Positions 1 through 64,000 of a stretch of DNA of 64,000 nucleotides are shown here, one piece after another (positions within the stretch are counted from its first letter, which is position 1; each line of letters begins with the position of its first letter). The notes beneath the pieces are model-generated. The model saw only the letters and a list, made by a program, of their open reading frames with translations, was not told the DNA's origin and ran no database searches. This DNA is from Litoreibacter meonggei (GTDB lineage Bacteria > Pseudomonadota > Alphaproteobacteria > Rhodobacterales > Rhodobacteraceae): assembly GCF_003663885.1 (NCBI RefSeq), contig NZ_RCCE01000005.1:62001-126000 (forward strand), given 5' to 3'. Position numbers and translations under genes: made by a program.

Positions 1-527
1 CCTGTTGGGCGGAAGGTGGATTTCATCCCGCGCTTGAGCATTTCGGCGTCCATGCACAGGCCGGTATACATTTTGCCGACCGAGCAATCGGTGCCGACAG
101 CAAGGCAACGCTTGCCGGTACGCTTCACACCATTGGCGATGGGGTAGGCCACAGATGGAATACGCACGTCGTGCAACGTGCCGCCATGGACCTTCGCCGC
201 ACGCTGGATTTCGTTCTCGTCACGCAGCAGGTTGTGCAGGCCGGAGGCGATATCGTAGCCCATTTCCAGCGCCTGAACGAGCACCTCTTTCCATGCGTCG
301 GAGATATAGCCGCCGCGATTTGCCACGCCGATCACCAGCGTTTTGGCCCCTGCATCCAGACCCTCTTGCAAGGTCATGTCGGTCAGACCCACGGTGGTGC
401 CGCAGCCTTCCATGCGAAACTGGCCGACGGCGTTTTCGGGGCGCCAGTCCTTGATGCCTTGAGCGACTTTTGCGGACAGGGCGTCAGGTGCGTCGCCGAG
501 GAACAGGAGGTATGGGGTCTGGATCAT
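1..527 (-). CDS. dgcN: DUF1611 / DgcN-like N-acyltransferase family protein (3' end beyond window)
   Basis: This frame is open from an ATG at 527 to the window edge, so only the first ~175 residues are seen. It begins MIQTPYLLFLGDAPDA and has a P-loop-like GTDCSVGKM motif near residue 155, the hallmark of DUF1611 C-terminal domains. DgcN members of this family acetylate D-glutamate in marine bacteria, feeding the racemase DgcA. An upstream GGAG supports the start. It lies 129 bases downstream of the TIM-barrel gene on the same strand and is probably the third gene of that operon. Family assignment is fairly firm; the D-glutamate role is inference from family knowledge and from the linked LysR gene. 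Confidence 0.7.
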   Translation of the reverse strand, partial: MIQTPYLLFLGDAPDALSAKVAQGIKDWRPENAVGQFRMEGCGTTVGLTDMTLQEGLDAGAKTLVIGVANRGGYISDAWKEVLVQALEMGYDIASGLHNLLRDENEIQRAAKVHGGTLHDVRIPSVAYPIANGVKRTGKRCLAVGTDCSVGKMYTGLCMDAEMLKRGMKSTFRPT

Positions 528-656
528 GGCAGGTCTCCGTATGCGTGCTGATTTGCAGGCAGCATAGGAGGGCCTGCTTCGAAATTTGTCCGTGATATCC
601 TGACTTGTGGTGTGGACGTAGAAGAAACCGCCGTTTGTGCGCCAGTTTGTCGAAGA

Positions 657-1499
657 TTATTCGTCGCCACCCAAGTCGGACCAGATATCTTCGACCCAGC
701 CTTTGATTATCAGCGATTCTTCCCAGCGGTTGGACAGCTCTTTACCGTCCGGCCCCGTCATCGCGTATTCGGGCGGGCCAAGCTCGCACAGGAAGATGCA
801 GTCGCCTGTTGCGTTGCGGTCGCGCCAGCTTGTCATGCCCTCGCGCCACCAGCCCTTGAACAGCTCCACCCATTTCTGGTGCTGCGGGAAGTCCAGCGGC
901 AGTTGGACTTGCTGGCGCGACGCGACGCGACCCTGAAAGCTGTCGGAGCGTTCCAACACGCGGCTGATCAAGCCAAGGTCGTGGTCGGACAGCGGATACC
1001 AGAATTCGCGGTCGACAACATAGTGGCTGAGGTCGGCACAGACCCGCATCTCGGGGATGCGGTCCAGAAGTTGCAGCATGGTGTAGAGGTCGTTGGTGAT
1101 GCAGTTGCGGTGCGTCTCGAACTGGATCGGCATGCCGATTTTGTCGGACATTTCCATCCACGTCTCGATCACCGGCACCATGTCATCAAGTGCAATCGGC
1201 ATCACCTGCCCGATCACGTCCACAAACGGCGCGCCGAAGTCCTTGGCCATTTTTAGCGTGTCTTCGAGGCTTTCCACCGTCTTGGGGAAGGCGACGATCA
1301 GCGGCGTCAGATCGTTGCGCTCCATATGCGGGCGGACGGCGTGGGCAACGGCCACATCGGACGCGCCCAGATCAATCGCCATGCCGTCGAAGCCCGCGCC
1401 CGCGACCATTTCGCAGACCTGATCGTAGGGCAGTTTCACCCCCGACTGGTCATGCGGCTGCATCGCCCAGAGGGAGGTGTAGGTCTGGAGCCGCCTCAT
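657..1499 (-). CDS. Sugar phosphate isomerase/epimerase family protein (TIM barrel)
   Basis: A 280-residue protein with the alternating beta/alpha pattern of AP-endonuclease-2-like xylose isomerase barrels. Likely metal-site residues are E133 in QFETHR, D166 in CADLSH and a C-terminal Glu in CELGPP. The start ATG overlaps the desaturase stop (ATGA at 1496-1499), so the two are translationally coupled. Members act on sugars or hydroxy acids, often as epimerases; the substrate cannot be read from the sequence. Linkage to a DUF1611/DgcN-like gene would fit a catabolic operon. Confidence 0.75.
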   Translation of the reverse strand: MRRLQTYTSLWAMQPHDQSGVKLPYDQVCEMVAGAGFDGMAIDLGASDVAVAHAVRPHMERNDLTPLIVAFPKTVESLEDTLKMAKDFGAPFVDVIGQVMPIALDDMVPVIETWMEMSDKIGMPIQFETHRNCITNDLYTMLQLLDRIPEMRVCADLSHYVVDREFWYPLSDHDLGLISRVLERSDSFQGRVASRQQVQLPLDFPQHQKWVELFKGWWREGMTSWRDRNATGDCIFLCELGPPEYAMTGPDGKELSNRWEESLIIKGWVEDIWSDLGGDE

Positions 1500-2479
1500 T
1501 CCGCGGGTATCCGCGCAGCGCGGCCGCCGGACATGGGCACGACCCAGACCTCGTCCATCGGGTATTGGCTTTCGTCTTTTGCCATCAGCTTACGGATCAC
1601 TTCGATCTGGAACTCGATCCAACCCATGCGGTGAACCTCGCCCGCTTGCGCTTCGATCTTTTCGTTCAGATCCCGCAGCTTCCAGAACGGCACGGCGGGG
1701 AAAACATGGTGCGCGGTGTGGTAAGGCATCTGCCAGCACAGCCAGCGGATCAGTGCGTTGGTGCGGGTAGATCGGGTGTTCTCCAGAATGTCGTCCTCGT
1801 GGCTGAGGCCCAGATGCTCGATGGTATTTTGCAACTGGTGGATGGGCTTGGTCAGCACCATTGGCAGCAGCCAGAAGGTGACGGCAACCCACGAACCTGC
1901 GGCGATGGAAAGGACGGCGATCAGGCCATAGAGGACGACGTGAATACGCGCCTCGCGGATGATCTTGGCCTCTTCCTCGGCACGAATGAACGGCTCCAGA
2001 ATGATGCCGCGGGCGCGACGGATATTGCCGAAAACGCGGTTGCGCCAATAGGTGATGCCGCTGAGCCAAAGCAGGTAGCTGGTGAGCGTGTAGGGCTCGC
2101 GCACCAGTTCGCCGTCGCGTTCCCAATCTTGGGTGTAGGTGTGGTGGGCGAAGTGCATCACCTGATCGAAGTCGCGGGGGAACAATTGGATGAAGCCGAT
2201 GATGCGCCCGAAAACCTCGTTCGCCTTGCGGGTTTTGAACACGGTGGCGTGGCTAAGCTCGTGCTGCGCGGCGTAGAGGAAGTTCAACAAAATGCCGAGC
2301 GCCGCGCCGGTGATCCACACCCACGATGTTCCCATGGCTTGCGCGTGGAGGATGACCACAAAAGCGATCGCACCGACATGGCTGGCCATCTGCATGGCAC
2401 CTTTCAGGTCGGAGCGTTCATTCAACGCGCGCAGTTCCTGCGGCGTCACGAGTTTGCGGCGTGAAAAGCTGGCTTCCAT
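1496..2479 (-). CDS. Fatty acid desaturase family membrane enzyme
   Basis: An integral-membrane di-iron desaturase/hydroxylase of 327 residues. The three histidine boxes are visible as HELSHA, HFAHH and HTAHH, separated by hydrophobic segments as in AlkB/DesA-type enzymes. The upstream frame allows 18 more residues, but the ATG at 2479 has a GGGGAG Shine-Dalgarno 8-9 bases upstream and is preferred. It is the first gene of a three-gene operon divergent from the LysR gene. The substrate may be a fatty acyl lipid or a small hydrophobic acid; its pairing with an isomerase and a DUF1611 protein suggests a dedicated catabolic or modification role rather than bulk lipid synthesis. Confidence 0.85.
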   Translation of the reverse strand: MEASFSRRKLVTPQELRALNERSDLKGAMQMASHVGAIAFVVILHAQAMGTSWVWITGAALGILLNFLYAAQHELSHATVFKTRKANEVFGRIIGFIQLFPRDFDQVMHFAHHTYTQDWERDGELVREPYTLTSYLLWLSGITYWRNRVFGNIRRARGIILEPFIRAEEEAKIIREARIHVVLYGLIAVLSIAAGSWVAVTFWLLPMVLTKPIHQLQNTIEHLGLSHEDDILENTRSTRTNALIRWLCWQMPYHTAHHVFPAVPFWKLRDLNEKIEAQAGEVHRMGWIEFQIEVIRKLMAKDESQYPMDEVWVVPMSGGRAARIPAE

Positions 2480-2560
2480 GGATTGCTCCCCATCTAAAAG
2501 TAAGACGGCAGTTTGACCTGTATTTTTTCTCATGTCATACGATTATTATTCACCTATTGC

Positions 2561-2575
2561 ATGAATTGGATTCAT
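2561..2575. promoter_or_regulatory. Palindrome in the desaturase/LysR divergent promoter, candidate LysR operator
   Basis: ATGAAT-TGG-ATTCAT is a perfect 6-bp inverted repeat with a 3-bp centre. It abuts the proposed ATG of the LysR gene and lies about 80 bases upstream of the desaturase start. LysR regulators usually bind dyads between themselves and a divergent target. The AT-rich stretch 2520-2560 probably holds both promoters. Binding is inferred. Confidence 0.45.
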
Positions 2576-3430
2576 ATGCCGATCCCCTCGACCTCTGCCC
2601 TACGCGCCTTGGTGACGCTGTCTCGTACCGGCTCCATCACCGGCACGGCGGAGGCTTTGTCAGTGACGCAATCCGCGATCAGCCATAAGCTGAAGGCGCT
2701 GGAGGAACAGCTTGGCTTCCCGCTGATCCGCCGCGAAGGGCGCGGGGTGCGGCTGACGGAGCGCGCGCGGCACTATGTGGCGGAGATCGGCCCTGCTCTT
2801 GAGATCCTCGCGCGCGCGTCTGAAACGCAGGCTTTGTCGGGGTCGTTAACGCTAAACGTCGCCTCCGGCTTCGCCGCAAGCTGGCTTGCCACGCGCATCG
2901 GCAGTTTTCTGGCCAAGCATCCCGGCGTTGCGCTGCGGATCAACACCCCGCGTGGCTATGGTGACTTGGGCGCGCGGCGAAACGATCTGTATATCAGCTT
3001 TCTGCTTCCAGACGAGGTGCCCGCAGCGTCGACCAAACTTATGGATGTCGGGTTCTTTCCAGTCGCCGCCCCGTCCATGGTCGGTGGACAAATGGTGCAT
3101 GACGCCACTGCCTTAACCCGATTTCCCATGCTGCATCTCGACAACCGACAGGACTGGCAACGCTGGATCAGCGCGGCAGGTAGCACTAACACACCCGATG
3201 CCGGTGTGGTGTTTCAGGATTTGCAGATCATGGAGATGGCCGCGAAGGCTGGACAGGGTGTGTCGCTGGGCGATCACCTGACCAGCCGCGCAGCGATGGA
3301 GCGGGGGGAGTTGATGCAGGTGCATCCGTTCGAATTGCCGTCGCCCCGCGCCTACTGGCTGGTGCATGGCCATGCACTGCCCAGCGAAAGTGCGCGGGCG
3401 TTCGAAGCGTGGTTGCTGGCGGAGCTTTAG
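2576..3430 (+). CDS. LysR-family transcriptional regulator
   Basis: A 284-residue regulator with an N-terminal winged helix-turn-helix (about residues 1-60, containing GTAEALSVTQSAISHKLKAL) and a C-terminal periplasmic-binding-like effector domain. The ATG at 2576 directly follows a palindrome and places the HTH at the usual distance from the N-terminus; ATG 2561 is an alternative. It is transcribed away from the desaturase-isomerase-DUF1611 operon, the classic arrangement for a regulator of that operon. DgcR, the regulator of D-glutamate catabolism genes, is also a LysR protein, so this may be its counterpart. Its last 4 bases overlap a convergent gene. Confidence 0.85.
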   Translation: MPIPSTSALRALVTLSRTGSITGTAEALSVTQSAISHKLKALEEQLGFPLIRREGRGVRLTERARHYVAEIGPALEILARASETQALSGSLTLNVASGFAASWLATRIGSFLAKHPGVALRINTPRGYGDLGARRNDLYISFLLPDEVPAASTKLMDVGFFPVAAPSMVGGQMVHDATALTRFPMLHLDNRQDWQRWISAAGSTNTPDAGVVFQDLQIMEMAAKAGQGVSLGDHLTSRAAMERGELMQVHPFELPSPRAYWLVHGHALPSESARAFEAWLLAEL

Positions 3431-3777
3431 TGGCTCGGCAAAAGAGCGACCGGCGCGTCCTCTTCCTGCACGAAGTCCAGCGCGGGGCCTTTGGCAGTTG
3501 CGGTATTGCGCTTGAATTCGAACACAACGGCTTCGCCGTCGAATGACGTGGCGACAACCAGAGCCTGATACAAATGACGCGACCCATCGTAGATGTCGAC
3601 AAGACCACGCAAGCGCGGCGCAAGCTCCCGCTCGATCGCGAAATGACTGTCAGTCAGGCGCACCAAGGGGATCATATCTTCCCCCGATTGCACGCGAAGG
3701 CGGATCTTTTTGGAGGCGGCTTTCAATCGCGCACGGGCAAGCCCATCGGCAACTTCTTTGGGTAAAAACTCGATCAC
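3427..3777 (-). CDS. Conserved hypothetical protein, about 116 residues
   Basis: A small soluble protein beginning VIEFLPKEVADGLARAR and ending DDAPVALLP-like. I recognise the pattern as a Rhodobacteraceae hypothetical but know no function. There are no signal peptide or membrane segments; the N-terminal half is basic and the C-terminal half looks beta-rich (LRGLVDIYDG, VVFEFKRNT). I chose the GTG at 3777 because AAGGA lies 9 bases upstream; the frame is open to an ATG at 3837. It is convergent with the LysR gene by 4 bases and lies 75 bases upstream of the cobM end on the other side. Confidence 0.65.
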   Translation of the reverse strand: MIEFLPKEVADGLARARLKAASKKIRLRVQSGEDMIPLVRLTDSHFAIERELAPRLRGLVDIYDGSRHLYQALVVATSFDGEAVVFEFKRNTATAKGPALDFVQEEDAPVALLPSH

Positions 3778-3852
3778 AACACTGATTCCTTTTACTTTCC
3801 CCAAGGGAATAGTGAGCATGGAAGACGTTAACATCAAGTTTTTAAGACAGTT

Positions 3853-4623
3853 TTATGAAGCCTTCACCTTAGGGCGCAGCACATGGGGTGTCTCAGGATC
3901 GTATAAAGCGCTGTCGCGAAAATCCTTAACTTCGGCCAAGGCGGGGCCGACGAGAATCAACGCGGTGCGGGTAATTTTCTCGGCCCGGACCTTCTCGCGG
4001 ATGTCTTTGAGCGTGCCACGCAAGTAAAGCTCGTCGGGCCAAGAGGCGCGGTAGGCGACGATCACGGGACAGTCCTCGCCGTAATGGGGGATCAACTGGC
4101 GCTCGATCTCGCGCAGGGCGCGGATGCCCAAGTGGATCGCCAAAGTAGCCCCTGTGCGGGCGAAATTTTCCAGCGTTTCATTTGCGGGCATGGAGGTCGA
4201 TTTCATCGACATGCGGGTCAGCACGATGGATTGCGCGATTTCCGGCACGGTCAATTCCTGCCCCAAAGCGGCGGCGGCAGCCGCATAGGCGGGGACACCG
4301 GGGATGATCTCGTAAGGGATGCCCTCGGTTTTCAAGCGGCGGATTTGCTCGGCGATGGCACCATAAAGCGACGGGTCGCCGGAATGGACGCGGGCCACGT
4401 CTTGGCCTTTGGCGTGGGCGGCAACAATTTCCGCATGGGTATCGTCCAGCGTCATGGGCGCGGTGTCCATGACCTTTGCGCCGTCGGGAGCGCCCGCGAC
4501 GACCTGTTCCGGAACCAGCGAACCTGCGTAGAGGCAGACAGGGCAGCGGGCGATGGTTTTCTGCGCTTTGATGGTCAGCAGCTCGGGATCACCGGGACCT
4601 GCGCCAATGAAGTATACGGTCAT
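3853..4623 (-). CDS. cobM: Precorrin-4 C(11)-methyltransferase
   Basis: A SAM-dependent corrin-ring methyltransferase of 256 residues that methylates C-11 of precorrin-4. The N-terminal GAGPGDPELLTIKA motif is the family's SAM-site signature, followed by the HSGDPSLYGA motif. It is the last gene of the minus-strand B12 operon. Its ATG overlaps the upstream stop (ATGA, 4620-4623), indicating translational coupling. The length is normal for CobM/CbiF. Confidence 0.93.
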   Translation of the reverse strand: MTVYFIGAGPGDPELLTIKAQKTIARCPVCLYAGSLVPEQVVAGAPDGAKVMDTAPMTLDDTHAEIVAAHAKGQDVARVHSGDPSLYGAIAEQIRRLKTEGIPYEIIPGVPAYAAAAAALGQELTVPEIAQSIVLTRMSMKSTSMPANETLENFARTGATLAIHLGIRALREIERQLIPHYGEDCPVIVAYRASWPDELYLRGTLKDIREKVRAEKITRTALILVGPALAEVKDFRDSALYDPETPHVLRPKVKAS

Positions 4624-6431
4624 AGGTCAGTTCCTGTTTTGGCGAGGTCGCCGTCAATCTTTCGCGCATAGCCGCGCGGGGTATACATGCGCGGGCCTTC
4701 ACCCAATTGCGCCAGTTTTGAGTGGCTGGAGCCGATCAGCACGACGGTCAGCATGTCGACCTCGTCGACTTCAAGCTCGTCCAAACGGCGGTAGCGGACG
4801 TGTTCTTCGGGGCGGCCCAGCGACGACGCCAGCATGACCGGCGTATCGGCGGGGCGGTGTTGCAACAGAATGTCGCGCGCCTCGGCCAAAAGCGTGCGGC
4901 GGCGCATGGAGACCGGGTTGTAGAAGGCGATGACGAAGTCGCCCTCCGCTGCCGCATGCAGGCGTTTGATGATGTCCTCACGCGGGGTCAGCAGGTCTGA
5001 CAGCGAGATGGCGCAAAAGTCGTGACCCAAAGGTGCGCCCGCGCGGGCGGCAGCGCCTTGCAGGGCGGAGACGCCGGGGGTGGAGACGACTTCGACACGG
5101 CGGGCGGCGTCGGTGACGCCGAGGTCGTAGGGGCTGCGGTCGAGCAGTTCGAATACCAGTGCACCCATGGCGTAAATGCCCGCGTCGCCGGAGCAGATCA
5201 GGGCCACATTGCGCCCCTCGCCCGCGCGTTCCAGCGCGTAGCGGCAGCGGTCTTCCTCGCCCCCCAACGGGAAGTCGGAGCGTTGTTTTCCGTAAGCAAG
5301 CGGGCCAAGCAGGTCGATATAGAGGCCGTAACCAACGAGTTCTTCGGCCTCGTTCACCAGTTGCGAGGCTTCGGGCGTGCGCCATGAATGCTGACCCGGG
5401 CCGATGCCGATGATCGACAGTTTGCCGCGCGCGCGGCCATGCAGTTCGGTGATTGGCTGGGGGGCCAATGCGATGGCGCAGGTGGCGTTTTTTGTTTTCT
5501 GTTTGGGGGCGATTAGGGTGGCTGTGTCGCCCGCCCCTGCCAGTGCTGCCGCCTCAGACACGCCATGCGTGCCGACCTCGGCGAAGACCACATCGGACGG
5601 GTTTTGCAGGCGCGGGGTTTCGGCCTCCAGCGTCGCGGCATCAAAGACCCGCACAGGGATGTCGAGGGCGCGGGACAGGGCGTGAACTGCGGGCTCGTCG
5701 GCTTTCAGGTCCAGCGTGTAGATCGCCTTAAGTGCGGCTGGTGCGATGTCGGCCTCTGTTAGGGTTTTCATAACGAGATCGTGCAATTCTTCCGGTGCGC
5801 AATTGCGGGCGCAGCCTACGCCAAGGGTGGCCTGCTGCGGGTGGAACACGAGGTCTGCCGTGGCGGGTGCGGTGGTGCAAGCGATGGTGACGGCGTCGCC
5901 TTTAGGCAGGTCTGCCAGCCATGGGGCGTTGCCTTCTATGGTTGCACCTGCGCCGGAGAGCAGTTTGGCCATGACCTCCTTGGCGTTTTCGGGGTTGGCG
6001 AGACGGTAGCCTGCTGGTGGCTCGTCCAGCGCCACGCCAAGTGCCACGTCGCCAGCGGTCGTGACAGCGGCAATGGCGTCTAAGGCTTCGGCGATTTGCG
6101 CGGCCAGACGGTTTGCGCCACGGTGGCCACCCAAGAGCGGGACCACCACCGCGCCGTCGTCCGAGACGGACAGCACAGGCGGCTCTTTGGTTTTATCAGC
6201 CAGCACTGGGGCGACGGCGCGGATCAGAATGCCGGAGGCGCAGACGCCGATGACGGGCGTGCCCGCTTGGAACAACATCCGCGTGTGGTCGAGCGCGTTG
6301 GCGAAGAACACATCCGCTTGGTCGACGCGGGTTTCGCGGCCATGCACGGGGGCGTCCAGCAGCTTGGCGATACGCTGCGCGGTGGCCTCGCCCGCGCGGT
6401 TGAGGCACAGGATGACGGGTTTTACAGCCAT
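4620..6431 (-). CDS. cobJ: Fused CbiG/CobE-like protein and precorrin-3B C(17)-methyltransferase
   Basis: A 603-residue fusion. Residues 1 to about 330 are CbiG-like: GVCASGILIRA (63-73), LLGGHRGANRLA (99-110) and a C-terminal CobE-like GVGCARN (204-210). Residues about 337-600 are CobJ, with the SAM motif GIGPGQHSW (342-350), CSGDAGIYAMG and FYNPVS. CobJ methylates C-17 during ring contraction; CbiG opens the cobalt-precorrin-5A lactone in anaerobic routes, and CobE is its aerobic relative. The start overlaps the end of cobI by 10 bases. The fusion occurs in some alphaproteobacteria and couples two sequential steps. Confidence 0.92.
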   Translation of the reverse strand: MAVKPVILCLNRAGEATAQRIAKLLDAPVHGRETRVDQADVFFANALDHTRMLFQAGTPVIGVCASGILIRAVAPVLADKTKEPPVLSVSDDGAVVVPLLGGHRGANRLAAQIAEALDAIAAVTTAGDVALGVALDEPPAGYRLANPENAKEVMAKLLSGAGATIEGNAPWLADLPKGDAVTIACTTAPATADLVFHPQQATLGVGCARNCAPEELHDLVMKTLTEADIAPAALKAIYTLDLKADEPAVHALSRALDIPVRVFDAATLEAETPRLQNPSDVVFAEVGTHGVSEAAALAGAGDTATLIAPKQKTKNATCAIALAPQPITELHGRARGKLSIIGIGPGQHSWRTPEASQLVNEAEELVGYGLYIDLLGPLAYGKQRSDFPLGGEEDRCRYALERAGEGRNVALICSGDAGIYAMGALVFELLDRSPYDLGVTDAARRVEVVSTPGVSALQGAAARAGAPLGHDFCAISLSDLLTPREDIIKRLHAAAEGDFVIAFYNPVSMRRRTLLAEARDILLQHRPADTPVMLASSLGRPEEHVRYRRLDELEVDEVDMLTVVLIGSSHSKLAQLGEGPRMYTPRGYARKIDGDLAKTGTDL

Positions 6432-7123
6432 GGATCGGCCCCTTTGGTCAGCAGAATGATTGAGAAATACGGCGCTTTTTCAGGCGCTTGGGAGAGCGGC
6501 AGAACCACCTCTTCCGGTAGCGTGGCGCGTTCGACATACATGGCTTGGTCTGTCAGCCCGAGATCGTCGATCACGGCGCGGATTTTGGGCAGATGGCGAC
6601 CGACCTTCATGATGACGACGCTTTCCGCCCCGTCGATGCGCAGACGCAATTCGGCTTCGGGCAAGGGGCCCGGCAGGATCGTGAGGCGCTCGTTGCGGGC
6701 AGCCAAGGGCATTGCGGCGCGGGCGGCGCAGGCGGTGACGGAAGTGACACCGGGGATGATTTGCGTGTCAAAACGACTAGAGAGGCGCGCGAAGAGGTAC
6801 ATGAAGGAGCCGTAGAAGAACGGGTCACCTTCGCAGAGGCAGACGACGTCCTCGCCGGTTTCCAGAACCTTGGCGATCTCTGCCGCGCCAGTGTCGTAGG
6901 CGTCCTGGGCGGGCTGGCGTTCGGTGCTCATCGGCACGTCCATGCGGATTTCTCGGATGCCTTTTGCAATGAGGTTCGTCGCGATTGAGCGGGCGAAGCT
7001 GTCGCCGCCTGCCAGCGTCGGATAGGCGATGGTAGTCGCATTTTCGATTAGGCGCGCGGCTTTGAGGGTGATCAACTCGGGATCACCGGGGCCGAGGCCC
7101 ACGCCATAGAGCGTGCCGCTCAT
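6422..7123 (-). CDS. cobI: Precorrin-2 C(20)-methyltransferase
   Basis: A 233-residue SAM-dependent enzyme that methylates precorrin-2 at C-20. It starts MSGTLYGVGLGPGDPELITLKA, the typical CobI N-terminus, and carries the CEGDPFFYGSFMYL motif. The frame extends 6 codons further to 7141, but the ATG at 7123 overlaps the cobL stop as ATGA, like every other junction in this operon, so it is preferred. It lies between cobL and the cbiG-cobJ fusion. Confidence 0.93.
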   Translation of the reverse strand: MSGTLYGVGLGPGDPELITLKAARLIENATTIAYPTLAGGDSFARSIATNLIAKGIREIRMDVPMSTERQPAQDAYDTGAAEIAKVLETGEDVVCLCEGDPFFYGSFMYLFARLSSRFDTQIIPGVTSVTACAARAAMPLAARNERLTILPGPLPEAELRLRIDGAESVVIMKVGRHLPKIRAVIDDLGLTDQAMYVERATLPEEVVLPLSQAPEKAPYFSIILLTKGADPWL

Positions 7124-8322
7124 CGTTTTACGAGGCTCCATTGGGTGACGGTCATCGACGGGCGCCAGCCTGTCAGGCGGCCCACGGGTTCGGCGCGTTG
7201 CACGCTGATTTTAACCAGATCGCCGCCGTGTTTCTTGTGCAGGTCGATCAGAATCGCCTCGCTTTCCAGCGTCACGGCGTTGGCGACCAAACGGCCCAAG
7301 GGACGCAGGTTGTCCCAAGCAATGTCGAAGGTCTCGTGGCTGAGGCCACCGCCGATGAAAATCGCGTCAGGGGCGTCGAGGCCGTTCAACGCGGCGGGCA
7401 CCTCTCCGTCGATGAGTTCCAGCTTGGGTGCACCGAGGGCCAGCGCGTTTTCGGCGGCCATGGCGCGGCGGTCGGCACGCGGCTCAATCCCCAGCGCGCG
7501 GGCGTAGCGGGCAGCGCGCATCCATTCGATGGCGACGGAGCCGGAGCCTGTGCCGATATCCCAGAGCAGCGCCCCGCGCATGGGCATCAGCTTGGCGACG
7601 GTGGCGGCGCGGACCTCTTGCTTGGTCATGGTGCCGTCCGACTGGAACAAGCTGTCATCAAGGCCCGGCACACGCGGCAGAAGCGCCGCGTCAGGGGCGG
7701 CGACGCAGTGCACGGCGAGAGTGTTGAAAGCGGGAACTTCATGGAACCAGTCGGCGGCGGTGCCGTCGAAACGCTGTTCCTTTTCGCCCCCCATGGAGGC
7801 GAGCACTGTCATCTGCGATTTGCCGAAACCGCGCTCTGTCAGAAACTTGGCGATTTGCGCAGGGGTCTCCGCACCAGTGGTCAGGATGATCAACCGCTGA
7901 TCGGGCTGGATAAACGCCACCATCTGCTGCACGGGGCGGCCATGCACGGTGAGGGTCTCGACATCGGCGAGGCTCCAGCCCATGCGGGCGGCGGTGAGCT
8001 GGAAAGCCGACAATTGCGGGTGGTAGACAATTTCAGACGGGTCGATAGACCGCCCGATGCGTGCGCCAATGGAAAACCACAGCGGGTCGCCGGTAGCGAG
8101 GACCACGACGCGCTTGCCCTTGTAGCTTTGTAGCGTTTCGATCAGCGCGTCGAAGGGTGAAGGCCACGCCACGCGGATGGCGGTGATGTTGTCGGACAGC
8201 TGGTGGTGACGGTCGCCGCCGATGATCACCTCGGCGGCTTCGACAACGGTGCGGGTGACGGGGGTGAGGCCGTCCATGCCGTCTTCGCCTATGCCGACGA
8301 TATGAAGCCATTTGTTACTCAT
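7120..8322 (-). CDS. cobL: Precorrin-6Y C(5,15)-methyltransferase (decarboxylating)
   Basis: A 400-residue bifunctional enzyme. The N-terminal CbiE-like methyltransferase domain starts with VGIGEDGMDGLT, and the C-terminal CbiT-like Rossmann domain has the SAM loop LLWDIGTGSGSVAIEW near residue 255. Together they methylate C-5 and C-15 and decarboxylate the C-12 acetate side chain. The ATG overlaps the cobH stop by 4 bases. The length is the normal fused CobL size. Confidence 0.93.
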   Translation of the reverse strand: MSNKWLHIVGIGEDGMDGLTPVTRTVVEAAEVIIGGDRHHQLSDNITAIRVAWPSPFDALIETLQSYKGKRVVVLATGDPLWFSIGARIGRSIDPSEIVYHPQLSAFQLTAARMGWSLADVETLTVHGRPVQQMVAFIQPDQRLIILTTGAETPAQIAKFLTERGFGKSQMTVLASMGGEKEQRFDGTAADWFHEVPAFNTLAVHCVAAPDAALLPRVPGLDDSLFQSDGTMTKQEVRAATVAKLMPMRGALLWDIGTGSGSVAIEWMRAARYARALGIEPRADRRAMAAENALALGAPKLELIDGEVPAALNGLDAPDAIFIGGGLSHETFDIAWDNLRPLGRLVANAVTLESEAILIDLHKKHGGDLVKISVQRAEPVGRLTGWRPSMTVTQWSLVKR

Positions 8323-8957
8323 GAGCGGTCCTCCGGCAGGCCAGCGGCCAAGGCGTTTACGGCTGCGGCCGCAAGGGCGGAGCCGCCTTTGCGGCCCCTG
8401 AGGGCGACGAATTCGCAGCCGCGTGGGTTGGCGGCAAGCTCTGCCTTGGACTCCGCTGCGCCGACGAAGCCCACGGGGAAACCGAGGATCACGGCGGGCT
8501 TGGGGAAGCCTTGGTCAATGAGATCCAAGAGGTGAAACAAGGCGGTCGGCGCGTTCCCGATGGCGACGACCGCGCCTGCGATATGCGGCTCCCACAACTC
8601 GACCGCCGCGGCCGACCTTGTGTTGCGCATCGCGGTAGCGCGGTCGGGGGTGGAGGGGTCGTTCAGGGTCACGATGACCTCGTTTTCCGCGGGCAGGTAG
8701 CGGCGGATGATGCCTGCGCCGACCATTTCGCAATCACACAGGATGGGCTTGCCTGCGGCGAGCGCATGGTGACCAACGGTGTAGGCGTCTTCCGAGAATG
8801 CCAGACGATCCGCGATTTCGACCATGCCACAGGCGTGGATCACCCGTGTGGCAAGGCGGTCGAGGCCGTTCGGGAAACGGTCGAGATTGGCCTCGGCGCG
8901 GACCGTGGCGAAGCTTTGGGCGTAGATTGCCGAAGGGTCTTTTTCGTAGGGTCTCAC
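8319..8957 (-). CDS. cobH: Precorrin-8X methylmutase
   Basis: A 212-residue enzyme that moves a methyl group from C-11 to C-12 to give hydrogenobyrinic acid. The family pattern is clear: IYAQSF near the N-terminus, VIHACGMVEIA with the catalytic His at residue 40, and the C-terminal GFPVGFVGAAESK. It starts at GTG 8957 (VRPYEKDPSAIYAQ). It is separated from cbiX by 63 bases holding one copy of the dispersed repeat; downstream it is coupled to cobL by ATGA. Confidence 0.93.
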   Translation of the reverse strand: MRPYEKDPSAIYAQSFATVRAEANLDRFPNGLDRLATRVIHACGMVEIADRLAFSEDAYTVGHHALAAGKPILCDCEMVGAGIIRRYLPAENEVIVTLNDPSTPDRATAMRNTRSAAAVELWEPHIAGAVVAIGNAPTALFHLLDLIDQGFPKPAVILGFPVGFVGAAESKAELAANPRGCEFVALRGRKGGSALAAAAVNALAAGLPEDRS

Positions 8958-8984
8958 GGGCAGCCTTTGGTTGCGAAGGGTGGA

Positions 8985-9018
8985 GCCTCCGGCGGGAATA
9001 TTTTCGCCAAGATGAAAC
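8985..9018. repeat. Dispersed repeat copy 1 (GCCTCCGGCGGGAATATT family)
   Basis: A 34-bp unit reading GCCTCCGGCGGGAATATT then TTCGCCAAGATGAAAC on the plus strand. The same unit recurs at 23467-23500 (inverted), 28309-28342 (inverted) and 28382-28415 (same orientation). It fills the cbiX-cobH gap. It resembles an intergenic REP-like unit. Confidence 0.85.
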
Positions 9019-9020
9019 AG

Positions 9021-10238
9021 TTAGACCTTGGCCTTGCGCGCACTTTCCGGCCCGTGCGGGTGTTTGGCATGGGGGTAGGGTGCGTGATGGTGGTGGTCGT
9101 GATCATGATGATGGTGATCGTGGCCATGCGCATGGTCGTCATGATGATGATGGTGGTGGTGACCTGCATCCTGAAGGCGGCACATGCCGGTGCAGAAGGT
9201 ATCGCACAGCGCGCAATCTGCGACGTTAGAGCCGGGGGCGTTAGCGCCCTGGCCTTCGACATGGTGATGGTGCGATTCCTGCACTGCGCCGACTTCGCCT
9301 TCGAAGCCCAGCACCTGCACGCGGTACTTGCACAAAACGCAGGTCGGCGGCGGGGTGTCGGAGAAGGCCGGGTGGCCTTGACGTGCCTCGGCGGGGATGG
9401 TCACGGACGCACCGTCCTCACCTGCGAGAATTTGGGTGCGATAGGCGCATATTCCGCAATTTGGCGGCGGGTTGGCGCCCATCTGTTCGGTGATACGTTC
9501 TGCAAAAGTGGCCAGCACGGAGGCATGGTCGTTCAGGTAGCCCGCCTTGACGAACGCGATGTCGGGATGCTGTGCCGCGACTTGATCGGTGAAGCCGTAG
9601 ATGCGGTCAATCAGGATGCCGGTGAACAGGAAGTAAGGGAACACCACGATGCGCTTGTAGCCGAGCTTGGCGGCGTGGGTCAGGCAGGGCTCGACCAACG
9701 GGAAAGTGACGCCGGAATAGCCGACCTCGACCCAGCCGAAGCCCATGCCTTCATGCAGCATACGGGCGATTTTGGCGACGTTGCCATTGGCGTCAGGATC
9801 GGAGGCTCCACGCCCGATGACGACGAGGCAGGTTTCCTCGTTCGGCACATGCTTTACCGCGTTGGCAGCATCGACGGCCTCTTGAATGCGTGCGCCGGCG
9901 GCGGCGATCATTTTGGGGTCAACGCCCAATTCGCGACCATAGCTGACTTCGATGTCATGCTTGGCGGCATAGGTATTCAGCACGGTGGGAATGTCGTTCT
10001 TGGAGTGCATCGCGGCGAACAGCATGCCCGGCACGGCCAGAATTTTGTCGCAGCCTTGTTCGCGCAGCTTGTCAAGCCCGTCGCGGATCACGGGGTTGGC
10101 GAATTCTAGATAGCCGTATTCCACCGGCCAGTCCGGCGGCAGGTAGGATGGCAGCTTTTCTGCGAGGACGGAAAACTGGTCCACCGCTGCCTGAGAGCGC
10201 GAGCCGTGGCCGCAGATCATGACGCCAATCTTGCTCAT
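9021..10238 (-). CDS. cbiX: Long-form sirohydrochlorin cobaltochelatase with Cys- and His-rich tail
   Basis: A 405-residue chelatase that should insert cobalt into, or handle cobalt for, sirohydrochlorin. Residues 1-250 carry the duplicated chelatase fold with ICGHGSRSQ at the N-terminus. The C-terminal extension has two copies of CxxCxYRxQ (C261/C264 and C300/C303), then a cluster C342-C345-C349-C353, then a His tract at about 360-394. The Bacillus megaterium long CbiX likewise has an Fe-S cysteine motif and a His-rich stretch. The start overlaps the upstream gene by ATGA. Why a pathway with CobN (late cobalt insertion) also keeps CbiX is unclear; metal storage or another tetrapyrrole role is possible. 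Confidence 0.88.
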   Translation of the reverse strand: MSKIGVMICGHGSRSQAAVDQFSVLAEKLPSYLPPDWPVEYGYLEFANPVIRDGLDKLREQGCDKILAVPGMLFAAMHSKNDIPTVLNTYAAKHDIEVSYGRELGVDPKMIAAAGARIQEAVDAANAVKHVPNEETCLVVIGRGASDPDANGNVAKIARMLHEGMGFGWVEVGYSGVTFPLVEPCLTHAAKLGYKRIVVFPYFLFTGILIDRIYGFTDQVAAQHPDIAFVKAGYLNDHASVLATFAERITEQMGANPPPNCGICAYRTQILAGEDGASVTIPAEARQGHPAFSDTPPPTCVLCKYRVQVLGFEGEVGAVQESHHHHVEGQGANAPGSNVADCALCDTFCTGMCRLQDAGHHHHHHHDDHAHGHDHHHHDHDHHHHAPYPHAKHPHGPESARKAKV

Positions 10239-10456
10239 GCTGCTTCCTCTTCTGCGTCGTCGGACGTGTCCGCCTCTGCTTCGTCGGCGTCTTTCTTGCC
10301 CTTCAAGGCCCCCCAGATGGACACCGCCAAGGCGGCCCCCAAAGCGGCACCGGCGACCCAGTGATCGTGACCGGCAAACTCGCCCACATGGCCCACATGG
10401 GCTGAGGCGGCGGACCCCGACAGCATTAGAATTGAGGTGAAAATCAGTCGGGTCAT
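10235..10456 (-). CDS. Small one-helix membrane protein (DUF6732-like)
   Basis: A 73-residue protein with a signal-like N-terminus (MTRLIFTSILMLSGSAASAH), a histidine-containing AHVGHVGEFAGHDHWVAGA segment, one hydrophobic helix and an acidic tail ending AEEEAA. The histidines just outside the helix suggest metal binding, and its stop overlaps the cbiX start (ATGA), suggesting a cobalt-linked role. I recall this pattern as a Rhodobacteraceae DUF6732-type protein, but that label is from memory. An alternative ATG at 10471 would overlap the preceding small ORF. No function is established. Confidence 0.7.
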   Translation of the reverse strand: MTRLIFTSILMLSGSAASAHVGHVGEFAGHDHWVAGAALGAALAVSIWGALKGKKDADEAEADTSDDAEEEAA

Positions 10457-10467
10457 TGCGGCGCCTT

Positions 10468-10692
10468 TCATCCAAACTTCCATAGGGGAGAGATCGGGGC
10501 ACGCACCCGCATCGTGACGATGCAACCGTTGGACCCCCTATCTGGGTCGATCCGAAGGCCGCCAACCTCTCTGGGCTTCACGCCCTCGTCTTTCGAGTCG
10601 AAGGTATATGGGGCAAGACCGCCCGCCGCAATGGGGCAGAGCGGCGGGCGACGTTCCAAAACCGGCGTAACGCGCAGTTTCTGTGCATTCAC
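10468..10692 (-). CDS. Possible small unrecognised ORF in the leader of the cbiX operon
   Basis: A GTG-started 74-codon frame beginning MNAQKLRVTPVLERRPPL and ending ISPLWKFG. Its TGA overlaps an in-frame ATG of the next gene as ATGA, the junction type used throughout this operon. G or C occupies about two thirds of third codon positions, which is compatible with coding but not decisive. No Shine-Dalgarno is visible and I recognise no domain. The same DNA contains a strong 10-bp hairpin, so the region may instead be an RNA leader. Treat as unproven. Confidence 0.3.
   Translation of the reverse strand: MNAQKLRVTPVLERRPPLCPIAAGGLAPYTFDSKDEGVKPREVGGLRIDPDRGSNGCIVTMRVRAPISPLWKFG
10620..10650. 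other. Perfect 10-bp GC-rich inverted repeat in the cbiX operon leader
   Basis: CGCCCGCCGC and GCGGCGGGCG flank an 11-base loop. Neither strand has a T-run after it, so it is not a standard intrinsic terminator. It lies in the gap between the divergent cbiX operon and the glutathionyl-hydroquinone reductase gene. I looked for a cobalamin B12-box around it and saw none. Confidence 0.6.
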
Positions 10693-10752
10693 GCGAGGTG
10701 ACGGGTGCGGCGGCGCGGGCTAGCGTGCGGGTCGAAAGCGGAGGGAATTTTT

Positions 10753-11727
10753 TTGGGACAGCTCGTAGACGGCGTTTGGCACGACACTTGGTATGACACG
10801 AAATCGACGGGCGGGGCGTTCAAGCGCTCGACAGCCAGCTTTCGCAACTGGATCACCGCGGACGGCGGTGCAGGCCCATCCGGCGGGGACGGTTTCGAGG
10901 CGGAGGCCGGTCGCTACCATCTTTATGTGTCCCATGCGTGCCCTTGGGCGCACCGCACGCTGATCTTTCGCAAGCTCAAAGGGCTGGAAGAGCTGATCGA
11001 CGTGTCGGTCGTTCATCCTGACATGATGCGTGACGGCTGGACCTTTGAGAGTGACAGCCATGGTGCGACGGGTGACAGGCTCTACGGGCTACCCTTTGCC
11101 CGCGATATCTACCTAAAAGCGGACCCGCAGGTGTCTGGCCGCGTCACTGTGCCGATCTTGTGGGACAAACAGCGCGAGACGATTGTCAGCAACGAATCCT
11201 CCGAGATTATTCGGATGTTCAATTCGGCCTTCGACGGGATTACCGGCAATACGCTGGACTTCTGGCCCGACGCGCTGCGCGACGGCATCGAAGAGGTTAA
11301 CGATCGCGTCTACAGCACGGTGAATAACGGGGTCTACAAATCCGGGTTTGCGACCACCCAAAGTGCCTATGACGAGGCTGTCGGCCCGCTCTTTGACAGT
11401 CTTGGCTGGCTGGAGAACCGGCTGAGGGGAAACCGCTATCTGATGGGCGATGTAATCACCGAAGCGGATTGGCGGCTGTTCACCACGCTGGCGCGGTTCG
11501 ATCTGGTGTATCACCTGCATTTCAAATGCAACCGCAAGCGGCTGATCGATTATCCCAACCTGTGGGCCTACACGCGCGAATTGTATCAATGGGAAGGGGT
11601 GGCCGAGACGGTGAACTTCAATCACATCGTGCGCCATTACCACTACAGCCACGACACGATTAACCCCAACCGCATCATTCCCATCAATCCGGTTCTGGAT
11701 TGGCAGGCACCACACGGTCGGGGCTAG
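10753..11727 (+). CDS. yqjG: Glutathionyl-hydroquinone reductase (YqjG/PcpF-type GST)
   Basis: A 324-residue glutathione transferase of the Xi class, which removes glutathione from glutathionyl-hydroquinones. The catalytic motif SHACPWAHR (Cys at residue 56) and the downstream VPILWD and NESSEIIRMFN motifs are typical. I chose TTG 10753 because GGAGG lies 8 bases before it and the product then begins LGQLVDGVWHDTWYDTKSTGG, matching family N-termini; the frame is open to GTG 10705. It is divergent from the cbiX operon and ends 3 bases before a convergent gene. Confidence 0.9.
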   Translation: MGQLVDGVWHDTWYDTKSTGGAFKRSTASFRNWITADGGAGPSGGDGFEAEAGRYHLYVSHACPWAHRTLIFRKLKGLEELIDVSVVHPDMMRDGWTFESDSHGATGDRLYGLPFARDIYLKADPQVSGRVTVPILWDKQRETIVSNESSEIIRMFNSAFDGITGNTLDFWPDALRDGIEEVNDRVYSTVNNGVYKSGFATTQSAYDEAVGPLFDSLGWLENRLRGNRYLMGDVITEADWRLFTTLARFDLVYHLHFKCNRKRLIDYPNLWAYTRELYQWEGVAETVNFNHIVRHYHYSHDTINPNRIIPINPVLDWQAPHGRG

Positions 11728-11730
11728 GGC

Positions 11731-12093
11731 CTAGCGGCCATGATATTCCACCAGCGCCGCCAGATCAGACGGCAACGTGCTGGTCGGGACCATCGCACAC
11801 GCATTTGGCATGTAGCGGAAAATTGACCCGTCGGAAAAGAAGCTGTTGCTGGTCACAAAGACCACCTTGGCTTCCGGCCGCCGGAAATTTGCATAATCCG
11901 CGATGGCTGACGCATCACCCGCACGCGGGTGAAGGTTGAGATTTATGACGAGAACATCGAACGACTGCTTTCGCAAAAGCGCCTCTGCTTCCGTTTGGGT
12001 GTGGACCAAGGACACTTCGCAGCCGAGCCGACCAACATGATCAGCCCAGAGTTGTCCAAGACCATCCCCATTTTCGACAATGAGAACTTCCAT
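11731..12093 (-). CDS. Degenerate response-regulator receiver protein
   Basis: A 120-residue stand-alone CheY-like fold starting MEVLIVENGDGLGQLWADHV. The phospho-acceptor position in FDVLVINLNL is Asn51 instead of Asp, the acidic pair is E7-N8 rather than two acids, and the usual KP after strand 5 is replaced in MVPTSTLPSDL. It therefore probably does not take a phosphate in the normal way and may be a pseudo-receiver. No histidine kinase is nearby. It is convergent with yqjG and divergent from the DUF1636 gene. Confidence 0.75.
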   Translation of the reverse strand: MEVLIVENGDGLGQLWADHVGRLGCEVSLVHTQTEAEALLRKQSFDVLVINLNLHPRAGDASAIADYANFRRPEAKVVFVTSNSFFSDGSIFRYMPNACAMVPTSTLPSDLAALVEYHGR

Positions 12094-12310
12094 ATAATAC
12101 TCCGACCGTAGGCGAGGATTGGCCGGTACGCTTCCCGCAAAAAATTGTTTTTATTGGTCACCGTGCTGGGTGACGGCCCATACTGTCCTGTAATTCCCTA
12201 ACGAATGATTAATAACCGGTCCGTCGGAACATAAAGCCGTGAGCTTCTTGCGTCTTTGGCAATTTTCCGCTTCATGGTCGCCTGAACCGACCTGCAATAC
12301 GAGACCCGCG

Positions 12311-12685
12311 ATGACAACTTGGATCACCATCTGCGACACCTGCAAACGTGACGATTGGGAAGCTCGCGCGCCCGGCGTGACCGATGGCGAAACATTCGCG
12401 GACCTAATCGAAGCCGCCGCCACGAGGACCGCAGGCGTCCGCACCCGTCGCCATTCCTGCCTGATGGGCTGCACCCGCGGGTGTAATGTCGCGATCCAGG
12501 GATCGGGCAAGTTGAACTACACCGTCGGTGAGTTCGAGCCGTCGCAAGAAGCGGCTGAAGCCGTCGTGGGATATGCCGCCCTGCATGCGATAAGCGAGAG
12601 CGGACAGGTGCCTTACAAGCAGTGGCCTCAGGCCATTAAAGGCCATTTCGTAACCCGCCACCCACCTTTGCCGACCGATGAGTAA
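12311..12685 (+). CDS. DUF1636 family cysteine-rich protein
   Basis: A 124-residue protein starting MTTWITICDTCKRDDWE. Cysteines are at 8, 11, 50, 54 and 58 (ICDTC and CLMGCTRGCNVAI), a thioredoxin-like [2Fe-2S] or metal-binding arrangement. DUF1636 genes are often found among B12 genes, and here the stop overlaps the cobC start by 8 bases. A redox or metal-handling role in corrin synthesis is inferred. The frame extends upstream to 12239, but the ATG at 12311 gives the family N-terminus. Confidence 0.85.
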   Translation: MTTWITICDTCKRDDWEARAPGVTDGETFADLIEAAATRTAGVRTRRHSCLMGCTRGCNVAIQGSGKLNYTVGEFEPSQEAAEAVVGYAALHAISESGQVPYKQWPQAIKGHFVTRHPPLPTDE

Positions 12686-13616
12686 CGCCCACCGCGACCA
12701 CGGTGGCGGGCTAGACGCCGCCGTTGCACATTATGGTGGATCACGGGCGCAATGGCTGGATCTGTCGACGGGCATCAACCCCGTTCCCTACCCGATAGGC
12801 ACCATTCAACCCGACGCTTGGACCGCCCTGCCCGACCGCGCTGCGCAAGACCGGATCATTCTGGCCGCACGCAGGTTTTGGGGCGTGCCGGACGAGGCGG
12901 AAATTATCGCGGCCGCAGGGGCCTCGGCCCTGATCGCACGCGCACCGCATCTGTTTCAGGGCGCGACCGCCACCATCCCGACGCCAACCTATAACGAGCA
13001 CGCCGCCGCCTTTCGCGCCGCCTCTTGGAGGGTTCAGGATCGCGACGCGTCAGACGTGACGGTCTTGGTGCATCCCAACAATCCCGATGGACGGGTTTGG
13101 GGTGCCGAGGACATCACCGGCAACACCATCATCGACGAAAGCTTTTGCGACATCATGCCAGAGGTGAGCCATGTCGCCGACAGTTGGCGCAGCGACAGGG
13201 TTGTGCTGAAAAGCTTCGGCAAATTCTGGGGGCTGGCAGGGTTGCGCCTTGGCTTTGCGATTGCGCAGCCCGCGACCATCGAACGCTTGGGCGATCTGCT
13301 GGGGCCTTGGGCCGTCTCGGGGCCTGCCTTGGACATCGGCGCACGGGCGCTGGAGGATCCGGCTTGGGTAGACGCCACGCGGGCGCGTCTTAGTAAAGAT
13401 TCGGCGCGGCTGGATACGCTGATGGCCAAGACCGGCGCCAAGCTGGAAGGCGGCACCACGCTGTTCCGCCTCTATGATGTGGGCGATGCGGCGGCGTGGC
13501 AGGACAAGCTTGCGCAAGGTCACGTCTGGTCGCGCATCTTCCCGTACTCCGACCGCTGGCTGCGGCTAGGACTGCCCGCGCCGGATCACTGGGACCAACT
13601 GGAGGGCGCATTGTGA
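12678..13616 (+). CDS. cobC: L-threonine-O-3-phosphate decarboxylase (aminotransferase class I/II fold)
   Basis: A 312-residue PLP enzyme making (R)-1-aminopropan-2-ol phosphate, the nucleotide-loop linker of cobalamin. Visible features are HGGGLDAA near the N-terminus, LDLSTGINP, VHPNNPDGR, and the PLP lysine in LKSFGKFWGLAGLRLGF. It is shorter than Salmonella CobD but typical of alphaproteobacterial CobC. It overlaps DUF1636 upstream and cobD (cbiB) downstream (GTGA), so the three genes form one operon and the product feeds the next enzyme. Confidence 0.9.
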   Translation: MSNAHRDHGGGLDAAVAHYGGSRAQWLDLSTGINPVPYPIGTIQPDAWTALPDRAAQDRIILAARRFWGVPDEAEIIAAAGASALIARAPHLFQGATATIPTPTYNEHAAAFRAASWRVQDRDASDVTVLVHPNNPDGRVWGAEDITGNTIIDESFCDIMPEVSHVADSWRSDRVVLKSFGKFWGLAGLRLGFAIAQPATIERLGDLLGPWAVSGPALDIGARALEDPAWVDATRARLSKDSARLDTLMAKTGAKLEGGTTLFRLYDVGDAAAWQDKLAQGHVWSRIFPYSDRWLRLGLPAPDHWDQLEGAL

Positions 13617-14512
13617 CTGTCGTATTTGCGATGCTTCTCGACGCGCTTTTGGGCGAGCCGAAATGGCTTTGGGACCGCGTGCCGCACCCTGCCGTGCTGA
13701 TGGGTCAGGGGATTTCATGGCTGGAGACCCGGCTGAATACCGGCAAGGACCGTCGCGCGAAGGGCATCCTTTTGGTGATCGTTCTGGTCGCCAGCGCGCT
13801 GATTGCGGGCTCGGTCTTGTCCACATTCGGGCCACTCGTTGAAATCATCATTGGCGCCGTTCTGCTCGCGCAGCGGTCACTGGCCGACCATGTCTCCGAC
13901 GTCGCGCGCGCCTTGCGCCTGAGCCTTGGCGACGGGCGCATGATGGTTGCCCGCATCGTCGGGCGGGATGTAAACGCATTGGATCGCTCGGGCGTGGCGA
14001 GGGGCGCGATTGAAAGCGCCGCGGAGAACCTGAGCGACGGGGTGATCGCGCCGGTCTTTTGGTTTGCGCTACTCGGCCTCCCCGGCCTGCTGGCCTATAA
14101 AATCATTAACACAGCTGACAGCATGGTCGGCTATCGCAACGACCGGTACGAGGAATTCGGCTGGGCCGCCGCGCGTCTGGATGATCTGGTGAACTGGCCT
14201 GCCGCGCGCCTGACGGCGGTCCTGATCACGCTGGCCCATTTCCGCCCCGAAAACATGAAAGCTGTGCTGCGTGATGCAGGGCTGCACCGCTCCCCTAATG
14301 CGGGTTGGCCGGAGGCCGCGATGGCGTCGGTGCTGGGCATCTCCCTTTCCGGCCCACGCAGTTACGACGGAACCCTGCGCGACGAGCCTTATGTAAATCC
14401 CGAAGGCCGACGTGATCTTGGACCCGATGACATAGATGCGTCGGTATCTGTGCTTTGGCGGACATGGGGCCTCACGCTTGTGTTCGTTGCCCTCTGGTGG
14501 GTGATTGCATAG
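13613..14512 (+). CDS. cobD: Adenosylcobinamide-phosphate synthase (CbiB family)
   Basis: A 299-residue inner-membrane enzyme joining aminopropanol (phosphate) to adenosylcobyric acid. Typical motifs are LLDALLGEPKWLWDRVPHPAVLMG at the N-terminus (seen in parts), ESAAENLSDGVIAPVFW and YKIINTADSMVGYRNDRY, with several hydrophobic helices and a C-terminal one. It starts at GTG 13613, overlapping the cobC stop. Its longer upstream frame is a shadow of cobC. Confidence 0.92.
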   Translation: MTVVFAMLLDALLGEPKWLWDRVPHPAVLMGQGISWLETRLNTGKDRRAKGILLVIVLVASALIAGSVLSTFGPLVEIIIGAVLLAQRSLADHVSDVARALRLSLGDGRMMVARIVGRDVNALDRSGVARGAIESAAENLSDGVIAPVFWFALLGLPGLLAYKIINTADSMVGYRNDRYEEFGWAAARLDDLVNWPAARLTAVLITLAHFRPENMKAVLRDAGLHRSPNAGWPEAAMASVLGISLSGPRSYDGTLRDEPYVNPEGRRDLGPDDIDASVSVLWRTWGLTLVFVALWWVIA

Positions 14513-14542
14513 GCTGCGCCGATATCATTTTCGGAGCTTTCA

Positions 14543-15706
14543 ATGCGTCACCTGTTTCTTGCCCTTGCCCTATCCCTGATCGCACCCGCTGCCTTTGCCG
14601 CGTGTGGCGGAAGTTGGAATTCCTTCGTTAGCGAAATGAAAAACGAAGCCATCGCCAAGGGGCATTCGAAATCCAGCGTCGACCGTTTCTTTTCCTTTGC
14701 ACGCCAGGACCCGAAAGTTCTGAAAGCTGACCGCGCGCAAGGTGTGTTTAAACGCGATTTTATCGACTTTTCACGACGCGTCATTTCTCAGTCTCGAATT
14801 AACAAAGGCCGCGCAAATGCAAAAAAATACGCCTCCGTTTTCAAACGAGCCGAACGCGAATACGGCGTTCCTGCCGGCGTTCTTTTGGCATTCTGGGCGC
14901 TAGAGACCGACTACGGTGCGGTGCAGGGCAACTTCAACACGTTCAACGCGCTGATGACCCTAAGCCACGACTGCCGCCGCCCAGAATTGTTCCGCCCGCA
15001 GGTTTTCGCAGCTCTGGAATTGTTTGAACGCGGCAATTTCGACCCAAAAACCACCAAAGGCGCTTGGGCCGGCGAGATCGGGATGGTCCAGATGCTGCCG
15101 GAAGATATTATCGAAAACGGCGTCGATGCGGATGGTGATGGAAAAGTCAGCCTGAAAACTTCGGCACCAGACGCATTATTATCCGGCGCAAAAATGCTGC
15201 GTTCTCTGGGATGGCAGCAGGGCCAAGCATGGCTGCAAGAGGTGCAAGTTCCCGCCCGAATGGATTGGTCAAAAACCGGATTGAACAGCACGCTAAGCGT
15301 AGATGAATGGGCCATGATGGGTGTGAAACCCAGATCGGGGAAATTCCAAGGCGGCACCGGCTCCATTCTTTTGCCCATGGGTCGCAAAGGTCCCGCGTTT
15401 ATCGCCTACCCGAATTTTCGCGTTTATTTCGAGTGGAACCAAAGCTTTGTCTACGTGACGACTGCCGCTTACTTCGCGACCCGCCTTTCTGGCGCGCCTG
15501 TCTATAATCCCGGCAACCCTGATCCCAGCCTGTCCGACGCCAATATGAAATCACTGCAAAAGAAATTGGCATCCCGTGGATATGATGTTGGAAAAATCGA
15601 TGGAATATTGGGGTCCGGCACGCGCGCAGCGGTGCAGGCAGAGCAAAGGCGTCTTGGCCTTCCGGCAGACGCTTGGCCGACCATTGAACTTCTCCGAAAG
15701 CTGTAA
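14543..15706 (+). CDS. Lytic murein transglycosylase with peptidoglycan-binding domain
   Basis: A 387-residue periplasmic enzyme. A cleavable signal peptide (MRHLFLALALSLIAPAAFAA) is followed by an MltB/SltB-type catalytic domain; the catalytic Glu lies in LLAFWALETDYGA and the GEIGMVQMLPEDI motif is present. The last ~60 residues (MKSLQKKLASRGYDVGKIDGILG region) form a PG_binding_1 domain. It cleaves glycan strands to 1,6-anhydro ends. It stands alone, 30 bases after cobD, and is probably not part of the B12 operon. Confidence 0.92.
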   Translation: MRHLFLALALSLIAPAAFAACGGSWNSFVSEMKNEAIAKGHSKSSVDRFFSFARQDPKVLKADRAQGVFKRDFIDFSRRVISQSRINKGRANAKKYASVFKRAEREYGVPAGVLLAFWALETDYGAVQGNFNTFNALMTLSHDCRRPELFRPQVFAALELFERGNFDPKTTKGAWAGEIGMVQMLPEDIIENGVDADGDGKVSLKTSAPDALLSGAKMLRSLGWQQGQAWLQEVQVPARMDWSKTGLNSTLSVDEWAMMGVKPRSGKFQGGTGSILLPMGRKGPAFIAYPNFRVYFEWNQSFVYVTTAAYFATRLSGAPVYNPGNPDPSLSDANMKSLQKKLASRGYDVGKIDGILGSGTRAAVQAEQRRLGLPADAWPTIELLRKL

Positions 15707-15787
15707 ATCACGAAGCGCTTGGTTTTATGTTAATTCTGCGTTAATGCCTTTGCTATTCGAAAAAAGCTGGGGAACTAAATAGAAAAA

Positions 15788-16114
15788 ATGGCAAAAATAG
15801 ATCTGAAATCACTGTCTCTGACAGAACTAAAAGCCCTGAATGCCCGTGTCGAAAAGGCTATCGAGCGTCATGGTAAAAAGCAAAAGGGCAAGGCCCTGGC
15901 GCTGGTCAAGGCAAAAGCAAAAGAGCTGGGTTTTTCGCTGGACGAGTTAACTGGTGGTGCACCCGCTAAGAAAACCACTGCGAAAAAACCCGCGAAAGCC
16001 GCCTATCGTCATCCTGACGATGCGAGCAAAACCTGGGCTGGCCGCGGCGCGCGCCCGCTTTGGTTGAAGGATGCCTTGAATTCCGGAAAATCATTGGAAG
16101 ACTTCAAAGTTTAA
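15788..16114 (+). CDS. H-NS/HvrA-like histone family nucleoid protein
   Basis: A 108-residue basic protein. The N-terminal half is helical for dimerisation (LTELKALNARVEKAIERHG), a Lys/Ala-rich linker follows (APAKKTTAKKPAKAA), and the C-terminus carries the H-NS DNA-binding motif YRHPDD..KTWAGRGARPLWL. Rhodobacter HvrA and Spb are the nearest named relatives; such proteins silence AT-rich or foreign DNA. It is monocistronic, with an AT-rich leader at 15707-15787 and a hairpin just downstream. Confidence 0.92.
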   Translation: MAKIDLKSLSLTELKALNARVEKAIERHGKKQKGKALALVKAKAKELGFSLDELTGGAPAKKTTAKKPAKAAYRHPDDASKTWAGRGARPLWLKDALNSGKSLEDFKV

Positions 16115-16124
16115 TTTCAATGAT

Positions 16125-16161
16125 ATCAGGGGCGTCTGACTCACTTTCAGATACCCCTGAT
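16125..16161 (+). terminator. Hairpin downstream of the H-NS-like gene
   Basis: ATCAGGGGCGTCTGA pairs with TCAGATACCCCTGAT around a 7-base loop, 10 bases after the stop. No clear T-run follows, so it may be a weak terminator or an RNA-stabilising 3' stem. Confidence 0.55.
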
Positions 16162-16296
16162 GAAGCCTTCCAAACGCCTAACCTGCATTAAAGTTCCGCA
16201 AATAATTTGCGCATTTGTCGGGAACAAGCAGCGCCCATTCACGTTCTTCTATCAGACACGCTTCAAGCGTCGAAACTGACAAAGGAGAACAGACTG

Positions 16297-17109
16297 ATGA
16301 AAAAATTTCTCATTACAACCGCCCTCGCTACTGGCCTTGCTCTGCCTGCGCTTTCCGATGCCCACTCTGGCAACACGGTGTTCCTTGATAGCGCCCACGA
16401 AAGCACCATGAGTGCCGCCGAGCTTCGCGTTTCAGACCTGATCGGCAAACGTATTTATACAGCCGAAGCCGATGTCGACACTGTCGCGAATGACGTCTCG
16501 ACCGAATGGGATGACATTGGTGAGATCAACGATGTCATCATGTCCCGCGACGGCGAAACCCGCGCAATCTTACTAGATATTGGCGGCTTCCTTGGCATTG
16601 GCGAGAAAACCGTCGCTGTGAATATGGACGAGCTGAAGCTCGTCGCCGACGGTAATGATGCTGGCGACTACTTCGTCGTGTTCACGTCTAACCGCGCTGC
16701 GCTGGAAGGCGCCCCTGCGTTTGACAGCGATACCATCGGCGGCTGGACAGACGCCAAGATGGACATGGAAACCGATACCGCTGGCCCTCGAATTGGTATG
16801 GAGCGTGAAGGGTATGAAACCTATGACACATCCAAACTGACCACAGAAATGGTCACCGGTGCAGCCGTATATGATCAGAACGATGAACATATCGGCGAAG
16901 TATCTAAGCTCATTTTGAGCGACGCTGGTGAGATCACGGAAGCTGTGATCGACGTAGGCGGGTTCATTGGGCTAGGCGAAAAACCAGTTGCACTGAAGAT
17001 GCAGGAACTGGACATTCTTCGCCAGACCGATGGCGATGATCTACGCGTCTATGTGAGCCAATCCAAAGAGGCTTTGGAAGCCTTGCCGGAATGGAAGAAC
17101 GAAGGATAA
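16297..17109 (+). CDS. Exported protein with two PRC-barrel domains
   Basis: A 270-residue protein with a signal peptide (MKKFLITTALATGLALPALS) and two PRC-barrel domains, about residues 45-130 and 175-260. Each contains the D-GEI-DV(I/V) and GGFLGIGEK or GGFIGLGEKPVALK pattern. PRC barrels are protein- or ligand-binding beta barrels, in exported form often linked to envelope stress. GGAG lies 8 bases before the ATG at 16297; the longer upstream frame is not supported. It has its own leader and a strong terminator, so it is probably monocistronic. Confidence 0.88.
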   Translation: MKKFLITTALATGLALPALSDAHSGNTVFLDSAHESTMSAAELRVSDLIGKRIYTAEADVDTVANDVSTEWDDIGEINDVIMSRDGETRAILLDIGGFLGIGEKTVAVNMDELKLVADGNDAGDYFVVFTSNRAALEGAPAFDSDTIGGWTDAKMDMETDTAGPRIGMEREGYETYDTSKLTTEMVTGAAVYDQNDEHIGEVSKLILSDAGEITEAVIDVGGFIGLGEKPVALKMQELDILRQTDGDDLRVYVSQSKEALEALPEWKNEG

Positions 17110-17130
17110 CTTAACCACACTCTAGCATGG

Positions 17131-17160
17131 GGCGCGCAGCATGGCTGCGCGCCTTTTTCG
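17131..17160 (+). terminator. Rho-independent terminator after the PRC-barrel gene
   Basis: A 10-bp perfect stem GGCGCGCAGC / GCTGCGCGCC with an ATG loop, followed by TTTTT. It ends 3 bases before the convergent smc stop codon. Confidence 0.92.
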
Positions 17161-17162
17161 TC

Positions 17163-20100
17163 TCAGGCGACCAGCTGCTCTGCTTTTTTCAGATCAACCG
17201 ACACCAGTTGAGACACACCCAGCTCCGCCATGGTTACCCCGAACAACCGATCCATCCGCGCCATCGTCACCGCATGGTGGGTGATGATCAGGAAGCGCGT
17301 GTCGGTACGGCGGGCCATTTCGTCCAACAGGTCGCAGAACCGCGTCACGTTGGCGTCGTCCAGCGGCGCGTCGACCTCGTCAAGCACACAAATCGGTGCT
17401 GGATTCGCAAGGAACACTGCGAAGATAAGCGCCAGAGCCGTCAGAGTTTGCTCGCCCCCGGACAGCAGCGACAGGGTCGACAGCTTCTTGCCGGGTGGTT
17501 GGCACATGATCTCCAGACCGGCCTCCAGCGGGTCGTCACTTTCGACCATGACCAGCTTCGCCTCGCCACCGCCAAACAGGTGCTTGAACAAGGTCGAGAA
17601 ACTTGAGTTCACTTCTTCAAACGCTGTCAGCAGACGCTCACGACCCTCTTTGTTGAGCGAGGCGATACCGGTGCGCAGGGCAGAAATTGCCGCTTCCAGA
17701 TCGGTCTTTTCACCGAGCAGGTTGTCGTGCTCTTCCGAGACCTCTTTGGCGTCTTCTTCCGCACGCAGGTTCACGGCACCCAACGCATCCCGTTGGCGTT
17801 TCAGACGGTTCACGTCGGCCTCGACCCGCTCCGCCGGGGGCATGTCATCCGGGTTAGTGTCCAAGGTTTCGAGCAACGCCTGCGGCGTGGTTTCCATGTC
17901 CTCACGAATACGCTCCACCGCGTAGGTCACCGTTTCTTTGGCGGCCTCGGCACGGGCATCCGCGCGGGCGCGGGCTTCGCGGGACTCGGAGGCTTCGCGT
18001 TCGGCATCGCGTTCTGTTTGCACACCTTCACGCAGGGCCGTTTCGGCCTCGGCCAAGTTGTCAGCGGCGGTTCTCCGGCGCGTCTCAGCCTCGTCAATCG
18101 CAGAAGTCAGCTCATCACGTTTGGCGGCCAGCTCAGACGGCGCGGCAGAGGCTTCTTTCAACTCGGCCTCGGAGGTTACCTTGCGCTCCTCCAACTCGCC
18201 GATCCGTTTGCCAGCGGTTTCCAGACGATGCTTCCAGCCGCTGACTTCGGTGGTGATTTCTTGGCTGCGCTTGGTCCGCGCCTCGCCCTCGCGGCGCAAT
18301 TCGTCATGCGAGGACCGCTTCGCCAGCATGGTCATGCGCGACGCCTCGACGGTCATTTTGACGTCTTCGACTTCGGCACGCGCCGCGTCCAGATCGCCCA
18401 GATCAGCCACGCCTTTATCGGCTTCTCGCAGACGTTCGCGGGCGGCCATCGCCTCTTCTTCGTAGCGGGTCACGGCCAGTTCAAGGCTTTCGACGCGACC
18501 AGCCGCAATCGACTTTTCACCTTCGGCACGGGATACGGCGCGTGACGCATCAGCCATCGCACGATCAGCATTTTTGCGGGCCTCACGCGCGTCCCGATCC
18601 GCTTGCGCCGCCTCCGCCAACTCTTTGGTGAGCATCTCATGCGCCTGACGTGCACCATCGGCACGTGCCGTCGCGCCCTCCAGCGCTTGCTTCAGCTCTT
18701 CCAAACGGTTGAGCTGTTGCAGACGCATCGCAGCCGCGGATGGCGCGTCATCGGCCCCCGTGCGGAACCCGTCCCAGCGCCAGACGTCACCCTCCACCGA
18801 GACCAAACGCTGCCCCGGCAACAGGGATTCTTGCAGGCGGTTGCCGTCATTCGCGTCGACCAATCCCACCTGCGACATCCGGCGGGCCAGCACGTCCGGG
18901 ATCGTCACATAGGTGGTCAGTGGGTTGACGCCCTCTGGCAGGCGTTGTGGCTGCGGATAGGCCGCAAGGCGCGCCCAGCCGGTGACTTCATCGTCGTCAA
19001 TTTGCGGCGCCCGCAGGTCGTCGGCCAAGGCCGCGCCGAGCGCTTTCTCGTAGCCGGATTTCACCTGAACCACGTCCAGCAGCTGACCTTGCTCCGAGGT
19101 ATCGCGGTCCACCAAACGCGACAGCGCGGTGGCCTCCGCACGCAGGGCGTTTGCTTCGCCCTCAGCCTCAGAGCGTTGCGAGCGGGCGTCGCTTTCGCGG
19201 TTCTGCGCTTCGGAACGCGCCGCTTCGGCGGCGGTCAAATCGGTGTCGGATTTTTCAGCCTGAACCGAGGCTTGGGACAACGCCGTTTGCGCCGCGATCA
19301 GCGAGGTATCCGCGTTGGTCGCAGCGGCCTGCGCGTGATCAACCGAGGCGCGGGCTTTGTTCGCCTCGTCCTCGTAGCGCTGCAATGTCTTGGCGGCGTC
19401 TTCGCGTAAGCGGTGAGCGGATTGGTGGCGCGCGGCAAGGCGGGCGACGTCTTCGGTATGCTCGGCCAGTTGCGTTTCGCGATCCTGCAACACGGTCGCG
19501 GCTTCGCGGGCCTCCGTCGCGGCGGCGTCCAGCTTGGCGACATGCCCCTCAGACGCTTTGGCGATCTCGCGGGCTTCCCATTCCAGCCGTTCAATCGTCT
19601 CGCCCGCATCGCGGTTCAGCGCGGTTTCGCGTTCGATATCGCGGGCCAATTGGTCAATCCGCGCGGTCAGCGTCTCGATGGTCTGTTGCGCCTGACGTTC
19701 CTGATCCGTCAGCGTGTCGCGCTGGACTTGCAAGCGTTGTAGCACGGCGGCGGCGATTGCCTCTTCCTCGCGCAATGGCGGCAAGGTGTCTTCCATCGCT
19801 TGGCGCGACTTGGCAACCTCACGCACCTGCGCTTCGGACAGAGCGGCCTGTTTCGTGCGTTCCGTCAGGATTTGGCTGGCGGTCAGGTTCGCGTCTTCGG
19901 CCTCTTTCCAACGACGGTAGAGCAGCGTGCCTTCCGATTTGCGCAACTCTTCACCGATCTCCCGATACCGCGCGGCTTGGCGCGCTTGGCGGGCAAGTTG
20001 TGCCAGTTGCGCGGCGAGCTGTTCGATCACGTCATCGACACGGGACAGGTTGGTCTCCGCCCCGTTCAACTTCAACTCCGCCTCGTGGCGACGTTGATAC

Positions 20101-20618
20101 AGCCCCGAGATGCCTGCCGCTTCCTCAAGGATACGGCGGCGGGCCTTGGGCCGTGCGTTGATCAGTTCCGATATCTGCCCCTGACGCACCAATGCAGGCG
20201 AATGCGCACCGGTGGACGCATCGGCGAACAGCATCTGCACATCCCGCGCCCGCACGTCTTTGCCGTTGGTCTTGTAGGCGGACCCTGCGTCGCGGGTGAT
20301 CCGGCGGATAATTTCCAGCGTATCGAGGTCGTTAAACCCCGCAGGCGCCAGACGCTCCGAGTTATCAATATGCAGGGACACTTCCGCGAAGTTCCGCGCC
20401 GGACGCGACGACGCCCCTGCGAAGATCACATCTTCCATGCCAGAGCCGCGCATCGACTTGGCGCGATTCTCGCCCATCACCCAGCGCAGCGCTTCCAGCA
20501 GGTTGGACTTTCCGCAGCCATTTGGCCCCACAACGCCCGTCAGCCCGTCAGCAATCACCAGCTCCGTGGGGTCCACGAAGCTTTTGAAGCCGTTCAGTCT
20601 GAGTTTAGAGAAGCGCAA
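17163..20618 (-). CDS. smc: Chromosome segregation protein SMC
   Basis: A 1151-residue condensin ATPase. The N-terminal head has Walker A GPNGCGKSN (31-39). Long Ala/Glu/Arg-rich coiled coils flank a hinge around residues 500-640. The C-terminal head has the LSLLSGGEQTLTALAL signature and Walker B CVLDEVDAPLDDAN. It compacts and aligns sister chromosomes with ScpA and ScpB, which are not in this window. It faces the PRC-barrel gene tail to tail. Confidence 0.97.
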   Translation of the reverse strand: MRFSKLRLNGFKSFVDPTELVIADGLTGVVGPNGCGKSNLLEALRWVMGENRAKSMRGSGMEDVIFAGASSRPARNFAEVSLHIDNSERLAPAGFNDLDTLEIIRRITRDAGSAYKTNGKDVRARDVQMLFADASTGAHSPALVRQGQISELINARPKARRRILEEAAGISGLYQRRHEAELKLNGAETNLSRVDDVIEQLAAQLAQLARQARQAARYREIGEELRKSEGTLLYRRWKEAEDANLTASQILTERTKQAALSEAQVREVAKSRQAMEDTLPPLREEEAIAAAVLQRLQVQRDTLTDQERQAQQTIETLTARIDQLARDIERETALNRDAGETIERLEWEAREIAKASEGHVAKLDAAATEAREAATVLQDRETQLAEHTEDVARLAARHQSAHRLREDAAKTLQRYEDEANKARASVDHAQAAATNADTSLIAAQTALSQASVQAEKSDTDLTAAEAARSEAQNRESDARSQRSEAEGEANALRAEATALSRLVDRDTSEQGQLLDVVQVKSGYEKALGAALADDLRAPQIDDDEVTGWARLAAYPQPQRLPEGVNPLTTYVTIPDVLARRMSQVGLVDANDGNRLQESLLPGQRLVSVEGDVWRWDGFRTGADDAPSAAAMRLQQLNRLEELKQALEGATARADGARQAHEMLTKELAEAAQADRDAREARKNADRAMADASRAVSRAEGEKSIAAGRVESLELAVTRYEEEAMAARERLREADKGVADLGDLDAARAEVEDVKMTVEASRMTMLAKRSSHDELRREGEARTKRSQEITTEVSGWKHRLETAGKRIGELEERKVTSEAELKEASAAPSELAAKRDELTSAIDEAETRRRTAADNLAEAETALREGVQTERDAEREASESREARARADARAEAAKETVTYAVERIREDMETTPQALLETLDTNPDDMPPAERVEADVNRLKRQRDALGAVNLRAEEDAKEVSEEHDNLLGEKTDLEAAISALRTGIASLNKEGRERLLTAFEEVNSSFSTLFKHLFGGGEAKLVMVESDDPLEAGLEIMCQPPGKKLSTLSLLSGGEQTLTALALIFAVFLANPAPICVLDEVDAPLDDANVTRFCDLLDEMARRTDTRFLIITHHAVTMARMDRLFGVTMAELGVSQLVSVDLKKAEQLVA

Positions 20619-20826
20619 TGCGGGCCTCGCGGGGGAATCGGTGTGTAGTGGGTCATTGTTTGAACCTAACCCTCATGAGTCAACGTAAAACCACTGCATA
20701 TGGCCGGCTACTCAGGGTTATCCCCAAGATGTTGCGAATTTCCGCTTAAGCCAGTGTGCCGCGAAATGCATGTGGGCTGTCGGAATCGACCTTGACCCGC
20801 ACAGCGCCCCTGACGCATTGTGCCCA

Positions 20827-21019
20827 CGCATGGTTCCCCGCGACGTGCAAAGCACAGTGGGGAAAAATGGGAATTCGGTAGGCGTGACCCAATTAGGGAC
20901 GCAACTCCGGAGCCGCCCCCGCGACTGTATGCGGTGAGCACCCTGCCAACTTAGCCACTGGAGCAATCTGGGAAGGCGGCAGGATGCATCGACCCGCGAG
21001 CCAGGAGACCAGCCATGCG
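20827..21019 (+). promoter_or_regulatory. Cobalamin riboswitch upstream of cbtB-cbtA-cobW
   Basis: The conserved parts appear in order: a P1 stem CGCATGG (20827) pairing with CCATGCG (21013), GGTTCCCC, a GGGAA-type segment, the CGGAGCC-CCCGCGACTGT core near 20910-20930, CCACTGG, GGGAAGGCGGC, and the B12 box GAGCCAGGAGACCAGCC at 20998. It lies 48 bases before the cbtB start. Bound adenosylcobalamin would be expected to repress cobalt uptake and the downstream cob genes. Confidence 0.93.
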
Positions 21020-21026
21020 CAATGAA

Positions 21027-21062
21027 ACCCCTCCCGTCGGGTGTGACGGGGCAAGGAGATTA
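21027..21062 (+). promoter_or_regulatory. Expression-platform hairpin and ribosome binding site of cbtB
   Basis: CCCGTC and GACGGG form a stem around GGGTGT, directly followed by GGGCAAGGAG, the cbtB Shine-Dalgarno. There is no T-run, so the cobalamin riboswitch probably acts on translation initiation rather than termination. The mechanism is inferred. Confidence 0.55.
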
Positions 21063-21066
21063 GAGA

Positions 21067-21258
21067 ATGAACAACGAAGTTAAAGCAGCCACGCTGAACG
21101 CAACCACCATCCAGACCGCCGACATGAGCCTTGTCAGCATCCTTGGTGCCGCTGCTCTGGGTCTGGCCCTGCTGTTCGCAGCCGGTTTCGCACAAGCCTC
21201 CGTGATGCATGACACCGCGCATGACCAGCGTCACGCGATGGCGTTCCCCTGCCACTAA
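21067..21258 (+). CDS. cbtB: CbtB cobalt transporter subunit
   Basis: A 63-residue membrane protein with one transmembrane helix (LVSILGAAALGLALLFAAGF) and a C-terminal HDTAHDQRHAMAFPCH. The histidine-rich end is the CbtB family's presumed cobalt site. It sits directly behind the cobalamin riboswitch and 15 bases before cbtA, its usual partner. Confidence 0.92.
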   Translation: MNNEVKAATLNATTIQTADMSLVSILGAAALGLALLFAAGFAQASVMHDTAHDQRHAMAFPCH

Positions 21259-21273
21259 TCACCTACCAAAAAC

Positions 21274-21957
21274 ATGTTTAAAAATTTGTTGACCAGCGCT
21301 GTGTTCGCTGGCGTAGCCGTCGGCGTGATTGCCGCCGTTCTACAATTCTGGTTGGTGACACCCTTGCTGCTAGAGGGTGAGCTTTATGAATCCGGCGCTC
21401 GTGTGCACTTCGCGGTCGACGGCTCCACCCAAAGCGACGCGGGGCATCCTGCGTTGTTTACCGACCCCATGCGTGACCTGATGACCATCGGCTTCAACAT
21501 GGTGACCTTCACAGCCTTTGCCCTGTTCCTTGCGATCGGCTTCGCCCTGACGGAACGCGGCGGCCATGAGGTGACCGCTCGCAAAGGTCTGATCTGGGGC
21601 ATCGCAGCCTTCATCGCCGTGCAGCTTGCCCCTGCCATGGGCCTCCCACCCGAGCTTCCGGGGACCGTTGCGGCAGATGTAGAACTGCGCCAAATCTGGT
21701 GGATTTGTACTGTGCTTGCCACCGCAGTCGGGCTTGGCCTGATCGCCTTTGGCCCAACTCTGGCTGGTATTGGCGGGGCAGCCCTCATCGCCCTGCCACA
21801 CATCGTCGGCGCGCCGCATCTGGATACCTATTTCGGCGTGGCAGCTCCCGAGCTGTCCGCGCATTTTGCCACGGCCTCTTTGGGGACTTCGGCGGTCGCT
21901 TGGGCCTTGTTGGGCCTGTTCACCGCTACCCTCTGGGTCAAATTCAAGGACGCCTGA
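21274..21957 (+). CDS. cbtA: CbtA cobalt transporter subunit
   Basis: A 227-residue protein with about five hydrophobic helices. The first is near residues 4-25 (LLTSAVFAGVAVGVIAAVLQ); later ones surround FNMVTFTAFALFLAIGFAL and WGIAAFIAVQLAPAMGLPPELPG. The LAPAMGLPPELPG motif is characteristic of CbtA. With CbtB it is the predicted riboswitch-controlled cobalt importer. It ends one base before the cobW start. Confidence 0.93.
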   Translation: MFKNLLTSAVFAGVAVGVIAAVLQFWLVTPLLLEGELYESGARVHFAVDGSTQSDAGHPALFTDPMRDLMTIGFNMVTFTAFALFLAIGFALTERGGHEVTARKGLIWGIAAFIAVQLAPAMGLPPELPGTVAADVELRQIWWICTVLATAVGLGLIAFGPTLAGIGGAALIALPHIVGAPHLDTYFGVAAPELSAHFATASLGTSAVAWALLGLFTATLWVKFKDA

Positions 21958-21958
21958 C

Positions 21959-23023
21959 ATGCAAGCAAAGATCCCCGCCACCGTCGTCACCGGCTTCCTT
22001 GGGGCCGGCAAAACCACCCTCATCCGGCACATGCTGGAGAACGCCAACGGCAAACGCATTGCCCTGATCATCAACGAGTTTGGCGATCTGGGCGTGGACG
22101 GCGACATCCTCAAAGGCTGCGGCGACGAAACCTGCACCGAGGATGACATCATGGAGCTGTCCAACGGCTGCATCTGCTGCACCGTGGCCGACGACTTCAT
22201 CCCGACGATGGAAAAGCTACTGGCCCGCGAGAACCGCCCCGATCACATCGTGATCGAAACCTCCGGTCTGGCCCTGCCGCAACCCCTGATCCGCGCTTTC
22301 AATTGGCCGGAAATCTCGACCAAGGTCACCGTCGATGGCGTGGTGACCGTGGTGGACGGCAAAGCCGTCTCCGAAGGTCGCTTTGCCCATAATGTCGCCG
22401 CCGTGGACGCACAGCGCAAGCTGGACGAAAACCTTGATCACGAAACGCCGCTGTCGGAGCTGTTCGAGGACCAAATCGCCTGCGCCGACATGATCGTGGT
22501 CAACAAGTCCGACCTGTTGGGCGACACCGAAACCGACGCGCTGGTCGCGACCTTGAAGGCAGACAGCCGCGATGGCGTCCAGGTCGTGCGCACATCCATG
22601 GGCAAGCTGCCTGTCGATGTGTTGCTCGGCCAAGGCATCGGGGCTGAAGGTGACTTGGACGCCCGCCACGAGGTGCATCACCACCACCATGATCACGACG
22701 ACGATGACCACCACGACGACCATCATCACGAACACAGCCACGATGAATTCCAATCTTTCGTCGTCACCCGTGGCGAAATCACAGACCCGAAAGCGTTCGC
22801 CGAACAAGTGGCCAACGTGATCCGCACCCATGACATATTGCGCCTGAAAGGCTTCGCCGCCGTCGAGGGCAAACCTATGCGCCTGACGCTTCAGGCCGTC
22901 GGCCCGCGGGTAGACACCTATTTCGACCGTCCCTTCGGCAGCGTCGCCCGCGAAACGCGGCTGGTGGTTATCGGCCAAGCTGGTCTGGACCACGCGACCA
23001 TAGAGGCCGCGTTGCAAGCATGA
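21959..23023 (+). CDS. cobW: CobW, cobalt-responsive GTPase of the COG0523 family
   Basis: A 354-residue G3E GTPase thought to deliver cobalt for corrin synthesis. It has Walker A GFLGAGKTT (12-20), the metal-binding CICC motif (C71, C73, C74), the NKSD guanine motif, a His/Asp-rich tract around residues 240-262, and the C-terminal CobW_C domain (LRLKGFAAVEG). The ATG at 21959 begins one base after the cbtA stop; the longer in-frame extension overlaps cbtA and is not supported. It overlaps the next gene by ATGA. Confidence 0.95.
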   Translation: MQAKIPATVVTGFLGAGKTTLIRHMLENANGKRIALIINEFGDLGVDGDILKGCGDETCTEDDIMELSNGCICCTVADDFIPTMEKLLARENRPDHIVIETSGLALPQPLIRAFNWPEISTKVTVDGVVTVVDGKAVSEGRFAHNVAAVDAQRKLDENLDHETPLSELFEDQIACADMIVVNKSDLLGDTETDALVATLKADSRDGVQVVRTSMGKLPVDVLLGQGIGAEGDLDARHEVHHHHHDHDDDDHHDDHHHEHSHDEFQSFVVTRGEITDPKAFAEQVANVIRTHDILRLKGFAAVEGKPMRLTLQAVGPRVDTYFDRPFGSVARETRLVVIGQAGLDHATIEAALQA

Positions 23024-23466
23024 TCATAGAGCGCGGAGATCCCCGTGACCCGCAGGTCACCGCGCTTTTGCAAGCCAGCCACGCGCTGATGGAAAGCCTG
23101 TTTCCGCCCGAAGAAAACAACTACCTCTCCATCGATGCTCTCTGCGCGCCGGAGGTGCATTTCTTCGTGGCCCGTTACGGTGAAACGCTCTTGGGCTGCG
23201 GTGCGATCAAGCACATGGGCACCTATGGGGAGCTGAAATCGATGTTCACCGCCAAGGCCGCCCGTGGCAAAGGCGCGGCATCCGCAATCCTCGATCACAT
23301 CGTCAAACACACCCGCGCACTGGGCTTAACCGCACTCAAGCTCGAAACCGGCAAGGGCCTCGACGCCGCACACCGGCTGTACTCCAAGCACGGCTTTACA
23401 CCCTGCGGGCCTTTTGGCGACTATGAGGCCAACGAGACCAGCCTGTTCATGGAGAAGCCGCTCTAG
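23020..23466 (+). CDS. GNAT family N-acetyltransferase in the B12 operon
   Basis: A 148-residue acetyltransferase with the acetyl-CoA loop AARGKGAASAILDHIV and the C-terminal HRLYSKHGFTPCGPFGDY pattern of PhnO/ElaA-like GNATs. Its ATG overlaps the cobW stop. The acceptor is unknown; members of this subgroup acetylate small amines or peptides. Position between cobW and cobN suggests co-regulation with B12 genes, but no B12 step needs acetylation. Confidence 0.85.
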   Translation: MIIERGDPRDPQVTALLQASHALMESLFPPEENNYLSIDALCAPEVHFFVARYGETLLGCGAIKHMGTYGELKSMFTAKAARGKGAASAILDHIVKHTRALGLTALKLETGKGLDAAHRLYSKHGFTPCGPFGDYEANETSLFMEKPL

Positions 23467-23500
23467 GTTTCATCTTGGCCTAAATATTCCCGCCGGAGGC
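23467..23500. repeat. Dispersed repeat copy 2
   Basis: GTTTCATCTTGG then ATATTCCCGCCGGAGGC on the plus strand, inverted relative to the copy at 8985. It fills the gap between the GNAT gene and cobN and is followed by GCATCCTCCGCC. Confidence 0.85.
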
Positions 23501-23527
23501 ATCCTCCGCCAGCCATAAGGCGCTGAC

Positions 23528-26500
23528 ATGCACCTACTCGCCGCGACCCCCGGAAACATAGACAACGGCCAAGAGCCGGTTGATTTGGGCCAAACGCCTG
23601 CCGAAATCGTGGTGATCTCCGCCGCCGATACCGAGCTGGCTGCCCTCTCCGCCGCGCGCGGCGAAATGGCGGCCCCACCCAGCCTGCGCCTCGCCTCCAT
23701 GATGCACCTGATTCACCCGATGTCGGTGGATCTGCATATCGAGGCCTGCGCGACCAAATCCAAGCTGGTGATTGCCCGCGTTCTGGGTGGTGTCGGCTAT
23801 TGGAAATACGGCGCGGAGCAATATGCGGCGCATGTGCACGATGCAGGCGTCCCCTTGGCGCTGCTGCCGGGCGACGACAAGCCCGACGCCGAGTTGCGCG
23901 GATTATCCACGGTTTCAGACGAGGACTATGACGCGCTCTGGGCCTATCTGGTCGAAGGCGGACCCGCCAATGCGGAAAACTTCCTCGGCTATGCCCAAGC
24001 GATGGTCGCCGGAACCGAGCGGCCCTCCCCCGCCTCCCCCTTGTTGCGGGCAGGGGTCTATTGGCCGGGGTCGGGAATCTCAGATCTCGCCGCCGCGCAG
24101 GAGGCATGGACCGACGGCGCGCCTGTCGTGCCATTGATCTTCTACCGCGCCCTCGTCCAAGGCGCGGGCCTGAACCCCGTCAACCGCTTGGTGAAGTCGC
24201 TCTTGCGCGCGCGCCTGAACCCGTTGCCGATCTTCGTGGCCTCCCTCAAAGACCCGATCAGTCTGGCCACGCTGGAGCACCTGCTGACGCAAGCCCCGCC
24301 CGAGGTTATCCTGAACGCGACCTCCTTTGCCACCGGCTCCCCGCATCAGGGCGACGCCGAGGCGTTCAACCCGCTGGCAGCACATTTTACGAACAAGGCC
24401 CCCGTCTTTCAGGTCATCTTCTCCAGCTCGACCGAGGTCGCGTGGGCGGACGGGCTCACTGGCCTGTCCGGCCGCGACATCGCGATGAACGTGGCCCTAC
24501 CCGAGGTCGACGGCCGCATCCTGTCACGCGCCGTCAGCTTCAAGGACGAGGCCTATTTCGACGAGGCCACCGAATGCCCCATCGCCACCTATCGCGCTCG
24601 CGGCGACCGCATCCAGTTCGTGGCGGACCTTGCCGCCAATTGGGCCAAGCTCCGCCGCGCCAAAACGTCGGACCGCAAGGTCGCGCTGATCCTCGCCAAC
24701 TATCCCAACAAGGACGGGCGGCTGGCCAACGGCGTGGGCCTCGATACCCCTGCCGCGACCACCCATGTGCTGAAGTTGTTAGCAGATGAAGGCTACCACG
24801 TCGCCAACCCGCCCCCCGACAGCGACGCCCTGATGAAGGCGATGATGGCCGGCCCCACCAACTGGCTGACCGACCGCCATGTGCGCACGGGCGGCGTTGA
24901 CTTGTCACTGGCCGATTATCACCGCGACTACGCGCAACTGCCCTACGCGCTACGCCAGCAGATCGAGGACCGCTGGGGCGCGCCGGAAACCGACCCGTTC
25001 TATACCGCAGGCGAGGTCGATTGCGGGCGCTTCGCCCTGTCGGTGCTACACTACGGAAATGTGGTCGTCGGGTTGCAACCTGCCCGTGGCTACAACATTG
25101 ACCCGACCGACACCTACCACTCGCCCGACCTCGTGCCCCCGCATAACTACCTCGCCTTCTACTTCTGGCTGCGTCACGAATTCGGCGCGCACGCGATCGT
25201 CCACATGGGCAAGCATGGCAACCTCGAATGGCTGCCCGGCAAGGCGCTCGCCCTGTCCGAGGAATGCTGGCCGGAGGCGGTTCTCGGCCCAATGCCGCAC
25301 GTGTACCCGTTCATCGTCAATGACCCCGGCGAAGGCACCCAAGCCAAGCGCCGCGCGCAGGCAGTGATCATCGACCACCTGACCCCGCCCATGACGCGGG
25401 CGGAAACCTACGGGCCACTAAAAGATCTCGAGGCACTAGTCGACGAGTACTACGAGGCCGCAGGCGTGGACCCCCGCCGCATCGAGCATCTGCGCCGCGA
25501 AATCCTGTCCATGACCTCGGCCACGGGGCTGTCCGAAGATGTCGGCTTTTCCGGCGATGAGGATGGCGATCTGGCCAAGCTCGATTCCTATCTCTGCGAA
25601 TTGAAAGAGGCGCAAATCCGCGACGGGTTGCACATTTTCGGGGTCTCGCCAGAGGGCGTGCAGGCCCGCGATCTGACAATCGCCCTTACCCGCGTTGCAC
25701 GCGGCGATGGCACAGGCGCGGACGCCTCGCTAATCCGTGCGCTGGCTGACGATCTGGCACTGGACTTCGACCCGCTGTCGGCTGATCTGGCAGCGCCTTG
25801 GACAGGCCCTCGCCCAGAGGTTTTACCGGGTGATAAATGGCGCAGCACCGGTGATACCGTGGAACGCTTGGAAGAGTTGGCAATCCGCCTAATGGAAGGC
25901 GAAACGCCTCCCGGCCCTGCCAGCGCCACCGTGATGGAGCATATCCGCAGCCATGTGCAACCAACGGTCGCCGCCTGTGGACCCATGGAAGGGGCGGGCC
26001 TTCTCAGCGCCCTCAAGGGGCACTTCGTCGCCCCGGCGCCCTCCGGCGCCCCGACCCGCGGGCGGATGGATGTGTTGCCGACGGGGCGCAACTTTTTCTC
26101 CGTCGACAGCCGCGCGGTCCCGACACCAACCGCTTGGACCTTGGGTTGGAAATCCGCCAACCTGCTGATCGAAAAACATCTGCAAACCCACGGCGACTGG
26201 CCCCGCGCCTTGCTGCTGAACGCGTGGGGCACGGCCAATATGCGCACCGGCGGGGACGACATCGCGCAGGCGCTAGCCCTGATGGGGTGCAAGCCGAAAT
26301 GGGACGCTGCCAACCGCCGCGTCACCGGCTTCGAAATCCTGCCGATGGGCGTGCTGGGCCGCCCCCGCGTCGACGTCACCCTGCGCGTGTCGGGCTTCTT
26401 CCGCGACGCCTTCCCGCAGCTTATCGCCTTGGTCGACAGCGCCGCCCGCGCGGTCATGGAATTGGACGAGCCGGAAGCCGACAACCCCGCCGCCGCCCGC

Positions 26501-27211
26501 TTCCTTGCAGAAGGCACATCACACCGCGTCTTCGGCTCCAAACCGGGGGCTTACGGGGCAGGTTTGCAGGCGATGATCGACGAGCGCCTTTGGGCCGACA
26601 AATCCGATCTGGCCGAGGCCTATCTGGAATGGGGCAGCTATGCCTATGGCAAGGACGCCGAAGGCACCCGTGATCGCGCAAGCTTTGAGGCCCGACTAAG
26701 CCAAGCCGAAGCCGTGGTGCAAAATCAGGACAACCGCGAGCACGATTTGCTCGACAGCGACGACTACTACCAGTTCGAGGGCGGCGCGGCGGCGGCTATC
26801 GAAACCCTCCAAGGTCGCGCGCGACCCGTCTACCACAACGACCACTCGCGCCCGGAACGCCCCGTGATCCGCACGCTTGAGGACGAGATCGGCCGCGTCG
26901 TGCGCTCCCGCGTGGTGAACCCTAAATGGATCGAGGGCGTTAAACGCCACGGCTACAAAGGCGCGTTCGAGATGGCCGCGACGCTAGACTACCTGTTCGC
27001 CTTTGCGGCCGCCACGGGGGCCGCAAAGTCCCATCATTTCGACTTGGTGCATCAGGCCTATCTGGAGGATGACGACACGCGCGACTTCATCGCAGAGCAT
27101 AACCCAGCAGCCCTGCGCGAAATGGCGGAGCGGTTGAACGAAGCTATCGAACGGGGGCTGTGGACGCCCAAATCAAACTCTGCACGTGCCTTGATTGACC
27201 GTTTGCTGTGA
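23528..27211 (+). CDS. cobN: Cobaltochelatase subunit CobN
   Basis: The 1227-residue large subunit of the ATP-dependent aerobic cobaltochelatase, inserting cobalt into hydrogenobyrinic acid a,c-diamide. It is homologous to magnesium chelatase BchH. Typical segments include the N-terminal MHLLAATPGNIDNG, PPHNYLAFYFWLRHEFGAHAIVHMGKHGNLEWLPGK (seen in parts), GPMPHVYPFIVNDPGEGTQAKRR and the C-terminal VNPKWIEGVKRHGYKGAFEMA. Partner subunits CobS and CobT are not in the window. The length is normal. Confidence 0.97.
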   Translation: MHLLAATPGNIDNGQEPVDLGQTPAEIVVISAADTELAALSAARGEMAAPPSLRLASMMHLIHPMSVDLHIEACATKSKLVIARVLGGVGYWKYGAEQYAAHVHDAGVPLALLPGDDKPDAELRGLSTVSDEDYDALWAYLVEGGPANAENFLGYAQAMVAGTERPSPASPLLRAGVYWPGSGISDLAAAQEAWTDGAPVVPLIFYRALVQGAGLNPVNRLVKSLLRARLNPLPIFVASLKDPISLATLEHLLTQAPPEVILNATSFATGSPHQGDAEAFNPLAAHFTNKAPVFQVIFSSSTEVAWADGLTGLSGRDIAMNVALPEVDGRILSRAVSFKDEAYFDEATECPIATYRARGDRIQFVADLAANWAKLRRAKTSDRKVALILANYPNKDGRLANGVGLDTPAATTHVLKLLADEGYHVANPPPDSDALMKAMMAGPTNWLTDRHVRTGGVDLSLADYHRDYAQLPYALRQQIEDRWGAPETDPFYTAGEVDCGRFALSVLHYGNVVVGLQPARGYNIDPTDTYHSPDLVPPHNYLAFYFWLRHEFGAHAIVHMGKHGNLEWLPGKALALSEECWPEAVLGPMPHVYPFIVNDPGEGTQAKRRAQAVIIDHLTPPMTRAETYGPLKDLEALVDEYYEAAGVDPRRIEHLRREILSMTSATGLSEDVGFSGDEDGDLAKLDSYLCELKEAQIRDGLHIFGVSPEGVQARDLTIALTRVARGDGTGADASLIRALADDLALDFDPLSADLAAPWTGPRPEVLPGDKWRSTGDTVERLEELAIRLMEGETPPGPASATVMEHIRSHVQPTVAACGPMEGAGLLSALKGHFVAPAPSGAPTRGRMDVLPTGRNFFSVDSRAVPTPTAWTLGWKSANLLIEKHLQTHGDWPRALLLNAWGTANMRTGGDDIAQALALMGCKPKWDAANRRVTGFEILPMGVLGRPRVDVTLRVSGFFRDAFPQLIALVDSAARAVMELDEPEADNPAAARFLAEGTSHRVFGSKPGAYGAGLQAMIDERLWADKSDLAEAYLEWGSYAYGKDAEGTRDRASFEARLSQAEAVVQNQDNREHDLLDSDDYYQFEGGAAAAIETLQGRARPVYHNDHSRPERPVIRTLEDEIGRVVRSRVVNPKWIEGVKRHGYKGAFEMAATLDYLFAFAAATGAAKSHHFDLVHQAYLEDDDTRDFIAEHNPAALREMAERLNEAIERGLWTPKSNSARALIDRLL

Positions 27212-27222
27212 AAAACCACCGC

Positions 27223-27513
27223 CTAGCACAGGATATCCGCTTGAATGACAGCAACATCGCCCCGCACGGAACTCCGGACGACATGGCAGCCGGTGACACG
27301 CTCTATGGCAGTGGTCCCGGCTGCGAACACATCACGGGCCATGGGTCTAAGGGCAATATTGGAGCGATACGCCTCGGCATGCCCGCCCCTGAATTTCACA
27401 TCAAAAGAATACGCCCCGACGGTCGCAGAACCCTTGGAGCCACCCATGGCGCCGACACCGGGCGCCGCACAGGCCGAAAGAAGCGGCAAAAGAACACAAA
27501 GCAACAAGCGCAT
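27223..27513 (-). CDS. Small predicted lipoprotein, unknown function
   Basis: A 96-residue protein with a lipoprotein signal (MRLLLCVLLPLLSACAAPG; lipobox LSAC). The mature part is Gly/Ala rich then mixed (VTGCHVVRSSVRGDVAVIQADIL). It lies between cobN and cobO on the opposite strand, so cobO probably needs its own promoter or readthrough past an antisense gene. Overlapping plus-strand frames lack any recognisable features and were rejected. I know no function. Confidence 0.65.
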   Translation of the reverse strand: MRLLLCVLLPLLSACAAPGVGAMGGSKGSATVGAYSFDVKFRGGHAEAYRSNIALRPMARDVFAAGTTAIERVTGCHVVRSSVRGDVAVIQADILC

Positions 27514-27644
27514 GGCCAAGTCCCGTTATTGGCAGAGAGAGACCATTTTAGGCCCTGCATGATTAACAATCCCTTACCGCCTTTAGGCTTGCATCAGGCA
27601 GGCCAGTCCAACAGGCTACCCGCAACCCAATTCCGGAGCGCATC

Positions 27645-28265
27645 ATGACCAACGAGACCCCAGACGATCTAACCCGCCACGCCACGAAAATGGCCAAGAA
27701 GAAGGCCGCACGCGACAAGATCATGGCGACCAAAACCGACAAGCGCGGGTTGATCATCGTGCACACCGGCAAGGGAAAGGGCAAAAGCTCCGCCGCCTTC
27801 GGGATGATTTTCCGCTGCATCGCGCATGACATGAAATGCGCCGTGGTGCAGTTCATTAAGGGCGGCATGAGCACCGGCGAGCGCGATCTGATTCTGGGAA
27901 AATTCTCCGACATCTGCGAGTTCCACACCATGGGCGAAGGCTTCACTTGGGAAACGCAGGACAAATCCCGCGACATCGAAATGGCACAAGCGGCTTGGGC
28001 GAAAGCCAAAGAGCTGATCCGCGATCCATCGAACCACATGGTGTTGCTGGACGAGATCAACATCGCACTGCGCTATGACTACATAGACATCAATGAGGTG
28101 GTCACCTTCCTCGCGGAAGAAAAACCCGACATGACCCATGTGGTTCTGACCGGCCGCAACGCGAAGGACGAGTTGATCGAAGTTGCCGATCTGGTCACCG
28201 AAATGGAGCTGGTCAAGCATCCCTTCCGCTCCGGCATCAAGGCACAGATCGGCGTGGAATACTAA
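27645..28265 (+). CDS. cobO: Cob(I)yrinic acid a,c-diamide adenosyltransferase
   Basis: A 206-residue CobA/CobO-type ATP:corrinoid adenosyltransferase that adds the 5'-deoxyadenosyl ligand to Co(I). Residues 35-50 contain the P-loop HTGKGKGKSSAAFG; VQFIKGG, the LLDEIN motif and VVLTGRNA follow as in the family. The N-terminal 25 residues are basic. It closes the second B12 block, downstream of cobN and the antisense lipoprotein gene. Confidence 0.96.
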   Translation: MTNETPDDLTRHATKMAKKKAARDKIMATKTDKRGLIIVHTGKGKGKSSAAFGMIFRCIAHDMKCAVVQFIKGGMSTGERDLILGKFSDICEFHTMGEGFTWETQDKSRDIEMAQAAWAKAKELIRDPSNHMVLLDEINIALRYDYIDINEVVTFLAEEKPDMTHVVLTGRNAKDELIEVADLVTEMELVKHPFRSGIKAQIGVEY

Positions 28266-28308
28266 CCGGTTATTAAGGTTAACACGCGCGGCGCATGGCA
28301 GCAGTTGT

Positions 28309-28415
28309 GTTTCATCTTGGCCCAAATATTCCCGCCGGAGGCATCCGGGCTTTCAAACGACACCTTGGCTGATAGGGTAGAGCCTCCGGCGGGAATATTT
28401 TAACCAAGATGAAAC
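28309..28415. repeat. Inverted pair of dispersed repeats (copies 3 and 4)
   Basis: Copy 3 (28309-28342, GTTTCATCTTGG... GCCGGAGGC) and copy 4 (28382-28415, GCCTCCGGCGGG... AAGATGAAAC) face each other across 39 bases, giving a potential long hairpin of about 34 bp with few mismatches. They lie 44 bases after cobO. The pair could terminate or stabilise the cobO transcript, or mark a mobile REP-like unit. Confidence 0.85.
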
Positions 28416-28501
28416 CAGAAACGCGCTCACTGTCGGGGCGGTACAGAGTGGAAACCCGATGGCTGTCCAAGGTGAAGCCTCCGATCGAGTGTCTTCGACT
28501 G

Positions 28502-28531
28502 CTTCAGGGGGACCACGTGCGCCCCCTGAAG
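28502..28531. terminator. Perfect 10-bp hairpin beyond the TPP-enzyme gene
   Basis: CTTCAGGGGG and CCCCCTGAAG flank 10 bases, 6 bases past the stop of the minus-strand TPP-enzyme gene. No clear T-run follows, so terminator function is only likely by position. Confidence 0.5.
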
Positions 28532-28536
28532 GACAT

Positions 28537-30201
28537 TCATTTACTGTGTTGCTCGCCCATAGCGCGGGTCTCTGACAGAGTCATGCCAGTCGACAGAACC
28601 TCGTCATCCAGTTGCACCTCGATCACAGACAGCACTCCGGCATTCTGTGCCACCGCAAACGCCGCTGCAAAATCTTCGGTGCGGGTCACTGTCTGCCCCG
28701 TTCCACCATAAGCGCGGGCCAAGGCGGCGAAGTCAGGATTGGCGATCATCGTGCCGGACACCCGCCCCGGATAGGTCTTTTCCTGATGCATGCGGATCGT
28801 GCCGTATTTGCCGTTATTGACCACGATGACAATTACCGCTGCGCCGTGCTGGATAGCGGTCGACATCTCGTTGCAGGTCATCTGGAAACAACCATCTCCG
28901 GCAAAGCAAATCACCGTGCGGTCGGGATGTTCCAGCTTCGCGGCAATTGACGCTGGAAAACCATAACCCATCGAGCCGGAGGTCGGGGCAACTTGCGTCT
29001 TGTAGCTCCGGAACCGGTGATAGCGGTGGACAAAAGCCGCGTAATTTCCAGCCCCGTTGGTCAAAATTGCGTCCTGCGGCAAGTGTTCTGCCAACCATGA
29101 GACGACCTGCTCCATTTTCACAGGGCCGGGCGTTGGCTTGGGTTCCTGCCATGCTTCATAATCAGCCCGTGCCTGCGCACGCCATTCGACCCAATCGCCC
29201 GCCTGAGATTCGGCATCCGCAAGCGCTGCGATCAGCGCCGCACTGTCGCAAGCCAGCGCGAGGTCCGGCGCGTAGACATGGCCTGGTTCGTCCGGGCTGG
29301 GATGGGAATGGATCAGGGTCTTGCCCAGATCAGACGGATCCAGCAGCGCGTATCCGTTTGTCAGAATGTCGCCGACCCGGGCGCCAATTACCAATAGCAG
29401 GTCAGTGTCTTGTAGGCGTTTGGCCAGTGCGGGATTCATCCCGACCCCAAGATCCCCAACATAATGCGGGCTGTCATTGTTCAGGTAATCCTGCCGCCGG
29501 AAAGGTACCGCCACGGGCAGATCCAAGCGTTCGGCAAAGCGCTCGAGATCTGACGCCGCTTGTGCCGACCACCCCGGCCCTCCCGCGATCACCAAAGGGC
29601 GCTTTGCGCGTCCCAGCATGTCCTCAATACGTGCTACATCATCGGGTGCAGGCATCGCGCGGGCCACTTGAACCGCAGGCCGGTCCGCAATTTCAGCCGC
29701 CGCTGACAACATATCCTCGGGCAGCGCCAGAACCACCGGCCCCGGACGGCCCGACTGCGCAATCTGGAAAGCGCGGGATATAAATTCGGGCAACCGTTCG
29801 GTTTGATCGACCTCGGCGACCCATTTGACCAAGCCGCCAAAGAACTGGCGGTAATCGACCTCTTGGAACGCCTCTCGGTCCCGGTGTCCGCGCGCGATTT
29901 GTCCCACGAACAACACCATCGGTGTGCTGTCCTGCATCGCCACGTGCAATCCTGAAGACGCATTTGTCGCCCCCGGTCCACGGGTCACGAAGGCGACGCC
30001 GGGCCGACCGGTCAGCTTGCCATGCGCCTCGGCCATCATCGAGGCTCCGCCCTCCTGCCTGCACACCACATTCTGGATACCGCTCTCGAAAAGTCCGTCC
30101 AAGGCCGCCAAAAAGCTTTCCCCCGGCACCGAGAACACCCGCGTCACACCCTGAATTTTCAACTGCTCCGCGAGAATTGCGCCGCCATGCCTGATAGCCA
30201 T
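28537..30201 (-). CDS. Thiamine pyrophosphate-binding enzyme (acetolactate synthase-like)
   Basis: A 554-residue protein with the three domains of the POX/AHAS family: N-terminal PYR domain (FSVPGESFLAALDGL, catalytic Glu region CRQEGGASMMAEA), a central Rossmann-like domain, and a C-terminal PP domain with the TPP motif GDGCFQMTCNEM...NNGKYG. It lacks any adjacent small regulatory subunit, so it is probably not the biosynthetic IlvB; a decarboxylase or ligase role on 2-oxo acids is possible. GGAGG precedes the ATG. It is a single-gene unit. Confidence 0.88.
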   Translation of the reverse strand: MAIRHGGAILAEQLKIQGVTRVFSVPGESFLAALDGLFESGIQNVVCRQEGGASMMAEAHGKLTGRPGVAFVTRGPGATNASSGLHVAMQDSTPMVLFVGQIARGHRDREAFQEVDYRQFFGGLVKWVAEVDQTERLPEFISRAFQIAQSGRPGPVVLALPEDMLSAAAEIADRPAVQVARAMPAPDDVARIEDMLGRAKRPLVIAGGPGWSAQAASDLERFAERLDLPVAVPFRRQDYLNNDSPHYVGDLGVGMNPALAKRLQDTDLLLVIGARVGDILTNGYALLDPSDLGKTLIHSHPSPDEPGHVYAPDLALACDSAALIAALADAESQAGDWVEWRAQARADYEAWQEPKPTPGPVKMEQVVSWLAEHLPQDAILTNGAGNYAAFVHRYHRFRSYKTQVAPTSGSMGYGFPASIAAKLEHPDRTVICFAGDGCFQMTCNEMSTAIQHGAAVIVIVVNNGKYGTIRMHQEKTYPGRVSGTMIANPDFAALARAYGGTGQTVTRTEDFAAAFAVAQNAGVLSVIEVQLDDEVLSTGMTLSETRAMGEQHSK

Positions 30202-30277
30202 TAGAACCTCCGTGTCATTCGGGCTTAGTCTTTGGTCAGGCCCACGGCATTTGCAACGTCAATCATGCATCAAACGA

Positions 30278-30685
30278 TTAACCTTGCGCGGCACCAACTG
30301 AAATTTCGACCAAATTTCGGTCCGGGTCGCGAATGTAGATCGATCGTATCGGCCCCCGCGCGCCGCTCCGCATCACGGGCCCCTCTTCGATCTCGACACT
30401 GCGCCCATCAAAATGCGAGACCCAAACTTCCAACGGCATTTCCGTCAGAAAACACAGATCGGCGCTGCCCGGAGTCGGGACATGACTATGCGGGCGATAC
30501 TCGGCACCCGCCGCGTGCAAGTTGATCTTCTGCTTACCGAAATACAGGGCCGTTCGCACAGAGCCATCTTCGGGCTGAAATTCCCGCACCTGCATTCCCA
30601 AAACATCCGTATAAAATGCAACGGTCGCACTCATGTCGCGGACGGTCAGCACAAAGTGATCCAGCGCGGTTAATGTTGGCGTCAT
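30278..30685 (-). CDS. VOC family (glyoxalase/dioxygenase-fold) protein
   Basis: A 135-residue protein with paired beta-alpha-beta modules. Metal-ligand candidates are His in ALDHFVLTV, and Glu in the C-terminal DPDRNLVEIS motif. The family includes glyoxalases, fosfomycin-resistance enzymes and extradiol dioxygenases; the substrate is not readable. AAAGG upstream supports ATG 30685 over 30703. It is divergent from the dehydratase gene. Confidence 0.85.
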   Translation of the reverse strand: MTPTLTALDHFVLTVRDMSATVAFYTDVLGMQVREFQPEDGSVRTALYFGKQKINLHAAGAEYRPHSHVPTPGSADLCFLTEMPLEVWVSHFDGRSVEIEEGPVMRSGARGPIRSIYIRDPDRNLVEISVGAAQG

Positions 30686-30728
30686 AACGGGCTTGCCTTT
30701 CATGGATTTGGCGAACGATGATACGCAT

Positions 30729-31517
30729 ATGACACAAGATCAAGCCTGCGCCACCCGCGTTGATAGTCTCGACCCCGCCCGCATCTCGGCTCTTGCCGCG
30801 GCCCTTGGTGTGCCGGATGACCGCGCCCGCCCGTTTTGGCACCAAATATACTTCTGGGATGCCAGACCCGCGACCTCCCTTGGCCTTGATGGTCATCCTA
30901 AAATCGGTGCGTTGATCCCGGATATGGGCCTACCCCGACGCATGTGGGCGGGCGGCAGGCTGCACTTCCACGCGCCCCCAACACCCGGACAAGCTGCTCA
31001 AAAATCGACTACGCTTCTACGTGCGGACCGCAAGCACGGCCGGACCGGAGCACTTGGTCTCGTCACGTTGCAGCACGAGATCAGCCAAGACGGCAAGCTT
31101 CTGGTCTCCGAGCAGCAAGACTTGATCTACCGCGCAGCGGACGCCCGCTCCGGCACGCCCCCAGAAGCGGCAACCGACGAAACCGCGTCCAAAACCCACA
31201 GGTTCACCACCACGGAGTTATTTCGCTACTCAGCACTGACCTTCAACGGCCACCGCATCCATTATGACCGCGACTACGCGCTAAACGTGGAAGGCTATGA
31301 CGGCCTTGTTGTCCACGGCCCATTGCTGGCGCAATATCTGATGCTCATGGCTGAGGATCTGCTCGGCAGCCTCTCAAAGTTCGATTTCCGCGCGACCGCG
31401 CCGTTGATGGACCACCAATCCGTAACCTTTTGTGCCAAGCCTTCAGAGGACGGCCTTATGCTATGGGCAAGGGCCGATGACGGGCGTCAATGTATGTCCG
31501 CTACGGCTACTTCATAG
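30729..31517 (+). CDS. Acyl dehydratase with FAS1-like/MaoC hot-dog domains
   Basis: A 262-residue protein resembling mesaconyl-C4-CoA hydratase and other double hot-dog dehydratases. The N-terminal part has the MWAGGRLHFHAPP motif, and the C-terminal half has the MaoC hydratase signature FRYSALTFNGHRIHYDRDYA then VHGPLLAQYLM. It likely hydrates or dehydrates a CoA thioester. The exact substrate is unknown. ATG 30729 is chosen; a TTG at 30693 would add 12 residues. It overlaps the convergent oxidoreductase by 6 bases. Confidence 0.8.
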   Translation: MTQDQACATRVDSLDPARISALAAALGVPDDRARPFWHQIYFWDARPATSLGLDGHPKIGALIPDMGLPRRMWAGGRLHFHAPPTPGQAAQKSTTLLRADRKHGRTGALGLVTLQHEISQDGKLLVSEQQDLIYRAADARSGTPPEAATDETASKTHRFTTTELFRYSALTFNGHRIHYDRDYALNVEGYDGLVVHGPLLAQYLMLMAEDLLGSLSKFDFRATAPLMDHQSVTFCAKPSEDGLMLWARADDGRQCMSATATS

Positions 31518-32546
31518 GCACCGCGCAGCCTGAAAATCGGGCGGTATCCGGTCCATACCATCCAGCACCAAATCCGCCATTACCTCCGCAACTTTCGGGG
31601 CCATGCCAAATCCAATCTTGAACCCGCCATTAGCGACAAACGCCCCGCCTTCAAACGGATGCACACCCAACATCGGTGCTCGGGTACGGGCACGGGGGCG
31701 CACGCCGGCCCAGCGCGCGATGACCTTCGCCCCGCCAAGCAGTGGCAGGCCCGCAACCGCCCGCGCGAGAACGTCATCAAGTTGCGCATCAGTCGACGCG
31801 GGCGCCTCGAAGTATCGCTCCGACGTTGACCCCACCGCCACCGTCCCATCCGCATGGGGCACCACATGCACCCCGTCGAAAAACAGCTGCGGCAAGCCGC
31901 GCGCATCATACTCAAGCAGTGCTGCTTGACCCTTCACACCGTTGCCAACCTCGCGCGTATGCTGCGCGGTCATCGCCAACAGCCCCTCGTAACCGGTCGC
32001 ATACACCACCGCGCCTTCATGCGCGCCGTCGCGCACGATCTCGCCGCCAGACGCCTCAATCGCGCCCGCCAGTGCCAGGCACGCCTGACGCGGATGCAAC
32101 CGCCCTGACAACGTATCAAAGATCACTTGGCCGGTTGGCGTGGTCGGACACCAGTCCCCCGACGCCTGCTCCACCCGCCACTCGGCTTCGCCGCGCCACA
32201 ACTCTTGCGCTGCGATCACTCGCTCCTCAGCCAAGGCCAGCCCTGCCGTATCCAAAATCGGCTGAATGCGTCCCAGCCGCCCGTACCCTGATGTCAGCCC
32301 GGACGCCTCCTCGATCTCGTGCCAAAAATGCGCCGCCATCAACAAACTCTCGAGCTGGAACTGCTTCTTGTCCTCCCACCGCTCGGGCGTATGCGGGGCC
32401 AGTGCCCCCACGATCCCGCCCGATGATCCAGTGGCGACCCCGTTCGGATCAATCACCCGAACCCGCGCGCCACGTCGCACGCATTCCCACGCCACGGACA
32501 GACCAAATGCGCCTGCGCCTAGCACCGTTACTTCTGCTCTGGACAA
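31512..32546 (-). CDS. FAD-dependent oxidoreductase (DAO family, possible MnmC C-terminal equivalent)
   Basis: A 344-residue flavoprotein with an N-terminal dinucleotide fold VLGAGAFGLSVAWECVRRGA and the C-terminal GGFKIGFGMAPKVAE motif of glycine/D-amino-acid oxidases. It is transcribed divergently from mnmD, 51 bases apart. In E. coli these two activities are fused in MnmC, whose C-terminal FAD domain removes the carboxymethyl group from cmnm5U34. This suggests, but does not prove, that this gene supplies that activity; generic amine oxidase is the alternative. Confidence 0.78.
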   Translation of the reverse strand: MSRAEVTVLGAGAFGLSVAWECVRRGARVRVIDPNGVATGSSGGIVGALAPHTPERWEDKKQFQLESLLMAAHFWHEIEEASGLTSGYGRLGRIQPILDTAGLALAEERVIAAQELWRGEAEWRVEQASGDWCPTTPTGQVIFDTLSGRLHPRQACLALAGAIEASGGEIVRDGAHEGAVVYATGYEGLLAMTAQHTREVGNGVKGQAALLEYDARGLPQLFFDGVHVVPHADGTVAVGSTSERYFEAPASTDAQLDDVLARAVAGLPLLGGAKVIARWAGVRPRARTRAPMLGVHPFEGGAFVANGGFKIGFGMAPKVAEVMADLVLDGMDRIPPDFQAARCL

Positions 32547-32597
32547 GATTGCCCCCTTTGCTCAGTGTCGCTCAGTGGTTACCTAGGGCAAAGCGGC

Positions 32598-33248
32598 ATG
32601 AGCGACCAGACAGCACAACTCGAATGGCGCGATGGCGTGATCCCGGTCTCAACGAAGTTCGACGATCCCTACTTCTCGCTCGGCGGCGGCTTGGACGAAA
32701 CACGCCACGTCTTCCTCGCGGGAAACGATTTGCCAAACCGCTACCGCGACGGCTTCCACATCGCGGAGCTTGGTTTTGGCACCGGCCTGTCCATGCTGAC
32801 CGCATTGCAGGCATTTGCAGGCAACGGCACGCTGCATTTCACCAGCTTTGAAGCCTACCCGATGACCCGCGCCGACATGGAAACCGCGCTAAATGCCTTC
32901 CCCGATCTTGACCCAGCGCCACTGCTGGACCACTGGCCCGCAACCACAATCCGCACCGATCAATTGCACGCAGACATCATCATAGGCGACGCGAGGCAGA
33001 CGCTTCCCCAATGGGACGGCACCGCAGATGCGTGGTTCCTTGACGGCTTCTCCCCGGCGAAAAACCCCGAACTCTGGGCGCCCGAACTGATGCACGAGGT
33101 GGGCAAGCACACGGCCCCAAAAGGCACCTTCGCAACCTACACCGCCGCAGGCCACGTGCGTCGCAGCCTCACCGATGCGGGCTTTGACGTGGAGCGCGTC
33201 CAAGGCTTCGGCCGCAAGCGTCACATGAGCGTCGGCCGCTTGAGATGA
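32598..33248 (+). CDS. mnmD: tRNA (5-methylaminomethyl-2-thiouridine34) methyltransferase, stand-alone MnmD
   Basis: A 216-residue DUF752-type methyltransferase, equivalent to the N-terminal half of MnmC. Visible are the N-terminal LEWRDGVIPVSTKFDDPYFS, the SAM motif ELGFGTGLSMLTAL, and DAWFLDGFSPAKNPELW with the FATYTAAGHVRRSL motif. It methylates nm5U34 to mnm5U34 in tRNA. ATG 32598 gives the family start; the upstream in-frame extension is unlikely. It overlaps the transporter gene by ATGA. Confidence 0.9.
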   Translation: MSDQTAQLEWRDGVIPVSTKFDDPYFSLGGGLDETRHVFLAGNDLPNRYRDGFHIAELGFGTGLSMLTALQAFAGNGTLHFTSFEAYPMTRADMETALNAFPDLDPAPLLDHWPATTIRTDQLHADIIIGDARQTLPQWDGTADAWFLDGFSPAKNPELWAPELMHEVGKHTAPKGTFATYTAAGHVRRSLTDAGFDVERVQGFGRKRHMSVGRLR

Positions 33249-34114
33249 GCGGCAACGACACCAAACGCGGCATCCTACTAATGTCGCTGACCATGCTGAT
33301 CTTCGCCTCGCAGGACGGCATATCGCGCTATTTAGCGGGCGAGTACAACGTGATGATGGTGGTGATGATCCGCTACTGGTTCTTCGCCGCCTTTGTGCTG
33401 ACAGTCTCCGCCAAACGGGCAGGCTCCATCGCCAATGCGGCCCGCACACAGCAACCCCTGTTGCAGATATTCCGCGGCGTGCTTCTTGCGTTGGAGGTTT
33501 GCATCCTCGTTGCCGCCTTCACTTTATTGGGCCTGATCGAAAGCATGGCGATCTTCATCTCCTACCCGCTGATCGTGGCCGCCTTGTCTGGCCCCATTCT
33601 TGGCGAGCAGGTTGGCCTGTATCGTTGGACAGCCATCGGCATAGGCTTCATCGGCGTCTTGATCATCCTGCAACCCGGCGGGGGCGTCTTCAGCCCCTAC
33701 GCACTCCTCGCGGTCGTGTCCGCCCTGATGTTCGCGCTCTACACCTTGCTCACGCGCTATGCCGCACGCAAGGACACCGCCGCCACCAGCTTCTTTTGGA
33801 CAGGCCTGGCGGGCGCGGCGGCGATAACCGTGATCGGCGTTTGGTTCTGGGAACCAATGGCAGCAGGCGACTGGCTCTGGATGCTGGCGCTATGCGTATC
33901 AGGCGCCAGCGGCCATTACCTGCTGATCAAAACATATGAGGTCGCCGAAGCCTCCGCCGTGCAGCCCTTCGCCTACCTGCAACTGGTGTTCGTGTCGGTG
34001 ATCGGTCTGTTCGTCTTCGGTGAGGACTTGCGCATCAACGTCGTAATCGGCGCAGGACTGGTGATCAGCGCAGGCGTGTTCGCCCTGTGGCGCGCGCGGC
34101 GCGCTACTGCTTAA
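33245..34114 (+). CDS. EamA/DMT-family transporter
   Basis: A 289-residue inner-membrane protein with about ten hydrophobic helices and the internal duplication of EamA domains (about 10-140 and 150-285), e.g. LLMSLTMLIFASQDGISRYL and VVSALMFALYTLLTRYAA. The substrate is unknown; relatives export amino acids or metabolites. It is translationally coupled to mnmD and its 3' end overlaps the convergent slt gene by 11 bases. Confidence 0.88.
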   Translation: MSGNDTKRGILLMSLTMLIFASQDGISRYLAGEYNVMMVVMIRYWFFAAFVLTVSAKRAGSIANAARTQQPLLQIFRGVLLALEVCILVAAFTLLGLIESMAIFISYPLIVAALSGPILGEQVGLYRWTAIGIGFIGVLIILQPGGGVFSPYALLAVVSALMFALYTLLTRYAARKDTAATSFFWTGLAGAAAITVIGVWFWEPMAAGDWLWMLALCVSGASGHYLLIKTYEVAEASAVQPFAYLQLVFVSVIGLFVFGEDLRINVVIGAGLVISAGVFALWRARRATA

Positions 34115-36044
34115 GCTGGTCGCTTAACCTGATATCATCCACCTTGCCGTTCAACCGCGCACGATACGGCGCAAAGCTCTCGGTCACCCGCATCACGTAG
34201 TTGCGGGTTTCGCGGAACGGAATACCCTCGATCCAGTCTACCACATCAACATCCGCGCCCCGTGGGTCGCCAAACAATCCCGGCCAACGCTCCGCGCGGC
34301 TGGGACCTGCGTTATAGCCAATCGACATCAGCACAGGGTTCGCTCCGAACCGTTCCGACAGCGATCGCAAATAGGCCGTCCCAAGACGCGCGTTGTAGTC
34401 AGGGTCTTCGGTCAGGCGCGCGCGCTCGTAGTCTTCGCCGATCTCGCCAGCAACTTCCTTGGCGGTGCCCGGCATCAACTGCATCAACCCCCGCGCACCT
34501 GCGCCGCTGACCACTACCGGGTCAAACTCGCTCTCGCGGCGTGCAATCGACAACGCGAACTCCTCCGGTATCTCCATTTTGATACCTTGCGGCACCGAGA
34601 GCGGGAAATAGCCGTGGTAAATCTCGAACCCCTGCCGCGCCGCCTGTTTGGCAAGCATCAAGGCTATATGCGGCTCGTCCCATTCCAGCGCCATGTCGAT
34701 CATTTGGCCGATGCCCTCGCGCGGTTGGCTTTCCGCCAGATGCACCAAGAACCGTTCCGCCAGACTATGCTGCTCCGCCAAGTACAAACTCACCGCCGCG
34801 TCATAAACCGAGGATTTTGTGAACGCCGCCCCGCGCCAGTCAGGAAACACTTCCGCACCGTTCATTTTGGGATCACGCGGAACACCACCCCGTTCCGCGG
34901 CCAGTTGGCCGTAAAACGACGACTGGTAAAGTGCGCCGAACTCATACGCCGCCTTGGCAATTTCAGCGCTGCCGTCGGCCTCATAGGCACGCCCCAACCA
35001 ATAGCCCGCGCGACCTAAAGAAATTGGTGTTTCAACCGCCGCCTGAAAGCTGTCGAAATGTGCGAGCGCTTGCTTTGGCGCATTCAACTTCCGCAGCGCA
35101 ATAAATCCCGACAGCCATTCAAGGTCCGCATACGCTGACCCCGCTGTCAGAAAATGTTGCGAAGCGACCGCGTAAGCTTCGACATGTTTCCCCTCACGCA
35201 TAAGTTGACGCGCAATGGAGCGGCGGCGATCTGCCCATTCAATAGGTCGCCCAAGGTCCTGCACGGACAATGACCGCTCCAAAAGCACCTCGACAGCGCC
35301 CTCGGCTCTACCCTTGCGGGCGCGCCATAAAAATCGCTCATAGGCCAGACCTGCATCTTCAGCCAGTGACGCGGGCACGGCCTCGATCATGGTATCCACG
35401 CCGCGATCCATTCCCCGCAAGCCAAGACGCGCAACTGCCAGCTTCGCCCAGTCCTCTGGCACCAGATTAAACATCCGCCGCGCGGCTTTCTCCTCACCGC
35501 GCCACAACAGCATATCCAGCCGTACACTGTGCAGGTCTTTAAGATCATCGCCGTGACGGCCGACGAAGGCGTCATGCTCAACTTGGGCAAGGTTGAACAC
35601 TTGCCATGCCCGGCGCGCCTCTTGAACGGCGTCGTTGTTACGACCCACAGTTTTCAGGGCTTCTATCAACCGCAGTGATCCCGTGCCGGTTTGCGGGACC
35701 GTATCAGCGAAAAACCCCAACACAAGCTGCGGGGCAACGCCGATCTTCGGGATCGAATACTCGCACCGCAGTCTCAGAAGCGGAAGTCCCGGCCAGTCGC
35801 CATTGCGATTTAGGAAATCGACACATTCGCTAAAGCTGCCCTGCCGCCCGCGCATCCGCATCCAGTCCAAAACCTCGCGCGCGACAGAATCAGAGAGACC
35901 AGCGCGCAGTTCTCGAACCCTTTCCCAATCCCGTGCACCAGCTGCTGCTGCGGCTTTGGACAAAGGAGGTTTTTCCTGCGCCGCCACGCCGCCCACACAG
36001 CCTATCCAGACCGCTAAAACAGCACCGCAAATCCTTGTAATCAC
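34104..36044 (-). CDS. slt: Soluble lytic murein transglycosylase (Slt70-like)
   Basis: A 646-residue periplasmic enzyme. A signal sequence (ITRICGAVLAVWIGCVGGVAAQ) is followed by a long alpha-helical superhelix and a C-terminal SLT domain, with catalytic Glu in LSIARRESEFDP, then GARGLMQLMPGTAKEVA and the IGYNAGPSRAERW motif. It cleaves glycan strands during wall turnover. GTG 36044 is preferred because it puts the signal peptide at the N-terminus with GAAGGG-like spacing; the frame is open to 36104. Confidence 0.92.
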   Translation of the reverse strand: MITRICGAVLAVWIGCVGGVAAQEKPPLSKAAAAAGARDWERVRELRAGLSDSVAREVLDWMRMRGRQGSFSECVDFLNRNGDWPGLPLLRLRCEYSIPKIGVAPQLVLGFFADTVPQTGTGSLRLIEALKTVGRNNDAVQEARRAWQVFNLAQVEHDAFVGRHGDDLKDLHSVRLDMLLWRGEEKAARRMFNLVPEDWAKLAVARLGLRGMDRGVDTMIEAVPASLAEDAGLAYERFLWRARKGRAEGAVEVLLERSLSVQDLGRPIEWADRRRSIARQLMREGKHVEAYAVASQHFLTAGSAYADLEWLSGFIALRKLNAPKQALAHFDSFQAAVETPISLGRAGYWLGRAYEADGSAEIAKAAYEFGALYQSSFYGQLAAERGGVPRDPKMNGAEVFPDWRGAAFTKSSVYDAAVSLYLAEQHSLAERFLVHLAESQPREGIGQMIDMALEWDEPHIALMLAKQAARQGFEIYHGYFPLSVPQGIKMEIPEEFALSIARRESEFDPVVVSGAGARGLMQLMPGTAKEVAGEIGEDYERARLTEDPDYNARLGTAYLRSLSERFGANPVLMSIGYNAGPSRAERWPGLFGDPRGADVDVVDWIEGIPFRETRNYVMRVTESFAPYRARLNGKVDDIRLSDQLKQ

Positions 36045-36189
36045 AGCCAACCCTTCACCCGACTCGTTCCCATTAGGTAGGCGGGTATCCGTACCATGCA
36101 ACACACATCCATGGCATCAACCCCCTTGCAGCGACGTTCCGCCAACGGTATCGGAGCAATAGAACACTATAACCAAAGGAGAACGTGTC

Positions 36190-37062
36190 ATGTTCAAAGG
36201 CTCAATGCCCGCGCTGATTACGCCGTTTAACAACGGCGCAGTGGATTTTGACGCGCTCAAACATCTGGTTGAGTGGCATATCGAGCAAGGCTCGCACGGG
36301 CTCGTCCCTATGGGCACAACAGGCGAAAGCCCGACAGTCAGCCATGACGAGCACGACGCGGTTGTCGAAGCCGTAGTGAAAACCGTGGCGGGCCGCGTTC
36401 CGGTTATCGCGGGCGCTGGTTCCAATAACACGGCCGAAACAGTTCGCCTTGTGCAGCACGCCAAACAGGTCGGCGCAGACGCCGCCCTCGTGGTCACGCC
36501 ATATTACAACAAACCCACCCAACGCGGGTTGATGGCACATTTCACCGCCGCGGCTGACTGTGGCCTGCCGATCATCATCTATAACATCCCGCCCCGCTCG
36601 GTCATCGACATGACGCCAGCGACCATGGGCGAGTTGGCCAAGCATCCGATGATTATCGGCGTCAAAGACTCGACCGCCGACATCACACGGGTATCCCAGC
36701 AGCGCATCACCTGCGGCAACGACTTCCTGCAATTCTCCGCGGAAGACGGATCAGCCTTGGGCGCACATGCGCATGGCAGCGTCGGGTGCATTTCGGTCAC
36801 CGCCAATGTGGCCCCGAAGCTATGCGCCGAGTTCCAGAATGCGATGACGGCAGGCGACTATAAAACGGCCCTCACCTATCAGGACCGCTTGATGCCATTG
36901 CACAACGCGATCTTTACAGAGCCGGGCCTTGTGGGTGCCAAATACGGCGTGTCCCTGCTCGGCAAATGCTCCGAGACCGTGCGCTCGCCGCTGACGACGC
37001 TGGAAGACAGCACCAAGGCCGCCATCAAGGACGCCATGCGTCATGCGGGTCTGCTGAACTAA
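36190..37062 (+). CDS. dapA: 4-hydroxy-tetrahydrodipicolinate synthase
   Basis: A 290-residue TIM-barrel aldolase condensing pyruvate with aspartate semialdehyde in lysine/diaminopimelate synthesis. Seen are GTTGESPT, the proton-relay Tyr in VVTPYYNKP, and the Schiff-base Lys in GVKDSTADI, with the C-terminal [21 protein letters not shown] sits 8 bases before the ATG. It faces away from slt, which is also a cell-wall gene. Confidence 0.97.
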
Positions 37063-37104
37063 GCACCGCTTTCCATTGAACGTAACATCTGGGAAGGTGA
37101 GCAT

Positions 37105-37704
37105 ATGAAATTGCTCACCTTTTCCGACCTGCATCGTGACGTCCAAGCCGCGCGTGCTATTGCTGACGCCAGTGCAGAGGCCGACATCGTAATCGGCGCT
37201 GGCGATTTCGCGACACATGGCCTTGGCATGACGGACACGATGGACGTCCTGATGCAATGCCAAGCCCCGCTCATCCTTGTCCACGGAAACCACGACAACC
37301 CCTCCGAACTGGTGCAGCTTTGTGCCGACAGGCGCGATGTGCATTACCTCCACGGGCAAACGCTGGACATCGCAGGCGTCGTGTTCTTCGGCTTTGGCGG
37401 CGAAACCCACGCCAACGGCACCGAAGGCCGGCTCCATTCTGTCTCCGAGGCAGATGCCGCGCGTTTTCTTGCCCCTTGCCCGGATGGCGTTGTCTTGGTC
37501 ACCCATGCGCCCCCGTTTGGCACAGCTGACCTCTATAAAGACGGCACGCATGGCGGCAGCACAGCCATTCATGATGCAATCAAGCTGAAACAACCACGAT
37601 TGGCGCTCTGCGGTCACATCCACAACGCTTGGGGGACCGAGGGCACCATTGGGGCGACGAAAATCAGGAACCTTGGCCCCGCCCCTGTCTGGTTTGAAAT
37701 CTAG
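37105..37704 (+). CDS. Calcineurin-like metallophosphoesterase
   Basis: A 199-residue enzyme with the metal-site series DLHRD (N-terminal), GAGDF, HGNHD, THAPP and CGHIH. Compact proteins of this kind hydrolyse phosphodiesters; the substrate is unknown. It begins 42 bases after dapA with GGAAGGTGA before the ATG, and may share its transcript. Confidence 0.9.
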   Translation: MKLLTFSDLHRDVQAARAIADASAEADIVIGAGDFATHGLGMTDTMDVLMQCQAPLILVHGNHDNPSELVQLCADRRDVHYLHGQTLDIAGVVFFGFGGETHANGTEGRLHSVSEADAARFLAPCPDGVVLVTHAPPFGTADLYKDGTHGGSTAIHDAIKLKQPRLALCGHIHNAWGTEGTIGATKIRNLGPAPVWFEI

Positions 37705-37749
37705 CTTGGGATTGACCCCGGACTAGACCCTCCCTACCTAGAGCAGACC

Positions 37750-38235
37750 ATGGCAAATAAACCCAAATCAGCTGAAGAGCGGAACTACAAAGTCGTGTCT
37801 GAAAACCGGCGCGCCCGCTTTGACTATGCAATCGAGGATGACCTCGAGTGCGGCCTTCTGCTGGAAGGCTCCGAGGTCAAATCCCTGCGCACAGGCCAAG
37901 CCCAGATCGCCGAAAGCTATGCGGCCGTGGAAGATGGAGAGCTGTGGTTGGTGAACAGCTACTTCCCGCCTTACGCACAGGCCAAAACCTTCCAGCACGA
38001 AGAACGCCGCCGCCGCAAACTGTTGGTGAAGCAAAAAGAGCTGGCCAAGCTTTGGAACGCCACCCAGCGCGAGGGCATGACGCTGGTCCCGATGGTGCTC
38101 TACTTCAACCACAAGGGCCGCGCGAAGATCAAAATAGGCATCGCCAAGGGCAAAAAGCTGCACGACAAGCGCGAGACTTCAGCCAAACGCGACTGGCAAC
38201 GCTCAAAAGCGCGGTTGATGAAAGAAAACCGCTAG
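37750..38235 (+). CDS. smpB: SsrA-binding protein SmpB
   Basis: A 161-residue partner of tmRNA in ribosome rescue. The core reads [29 protein letters not shown], then the [10 protein letters not shown] and [13 protein letters not shown] motifs, with a basic C-terminal tail ([21 protein letters not shown], given here only in part as evidence of the tail). No tmRNA gene is visible nearby, as expected for alphaproteobacteria, where it is split and unlinked. The foreign-looking DNA starts right after it. Confidence 0.97.
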
Positions 38236-38426
38236 AGCGGAATTCGGGATGCTGGTCAGCATTGAGGGCAGAGTTACAAACCAACTGGTCTTGTTGAATG
38301 CACTAGCGTGTTTGAGCCAACTCACCTTAATCGGAAACACGAGTTAACAAGCGCTCAATAGAATTTGCTGCCCATGAGAGCGGTTTTTCGTACACTGGGG
38401 GAAATCATCAATGATTGGAGCAAGCT

Positions 38427-39080
38427 ATGGCGGATCAAGGCAAGATAGCGGAGGTGGCGCAGTTAGTATCTGCAGTCGGAGGACTAGCGTGGCCTGCTAT
38501 TGTGGTGACCGCACTTTATTTAGCACGTGGGCGATTGCTAGAACTTCTAAACTCTCTAATCGACAAAATTAAGAGTTCTACGGAGCTAAAATTCGGCTCA
38601 GTTGAGCTAAAAGGCCCTCTGCTTAATTCCCACGGCGATGTTATCAAGGGGGGCGACGAAAGCTTTGATGTCATACCAGCAGCGGCGATTGATGTCGAAG
38701 ATAGGAAGAGCATATATGCGGATTTACAAGGATTTATGCTTGTACACACGATCAAGCCAGTAAGGCCGATACAGTATGTTAATGAGAAAGTGATTTTTGA
38801 TGTTTCGATTTACTTGCATTCCCACTCCGGGAAAGGGCGGCTAAATGATATCAAAAGCGTTTCATATTTTTTAGGTGATCATTTTGGTAAGTCAGAACAC
38901 GGCTCAAAATGGAAAGTTTCAAGCGCCAATCACCAATTCGCGTTGTCTGTTCAGGCGTATGGCACTTTTTTATGTGTTGCCGAAATCGAATTTCAAGATG
39001 AGTCCAAGTCCCGAACTTACCGCTACATAGATACAGAAATGATGCCTGTTTATGGAGAACTCAAGAGTCTTGAAGGTTGA
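38427..39080 (+). CDS. Membrane-anchored protein with probable prokaryotic YEATS (pYEATS) domain
   Basis: A 217-residue protein of clearly lower GC than its neighbours. One transmembrane helix (about 12-34) is followed by a basic/polar linker, then a beta-rich region at about 119-204: VIFDVSIYLHSHS, DIKSVSYFLGDHF, FALSVQAYGTFLCVAEIEFQD, YRYIDTEM. This spacing matches the YEATS-like immunoglobulin fold found in bacterial membrane proteins, proposed in conflict-system studies to be sensors. GGAG lies 6 bases before the ATG. Flanks of 191 and 242 bases hold no genes. Domain call is from pattern memory; function unknown. Confidence 0.62.
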   Translation: MADQGKIAEVAQLVSAVGGLAWPAIVVTALYLARGRLLELLNSLIDKIKSSTELKFGSVELKGPLLNSHGDVIKGGDESFDVIPAAAIDVEDRKSIYADLQGFMLVHTIKPVRPIQYVNEKVIFDVSIYLHSHSGKGRLNDIKSVSYFLGDHFGKSEHGSKWKVSSANHQFALSVQAYGTFLCVAEIEFQDESKSRTYRYIDTEMMPVYGELKSLEG

Positions 39081-39322
39081 TTTTTGGACCGATCCGTCTC
39101 GCGCAGTTCACACAACTGTTGCTCGCTAACAGCCAGTGTTGTCGACCACAGCACCGAACGGCGGGTTCGTCTGCCAAGCCGCCTCTCATACCTCCGATGC
39201 CGAGCTTTCAACCTCCCCACTCCATGCACAACGCTCGCCTGTTTTGACGCCGTAATGTGCCCCCACTTGCCTCTGAACGATCACAGGTCTACCAAAAGGC
39301 AATTCCGCTCGGAGGCTGCGCC

Positions 39323-40171
39323 ATGACAGACGACCCCAAAACCCTCGTTTCCACCAAATGGCTGGAGGATCACCTGAACGATCCCGACCTGAGGATCATC
39401 GACGCCTCTTGGTACATGCCCGATATGAACCGCGACGGCCGCTCCGAGTATGACCGCGGCCACATCCCGAACGCGCGCTTCTTCGACATCGACGAAATCT
39501 CCGACACGCGGTCGTCGCTGCCGCACATGGCCCCGCCGGTGGAAAAATTCATGTCCCGCTCCCGCGCCCTTGGCGTCGGCGACGGGCATCAGATCGTGGT
39601 CTATGACGGCGCGGGCCTGTTCTCGGCCGCACGGGTCTGGTGGCTCTACCGCCTCATGGGCAAGAACGACGTGGCCGTGCTGGATGGTGGCTATCCCAAA
39701 TGGCTGGCCGAGGGCCGCCCGACCGAAGACCTGCCCCCCATTCACAAGGACCGCCACATCACCATCCACCGCCAAGCAGCACTTGTCCGTGACGTCACCC
39801 AAGTCGCCGCCGCCTCCAAACTCGGCGATCACACCATTCTGGATGCCCGCGGTGCCCCACGCTTCAAGGGCCAAGAGCCGGAGCCCCGCGAAGGCCTGCG
39901 CTCGGGCCACATCCCGAATTCGCAAAACATTCCATACAAATCGGTTCTAAACGCCGACGGAACGATGAAGTCGCCCTCCGACCTGCGAGAAGTGTTCCAT
40001 GACGCAAAAGTCGATCTGACCAAGCCGGTCATCACCACCTGCGGCTCCGGCGTCACCGCCGCAATCCTCAGCCTCGCGCTGGAGCGCATCGGCAACCGCA
40101 ACCACTCGCTCTATGACGGCTCGTGGAGCGAATGGGGCCAGTTCGACCAACTCAGCGTGGAGACCGGATAA
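39323..40171 (+). CDS. sseA: 3-mercaptopyruvate sulfurtransferase
   Basis: A 282-residue tandem-rhodanese protein. The N-terminal rhodanese domain begins LVSTKWLEDHLNDPDLRIIDASW, quoted in part; the second carries the active-site loop CGSGVTAAI, typical of mercaptopyruvate rather than thiosulfate sulfurtransferases (Cys near residue 237). It transfers sulfur from 3-mercaptopyruvate. GGAGG precedes ATG 39323. Its stop overlaps the next start (TAATG), pairing it with a transaminase that could make 3-mercaptopyruvate from cysteine. Confidence 0.93.
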   Translation: MTDDPKTLVSTKWLEDHLNDPDLRIIDASWYMPDMNRDGRSEYDRGHIPNARFFDIDEISDTRSSLPHMAPPVEKFMSRSRALGVGDGHQIVVYDGAGLFSAARVWWLYRLMGKNDVAVLDGGYPKWLAEGRPTEDLPPIHKDRHITIHRQAALVRDVTQVAAASKLGDHTILDARGAPRFKGQEPEPREGLRSGHIPNSQNIPYKSVLNADGTMKSPSDLREVFHDAKVDLTKPVITTCGSGVTAAILSLALERIGNRNHSLYDGSWSEWGQFDQLSVETG

Positions 40172-41355
40172 TGTTCGAAGCCCTCGAAGCCCAACCCGCC
40201 GACAAAATTCTGTCCCTGATGGCCGCCTACCGCGAAGACCCGCGCGAGGACAAGGTCGACCTCGGCGTCGGCGTCTACAAGAACGCCGAAGGCCAGACCC
40301 CGATCATGCGCGCCGTCAAAGCCGCCGAGCAAAAGCTCTGGCAGGTCGAGGACACCAAAAGCTACACCGGCCTCGCGGGTGATGCGGGCTATCACGACGC
40401 GCTGCGCAGTTTGATCCTGAACGATACCGTCTCCAAGGATCAGGTCGCCGCAGCCGCCACCCCCGGTGGCACGGGTGCGATCCGTCAGGGGCTGGAGCTG
40501 ATCCGCATGGCCGCGCCCAAGGCAACCGTCTGGCTGTCCGCCCCCACATGGCCCAACCACCCGTCCATCATCAAATATCTCGGCATGCCGATGGCCGAAT
40601 ACCGCTATTTCGACGCAGAAACCCGCGGCGTGGACTTTGGCGGGATGCTCACCGATCTGGACACAGCCAAGCCCGGCGACGTGGTGCTGCTGCACGGCTG
40701 CTGCCATAATCCGACCGGCGCAAACCTGACCGCCAGCCAGTGGCAGGAGGTCGCGGATTTCCTCAAGTCCAAGCAGCTGATCCCCTTCGTCGATATCGCT
40801 TACCAAGGCTTCGGCGACGGCCTCGACGCCGACGCTTTCGGCCCCCGTCACTTGGCGAAAACCCAGCCGGAAATGCTGATCGCCGCCAGTTGCTCCAAAA
40901 ACTTCGGCGTCTACCGCGAACGCGCGGGCCTGCTGATGGCGGTCTCCCAAGACCCTGCCAAGACCCCGCTGAACCAAGGCACGGTGGCGTTCCTGAACCG
41001 CCAGAACTACTCCTTCCCGCCCGATCACGGCGCGCGGTTGGTAACGATGGTCTTGAACGACGAGGCCCTGCGCGCCGACTGGCTGACCGAGCTGGAGGGC
41101 ATCCGCACCGGCATGCTCACCCTGCGCCAGACCCTTGCGGACGCCTTGCGCCAGCGCACCAATTCCGACCGCTTCGACTTTATCGCCCAGCACCGCGGCA
41201 TGTTCTCGCGCCTTGGTGCGACCGAGGCGCAGGTCGAGCAAATGCGCCAGAGCCACGGCATCTACATGGTCTCCGATAGCCGCCTGAACATCGCAGGCCT
41301 GAACGCGCAATCGGTGCCGATCCTAGCGGATGCGATTGTGGCGGCGGGGGTTTAG
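40171..41355 (+). CDS. Aromatic/aspartate aminotransferase (class I)
   Basis: A 394-residue PLP enzyme of the TyrB/AspC type: DLGVGVYKN near the N-terminus, SAPTWPNH, HGCCHNPTGANLT, and PLP lysine in SCSKNFGVYRERAGLL. Overlap with sseA by one base implies co-expression, so cysteine transamination to mercaptopyruvate is a plausible side or main role. The C-terminal SRLNIAGL matches the substrate-binding Arg region. Confidence 0.92.
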   Translation: MFEALEAQPADKILSLMAAYREDPREDKVDLGVGVYKNAEGQTPIMRAVKAAEQKLWQVEDTKSYTGLAGDAGYHDALRSLILNDTVSKDQVAAAATPGGTGAIRQGLELIRMAAPKATVWLSAPTWPNHPSIIKYLGMPMAEYRYFDAETRGVDFGGMLTDLDTAKPGDVVLLHGCCHNPTGANLTASQWQEVADFLKSKQLIPFVDIAYQGFGDGLDADAFGPRHLAKTQPEMLIAASCSKNFGVYRERAGLLMAVSQDPAKTPLNQGTVAFLNRQNYSFPPDHGARLVTMVLNDEALRADWLTELEGIRTGMLTLRQTLADALRQRTNSDRFDFIAQHRGMFSRLGATEAQVEQMRQSHGIYMVSDSRLNIAGLNAQSVPILADAIVAAGV

Positions 41356-41615
41356 GGGAGATCGGATAGCATTGTCCGCTATGCGGGACTTTGCGGCCAT
41401 TACCCTTCCTCGTGTTTGCTGACGCAGCATCCGCTTGCAGGCGCAGCACACTTATCGCTGCAGCGCAGTTGATGTCGCCAGACCGGTCATTGAAAGCCAG
41501 TCTGAGGCGTGAAATTCAAACTGTCCTTTCGCCGCAACCGGAACCGACCATCGAGGAGCGGACTTAGTGAGTTTTCGCTGCGCTTGCGCCAACGTCTGCT
41601 TGGGAAAAGTTATTG
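41356..41615. other. 260-base gap without a recognised gene
   Basis: This convergent gap between the aminotransferase and the TPR gene contains no convincing ORF, hairpin terminator or RNA. Fragments such as GCTGACGCAGCATCC echo pieces of the degenerate repeat at 49783, which suggests an old decayed element. Confidence 0.4.
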
Positions 41616-42899
41616 TCAGATGCCCTTAACGGCATTTCCGATAATTGCGTTGGGGCGATGCATTGCAAGTTGCCTACGCGCTTCGTCATGACGCCCCAAC
41701 CGCAGCAGGACACCGACTGACGCATATTCTATCAAATCACGCTGCGCGCGACTGCCACCAAGCCGCGCGTGATCCCAAAGCGCTTTTGTCAAAAGGTCAT
41801 TCGCATCCGACCAGTTCTGATCAGCGATGGCACCGAATGCCTCAGCCAGATATCGCACTAGGTCGGCTGCCGGTCCCTTGGCACCTACAATGATCCGTTG
41901 AAGTTCCTCGAATCTTCCTGCCATCGCATATCCAAGTGCTGCATGTGCATCCGCAAAACCCAAGCCGGGGTTCGGAAACTTCTCTGCGGCATAGTCGCAA
42001 ACGATCTGCCACCGTTTTTGAGGAACCTCTACACCCGAAAGCTCCGCCCGATATAGAACCGCCGCCAGATCAACCATAACATTTAGCGGAGGCCCCCATG
42101 CCCCGCGCGGATCGATATCCCGGTCGACAATGCGCCACATCTCATTCGTATCGCCTCGCGCCAATGCCCAGAGCGCAATATGCCAAGCGATATGGCAATG
42201 CATTTGGCCCTCTTTTTGATAGGAACGTTGCCAGTCCGTGATGAACGCATAACCCGCTTCTGTCTGGCCTGTTTCATAATAGAGATGTGATCGAAAATGC
42301 GCACCATGCGCATTCCGCGGATTGGCCGTTAGTGATTTATCAATGCTCTTTTCGGCACGGTGGAATTGGCCGACCTCGACTTGCGCAAACCCCAACAGAC
42401 CTTGGAGCCACCAGTCATCGCCATAATGGGGTTCTAGAATCTCAGCCAACGCAAGGTTCTCGGCTTCGCGTCCCGGCTCGCCACTGAATCCGATCAGACT
42501 CAGGACGCCCAGACAGGCTTGCGCGATAATCACATCACGGGGATAATCTTGCAATTGATCACGCGCGGCCTGATATCCAGCGGCGTTTTTGCCTTCGATC
42601 AAAAGGCCGATGATCTTGATCTGCCGCGCTTCCCGTTCCGTCAGCGGCCCGTCGCATTGTTTGGCGAGATGAAGTGATTGTTGCGCACCAGTTCTATCTC
42701 CGACGAGCTGCCGATAACGCGCCAATACGACATGTGGGAGGGCGAAGCCTTCGTCTTCTTGGGTCGCCAGTTTGAGCGCGGCTTCAACGCCGATCTCGGC
42801 ACCTAGGAACCGATCAAGGCCAAGAATATACGCATCTCTGGCCTTTTGCGAGTTCGTCGAAAGCGAATATCCGTATCTGTCTTTCATCCCCAACACCAT
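41616..42899 (-). CDS. TTC38-like tetratricopeptide-repeat protein
   Basis: A 427-residue soluble, helix-rich protein. It begins with MKDRYGYSLSTNSQKARDAY after a 4-residue extension; the ATG at 42887 is an alternative start. TPR-like helix pairs run through most of the length, with HIAWHIALWALARGD and FADAHAALGYAMAGRFEE typical of the TTC38 family. These proteins are scaffold-like and no function is known in bacteria. It stands alone with long non-coding flanks. Confidence 0.8.
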   Translation of the reverse strand: MVLGMKDRYGYSLSTNSQKARDAYILGLDRFLGAEIGVEAALKLATQEDEGFALPHVVLARYRQLVGDRTGAQQSLHLAKQCDGPLTEREARQIKIIGLLIEGKNAAGYQAARDQLQDYPRDVIIAQACLGVLSLIGFSGEPGREAENLALAEILEPHYGDDWWLQGLLGFAQVEVGQFHRAEKSIDKSLTANPRNAHGAHFRSHLYYETGQTEAGYAFITDWQRSYQKEGQMHCHIAWHIALWALARGDTNEMWRIVDRDIDPRGAWGPPLNVMVDLAAVLYRAELSGVEVPQKRWQIVCDYAAEKFPNPGLGFADAHAALGYAMAGRFEELQRIIVGAKGPAADLVRYLAEAFGAIADQNWSDANDLLTKALWDHARLGGSRAQRDLIEYASVGVLLRLGRHDEARRQLAMHRPNAIIGNAVKGI

Positions 42900-43157
42900 G
42901 TTTGAGCCAATGCTACAACAAACCGCACGAAAAGTCAGTGACTTCGCAAAAGCGGTCGCTGATCAGTCGCACAGCATTCAGAACAATGGGCTCTGCACCC
43001 GCTTTCGAGGCGTTTTGCCCGAACGCTGGCTATGGAAGCGCCAAAGTCAGCGAATCGAATGAAGCCGCAGAGTCTCAGTTACATAGCTTGCGAGGCGAGC
43101 GGCAGGTTCCAATCCGCCCTCAACCTCGATCACGCCGCACTGGCATTGGGCGGCTCA

Positions 43158-43316
43158 GAGCCGAGGCTGTGTGAAAACAAAGCGAAGTAATATCTCTCGC
43201 CGAGTTCGTTTCTAACTTTCCTTTAATTTAGCTCTCAGCCTGACGAGAAAGCGCATATATCTCAGTTATTTGGCCCGAAGTGTCAGTCCGCCAGTGTTTT
43301 CACACAGCCTCAGCCC
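43158..43316. mobile_element. MITE-like element with about 20-bp terminal inverted repeats
   Basis: GAGGCTGTGTGAAAAC at 43163-43178 is matched exactly by GTTTTCACACAGCCTC at 43296-43311; the match continues outward with two mismatches. About 117 bases between them are AT-rich and hold no ORF. The ends resemble transposase-type terminal repeats with GGCTGTGTGAAAAC. It sits in the 456-base gap (42900-43355) between the TPR and PNPOx genes; nothing else is recognised in that gap. Confidence 0.65.
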
Positions 43317-43355
43317 TAAGGAGACATAAACCAACATCACCGATTAGCTATGCAG

Positions 43356-43949
43356 TTATTGACGGTGCGGGTCCTTTGCCGGAAGTGCATCGCGCAAGTC
43401 CTCGGCGTTTTTCCATTCTGGTTTGGCGCTCGCCCCGGTCTCGTCCGGTATGAAGGAGGAAGCAGCAGCTTTGTTCAAATCGGGGATATAGCGCGGACAG
43501 TTTGGGAAGATTTCGTCGGCATCGACACGCACGGTCATCTTGTGGCCTTCCTTCGTTGGGCCGTCGACAAGAGTGCAATTGCCATTGACGCGCAGTCGCT
43601 TTGGCTGAGCGCCAAATTCAATGAATAGAAGTCCGATTCGCGGTGATTTCAATACATTACCGAGGCTGCGATACATCGAGTTTCCATCAAAATCCGCCCA
43701 CTCCAATCGCGTCGGATTTGTGACACGCACAAATCCGGGCGCACCGCCCCGAAAGGAACAGTCGACGCTTTGTCCGTGTGCCGTAGCAATGAAAAAGAAC
43801 TCTGCATTTTCTATGAAGTTGACGTCTTGCTCACGAAACTCGGAAAACCGCCGATGCTTTTCCAATGCATCTGCCATTCGGCGGCCATCAAACCTGTCCT
43901 GCAACTCGCGGTGACCATCGTGAAACATGCTGGTTGATTGCTCTGACAT
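43356..43949 (-). CDS. Pyridoxamine 5'-phosphate oxidase-family flavin-binding protein
   Basis: A 197-residue split-barrel protein. It has the DVNFIENAEFFFIATAHG opening, CSFRGGAPGFVRV and LEWADFDGNSMYRSLGN, common in PNPOx-like proteins that act as FMN/F420 or heme oxidoreductases. The C-terminal VDADEIFPNCPRYIP is shared with the phosphohydrolase-associated subgroup. True pyridoxal-phosphate synthesis is unlikely. It has no close neighbours on its strand. Confidence 0.85.
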   Translation of the reverse strand: MSEQSTSMFHDGHRELQDRFDGRRMADALEKHRRFSEFREQDVNFIENAEFFFIATAHGQSVDCSFRGGAPGFVRVTNPTRLEWADFDGNSMYRSLGNVLKSPRIGLLFIEFGAQPKRLRVNGNCTLVDGPTKEGHKMTVRVDADEIFPNCPRYIPDLNKAAASSFIPDETGASAKPEWKNAEDLRDALPAKDPHRQ

Positions 43950-44028
43950 CTTCGACCCTCCCAGTAGGCTGACGCCAGACTACCATACTTTCATGCATTC
44001 TGAGTGTCGGCTCCGTCCGCGACCTTTA

Positions 44029-44173
44029 AATTCGACCTCTGATCTTCGCTGCGGTCTGCATGAATGGCCGCGCTTTCCGCTGCACAACGGTACCGGGTTT
44101 TCCGCTCGCGCGGCATTTCCGGCGCGGCGAGCGCACGCAGCGAAAAAACCCAAGGAACAGGTGGGCTCAGCGC
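44029..44173. repeat. Degenerate dispersed repeat, copy A
   Basis: About 145 bp beginning ATTCGACCTCTGATCTTCGC and ending GTGGGCTCAGCGC. A related block lies at 49783-49932 with the same order of short matches (ATTCGAC.TCTGA, GCTGC..TCTGCA.GAATGG, TTTTCCGC, ATGGGCTCA). It carries no ORF of its own and occupies most of the PNPOx-integrase gap. Confidence 0.6.
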
Positions 44174-44244
44174 TACCGCAGGAAGTGTCAAACGATCAAG
44201 ACCGCTTCGCAATGACGAACGGCTTCAGCCGTTCATTAGAATTC

Positions 44245-44877
44245 TCAGATATCAATCCTTTCTGCTATGCTCAGCGCGTCTTCGAGCTCAACCCCCAGAT
44301 ATCTGACGGTGCTATCAACCTTTGTGTGGCCAAGCAGAAGCTGAACAGCACGCAGGTTACCTGTCTTGCGATAGATTTCCGCCACCTTCGTTCGGCGCAT
44401 AGAATGGGTGCCGTAACCACTGGGTTCCAAACCAATCGAAACAACCCAATTCCGAACCAAGCGCCCATACTGGCGTGTTGATATGTGCGGCCGATCATGA
44501 AATCGGCTCGGAAACAAGAACTGGCATCCGATCATTTCCGGAGACTTGATCCAGTTAGTCACAGTTTCTCGCGTATTTTTAGCCAGTTCAAACTGGACAG
44601 GCTTGTTCGTTTTACTTTGAACGACGGACACTCTTTCACGAATTCTGTCGTCCCTGAGTAGATCAATGACCTTTAGTGACACCAAGTCGCAACCGCGTAA
44701 CTTGCTATCTATTGCGACGTTGAACAATGCGAGATCACGGAGATTACCCGCTAGTTCGAGGCGAGCGCGGATGGCCCAGACCTGTTTGGGAAGTAGCGGG
44801 CGCTTTTGCCCGACGAGGCGGGCCTTATTCCAGGCTCTTCGTTTTGGGGTGACTGCGGGAAGTTGAACTCTTGGCAT
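44245..44877 (-). CDS. Short tyrosine-type recombinase/integrase
   Basis: A 210-residue protein comprising essentially the catalytic domain. The catalytic set is present: R61 (LRGCDL), K89 (SKTNK), H158 and R161 (HSMRR), H184 (LLGHTK) and nucleophile Y193 (VRYLG). The N-terminal core-binding domain is much reduced. GGAGGG precedes ATG 44877. No tRNA, excisionase or att core is visible nearby. It may be a solo recombinase or remnant of an integrated element that brought in the flanking accessory genes. Confidence 0.9.
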   Translation of the reverse strand: MPRVQLPAVTPKRRAWNKARLVGQKRPLLPKQVWAIRARLELAGNLRDLALFNVAIDSKLRGCDLVSLKVIDLLRDDRIRERVSVVQSKTNKPVQFELAKNTRETVTNWIKSPEMIGCQFLFPSRFHDRPHISTRQYGRLVRNWVVSIGLEPSGYGTHSMRRTKVAEIYRKTGNLRAVQLLLGHTKVDSTVRYLGVELEDALSIAERIDI

Positions 44878-44948
44878 GATTTGCCCTCCATCCAACCCTC
44901 CTGCCCAAACATCAACACAGCGCTGACGACGTACTATAGCCTAAAAAC

Positions 44949-44979
44949 TAATGACGGCTTCGCCGCTGGCGCGTCATTA
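44949..44979. promoter_or_regulatory. Inverted repeat in the integrase/GMC divergent region
   Basis: TAATGACG and CGTCATTA form a perfect 8-bp dyad with a 15-base spacer, 70 bases upstream of the integrase start and 130 before the GMC oxidoreductase. It could be an operator or a recombinase site. A related AAAGACGGCTTCG occurs at about 44997. Confidence 0.4.
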
Positions 44980-45109
44980 AGTGTTTCTGCGGAAGCAAAA
45001 GACGGCTTCGACCTTGGAACAGACATTGCGTCAAGAACCAGAGGCTCGTCGATTGAATGAAAAGTGATTTTCAGCTACTTTCCAGATGTAAACCTTCAGG
45101 AGGTTTGGC

Positions 45110-46702
45110 ATGTCCAACATATTTGATGTGATCGTGGTTGGGGCAGGAAGTGCTGGCTGCGTGCTCGCTTCGCGTCTGACTGAGGACAAGAACCGCCGTG
45201 TTTTACTTTTAGAAGCCGGAGGCCCCAGTGAAGACCCGCGCATCAACACTCCGGCCAAATTTGGCGCACTAACCAACACAAGATTTGACTGGGCTTTTCG
45301 CACGGCCCCTCAAGGTGCGCTCTCGGGGCGACAGATAGCTTACCCGCGCGGACGTTGCATTGGCGGCACAGGCTCTATCAATTACATGATCTACTTGCGA
45401 GGGCACCCAACAGATTACAACATGTGGCAACAAATGGGCGCGAGCGGTTGGGGTTGGGAAGAAGTCTTGCCTTACTTCAAAAAAGCGGAAAATTGGCAGG
45501 TCGAAGGAGAGTCTTCGATCCACGGATATAGCGGACCGCTGACAGTAACTAAGCCCGGCGAGCGGTCGCCCCTGACAGAAGTTTTCATCGAAGCCTGCCA
45601 GCAGGCGGAGGTGCCGTTCAATCCTGATTTGAACGGCACAGACATAGACGGCTGCGGTTACTTTCCCGCGACGTTGCAGGACAGCCGAAGAGGTAGCACT
45701 GCCCAAATATATCTTGCTGCGGCGATGGAGCGATCCAACCTAACTGTCGTGACCGGTGCAACGGTTTTGTCGCTGCAATTGCAGGGCACCCGAGTGGAAG
45801 GTGTGAACTATCTTGCTGGCGGGAAAACGCAACAAGCCACAGCGCAAGAAACTGTATTGTGTGCGGGAGCCATCGGCTCACCCCAGATTCTGCAACTTTC
45901 CGGAATTGGACCGGCAAATCTGTTAAATGAAGTGGGCGTTTTGGTGAAACACGACATGCCTGGCGTGGGTGAGAATTTGCAGGACCACTTTCACTATCGG
46001 GCTCGCTGGGAGATCGACCAACCCCTAACGTTCTACGGCCGAACTGCGGAGCAAACAGCAGAAGTTGAACGCCAATACATAGAAGAACGCCGAGGACCGT
46101 TGACCACTAACCACTTTGAATCCGGTGCTTTTCTTAGATCAGGACCTCATGTCGAAGTACCCGACATTGAATTGCTAATGATCCCATTTTTCATCAGCAT
46201 GGGTGCGCCAGAGTATCGCCCACCGGACCGGCACGGATTTACGATTTCAGGCTTTCCCACCCGCCCATGGAGCCGTGGGCGGGTGACAATTAATTCAGCT
46301 GACCCTCTGGATAGACCTGTCATTGATCCCAGCTATCTCAGCGATCCGGCAGATATTGACCTGATGCGTGCGATTATTCGCGAAGCGCGCAAGATCGTGT
46401 CGCAGGACGCCTTCGCAAAACTGAATCCGGTGGAGAAATCTCCTGGCCTCGACTGTCAAAGCGATGCTGAAATTTTAGATGCTATTCGCGAAGTCTCGTC
46501 TACGTCATTCCATCCGGTTGGCACTTGCAGGATGGGTCAGGGTGATGATTGTGTGGTTGCACCCGATCTGCGCGTGCACGGACTTCAAGGTCTGTCCATT
46601 GCTGATGCATCTGTGATGCCGCAAATGAACACGGGCCACCCTAACGCACCTGTCATCATGATTGCGGAGAAAGCTGCAGATTTGATTGCTCGGCGGGCCT
46701 GA
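45110..46702 (+). CDS. GMC-family FAD oxidoreductase (choline dehydrogenase-like)
   Basis: A 530-residue flavoenzyme. The ADP-binding motif VVGAGSAGCVLASRLTE is at residues 7-24, GMC signature 1 (GRCIGGTGSINYMIYLRGHP) near 80-100, signature 2 (GAIGSPQILQLSGIGP) near 255-270, and the catalytic His pair in TSFHPVGTCRMG and NTGHPNAPVIMIAE. It oxidises an alcohol; choline is only one possibility, since no betaine genes are nearby. AGGAGG lies 7 bases before the ATG. Confidence 0.93.
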   Translation: MSNIFDVIVVGAGSAGCVLASRLTEDKNRRVLLLEAGGPSEDPRINTPAKFGALTNTRFDWAFRTAPQGALSGRQIAYPRGRCIGGTGSINYMIYLRGHPTDYNMWQQMGASGWGWEEVLPYFKKAENWQVEGESSIHGYSGPLTVTKPGERSPLTEVFIEACQQAEVPFNPDLNGTDIDGCGYFPATLQDSRRGSTAQIYLAAAMERSNLTVVTGATVLSLQLQGTRVEGVNYLAGGKTQQATAQETVLCAGAIGSPQILQLSGIGPANLLNEVGVLVKHDMPGVGENLQDHFHYRARWEIDQPLTFYGRTAEQTAEVERQYIEERRGPLTTNHFESGAFLRSGPHVEVPDIELLMIPFFISMGAPEYRPPDRHGFTISGFPTRPWSRGRVTINSADPLDRPVIDPSYLSDPADIDLMRAIIREARKIVSQDAFAKLNPVEKSPGLDCQSDAEILDAIREVSSTSFHPVGTCRMGQGDDCVVAPDLRVHGLQGLSIADASVMPQMNTGHPNAPVIMIAEKAADLIARRA

Positions 46703-46952
46703 GGCCCGGAATATGGTTTTACTCCCGAAACAGTCGTCTCTGATGTGAGTTCAAATGGCGGTTTCGTCCGCTGTCGGCAGCGTCAAGCAAGGTTCATGGC
46801 CGTCGCTCGCTTCTTAGTTGTGAGCAGAATTTCGGGCAAATACGACCGTTTTCGCCGATGACAGAAACGTATGAGTTTTGGCAATATCAGCGATATCGAA
46901 GGACGTTGGGCTGGCCGCCAATCTGACAGAAAAAATCCCGTCAGACGTACCT

Positions 46953-47744
46953 CTATTTGAACCCAACCGCCACGTGAACAGCGTCCGGGTAAACCAGCCG
47001 ATCCCCTTGAACGTATCCCGAGAGTGCTTCCGCGACCTCGTCGATCAGTGCTTTCTGGGCCGCTTCGGCAAGTCCTGCAAATGCACCAGCAATAGGCATA
47101 GAGCCTAAATGCAAGGGCACAAACTCCGGCGCAAGCGGCACATCGATCATGAGCTCTTGTCGGTGGACAACTACATTGGCGAACCCGTGGGCGCTCACCT
47201 GATCTCTGAGATCGTCTAGTGACGGAGTTTGTCGTTGGGAGCGTTGCTTCTTCGCGATCTCAGGAGAAATGTGATGCTCCACCGCAGCGCAGAGGGCGTT
47301 TGTATATGGGCTATGCCCGTCCCAGATTGAGAACGCCAAACGTCCGCCAGGAACAAGTAGCCGCAAAAACTCTTTGAGAGCTCTGGTTTTGTCGGGGAAG
47401 TAGTGGTAACCGTGTTGCGACAGGATGACATCATAGGTCTCCGACGGTAGACCGCAGTCGCAGACATCGCTCTCGATCCAGTCGATGTCGAGGCCATCCG
47501 CCAGTTCTTTTGCTGCTGCAAGCATTGGCGCGTTAATATCGAGGCCGGCGACCCTTCCATTTGGACCGACGTTTACCTTCGCCATCCTAGTCGTCACACC
47601 CGTTCCGCAAGCAACATCCAGCACACGTTCCGAGGTTTGAAGCGCAGCCAGCTCAACAAGCGATTCCGCCCACCGACCGAACCAAAGCGGCACCATGACT
47701 TCCTCGTAGATTTTCGGGCCATTTCCCACCAACTGGAATGTCAT
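46953..47744 (-). CDS. Class I SAM-dependent methyltransferase
   Basis: A 263-residue methyltransferase with the SAM loop VLDVACGTGVTTRMA and post-loop DIN acidic turn, then the HGYHYFPDKTRALKEFLRLL motif of UbiE/Methyltransf_11 proteins. The C-terminal third is helical. The substrate is unknown. ATG 47744 gives the usual N-terminus; the extension to 47813 is doubtful. The 250 bases between it and the GMC gene hold no gene. Confidence 0.85.
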   Translation of the reverse strand: MTFQLVGNGPKIYEEVMVPLWFGRWAESLVELAALQTSERVLDVACGTGVTTRMAKVNVGPNGRVAGLDINAPMLAAAKELADGLDIDWIESDVCDCGLPSETYDVILSQHGYHYFPDKTRALKEFLRLLVPGGRLAFSIWDGHSPYTNALCAAVEHHISPEIAKKQRSQRQTPSLDDLRDQVSAHGFANVVVHRQELMIDVPLAPEFVPLHLGSMPIAGAFAGLAEAAQKALIDEVAEALSGYVQGDRLVYPDAVHVAVGFK

Positions 47745-48045
47745 GGTGATTATCCTGTTTCGCCGTTCGATTGGAAAGTAGAGTACGCGCCTGTCCACCA
47801 ACGGGTCAATCACGGGTTAAACTTTCGACAAAAAACACAATGACAGAACTCTTGCGCCAAAAAACGATCGATTCTGACACACGAGTTTTGCAGTGACACA
47901 ACTCAAGCGGGTTTTCGTCAGATGTGCCGAATGGCGGCACCGAGCCCAAACCTACATCAAATGGCCACCATAATTGGCGCGTATTCAAGAAGATGGAATG
48001 AAGTTATAGTGAAGGTATTTAGAGGGCAACATTTGAGGGGCAGTG
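47745..48045. other. Divergent intergenic region between two methyltransferase genes
   Basis: About 300 bases separate the divergent methyltransferases. Short frames here have no features. The stretch AAGTTATAGTGAAGG near 48000-48015 could be a promoter for the rightward gene, and GAGGGG precedes its ATG. Nothing else is recognised. Confidence 0.4.
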
Positions 48046-48825
48046 ATGTCAGGAATGGAGTACGACGAGGCCGCTACCGAGCGGCTAGAAGCAGTCTACC
48101 TTGGGCCAGATGTCGTTGCTCAGCGGCAAGATAGCCTTAGTCGCCTATCGGTATCCGAGGGCGAAAGCGTACTGGACATTGGGAGTGGCCCGGGTTTCTT
48201 AACGACTGCCTTGGCAGAAGCGACGGGTCCATCTGGCAAAGTTGTTGGTGTAGACATTTCAAAGCAGATGGTTGACCGCGCTGCATCAAAATCAACCCAG
48301 CCGTGGTTGTCCTACGAGGTTGCTGACGCAACTGCATTACCATTTAAAGACGAGAGCTTTGATGTCGTCGTGAGCACCCAAGTCGCGGAATACGTGCCTG
48401 ATATTGATGCTTTTTGTTCGGAGGTCTTTCGCGTTTTGAAACCAAGTGGACGCGGATTGATACTTGCGACAGACTGGGATGCAGTCTGTTGGCATAGCGA
48501 AAACCCTGAACGTATGGAGCGCGTCTTGAAAGCCTTTGCTCCACATTGCGCGAACAGCCGCCTACCCAGAACTCTCGCCGCAAGAATTAGGAAAGCAGGC
48601 TTGGTAGTCGATGAAGTAACCTATTTCTCTATCGTGAACGTCGACCGATATGAAGGTTGCTATGGAGCGATGGTCGTACCCTTCATCAAGGCTTACGTCA
48701 GTTCGCAAAATTCGGTGCCAGAAGAAGAATTGGAACAGTGGGCCGACGAACAAAGCGAACTTGACGCGCGTGGCGAACATTTCTTTTCAACTGGGAGATT
48801 TAGTTTCTCTATATCGATGCCTTGA
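48046..48825 (+). CDS. Class I SAM-dependent methyltransferase
   Basis: A 259-residue protein with SAM motif VLDIGSGPGFLTTALAEATG, acidic turn GVDIS, and VVSTQVAEYVPDIDAFCSEVFRVLKP, quoted in part. It belongs to the Methyltransf_11/25 type that methylates small molecules, including quinones, sterols and arsenite; no Cys triad for arsenite methylation is evident. GAGGGG lies 6 bases before ATG 48046. AT content is higher than in the core genes. Confidence 0.85.
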   Translation: MSGMEYDEAATERLEAVYLGPDVVAQRQDSLSRLSVSEGESVLDIGSGPGFLTTALAEATGPSGKVVGVDISKQMVDRAASKSTQPWLSYEVADATALPFKDESFDVVVSTQVAEYVPDIDAFCSEVFRVLKPSGRGLILATDWDAVCWHSENPERMERVLKAFAPHCANSRLPRTLAARIRKAGLVVDEVTYFSIVNVDRYEGCYGAMVVPFIKAYVSSQNSVPEEELEQWADEQSELDARGEHFFSTGRFSFSISMP

Positions 48826-48939
48826 TAGTCCAATTTCGAGCGTTGCTAAAAACGCTCTGCCGACATTGGGGATCGGGTCATCACCTTTCAAACCTGACTT
48901 AAATCGTCGGATGACCGCAGAGAGCCCAGACTTACCGTT

Positions 48940-49440
48940 TTAGGTTTTTGGTAGTTTCATCATCATTTCATGCCACTGGACCCCGCCGTGGGCCGATGTA
49001 GATGGCTGAGTGTAGCGATAGCCAAACTTCTCATAAAGGGAAACGTGGTGCTCTTTGCACATGAGATGAATTGATTCTTTTTTGGATTCCGTCATGCGCC
49101 GAACGAACTCTGACATTAATTTAGTGGACAAACCGCGACCCTGATATGCTGGATCAACCACCACTGACATGATCACGACATTGGGGGCAGCGGGGTCATG
49201 TCCGATGAGTTCCTTGAAGTCTTCATCAGACATTTCAACCTCACAGGCGCACCCGCTGTTTATAAAGCCAACAATTTCTTTGCCTACTTCGAGGATCAAA
49301 AACCCTTGAGGATACTCAGCGATCCGCTTTGAGATCTTTTCTAGCGTTGCGGCTTCATCCTCATCGTAAGCTAACGTCTCTACATCAAAGCAGCGTTTTG
49401 CATCCGATGGCGAAGCATAGCGGAATTCACAGTCGTCCAT
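48940..49440 (-). CDS. GNAT family N-acetyltransferase
   Basis: A 166-residue acetyltransferase beginning MDDCEFRYASPSDAKRCFDV. The acetyl-CoA loop is VDPAYQGRGLSTKLMSEFV, followed by CKEHHVSLYEKFGY, resembling arylalkylamine N-acetyltransferases. ATG 49440 is preferred to the TTG at 49476. The acceptor is unknown. Confidence 0.85.
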   Translation of the reverse strand: MDDCEFRYASPSDAKRCFDVETLAYDEDEAATLEKISKRIAEYPQGFLILEVGKEIVGFINSGCACEVEMSDEDFKELIGHDPAAPNVVIMSVVVDPAYQGRGLSTKLMSEFVRRMTESKKESIHLMCKEHHVSLYEKFGYRYTQPSTSAHGGVQWHEMMMKLPKT

Positions 49441-50081
49441 CTTTTTTGCCCAATCTGCAAAACCATTAGAGTTCAAAGATATTCGATTGTTCGATCCAAC
49501 GCCAGTATGTCGGAAACGGTAGCTGTCCGCAGAGCCGACCTTTGAGGCACCACCAATCTTGGCGCCAATACAAATTTAAGGACGTTCACATAAAACGCAT
49601 TACCTGGCTTGCCGTTACCGAGACGGCGTAACTCTACCTTTTTTGCCACACGCTGCTCGCTAAGCGGCAGTTTTGACCCTGGGTTTGTGCCACCGGCAGA
49701 AAGGACCATTTTTGACCAGCTCACTTTCTTGAAGCAGCCATTGGCGCAGGGCAGCGAAATGGCGCTATGTCCCGCAGTCTGTGAATTCGACTTCTGAACC
49801 TTGCTGCACTCTGCACGAATGGCTGGTTTTCCCGCTACGCGGCAGCACCGTATTTTGCGCTGACGCAGCATTTTCCACGCTGGGAGTGCACTCAGCAGGA
49901 AAACCGAACTCACAGAATGGGCTCAAAGCGGACATACACACTGCACAGGCGCATTGCCTCACCTTCCAAAATCCCGTCCGTCCCTTGAAGCAACACTCAC
50001 CTTGACCCCATCCAGCAAAATCCCGCTTATGGCTGAACGCCGCGCTTGGCAGACATGCGAGGCGCAGCTATCCCAATTTTC
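49441..50081. other. 640-base gene-poor stretch with decayed repeats
   Basis: It contains repeat copy B (49783-49932) and further low-similarity fragments such as GCTGCTCGCTAAGCGGCAG near 49650. A 146-codon minus-strand frame spans part of it, but its composition (no domain, many Ser/Arg/Cys, runs through the repeat) makes it unlikely to be a gene. It marks the right border of the accessory stretch. Confidence 0.5.
49783..49932. repeat. Degenerate dispersed repeat, copy B
   Basis: About 150 bp beginning GAATTCGACTTCTGAACC and ending ATGGGCTCAAAGCGG, related by eye to the block at 44029-44173 over its whole length, though with many substitutions and small gaps. Confidence 0.6.
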
Positions 50082-50549
50082 ATGATACGTGCATTTCTCA
50101 TCCTCATGCTGCTGGCCCTGCCCGCCTGTTCAAGTTCCGCCCCGAAAGAGAGTGCGGAGCAGCGGCAGGCGATTCCGCTCCACCCGAACGAGACACCGGA
50201 GCTGCGCGTGCTCATCAACAAATACGCCGACCTCTACGAGGTGCCGCGCGCGCTTGTGCATCGCCAGATCATCCGCGAAAGCACCCATCGCCCCGAGGCG
50301 CGCAACGGTCCCTATTACGGCCTGATGCAGATCCTGCCCGCCACGGCCCGCTCGATGGGGCATCGCGGCTCGCCTCAAAGCCTGCTGGATGCGGAGACCA
50401 ACCTGAAATACTCGGTCAAATACCTGCGCGGCGCGTGGCTGCTGTCCGATGGTAACTATGACGAGGCGGTAAAATGGTATTCGCGCGGCTACTATTACGA
50501 AGCCAAGCGCCGCGGGATGCTGGTCGAGACCGGCTTGCGGGCCGGCTAA
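50082..50549 (+). CDS. Small lytic transglycosylase lipoprotein (SLT domain)
   Basis: A 155-residue lipoprotein: signal MIRAFLILMLLALPAC with lipobox LPAC, then a short linker and an SLT domain. The catalytic Glu is in HRQIIRESTHRP, followed by YYGLMQILPATARSMG and NLKYSVKYLRGAW. It cleaves peptidoglycan glycan strands from the outer-membrane side. It is the third transglycosylase in the window. Confidence 0.9.
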   Translation: MIRAFLILMLLALPACSSSAPKESAEQRQAIPLHPNETPELRVLINKYADLYEVPRALVHRQIIRESTHRPEARNGPYYGLMQILPATARSMGHRGSPQSLLDAETNLKYSVKYLRGAWLLSDGNYDEAVKWYSRGYYYEAKRRGMLVETGLRAG

Positions 50550-50827
50550 GGGCCACGGCGAGCATCACCCGAGGCGCGTTAACCTTTTGACGCCTTGCCC
50601 GACATAGCCCCGTTCAATGCCCGACAGAAAGCCGACGCATCGCCGACGCTTTGCAGACAGCACAAAACCCCTGTGCAGCCTTGGTTAACGCAGGTCTCAA
50701 CGGGTCGCGTCGCCACCGCTCGAAATCCACCGTTCACCATGTTAACCCTTGCCCCCATTCCGCCGTTCCCCTAAACGCGCCTCCTGAACCACAAGTCTCC
50801 GCTACCTTGTCAAAACGGAATTACATT

Positions 50828-51454
50828 ATGACACGTCTTCTCCCCGGCATCCTTGCCATGGCACTCACCGTCGTGGCGTCCAACATCCTCGTCCAGTTCC
50901 TGTTCGGCAACTGGCTGACATGGGGCGCCTTCACCTACCCCATCGCCTTTCTAGTGACCGATGTGATGAACCGCCTCTACGGCCCGCAAGCCGCGCGGCG
51001 CGTTGTTTTTACTGGCTTTTTCGTAGGCATCGCCTGCTCCCTCATCGGCTCGCAAGTCATGCTGGAATACGGACCCGCCGTCCCGCTGCGCATCGCCGTC
51101 GCGTCCGCCATCGCGTTCCTGACCGCACAACTTCTGGACGTGTCCATCTTCGACCGCCTGCGACAGGGCGTTTGGTGGAAAGCCCCGCTCGCCTCGACCC
51201 TCATCGGCTCTGTTGTGGACACCGCGCTGTTCTTCACCATCGCGTTTTCGGCCTCGGTTACGCTATTTGGCGCGGGAAATGATGCAGCAATTTCATGGGC
51301 TTGGGAGGGTGTTCCGCTCTTGGGCCAGGGCACTGTATTACCGCTTTGGGTGTCCCTGGCAATCGCCGATTGGGGCGTGAAACTGGCCATCGCTTTGATC
51401 GCTTTGGTCCCGTTTCGCCTGGTCGTTGCAAAACTTTCACACAAAACTGCGTAG
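50828..51454 (+). CDS. yhhQ: Queuosine precursor transporter (YhhQ/VUT family)
   Basis: A 208-residue membrane protein with about six helices. The N-terminal FPT-like MTRLLPGILAMALTVVASNI and the family motif YPIAFLVTDVMNRLYG are clear, with the later DVSIFDRLR. It imports preQ0/preQ1 for queuosine. ATG 50828 is chosen because the 59 upstream in-frame codons lie in non-coding-like DNA (50550-50827, no gene seen). No preQ1 riboswitch was recognised. Confidence 0.92.
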   Translation: MTRLLPGILAMALTVVASNILVQFLFGNWLTWGAFTYPIAFLVTDVMNRLYGPQAARRVVFTGFFVGIACSLIGSQVMLEYGPAVPLRIAVASAIAFLTAQLLDVSIFDRLRQGVWWKAPLASTLIGSVVDTALFFTIAFSASVTLFGAGNDAAISWAWEGVPLLGQGTVLPLWVSLAIADWGVKLAIALIALVPFRLVVAKLSHKTA

Positions 51455-51523
51455 AAAACTCTTGAGTTATCCACAAGATGTGGCACCTTTCCATTGAACA
51501 GCAACCATTGAAAGGAGGTGTCC

Positions 51524-51580
51524 ATGTCTAGAGTGATATTGGAGCAAGGTGTCAGGCAAGGTACGGAGGTGCGTGTCTAG
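51524..51580 (+). CDS. 18-residue mini-ORF with near-perfect Shine-Dalgarno
   Basis: ATG at 51524 encodes MSRVILEQGVRQGTEVRV and stops at TAG 51578. AAAGGAGGTG, fully complementary to the 16S rRNA 3' end, stands 3 bases before the ATG. I know no such peptide. It may be a leader peptide, a translated sRNA or a ribosome-binding decoy. Confidence 0.45.
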   Translation: MSRVILEQGVRQGTEVRV

Positions 51581-51650
51581 GGGCAGCCCCCTAACCCACA
51601 CCGAGGTATCGGTCACGGATCAACCTGACCCACCTCCATCAGATCTCGTC

Positions 51651-51685
51651 AAAGGGCGCCCGTGCTGTGGGCGCCCTTTGCTTTT
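51651..51685. terminator. Strong bidirectional intrinsic terminator
   Basis: AAAGGGCGCCC and GGGCGCCCTTT form an 11-bp perfect stem around GTGCTGT, followed by GCTTTT. It ends the mini-ORF transcript and, on the minus strand, lies directly past the ridA stop. Confidence 0.92.
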
Positions 51686-51689
51686 CAAA

Positions 51690-52031
51690 TCAGTCGTAGG
51701 CGGCGTCGACGATAATTTCGACCAGCAGTTCCGGCCGCGCCAACCGCGCCTCGCCACAAGCACGCGCAGGGGCGTGGCCTTCAGGCACCCACGCATTCCA
51801 AACCTCGTTGAGCCCTGCAAAATCAGACATATGCGCCAGCCAAACCGTGGCCCGCAGCATTTTTTCGCGTGAGGATCCCGCCAATGTCAGCATGGCATCT
51901 ACGCGGCGCAGGCATTCTTCGGTCTGCTCCTTGATGCCATTCCCTTCACCAACCTGACCGGTGATATAAGCCACGCCGTTGTGCTTCACGACCTTGCTCG
52001 ACCGCACACCTGTTTCAATTCTTTCGATCAT
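51690..52031 (-). CDS. RidA/YjgF/UK114 family protein
   Basis: A 113-residue protein of the RidA fold, which hydrolyses reactive enamines and imines. [15 protein letters not shown] and the C-terminal [22 protein letters not shown] are typical; the Arg in [10 protein letters not shown] is at the substrate-binding position but the residue pattern is closer to Rid subfamilies than to canonical RidA. The start is ATG 52031. It is alone between a terminator and the DEAD-box promoter region. Confidence 0.88.
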
Positions 52032-52218
52032 TTCAAATGTCTCCTGTTGCTGTCGAGAACCCTATTCGCTGTGCCCTTTGAACGCACCCCCTATACAACA
52101 ACGCCCAACCAGCGTATTGCCGCCCACTTGCGGTGCGCGCTCAGGGCACGGGCCGCGTTTGTGGCCAAATAGGGGTGGCTGCTTTTTCCTTTTTGCCCTG
52201 ATCAGAAAGACGTGACCC

Positions 52219-54324
52219 GTGATACAATCCATTCAAGACGCGCTGACCGAGCGCGGCTACACCGACCTGACTCCAGTTCAAACAGCAGTAACCGACGACG
52301 AATACGGCAACGCGGACCTTCTGGTCTCGGCGCAAACAGGTTCTGGCAAGACAGTGGCATTTGGCCTTGCCATTGCACCCACCTTGCTCGGTGACGAGCT
52401 GAAATTCGGCCGCGCCGCAGCACCACTTGCCCTCGTGATTGCCCCAACCCGCGAGCTGGCGTTGCAGGTCAAACGCGAGCTGTCGTGGCTATATGCCAAG
52501 GCTGGTGCTGTCGTGGCGTCCTGTGTCGGCGGCATGGACATGCGCGACGAGCGCCGTGCACTGGACCGTGGCGCGCATATCGTCGTCGCGACACCGGGCC
52601 GCTTGCGCGACCACATCCAACGCAGCTCGATAGATCTGAGCGAAGCGCGTGCTGTCGTTCTTGACGAAGCCGATGAAATGCTGGACCTCGGATTCCGCGA
52701 AGATCTGGAGTTCATCCTGTCCGAAGCGCCGGAAAGCCGCCGCACCTTGATGTTCTCGGCAACGGTTCCGGCGTCCATCGCCAAACTGGCGAAGAGCTAC
52801 CAGAAAGATGCGATCCGCGTTTCGACAAAAGCCGAGAACAGCCAACACTCTGACATTGAATACCGTGCGATGGCCGTAGCCCCGCGCGACGCAGAGAACA
52901 GCCTGATCAACGTACTGCGCTATTACGAAGCACCTACCGCGATCGTGTTCTGCAACACCCGCGCCATGGTGAACCGCCTGACGACCCGCTTCTCAAACCG
53001 CGGCTTCTCGGTCGTCGCTTTGTCCGGCGAGTTGAGCCAGAACGAACGCACCCACGCATTGCAATCCATGCGTGATGGCCGTGCGCGCGTTTGCGTGGCC
53101 ACCGACGTCGCGGCACGCGGGATCGACCTGCCCAATCTTGAGTTGGTCATCCACGCCGAACTGCCAAACAACCACGAGACCCTGTTGCACCGGTCTGGCC
53201 GGACGGGCCGTGCTGGTCGCAAAGGCGTCAGCGCGATGATCGTGCCTGCTAAAATGCGCCGCAAAGCCGAGCGCCTTTTGCAGGGCGCGAAGGTAAAGGC
53301 CGAATGGGGTGAAGCCCCATCTGCCGATGACGTAAACGCGCGGGATGAAGAACGCCTGTTCAACGATCCGGTTTGGGTCGATACGGCTACAGATAGTGAG
53401 GCCGGTCTGGTCGCAAAGCTGGTCGAGCGTTTTTCCCCTGAGCAAATCGCAACCGCCTACACCCGCCTGTTCCGCGAGCGCCAATCTGCACCAGAAGATC
53501 TGGCTCCATCAGGCTCCGACGCTCCGAAAGCCCGTCCAGCCTTTGGCGCAAGCGTTTGGTTCTCGATCTCGGTCGGGCGCAAGGACAATGCCGAGCCTCG
53601 GTGGTTGCTACCGGCCATGTGCCGCGCGGGCGATCTGACTAAAGACGACATTGGCGCAATCCGCATCCAGCAGAACGCAAGCTTTGTTGAAATCTTGAAG
53701 ACCAGCGAAGAAGGTTTCTTGAAGGCTCTCGGTGACGGCATGAAGTTGGAAGACGGCGCGATAGTAACCCGTCTTGATAAGGCACCCGACTTTACCTCAA
53801 TGCCACGTCCGGAGGGCGGCAAGAAGCCGTACGAGAAGAAATCGTATGACAAAAAACCTTACGAGAAAAAACCATACGATAAGAAGCCACATCGCGACAA
53901 CTACGACACCCCGCCCCGCCCCGCTGCAACCGAGCAGCCTAAATCGGGCAAAAGCATCAGTGACGCGCGTCCCGAGGGTGCAGTAACGGGCCACAAATCG
54001 CGCCCTGCCGGCGATAAGAAACCGTATGAAAAGAAAGGCGATAAGCCTGCCTTCGACAAGAAACCCGGCGGCAAGAAACCTTTCAACAAGACAGATGGTG
54101 ACAAACCATTCCGTAAATCTGAAGGTGACAAGCCTCGTTTCGACAAAAAGCCCAGCGGCAAAAAACCGTTCAACAAAGCGGATGGCGGCAAACCCGCAGG
54201 CAAACGCCCTGCTGCAAGCGCGAATGATACGTCCAAACGCTTCACGCCTCCGGGTGGCAAAGTGAAACCGCGCGTAAACAAGGGCGCTGGCGCCACACCA
54301 AAGCGCGGTAAAGGCAAGCCTTAA
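52219..54324 (+). CDS. DEAD-box RNA helicase with DbpA-type RNA-binding domain and Lys-rich tail
   Basis: A 701-residue helicase. Q-motif-like YTDLTPVQTAV, Walker A AQTGSGKT, DEAD in VVLDEADEMLDLGF, FSAT and HRSGRTGRAG are present, so the ATPase core is intact. A DbpA-type RRM follows at about 440-510 (VWFSISVGRKDNAEPRWLLP). The last ~180 residues are a low-complexity K/P/Y/D repeat tail (KKPYEKK units), which likely binds RNA non-specifically. Start GTG 52219. It probably acts in ribosome assembly or RNA turnover, like DeaD. Confidence 0.93.
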   Translation: MIQSIQDALTERGYTDLTPVQTAVTDDEYGNADLLVSAQTGSGKTVAFGLAIAPTLLGDELKFGRAAAPLALVIAPTRELALQVKRELSWLYAKAGAVVASCVGGMDMRDERRALDRGAHIVVATPGRLRDHIQRSSIDLSEARAVVLDEADEMLDLGFREDLEFILSEAPESRRTLMFSATVPASIAKLAKSYQKDAIRVSTKAENSQHSDIEYRAMAVAPRDAENSLINVLRYYEAPTAIVFCNTRAMVNRLTTRFSNRGFSVVALSGELSQNERTHALQSMRDGRARVCVATDVAARGIDLPNLELVIHAELPNNHETLLHRSGRTGRAGRKGVSAMIVPAKMRRKAERLLQGAKVKAEWGEAPSADDVNARDEERLFNDPVWVDTATDSEAGLVAKLVERFSPEQIATAYTRLFRERQSAPEDLAPSGSDAPKARPAFGASVWFSISVGRKDNAEPRWLLPAMCRAGDLTKDDIGAIRIQQNASFVEILKTSEEGFLKALGDGMKLEDGAIVTRLDKAPDFTSMPRPEGGKKPYEKKSYDKKPYEKKPYDKKPHRDNYDTPPRPAATEQPKSGKSISDARPEGAVTGHKSRPAGDKKPYEKKGDKPAFDKKPGGKKPFNKTDGDKPFRKSEGDKPRFDKKPSGKKPFNKADGGKPAGKRPAASANDTSKRFTPPGGKVKPRVNKGAGATPKRGKGKP

Positions 54325-54366
54325 TCCGGCGTATTCAATACGCGGATCATGGGGTATCAATGCCTC

Positions 54367-54789
54367 ATGATCCGCGTGAACGACACCATTATCATTGAAG
54401 ACTGGGAGTTGACCGAAAGCTTCACCCGCGCCCAAGGGCCGGGCGGGCAGAACGTCAACAAGGTCGCCACCGCAGTTGAATTGCGCTTTGAAGCCGAGCG
54501 ATCCCCGAACCTGACTGCGCCGGTGAAGGCACGGTTGAAACGGCTCGCCGGACGGCGCTGGACGACCGAGGGTGCGTTGATCATCTTCGTGCAAGAGACG
54601 CGTTCTCAAGCCCGCAATCGCGAAATCGCAGAAGTTCGCTTGCGCGAGCTGATTCTGAAAGCACTGGAAACCCCAAAGCGAAGGATCAAGACCCGCCCCA
54701 CTCTTGGGTCGCAACGCCGCAGAATAGCGGCCAAGAAACAGCGCGGAGAAGTCAAATCACTGCGCGGGAAGGTCAATGATGACGACTGA
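54367..54789 (+). CDS. arfB: Alternative ribosome-rescue factor B (aminoacyl-tRNA hydrolase)
   Basis: A 140-residue RF1-type protein with the catalytic GGQ in RAQGPGGQNVNKVATAVELR and a basic C-terminal tail (RRRIAAKKQRGEVKSLRGK) that enters the empty mRNA channel. It releases peptides from stalled ribosomes independently of tmRNA-SmpB, whose SmpB gene is also in this window. ATG 54367 is preferred over 54349. It overlaps the next gene by 14 bases. Confidence 0.93.
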   Translation: MIRVNDTIIIEDWELTESFTRAQGPGGQNVNKVATAVELRFEAERSPNLTAPVKARLKRLAGRRWTTEGALIIFVQETRSQARNREIAEVRLRELILKALETPKRRIKTRPTLGSQRRRIAAKKQRGEVKSLRGKVNDDD

Positions 54790-56053
54790 TCTACTGGCAC
54801 GCCGAGAGCGCCTGCTTGGCCCGAATGTTCCGATTTTCTATGACGAACCAGTCCATTTGGTACGCGGCGAAGGCGTGTGGCTTTGGGACGCGGATGGGAA
54901 GAAGTATCTCGATTGCTACAATAACGTCCCGCATGTCGGGCATTGCCACCCCCACGTGGTGGAAGCGATCACCCGTCAGGCCATGACACTAAACACCCAC
55001 ACGCGGTATCTGCACGAAGGCATACTGGATTACACCGAGCGATTGACGGCTACCCTGTCCCACGACCTGAGCCAATTGATCATGGTTTGCACGGGTTCGG
55101 AGGCCAACGATATCGCCCTCCGCATGGCACAGGCCATGACCGGAAAAACTGGGATCATTGCAACCGACAACACCTATCACGGCAACACGCTTGCGACATC
55201 GCAGCTATCTACTCGTCGCCCGCCAATCGGGGGCTATCCTCGCCATGTTCGTCTGGTTCCGGCACCTGATAGCGTCCGACCTGTCGGTGGCACGCTCGAG
55301 GGGCAATCGCAAGCATTCGCCGAAAACGTCCAGCGCGCGATTGAGGAATTGGAAGCCGAGGGATGTGGCTTTTCCGGCTTTATGCTGTGCCCGAGTTTCG
55401 CCAATGAAGGTATACCCGCTATCGCACCAGGATTTCTCGATCCGACTGTCGAAGTTGTGCGCCGTGCTGGGGGATTGCTTCTGTGCGACGAAGTCCAACC
55501 TGGTTTCGGCAGGATCGGAGTTAATTTCTGGGGTCACGACTGGCTGGGCTTTTCACCGGACGTCGTGACCGTCGGTAAGCCCATGGCGAATGGCCATCCG
55601 GCTGCAGCGGTCGTGGCGCGCCCGGACATCATGGCAACCTTCCGTACCGCTTTTGGTTACTTCAACACGTTTGGCGGCAACCCTGTCAGCTGCGCCGCGG
55701 CGATGGCGACAATGGATGTGATCGAAGCTGATGGGCTACAGGAAAACGCGCGGGTGGTAGGGGCCTACGCGCTCCAGAGACTCAAGCGTATCGAGCACCC
55801 ACTAAAAGCAGAAGCCCGAGGCTTGGGACTTTTCTTCGGCATAGAGTTTGTCTTGGACGATGGAACACCCGCGACGGATTTCGCAGCACAAGTGGTGGAG
55901 CGTATGCGCGAGGGTGGCGTCTTGATGAACCGCATCGGGCGCGACATGAACACGTTGAAAATGCGCCCACCGATGCCCTTCGGGATCGAGCACGCCGACC
56001 TAGCGATGGACCTGTTGGAAGAAACACTTCGCGAGGTGCCATGTGACACCTGA
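54776..56053 (+). CDS. Class III aminotransferase-fold PLP enzyme (ethanolamine-phosphate phospho-lyase-like)
   Basis: A 425-residue PLP protein. The opening FYDEPVHLVRGEGVWLWDADG, VCTGSEANDIALRMA, the DEVQPGFGRIG motif and the PLP Lys in TVGKPMANGHP are seen. This subgroup includes human ETNPPL and PHYKPL, phospho-lyases acting on phosphoethanolamine and phosphohydroxylysine. The next gene is a phosphotransferase overlapping by 11 bases, the same kinase/lyase pairing. Ordinary omega-transaminase is the alternative. Confidence 0.85.
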   Translation: MMTTDLLARRERLLGPNVPIFYDEPVHLVRGEGVWLWDADGKKYLDCYNNVPHVGHCHPHVVEAITRQAMTLNTHTRYLHEGILDYTERLTATLSHDLSQLIMVCTGSEANDIALRMAQAMTGKTGIIATDNTYHGNTLATSQLSTRRPPIGGYPRHVRLVPAPDSVRPVGGTLEGQSQAFAENVQRAIEELEAEGCGFSGFMLCPSFANEGIPAIAPGFLDPTVEVVRRAGGLLLCDEVQPGFGRIGVNFWGHDWLGFSPDVVTVGKPMANGHPAAAVVARPDIMATFRTAFGYFNTFGGNPVSCAAAMATMDVIEADGLQENARVVGAYALQRLKRIEHPLKAEARGLGLFFGIEFVLDDGTPATDFAAQVVERMREGGVLMNRIGRDMNTLKMRPPMPFGIEHADLAMDLLEETLREVPCDT

Positions 56054-57017
56054 ACAAGCCACCGCAAAAGCAATCCTCGCCGCCGAAGTCTGGGGTGGTT
56101 TGGAAACGCCCCCACGCCTAATCAAGAACCGCGAAAACGCCGTGTTTGAGGTCAGGCTAATTCACGGCGGGCACGCCGCGTTGCGCCTGCACAGGATGGG
56201 CTATCAGCCCAAGGCCTCGATCGAAGGCGAACTTATCTGGACCGACCGCCTGCGCAGCGTAGGCTTTACTTGCCCGGCTCCGATACCGACCAAAGACAGC
56301 CAACTGACCGTCGAGTTACCTGATGGCCAGATCGCTTCCTGCGTAGCGTGGCTTGATGCAACGCCAATAGGCGAAAACGGAGTGGCCTTTGCTGGCAGCG
56401 TTCAGGAGCATTGCGCCCTCTACCATCGCGTTGGCCGACTTATCGCACAGCAGCATAAGGCAACCGAAGCAATCGACACGTCGGATATTCAACGCCCCGC
56501 ATGGGATTGTGAGGCCTTGCTCGGAGACACCCCCCATTGGGGCCGGTTCTGGGAAAATCCGTCGCTAGAGCCAAACGAAGCGGTGTTGCTACTCGAAGCT
56601 CGCGACAATGCTGCTCGGCATCTCGCGGCTCTTAACCCGACGATCAATCTAATTCATGCTGACCTACTGCAAGAAAACATACTCGAAAATGAAGATGGAC
56701 TTTGGCTCATCGATTTTGACGACGGGGGGTATGGCTACCGAGGGTATGACTTCGGGACGGCCCTTATTCAACATGCTGAATTGCCCTATCTCGACGCGTT
56801 GTCAGACGCCACTATAGAGGGCTATGAAAGCCTCTGCGGTCCACAACCCTCGCTAGCTGAAGCTTTGCCGTTGTTTATCATGCTGCGCAGCATGGCATCG
56901 TGCGGTTGGACGATCTCCAGAGCGAGCGCCGATGATCCGAGCCAACGGAGATACGCCGAGCGTGCATTACGTTGCGCCCGGCATTACCTTCAAACCACGA
57001 CTTCGATGTCTTCCTGA
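56043..57017 (+). CDS. APH-family phosphotransferase (hydroxylysine/homoserine kinase-like)
   Basis: A 324-residue aminoglycoside-phosphotransferase-fold kinase. The Brenner-type catalytic loop is [12 protein letters not shown] and the metal motif [17 protein letters not shown]. It resembles hydroxylysine kinase (AGPHD1) and homoserine kinase ThrB2. It starts at GTG 56043 inside the preceding gene, and its 3' end overlaps the convergent pncB by 28 bases. It would phosphorylate the alcohol that the upstream phospho-lyase then eliminates. Confidence 0.83.
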
Positions 57018-58282
57018 TCGCCGACGCCGAACACCCGCTTGTAGCGCTCGATCTCGGATGCTGGCCCCATGGCCTTGCGCGGGTTGTCGGACAGCTTAAC
57101 GGTCGGGCGACCATTGGCGGACACCGCCTTGCACACCAACGAGAACGGCACGAGACCGTTATCGGGAACAAGCCCCCGGAAGTCATTGGTGAGCAATGTG
57201 CCCCACCCGAACGAGACGCGAACCCGCCCGCGGAACTGCGTCTGAAGTTCGATAATTTTGTCAACGTCCAGCCCGTCCGAGAAAATCACAAGCTTTTGCG
57301 TCGGATCTTCCCCGCGTGACTTCCACCAATTGATCGCGCGTTCCGCGCCCTCGGCAGGATCACCACTGTCGATGCGCATGCCAGTCCAGCCTGCCAGCCA
57401 GTCGGGTGCCTCGGCAAGGAAACCGTCAGTGCCGTAGGTGTCTGGCAAAATAATTCGCAAGTTTCCCTCGTGCTCTTCTTGCCAGTCAGCCAGAACGTCG
57501 TAGGGGGCTTGTCGCAGGGCCTCATCGCTCTCAGCAAGCGCCGAGTAGACCATGGGCAACTCGTGCGCATTGGTCCCGATCGCTTCAACTTCGCGGCGCA
57601 TGGCGATCAAGCAATTCGAAGTGCCGACGAACTTGTTGCCAAGCCCCTCCTGCATCGCCTGCACACACCAATCCTGCCACATGAAGCTGTGACGGCGGCG
57701 CGTGCCGAAATCTGCGACACGCAGATCGTCTACACCTTGCAGCTTCTCGACCTTTTCCCAAAGCCGCGTCATGGCGCGGGCATAGAGAACCTGAAGCTCG
57801 AAGCGGCCCATGTCTTTCAACACAGCCCGTGACCGCAGCTCCATCAAAATGGCCAGCGCGGGAATTTCCCAAAGCATGACCTCGGGCCATTTGCCCTCGA
57901 AGGTCAACTCGTACTGGCCGTCACGTTTTTCCAAATGGTAGGCTGGCATGGAGACATTTTCGAACCACTCCATAAAGTCCGGGCGGAACATCTGGCGTTT
58001 GCCATAGAAGGTATTACCACGAAGGAACGTGCTTTCGCCACGCGATAGCGACAGTGACCGGATGTGATCCAATTGCTCACGCAACTCGCCCTCATCCACC
58101 AAATCTGCCAGCCGGATATCCTTGCTACGGTTGATCAGGGAGAACGTGACATTGGTATCGCGATTGTTGCGAAACACCGACTGGCACATCAGAAGTTTGT
58201 AGAAATCGGTGTCGATCAGGGACCGCACAATCGGGTCGATCTTCCACTTGTGGTTATAAACCCGCGACGCAATATCAACCAT
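56990..58282 (-). CDS. pncB: Nicotinate phosphoribosyltransferase
   Basis: A 430-residue NAD-salvage enzyme joining nicotinate to PRPP. The opening [20 protein letters not shown], the ATP-site [20 protein letters not shown] with FVGTSNCL, and the [10 protein letters not shown] segment are typical PncB features. ATG 58282 overlaps the pncA stop, giving translational coupling; an ATG at 58300 is possible. Together with PncA it turns nicotinamide into nicotinate mononucleotide. Confidence 0.95.
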
Positions 58283-58883
58283 TGAGCTGCACTCCAGCAT
58301 CAGTCATTCCAAGAAGGGCAGCCTCTAGCGATCCGTCCAGATCAATTGCGCGGCACAGGCTTTGGTCAACACTCACGTCAAAGCCCAGCTTCGCGCCATC
58401 CACTGCCGAAAAGTTCACGCAGAAATCCAACGCCAAGCCCACCATAGTCAGTTTTTTGACCCCACGCGTGCGTAGATAACCTTCAAGCCCCGTTGGCGTG
58501 ACATGGTCATTCTCAAAGAAGGCCGAATAGCTATCGACGGCGGGATTGAACCCCTTCCGCACGATCATCTGCGCAGAATCGGCATGCAGGTCTTGATGAA
58601 ATTCAGCGCCATGGCTTCCCTGCAAACAATGATCCGGCCACAACACTTGTGGGCCATAGGACATGTCGGTCACAGAAAACGGTTCTAGCCCGTCATGAGA
58701 AGACGCAAAAGACGAGTGCCCCGCAGGGTGCCAATCTTGGGTTAAGACAACAATCTGGAACTGACTCATCAAGCCATTGATCGCTCCGACAATTTCGTCG
58801 CCTCCTGCCACAGCAAGCGCCCCGCCCGGACAGAAATCATTCTGTAGGTCGATGACAATTAGGGCCTCATCGGCTGCGCGCAT
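58275..58883 (-). CDS. pncA: Nicotinamidase
   Basis: A 202-residue isochorismatase-like hydrolase. The catalytic triad is visible as Asp in [14 protein letters not shown], Lys in IVRKGF and Cys in [25 protein letters not shown] supplies the metal-site histidines. It deaminates nicotinamide to nicotinate for PncB. The two genes overlap by 8 bases. Confidence 0.95.
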
Positions 58884-58986
58884 ATCTCATCCTTTCAGGA
58901 TTTCGCCTAAACTTGCTAGGCGCATGCCCGCCTTGCGTCAACAGCCCGCACTTGATCCTGCTTTTGCACGGTCGTAAAGCGTCACC

Positions 58987-59886
58987 ATGTTTACAGTTGC
59001 AGCACTCTACCATTTCACCCGTTTCCCCGACCCAGACAACCTGCGTCCCGCCTTGGTCACCCTGTGCGAACGCGAGGGCATACGCGGCACCTTGCTGGTC
59101 GCCAAAGAGGGGATCAATGGAACTGTGGCGGGCAATCGTGCGGGCATTGATGCCTTGCTTGCTCATCTACGCGCTCTGCCCGGCTGCGCTGACTTGGAGC
59201 ATAAGGAATCCGTCGCCTCCGAGATGCCGTTCAACCGTATGAAAGTTCGCCTGAAGCGCGAGATTGTGACGATGGGCCAACCCGACGTCGACCCGCTGGC
59301 GCGCACCGGACACTATGTGAAACCCGCCGATTGGAATGATCTGATACAAGCAGGCGACGTTGCTGTAATCGACACCCGCAACGACTACGAAGTGGCAATC
59401 GGCACATTCGAAGGTGCCATCGACCCGAAAACCAAAAGCTTCGGCGAGTTTCCTGCTTGGTGGGAGGCCAACAAAGACCGTTTCCACAACAAGCGCGTCG
59501 CCATGTTTTGCACTGGCGGTATCCGCTGCGAGAAATCAACCAATTACCTCCTCGGGCAAGGCGTTGAAGACGTCTATCACCTGCAAGGCGGCATTCTAAA
59601 GTATCTAGAGGAAGTGCCCGAAGCCGAGAGCACTTGGAACGGCGAATGCTTCGTCTTCGATGGCCGAGTTTCCGTGGGTCATGCGCTAAAAGAAGGCGAT
59701 CTTAAGCTATGCTACGCATGTCGCCGCCCCCTGCAGCCAGAAGACCTGCGCCGCGACGAATACGAGCTTGGGGTTAGCTGCCATCATTGCCTGCAGGAAA
59801 CATCCGCTGACGATCGCGAGCGATTTCGTGAACGCCAAAAGCAAATTAAGCTGGCGACCAAACGAGGCGAAAAGCACATCGGTTAA
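58987..59886 (+). CDS. trhO: tRNA uridine(34) hydroxylase TrhO (rhodanese domain)
   Basis: A 299-residue UPF0176/YceA protein. An N-terminal acylphosphatase-like domain (LCEREGIRGTLLVAKEGINGTVAG, in part) is followed by a rhodanese domain with active Cys in MFCTGGIRCEKS and a C-terminal Cys cluster (CYACRRPL, SCHHCLQE). It hydroxylates U34 in tRNA. It overlaps the convergent flavoprotein gene by 4 bases. Confidence 0.95.
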   Translation: MFTVAALYHFTRFPDPDNLRPALVTLCEREGIRGTLLVAKEGINGTVAGNRAGIDALLAHLRALPGCADLEHKESVASEMPFNRMKVRLKREIVTMGQPDVDPLARTGHYVKPADWNDLIQAGDVAVIDTRNDYEVAIGTFEGAIDPKTKSFGEFPAWWEANKDRFHNKRVAMFCTGGIRCEKSTNYLLGQGVEDVYHLQGGILKYLEEVPEAESTWNGECFVFDGRVSVGHALKEGDLKLCYACRRPLQPEDLRRDEYELGVSCHHCLQETSADDRERFRERQKQIKLATKRGEKHIG

Positions 59887-61046
59887 CGTCCGCGTAACGC
59901 TCTGCTAATCTTACGAGTTATCGATTGCGCACCACGGTGCAATATCATGCGAGCGGAGAAATCATTTCTGAAGAAGCGCAGCAATTCCTCTGGCGACAGA
60001 GTACGCATTCGCGCGACGGATCGGTCCCAATCTTGGGGGGTGTAGGCAGCGGCGCGGCGGTTCGCTTCGAACCCAATACGGTATTGCAAGGCCAGCTTAC
60101 GACGGACCATTCGCTCCCAACGCCTTAGCGCATCCGGTGACCCGTCCCCCAAGGCAGCACCTAAATTCCGTCCCTGTTCGATGCAGATTCGGATACCCTC
60201 ACCCAATGTTGGAGTTGCCATATTTGCGCTGTCGCCAACACGCACAACACCGTCGAAAACTAGGTTAGATGTGAAAGGAATGGACGGTAAAATTCCTGCA
60301 TTCACATGGAAGTTTTCGGGCTTAGGGAGCTCCATCTTTTCCAACGCGCCACCCTCAAGAAGCCCTTGCATAAGGGTTTTGGGTGATTGGTCAGAATCCG
60401 GCTCGATCACCCCCACGCCGAGCCGTAAATTCCCGGAAGTTGTTGGGAAAGCCCAGCCATAGCCTGTCGGCGTAGCAGAACCAAAGAAAAGTGCCGCACG
60501 GTTTGGATCATGAAATGGGGCTGCGAATTCATATTCGATCCCGATGCCGCGCCTGTCGGGCGGCGCCCACAAACCCAAGTCTTGCAACACGGCGCAGTGC
60601 CAACCGGAAGCATCCACAATGATGCGTGAAACCACTTCATACTCTTCCCCGTTTTTGCGCAGCCGGGAAACGAACTGCCCGCCTTTCCGACACGTTCCCA
60701 GATATTTGGTCGCACAGCGGATGTCCGCGTTGGATTGCACCGACAACCATCGGTAGAGATCAGTGACATTCAAAACAGCCACGGGATCTGACGACATATC
60801 GACCGTCAGATGTTCGTTGTCCGAATAGATATCCGCATGGTTTACCGGATGAGCAAACTCAGGTGGAAGTCCCAGCGCGTCAACGTCCCGCATCCAGCAG
60901 CCGCCAGACGTACGAACCGGCTTACCGATTTCGCGATCTTGGTGCACCAGAATGGCTGAAACGTGGTCTGGTAGTGTTGACGCAACTGACAAGCCCGCCG
61001 GGCCACCACCAACAATTAGAATTTCTGTATCGACACGTTCCAGCAT
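59883..61046 (-). CDS. FAD-dependent oxidoreductase of the geranylgeranyl reductase type
   Basis: A 387-residue flavoprotein with VGGGPAGLSVASTL near residue 13, GDSANMATPTLGEGIRICIEQG near 270, and the RRYGGR-like central region typical of the GGR/Lip family. Relatives reduce isoprenoid chains or hydroxylate; no bacteriochlorophyll genes are in view, so the substrate is unknown. The N-terminal SGGCWMRDVDALGLP is consistent with the archaeal-type branch. Confidence 0.82.
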   Translation of the reverse strand: MLERVDTEILIVGGGPAGLSVASTLPDHVSAILVHQDREIGKPVRTSGGCWMRDVDALGLPPEFAHPVNHADIYSDNEHLTVDMSSDPVAVLNVTDLYRWLSVQSNADIRCATKYLGTCRKGGQFVSRLRKNGEEYEVVSRIIVDASGWHCAVLQDLGLWAPPDRRGIGIEYEFAAPFHDPNRAALFFGSATPTGYGWAFPTTSGNLRLGVGVIEPDSDQSPKTLMQGLLEGGALEKMELPKPENFHVNAGILPSIPFTSNLVFDGVVRVGDSANMATPTLGEGIRICIEQGRNLGAALGDGSPDALRRWERMVRRKLALQYRIGFEANRRAAAYTPQDWDRSVARMRTLSPEELLRFFRNDFSARMILHRGAQSITRKISRALRGR

Positions 61047-61097
61047 ACCCTACTTCTGACACAGCTTGCTGCTGCTATGCCACGGAGAAAACGGCAC

Positions 61098-61568
61098 CTA
61101 CTTCTTGAGTTCCGCTACATAGGCAGCTACCTGCCGCGCGGTTTGACCCCGCAACCTGCGCAATGCTTCAAGTTGCGATGCAGTCGGCAAGTCGATCAGG
61201 TGCTTTGCAATCAAAGCTGGATGCTGTGCCAATATATCTGCCGCTTTTTCCTGCGGTGGGTCGACTTGTGGTAGCGCTGATCTTTCAGCTGCCTTACGTG
61301 TCATCCCAGTTGCGGCGGTCTGTTGCGGTTCAGCCAGCCGGCGAACCAGATTCGCCAGCGCCCTGCTCATATCAGGGGGCGTAGAGTTCTGCCCCAACGG
61401 TCGAACTGCAGTTCTGGCAAGGTCTTTAAAAAACGGGTGCGCGGATGTTTTGGCAAAGTCCGCCCCCAGCATTGAAACAAGCATTCGGGCTTTCTTGATC
61501 TGGGCGAACGTCGGTGACGCCCCGTTTTGCTGAGGTGTTGAAGGCAATGGCTGGGCTGGGTGGGGCAT
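61098..61568 (-). CDS. Hypothetical protein downstream of fliP
   Basis: A 156-residue protein without signal peptide or membrane helix, rich in Ala, Gln and Pro, ending QTARQVAAYVAELKK. It starts on the base after the fliP stop, so it belongs to the flagellar transcript. The conserved-looking parts are KKARMLVSMLGADFAKTS and IAKHLIDLPTASQLEALRRL. I recognise no domain; a flagellar chaperone or regulator is possible but unproven. Confidence 0.6.
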   Translation of the reverse strand: MPHPAQPLPSTPQQNGASPTFAQIKKARMLVSMLGADFAKTSAHPFFKDLARTAVRPLGQNSTPPDMSRALANLVRRLAEPQQTAATGMTRKAAERSALPQVDPPQEKAADILAQHPALIAKHLIDLPTASQLEALRRLRGQTARQVAAYVAELKK

Positions 61569-62315
61569 CTACATATAACTCCTTACAAGGGCGCTAGAGA
61601 TCAGGCTCCAGCCGTCAGCAACGACAAAAAAGGCAAGTTTGAACGGTAATGACACGATAGCGGGCGGCACCATCATCATCCCCATCGACATGAGCACCGC
61701 AGACACCACTAGATCGATAATCAAAAAAGGCAGGAAAACCAAAAAGCCAATTTGAAATGCGCGCTCGATCTCGCTCAACATGAAAGACGGGATCAAAAGC
61801 GACAATGATGCATCGCTTGGGGAACCGCCCCCGGCCTGCGCTGGTCGAAGCTCTGCCAGGGTTAAGAATGTGTCCATATCCAACCGAGCAGACATAAATC
61901 CGCGAAACGGCTCCAGCGCTTTGGGTATGGCCTCTTCTATCGTCAGCAGACCATCGTTCAGCGGTTTGAGCCCTGTTTCCCAGCTAGCTGTAAAAACAGG
62001 GTCCATTACAAAATACGTCAAGAAAAGCGCAAGGCTTACGATCAACATATTGGGCGGCGCAGATTGCAAGCCAATCGCCTGTCGCAGAATGGATAGAACG
62101 GTCACGACAAACGGGAAGCAAGTGATCATTATCGCAATGCCCGGGGCGAGGCTTAGAACGGTCATCAACGCAATTAGCTGCATCGCCCGCGCGCTCAAGG
62201 ATGCATCATCCCCAAGAGAAATTGACAGGTCTTGGGCGTCCGCGGGTATCGCCCAAAGTGATCCGGCTGACAGGACCAAAACCGCCAAAAAACAACGTAA
62301 GAACGGATTTATCAT
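61569..62315 (-). CDS. fliP: Flagellar export pore protein FliP
   Basis: A 248-residue membrane protein of the flagellar type III export gate. It has a signal peptide, then FliP signatures PGIAIMITCFPFVVTVLSILRQAIGLQSAPPN and FMLSEIERAFQIGFLVFLPFLIIDLVVSAVLMSMGMMM, quoted in part. It forms the pore with FliQ and FliR. Its start overlaps fliN (ATGA). Confidence 0.96.
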   Translation of the reverse strand: MINPFLRCFLAVLVLSAGSLWAIPADAQDLSISLGDDASLSARAMQLIALMTVLSLAPGIAIMITCFPFVVTVLSILRQAIGLQSAPPNMLIVSLALFLTYFVMDPVFTASWETGLKPLNDGLLTIEEAIPKALEPFRGFMSARLDMDTFLTLAELRPAQAGGGSPSDASLSLLIPSFMLSEIERAFQIGFLVFLPFLIIDLVVSAVLMSMGMMMVPPAIVSLPFKLAFFVVADGWSLISSALVRSYM

Positions 62316-62590
62316 TTCAATCCAGTCGTAGGATCGCCAACCGCAGTAAGGCGTACCGAAAGGCTGCCATCTTCAGAATCCGCAGGCGTTTCCAGAAATC
62401 CAGTGGCAATAAGTTTTTCGCCGACATAAAGCTCCACCGGATCGTCAATTTGAGTATTCAGCGGCAACACCGAGTCTGGTCCAAGCTCCATTAGATCCTT
62501 GATCGTAGGGGACGCAGACCCAACGCAAACGCGCAGATCAACACTCACACCCTGCAGCAAATCTTCTTTCAGGTTTGTCGGGTCAGGCAT
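62312..62590 (-). CDS. fliN: Flagellar motor switch protein FliN
   Basis: A 92-residue SpoA-domain protein (VSVDLRVCVGSASPTIKDLMELGPDSVLPLN, in part) forming the C-ring with FliG and FliM. It lacks the long N-terminal extension of enteric FliN, as is usual here. It overlaps fliH by 8 bases upstream and fliP by 4 downstream. Confidence 0.93.
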   Translation of the reverse strand: MPDPTNLKEDLLQGVSVDLRVCVGSASPTIKDLMELGPDSVLPLNTQIDDPVELYVGEKLIATGFLETPADSEDGSLSVRLTAVGDPTTGLK

Positions 62591-63179
62591 GCTTGGCCTC
62601 CATCAATTCGGGTGTTTCAAAGAACGCGTTTATGCTGTCGCGCAAAGATTGGAGCGTTTCATCCAGATCAATGCGCGCCTGCCCGTCATCGAGGTGCAAG
62701 ATCGCCTGTGACGTCGTCAAAGTCGTTTCGGGTTCTACAGTCACTGGAAATTTTATGGTGTTCGCAACCAGTTCCCGAAGCATCTCAACGCTCTCAGGCG
62801 CACATGCTATCGTAACCGAGGGCTCTCTGCTTTCCGCGACTTCATCAAGCACTTCGACGACCCGCCCTCCCAAGCTCTTTGCCAATAGCTGTGGTAAGAC
62901 AGCTTCGACCATCGCTTCCAACACCGGACGTACCGATTGCATGGTGTGCTGCCTTGCCTCAAAATACGTGAGGTTCAGCGCTTGAAGGGCCGAAGACAGC
63001 GACTCTCTGACTTCGCGATCTTGATCTTCAGTTGCGGCAGCCGCATCCTGCCAACCGCATTTGTAGCCTTCATCAAATGAGGCGCGAAGTGCGCTCGCGT
63101 CTGTACCAGCCACTTGTTTTGATGAGGGCGGGCGCGCATCAGCTAAAGAAAAGTCCTCAAAAAATTGCGAATGCGTCAT
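62583..63179 (-). CDS. fliH: FliH-like flagellar assembly protein
   Basis: A 198-residue protein. The N-terminal helix has GxxxG-like glycine (DEGYKCGWQDAAA), followed by a coiled coil and a C-terminal V/A-ATPase subunit E-like region (LHLDDGQARIDLDETLQSL). FliH regulates the export ATPase FliI. Similarity is low, so the call rests on shape and position between fliF and fliN. Confidence 0.72.
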   Translation of the reverse strand: MTHSQFFEDFSLADARPPSSKQVAGTDASALRASFDEGYKCGWQDAAAATEDQDREVRESLSSALQALNLTYFEARQHTMQSVRPVLEAMVEAVLPQLLAKSLGGRVVEVLDEVAESREPSVTIACAPESVEMLRELVANTIKFPVTVEPETTLTTSQAILHLDDGQARIDLDETLQSLRDSINAFFETPELMEAKHA

Positions 63180-64000
63180 TGTGCGGTCATTTCCGGTGCC
63201 TCAATCCAGCTTTTCAAAACCTCGACAGTCTCGTCCTGCCGTTCATCAATGAGAGCCTTCAGGCGTTCCACGGGATCCTCACTGGGCGCAGGTGCGCTCA
63301 AGCTTTGAGGCGTAAGCTGGGTTAGGTCTTGCGAACCTGCATTTACCCGGGTTCGCGACATCGGCTCGCCGCCTGGCGCATTCGTCAAAGCCGGAAGAGC
63401 TTGAGGACCCGAAATGAGATCGGTTGGAGGCATGTCATTTAGCGGGCGTTCAGCAGTTTTTGCAGCCAGCACAATGGGGCGAATAACAAATAGGCCAAGA
63501 GCCAATGCAACAAAGGCTGCGACGCCAATTTGCGTCAGTGCCATGACATTCAACGGACGAGACGTCACCCATCCATTCTCCGGAGTCTCGATCAGAGACG
63601 GATCTGGCGACAAATCCATTGAGCGCAGAGTCACAGAATCCCCGCGCGCTTCATCATACCCAATCGCGGACTTGACCAAAGCCTCCAGCGCGCGAAGCTC
63701 ATCTTCACCCCGAGGCTCCCAAACCTCTAGGCCAGCGTCATCCACACGCCTCGATCCATCCACGAGTACCGCGACGGTTACCCGTTTGATTGAACCTGCG
63801 ACCCGTCGGATCTCTCGTGTCGTTTCGGAAATCTCGTAGTTAACGATTTCTCTGGTGTCCGAGTTCTGACCAGATTGCTCGCTACCGCCCTGACCGTTCC
63901 CTTCAGGTAGATTGCTGGCGACCGTTACATCACCGCCGCCCTGATTGCGTGAGGAACTTGATGTTTCTTGTGTGTTCGTGCTGATTGCCACGCGGCTTTC
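63176..64000 (-). CDS. fliF: Flagellar M-ring protein FliF (C-terminal part; 5' end beyond window)
   Basis: About 275 residues of the C-terminus. Seen are TREIVNYEISETTREIRRVAGSIKRVTVAVLVDG (in part), the second transmembrane helix MALTQIGVAAFVALALGLFVIRP, and the C-terminal FliG-binding tail VERLKALIDERQDETVEVLKSWI. It forms the MS ring and export housing. The frame continues through the window edge. It overlaps fliH by ATGA. Confidence 0.95.
   Translation of the reverse strand, partial: ESRVAISTNTQETSSSSRNQGGGDVTVASNLPEGNGQGGSEQSGQNSDTREIVNYEISETTREIRRVAGSIKRVTVAVLVDGSRRVDDAGLEVWEPRGEDELRALEALVKSAIGYDEARGDSVTLRSMDLSPDPSLIETPENGWVTSRPLNVMALTQIGVAAFVALALGLFVIRPIVLAAKTAERPLNDMPPTDLISGPQALPALTNAPGGEPMSRTRVNAGSQDLTQLTPQSLSAPAPSEDPVERLKALIDERQDETVEVLKSWIEAPEMTAQ

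Follow-up and report, generated by a model that had tools for sequence, protein, structure and literature searches.

The interval between a Vut_1-family transporter gene and a convergent ridA gene in Litoreibacter meonggei contains a conserved small RNA gene that, on sequence grounds, represents a diverged Rhodobacteraceae lineage within the CC2171 group of sRNAs (Rfam RF01867). The gene combines an extended Shine-Dalgarno (SD) sequence with a short open reading frame (ORF) of fixed length and an intrinsic terminator, and we lean, by a modest degree, toward the explanation that it is an autonomous gene for an sRNA of about 190 nt that works as a translated riboregulator. Our best reading is that ribosome traffic rather than the encoded peptide is what matters. 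The window analyzed here is a 64,000-nt stretch of the L. meonggei genome (assembly GCF_003663885.1, contig NZ_RCCE01000005.1, positions 62,001-126,000, forward strand), and all coordinates below refer to it.

Architecture of the locus

The element and its two neighbors comprise the following features:

50828-51454, + strand: Vut_1-family transporter gene (PF02592), upstream
51462-51467, + strand: predicted -35 box, TTGAGT
51484-51489, + strand: predicted -10 box, CACCTT
51496-51686, + strand: predicted transcript, about 190 nt
51510-51520, + strand: extended SD, GAAAGGAGGTG, whose 11 nt are the complement of the 3′ end of 16S rRNA, 3 nt before the ATG
51524-51580, + strand: 18-codon ORF from the ATG at 51524 through a TAG stop, MSRVILEQGVRQGTEVRV
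51565-51571, + strand: second GGAGGTG
51578-51593, + strand: short hairpin over the stop codon in the predicted fold, UAGGGG-CAGC-CCCCUA
51631-51637, + strand: internal anti-SD, CACCTCC, predicted to pair with the GGAGGTG of the SD
51650-51661/51669-51680, + strand: 12-bp stem of the intrinsic terminator, followed by the T-rich tail CTTTTC and ending near 51686
51690-52031, - strand: RidA-family gene (PF01042), convergent

The promoter was read from the sequence as TTGAGT-16-CACCTT (51462-51489), with a predicted -35 box that reads TTGACA in several other Rhodobacteraceae loci. The putative start at 51496 is placed by the -10 box together with the 5′ ends of covariance-model matches to the locus, of which that of RF01867 begins at 51502 and that of our own model R1 (described below) spans 51497-51689. 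An earlier sequence-only reading of this DNA had assigned the CACCTTTC segment at 51484-51491 to the RNA, as an upstream arm capable of pairing with the SD. The segment is present, but it overlaps the -10 box and is probably promoter rather than an RNA arm, and it is kept in only five of the 21 genomes of the genus, the window's own included. When folding begins upstream of the putative start, the SD is paired with CACCTTTC, and when it begins at that start, with CACCTCC; the folding z-score is -3.66 for 51440-51700 and -3.05 when calculated from the predicted start.

Other parts of that reading hold. The strong SD does lie 3 nt before an 18-codon ATG frame, the downstream CACCTCC that had been named as its partner is found in 20 of the 21 genomes of the genus, and the second GGAGGTG is found in 17. 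The hairpin over the stop codon retains GGGGCAG.CCC in all 21. A terminator does separate the unit from convergent ridA, with a stem one pair longer than the 11 bp originally proposed, and it may double as a terminator for ridA. The Vut_1 gene, which presumably encodes a queuosine-precursor or vitamin transporter, lies just upstream in 49 of the 143 loci that we assembled and is a conserved neighbor in Rhodobacteraceae. The ridA gene accompanies the element in near relatives only, namely in the window and four other loci of the genus.

A divergent branch of the CC2171 group

A DNA search recovered one copy of the element in each of the 21 genomes of its own genus and matched 28 of the 61 genomes in a set of relatives, and with many further occurrences in the class the proposed unit withstands comparison across relatives. 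The locus matches RF01867 with 25.9 bits (E = 8.4e-4), short of the family's gathering cut-off of 75 bits. At E values up to 0.001, the same model matched 21 of the 61 relatives, one of them above the cut-off; under the stricter filters of that search, it reached E 0.001 in none of the genus's 21 genomes, and among 14 control genomes it matched Caulobacter vibrioides only. Four of 18 scanned loci pass the cut-off (two from Methylobacterium and one each from Bosea and Phenylobacterium). The loci found with RF01867 carry GAAAGGAGGTG or a near form of it, a start codon 5-7 nt past AAAGGAGG, and a short ORF.

Pattern searches matched 26 of 190 genomes of the class, exactly once in each, and no control genome, with ORFs of 18-32 codons in 24 of the 26; 43 of 192 class genomes matched when two mismatches were allowed. 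In a sample of the phylum, the pattern was present in 21 of 41 alphaproteobacteria versus one of 109 other genomes, and that one match is mismatched inside the SD. The patterns miss the element's own genus, in which the SD-to-start spacing is shorter, and these counts are therefore lower bounds. A scan of named contigs returned at least 119 matching stretches, and the 80 that were examined derive from Rhodobacteraceae, Sphingomonadales, Caulobacterales, Bradyrhizobium, Methylobacterium, Mesorhizobium, Acetobacteraceae, and others.

Our own covariance model, R1, was constructed with 31 loci from other families, among them L087, L098, L138, and L145, all of which pass the RF01867 cut-off. R1 scores the window element at 27.5 bits, its sole match in the genome (E = 6e-5), so that the element is a homologue of CC2171, even if Rfam's criterion leaves it outside the family. 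In the phylum sample, R1 matched 20 of 31 alphaproteobacteria and, weakly, two of 89 others. The element resembles CC2171 in its 5′ block (CAAC..GAAAGGAGGTG..TGTC), in its similar length, and in its terminator; it differs in falling below the 75-bit cut-off and in bearing an anti-SD lock where CC2171 has a P1 stem, which is not kept here (see below). The usual plan across the class, as judged from these loci, appears to be a strong SD followed by an ORF of 14-32 codons and, in most cases, a terminator.

To our knowledge, Rfam describes no ORF for CC2171. The portions of the literature consulted contain no statement of its function. The Rfam 15 paper reports one added covarying pair for the family (PMC11701678), and PMC4117421 cites Landt 2008 for Caulobacter sRNAs. 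Transcription of a relative is indicated by a table of PMC5596092, which lists MH_s33 of Mesorhizobium huakuii, labelled CC2171, as an RNA-seq product, 215 nt long as we read its row.

Several observations accompany these searches. Relatives on plasmids were considered and rejected, as the lone plasmid match is confined to the terminator region. One genome (G048) has two copies, L032 and L051, with differing ORFs of 24 and 18 codons. Two metagenome-assembled genomes labelled Gemmatimonadota gave pattern matches (L084 at 7832 and L109 at 5050; R1 scores of 30.0 and 26.5 bits) that may reflect transfer, mis-binning, or chance. At L071, a 4.5S SRP RNA gene lies at 1188-1284, about 90 nt behind the element.

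Complementarity to 16S rRNA

Within the window, GAAAGGAGGTG occurs once against an expectation of 0.03, and AAGGAGGTG once against 0.33. The 16S 3′ end reads GGCTGGATCACCTCCTTTCT in the five of 21 genomes of the genus in which it was found, so that the 11 nt of GAAAGGAGGTG pair with it unbroken; in the window's own genome, a search with a 16S-end pattern and another with the Rfam SSU model both gave no match. Across 36 aligned Rhodobacteraceae loci, the AAAGGAGGTG columns are without any variation. A chance origin of the strong SD was rejected, given one match per matched genome and a nearly class-specific distribution.

Complementarity extends further in other lineages; among 23 loci from outside the genus whose discovery did not rely on GAAAGGAGGTGATCC as a pattern, 15 contain this exact 15-nt 16S complement. 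The predicted duplex with the 16S tail has an energy of -27.6 kcal/mol in the window and of -35.7 kcal/mol in L030. Such values would suit an RNA that acts as a decoy, titrating or parking 30S subunits through long 16S complementarity, but we regard this as very unlikely: the complement in the element's own genus is interrupted after 11 nt, a decoy would need neither the kept stop codon nor the kept ORF length, and the SD is predicted to be hidden in the full-length Rhodobacteraceae RNA.

A reading frame of fixed length

The loci linked to Vut were picked by that upstream gene, independently of the ORF, and thus provide an unbiased count of frame length. The ORF is exactly 18 codons long in all 48 uncut loci of this set, the 49th ending at a contig edge. 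The stop codons vary among TAG (31), TGA (12), and TAA (5) in the 48, and the start codons of the 49 are divided between GTG (26) and ATG (23). Starts are similarly mixed in the 23 loci outside the genus, for which the search left the start codon unfixed (GTG 12, ATG 10, TTG 1). Of the 143 loci that remain once duplicates are removed, many of which came from a pattern with a fixed start codon, 139 have ORFs of 14-32 codons; two are cut at contig ends, and two have longer ORFs of 39 and 57 codons (L055 and L058, the latter signal-peptide-like) and are probably not members.

This constancy bears on the simplest account of the element, that of a plain non-coding CC2171-type sRNA that acts in trans and whose SD and ORF are incidental. 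Rfam does list CC2171 as an sRNA gene, but a frame length that stays fixed despite three different stop codons and an exchange of ATG and GTG starts speaks against an incidental frame, and we give this account little credence.

Conservation of the encoded peptide is far less clear. Among 45 distinct ORFs (a set that includes one sphingomonad locus, L080), the synonymous share of codon differences is 0.181 versus 0.148 (sd 0.034) in column shuffles, a difference of less than one standard deviation. The other two frames give 0.122 and 0.125, and the higher value in the true frame leaves room for weak selection on the peptide. Variation is much the same at codon positions 1, 2, and 3 (0.91, 1.02, and 0.92 bits). 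The 45 ORFs were selected for a length of 18, so their absence of internal stops carries no evidential weight. In 13 sphingomonad-type ORFs, the synonymous share of 0.097 falls below the control of 0.156 (sd 0.047), and peptides from different orders are dissimilar in both sequence and length (14-32 aa).

The alternative that the locus is a peptide-coding small mRNA or a dual-function sRNA, with the 18-aa peptide as its product, would account for the strong SD, the kept start and stop codons, the excess of synonymous changes in the true frame over the other two, and an N-terminus (MSRVILERG) that is similar among many Rhodobacteraceae. Set against this are the agreement with shuffled columns, the even variation across codon positions, the low value in the sphingomonad-type ORFs, and the divergence between orders, and we judge a peptide product to be quite improbable. 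The riboregulator or dual-function RNA originally envisaged for this locus therefore stands as a conserved unit and is weakened as the source of a functional peptide, since clear selection at the peptide level is lacking and translation itself is favored. As we read these comparisons, selection would act on the translation of a fixed-length stretch more than on the peptide itself. A frame of fixed length whose peptide lacks clear selection suggests that the element may act through being translated, without a protein product.

A motif resembling GRGCARCCTC lies near the end of the ORF in five loci of other families (L064, L075, L079, L137, and L150) and is similar to GGGGCAGCCCC, which the element's own genus has at its stop codon.

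A predicted anti-SD lock in Rhodobacteraceae and a P1 stem in other families

Each of the seven GGAGGTG:CACCTCC pairs forms in 34-36 of the 36 Rhodobacteraceae loci of alignment A1, which was cut from 49 candidate rows to 36 by dropping L080, L094, L132, and 10 near-identical loci from the window's genus. Because the SD is nearly invariant, it shows no covariation, and covariation cannot serve as a test of its pairing with CACCTCC. In partition functions for 26 Rhodobacteraceae loci, mean SD pairing is 0.97 in the full-length RNA, 0.44 in the nascent RNA, and 0.65 when the 3′ part is shuffled, with the partner located in the part between the stop codon and the terminator (0.93). These predictions support the downstream arm that had been proposed as an SD partner. 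The start codon is predicted to be paired in all three states (0.84-0.87), and its pairing in the nascent RNA (0.87) counts against easy early loading of ribosomes.

The predicted behavior is different in the MSH and MSS groups, where the 3′ part leaves the SD unhidden and frees the start codon, whose pairing in the MSH group (32 loci) is 0.42 at full length versus 0.76 in the nascent RNA. Across all 95 loci, SD pairing is 0.78 in full-length RNAs versus 0.66 in nascent RNAs and 0.77 in the 3′-shuffled control (p = 0.55 against the shuffled control). A class-wide SD lock was rejected, as the full-length value over the 95 loci does not exceed that control. With the SD predicted to be closed in Rhodobacteraceae and not in MSH or MSS, the lock is a family-level trait.

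The 95-locus set excludes L002-L021, loci whose terminators are weak or misplaced, those lying at the ends of contigs, and four loci removed manually (L084, L094, L109, and L132). Pairing is stronger between arms of the same locus than between swapped arms (-17.5 versus -13.3 kcal/mol, p = 9e-18, a value inflated by the relatedness of the loci). The own partner arm is the best of 95 for two loci and within the top tenth for 39, and in 26 of the 95 loci the SD pairs with the remainder of the RNA more strongly than with shuffles (p up to 0.05). Terminator-like hairpins were found in 129 of 144 loci by a finder that is visibly wrong on some of them.

A different stem, termed P1, joins codons 2-5 with the bases just before the terminator in 31 loci from other families and does not close the SD. 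P1 was derived from duplex and pair scans and from the Rfam consensus. Together, P1 and the terminator have 91.5% paired cells and 30 cells in which both sides have changed, versus 7.2 in shuffles, with none of 500 shuffles as high. Slid versions of P1 score far lower, and in the pair scan P1 ranks second only to the terminator. RNAalifold did not predict P1 on alignment A2, whose 31 rows were hand-picked as alignable. In the window, P1 is not preserved, with four of its eight pairs unformed.

Neighboring genes and arfB

Neighbors of the element vary between loci, and a general role as leader of the downstream gene was rejected on these grounds. In the window, the next gene downstream is ridA, which converges on the element here and in four other genomes of the genus, an arrangement that supports the earlier view of an autonomous unit that leads no visible gene. 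In some lineages, however, the ribosome-rescue gene arfB sits behind the element. It follows in the same orientation, at a distance of up to 1000 nt, in 23 of the 143 loci, 20 of which also have Vut upstream. The arfB gene starts 10-32 nt past the terminator in nine of 26 measured loci (L014, L017, L026, L028, L039, L040, L096, L124, and L155), a gap too short for a promoter of its own, so that the arfB mRNA there probably crosses the element. This arrangement suggests read-through expression of arfB in those nine loci. Four of the 26 starts are 894-1389 nt away, one value (-54) is an artefact, and at least two of the underlying terminators are misplaced.

These gene orders raise the alternative that the element is a leader or attenuator in the 5′ part of the Rhodobacteraceae arfB mRNA, where the conditions of translation would set read-through. 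The short gaps and the shared Vut-element-arfB order favor it; the convergent ridA of the window and its four counterparts, together with the distant and misplaced values above, do not. In other families, ArfB was not found downstream of the element in the flanks examined, and in five of nine loci (ORFs picked manually) the element is followed by a gene on the opposite strand. An arfB leader is compatible with our preferred explanation, but the element's own lineage has other genes at this position, and as an account of the element we find it doubtful.

Proposed mechanism and relation to known systems

If the element is a translated riboregulator, as we favor, ribosomes would load on the SD while the RNA is being synthesized. 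Once the 3′ part has been made, CACCTCC would close the SD in Rhodobacteraceae, giving a ribosome-bound and a closed state, and the balance between the two would be set by ribosome availability. The state reached could then decide the stability of the RNA, its pairing with targets or, where arfB lies directly behind, read-through into arfB. A stronger form of this idea holds that the element is a widespread alphaproteobacterial sensor of ribosome supply, in which the SD pairs with 11-15 nt of 16S rRNA, the frame is selected for translation, and the ribosome flips the RNA between states. We consider this stronger form unlikely; were it true, the position of arfB behind the terminator in some Rhodobacteraceae would couple rescue capacity to the signal.

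A distal part of the same RNA can also lock the SD of a small ORF in the mRNAs of the type I toxins hok and aapA1. Those systems combine a hydrophobic toxic peptide with an antisense RNA, whereas the peptide encoded here looks hydrophilic on inspection and lacks clear conservation. An antisense RNA was sought by promoter scan alone, and the sole minus-strand promoter-like site within 50700-52500 lies at 52027-52056.

Among small RNAs of the class, rnTrpL/peTrpL of Sinorhizobium meliloti likewise carries a short ORF (14 aa), but it is described in PMC10117765 as a leaderless trp attenuator with a functional peptide. The same source lists S. meliloti SEP1 (23 aa, pI 4.18), whose pI is no obvious fit to the rhizobial peptides found here. 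Pos19 of Rhodobacter sphaeroides, a 219-nt small coding RNA from the same family, Rhodobacteraceae, differs in being named an RNA of the RpoE regulon of photo-oxidative stress (PMC5036791). The consulted parts of sRNA papers on Paracoccus denitrificans (PMC5107571) and Ruegeria pomeroyi (PMC4809877) yielded no link to the element.

About three-quarters of Caulobacter genes have no SD, according to PMC4117421, so that a near-maximal SD in a conserved RNA, together with a frame kept without clear peptide conservation, is both odd and testable. The results suggest that the sRNA family CC2171 is itself translated; they extend that family into Rhodobacteraceae, below the Rfam cut-off, and link a CC2171-type RNA to arfB in some genera. 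Ribosome-profiling data that already exist for relatives could test translation at once.

Two further features of the window were recorded. A cobalamin riboswitch aptamer at 20814-21031 on the + strand (116.8 bits) is the window's sole gathering-level Rfam match. Beyond ridA, at 52219-54324 on the + strand, lies a gene for a DEAD-box helicase with a DbpA-type RNA-binding domain, possibly an rRNA helicase.
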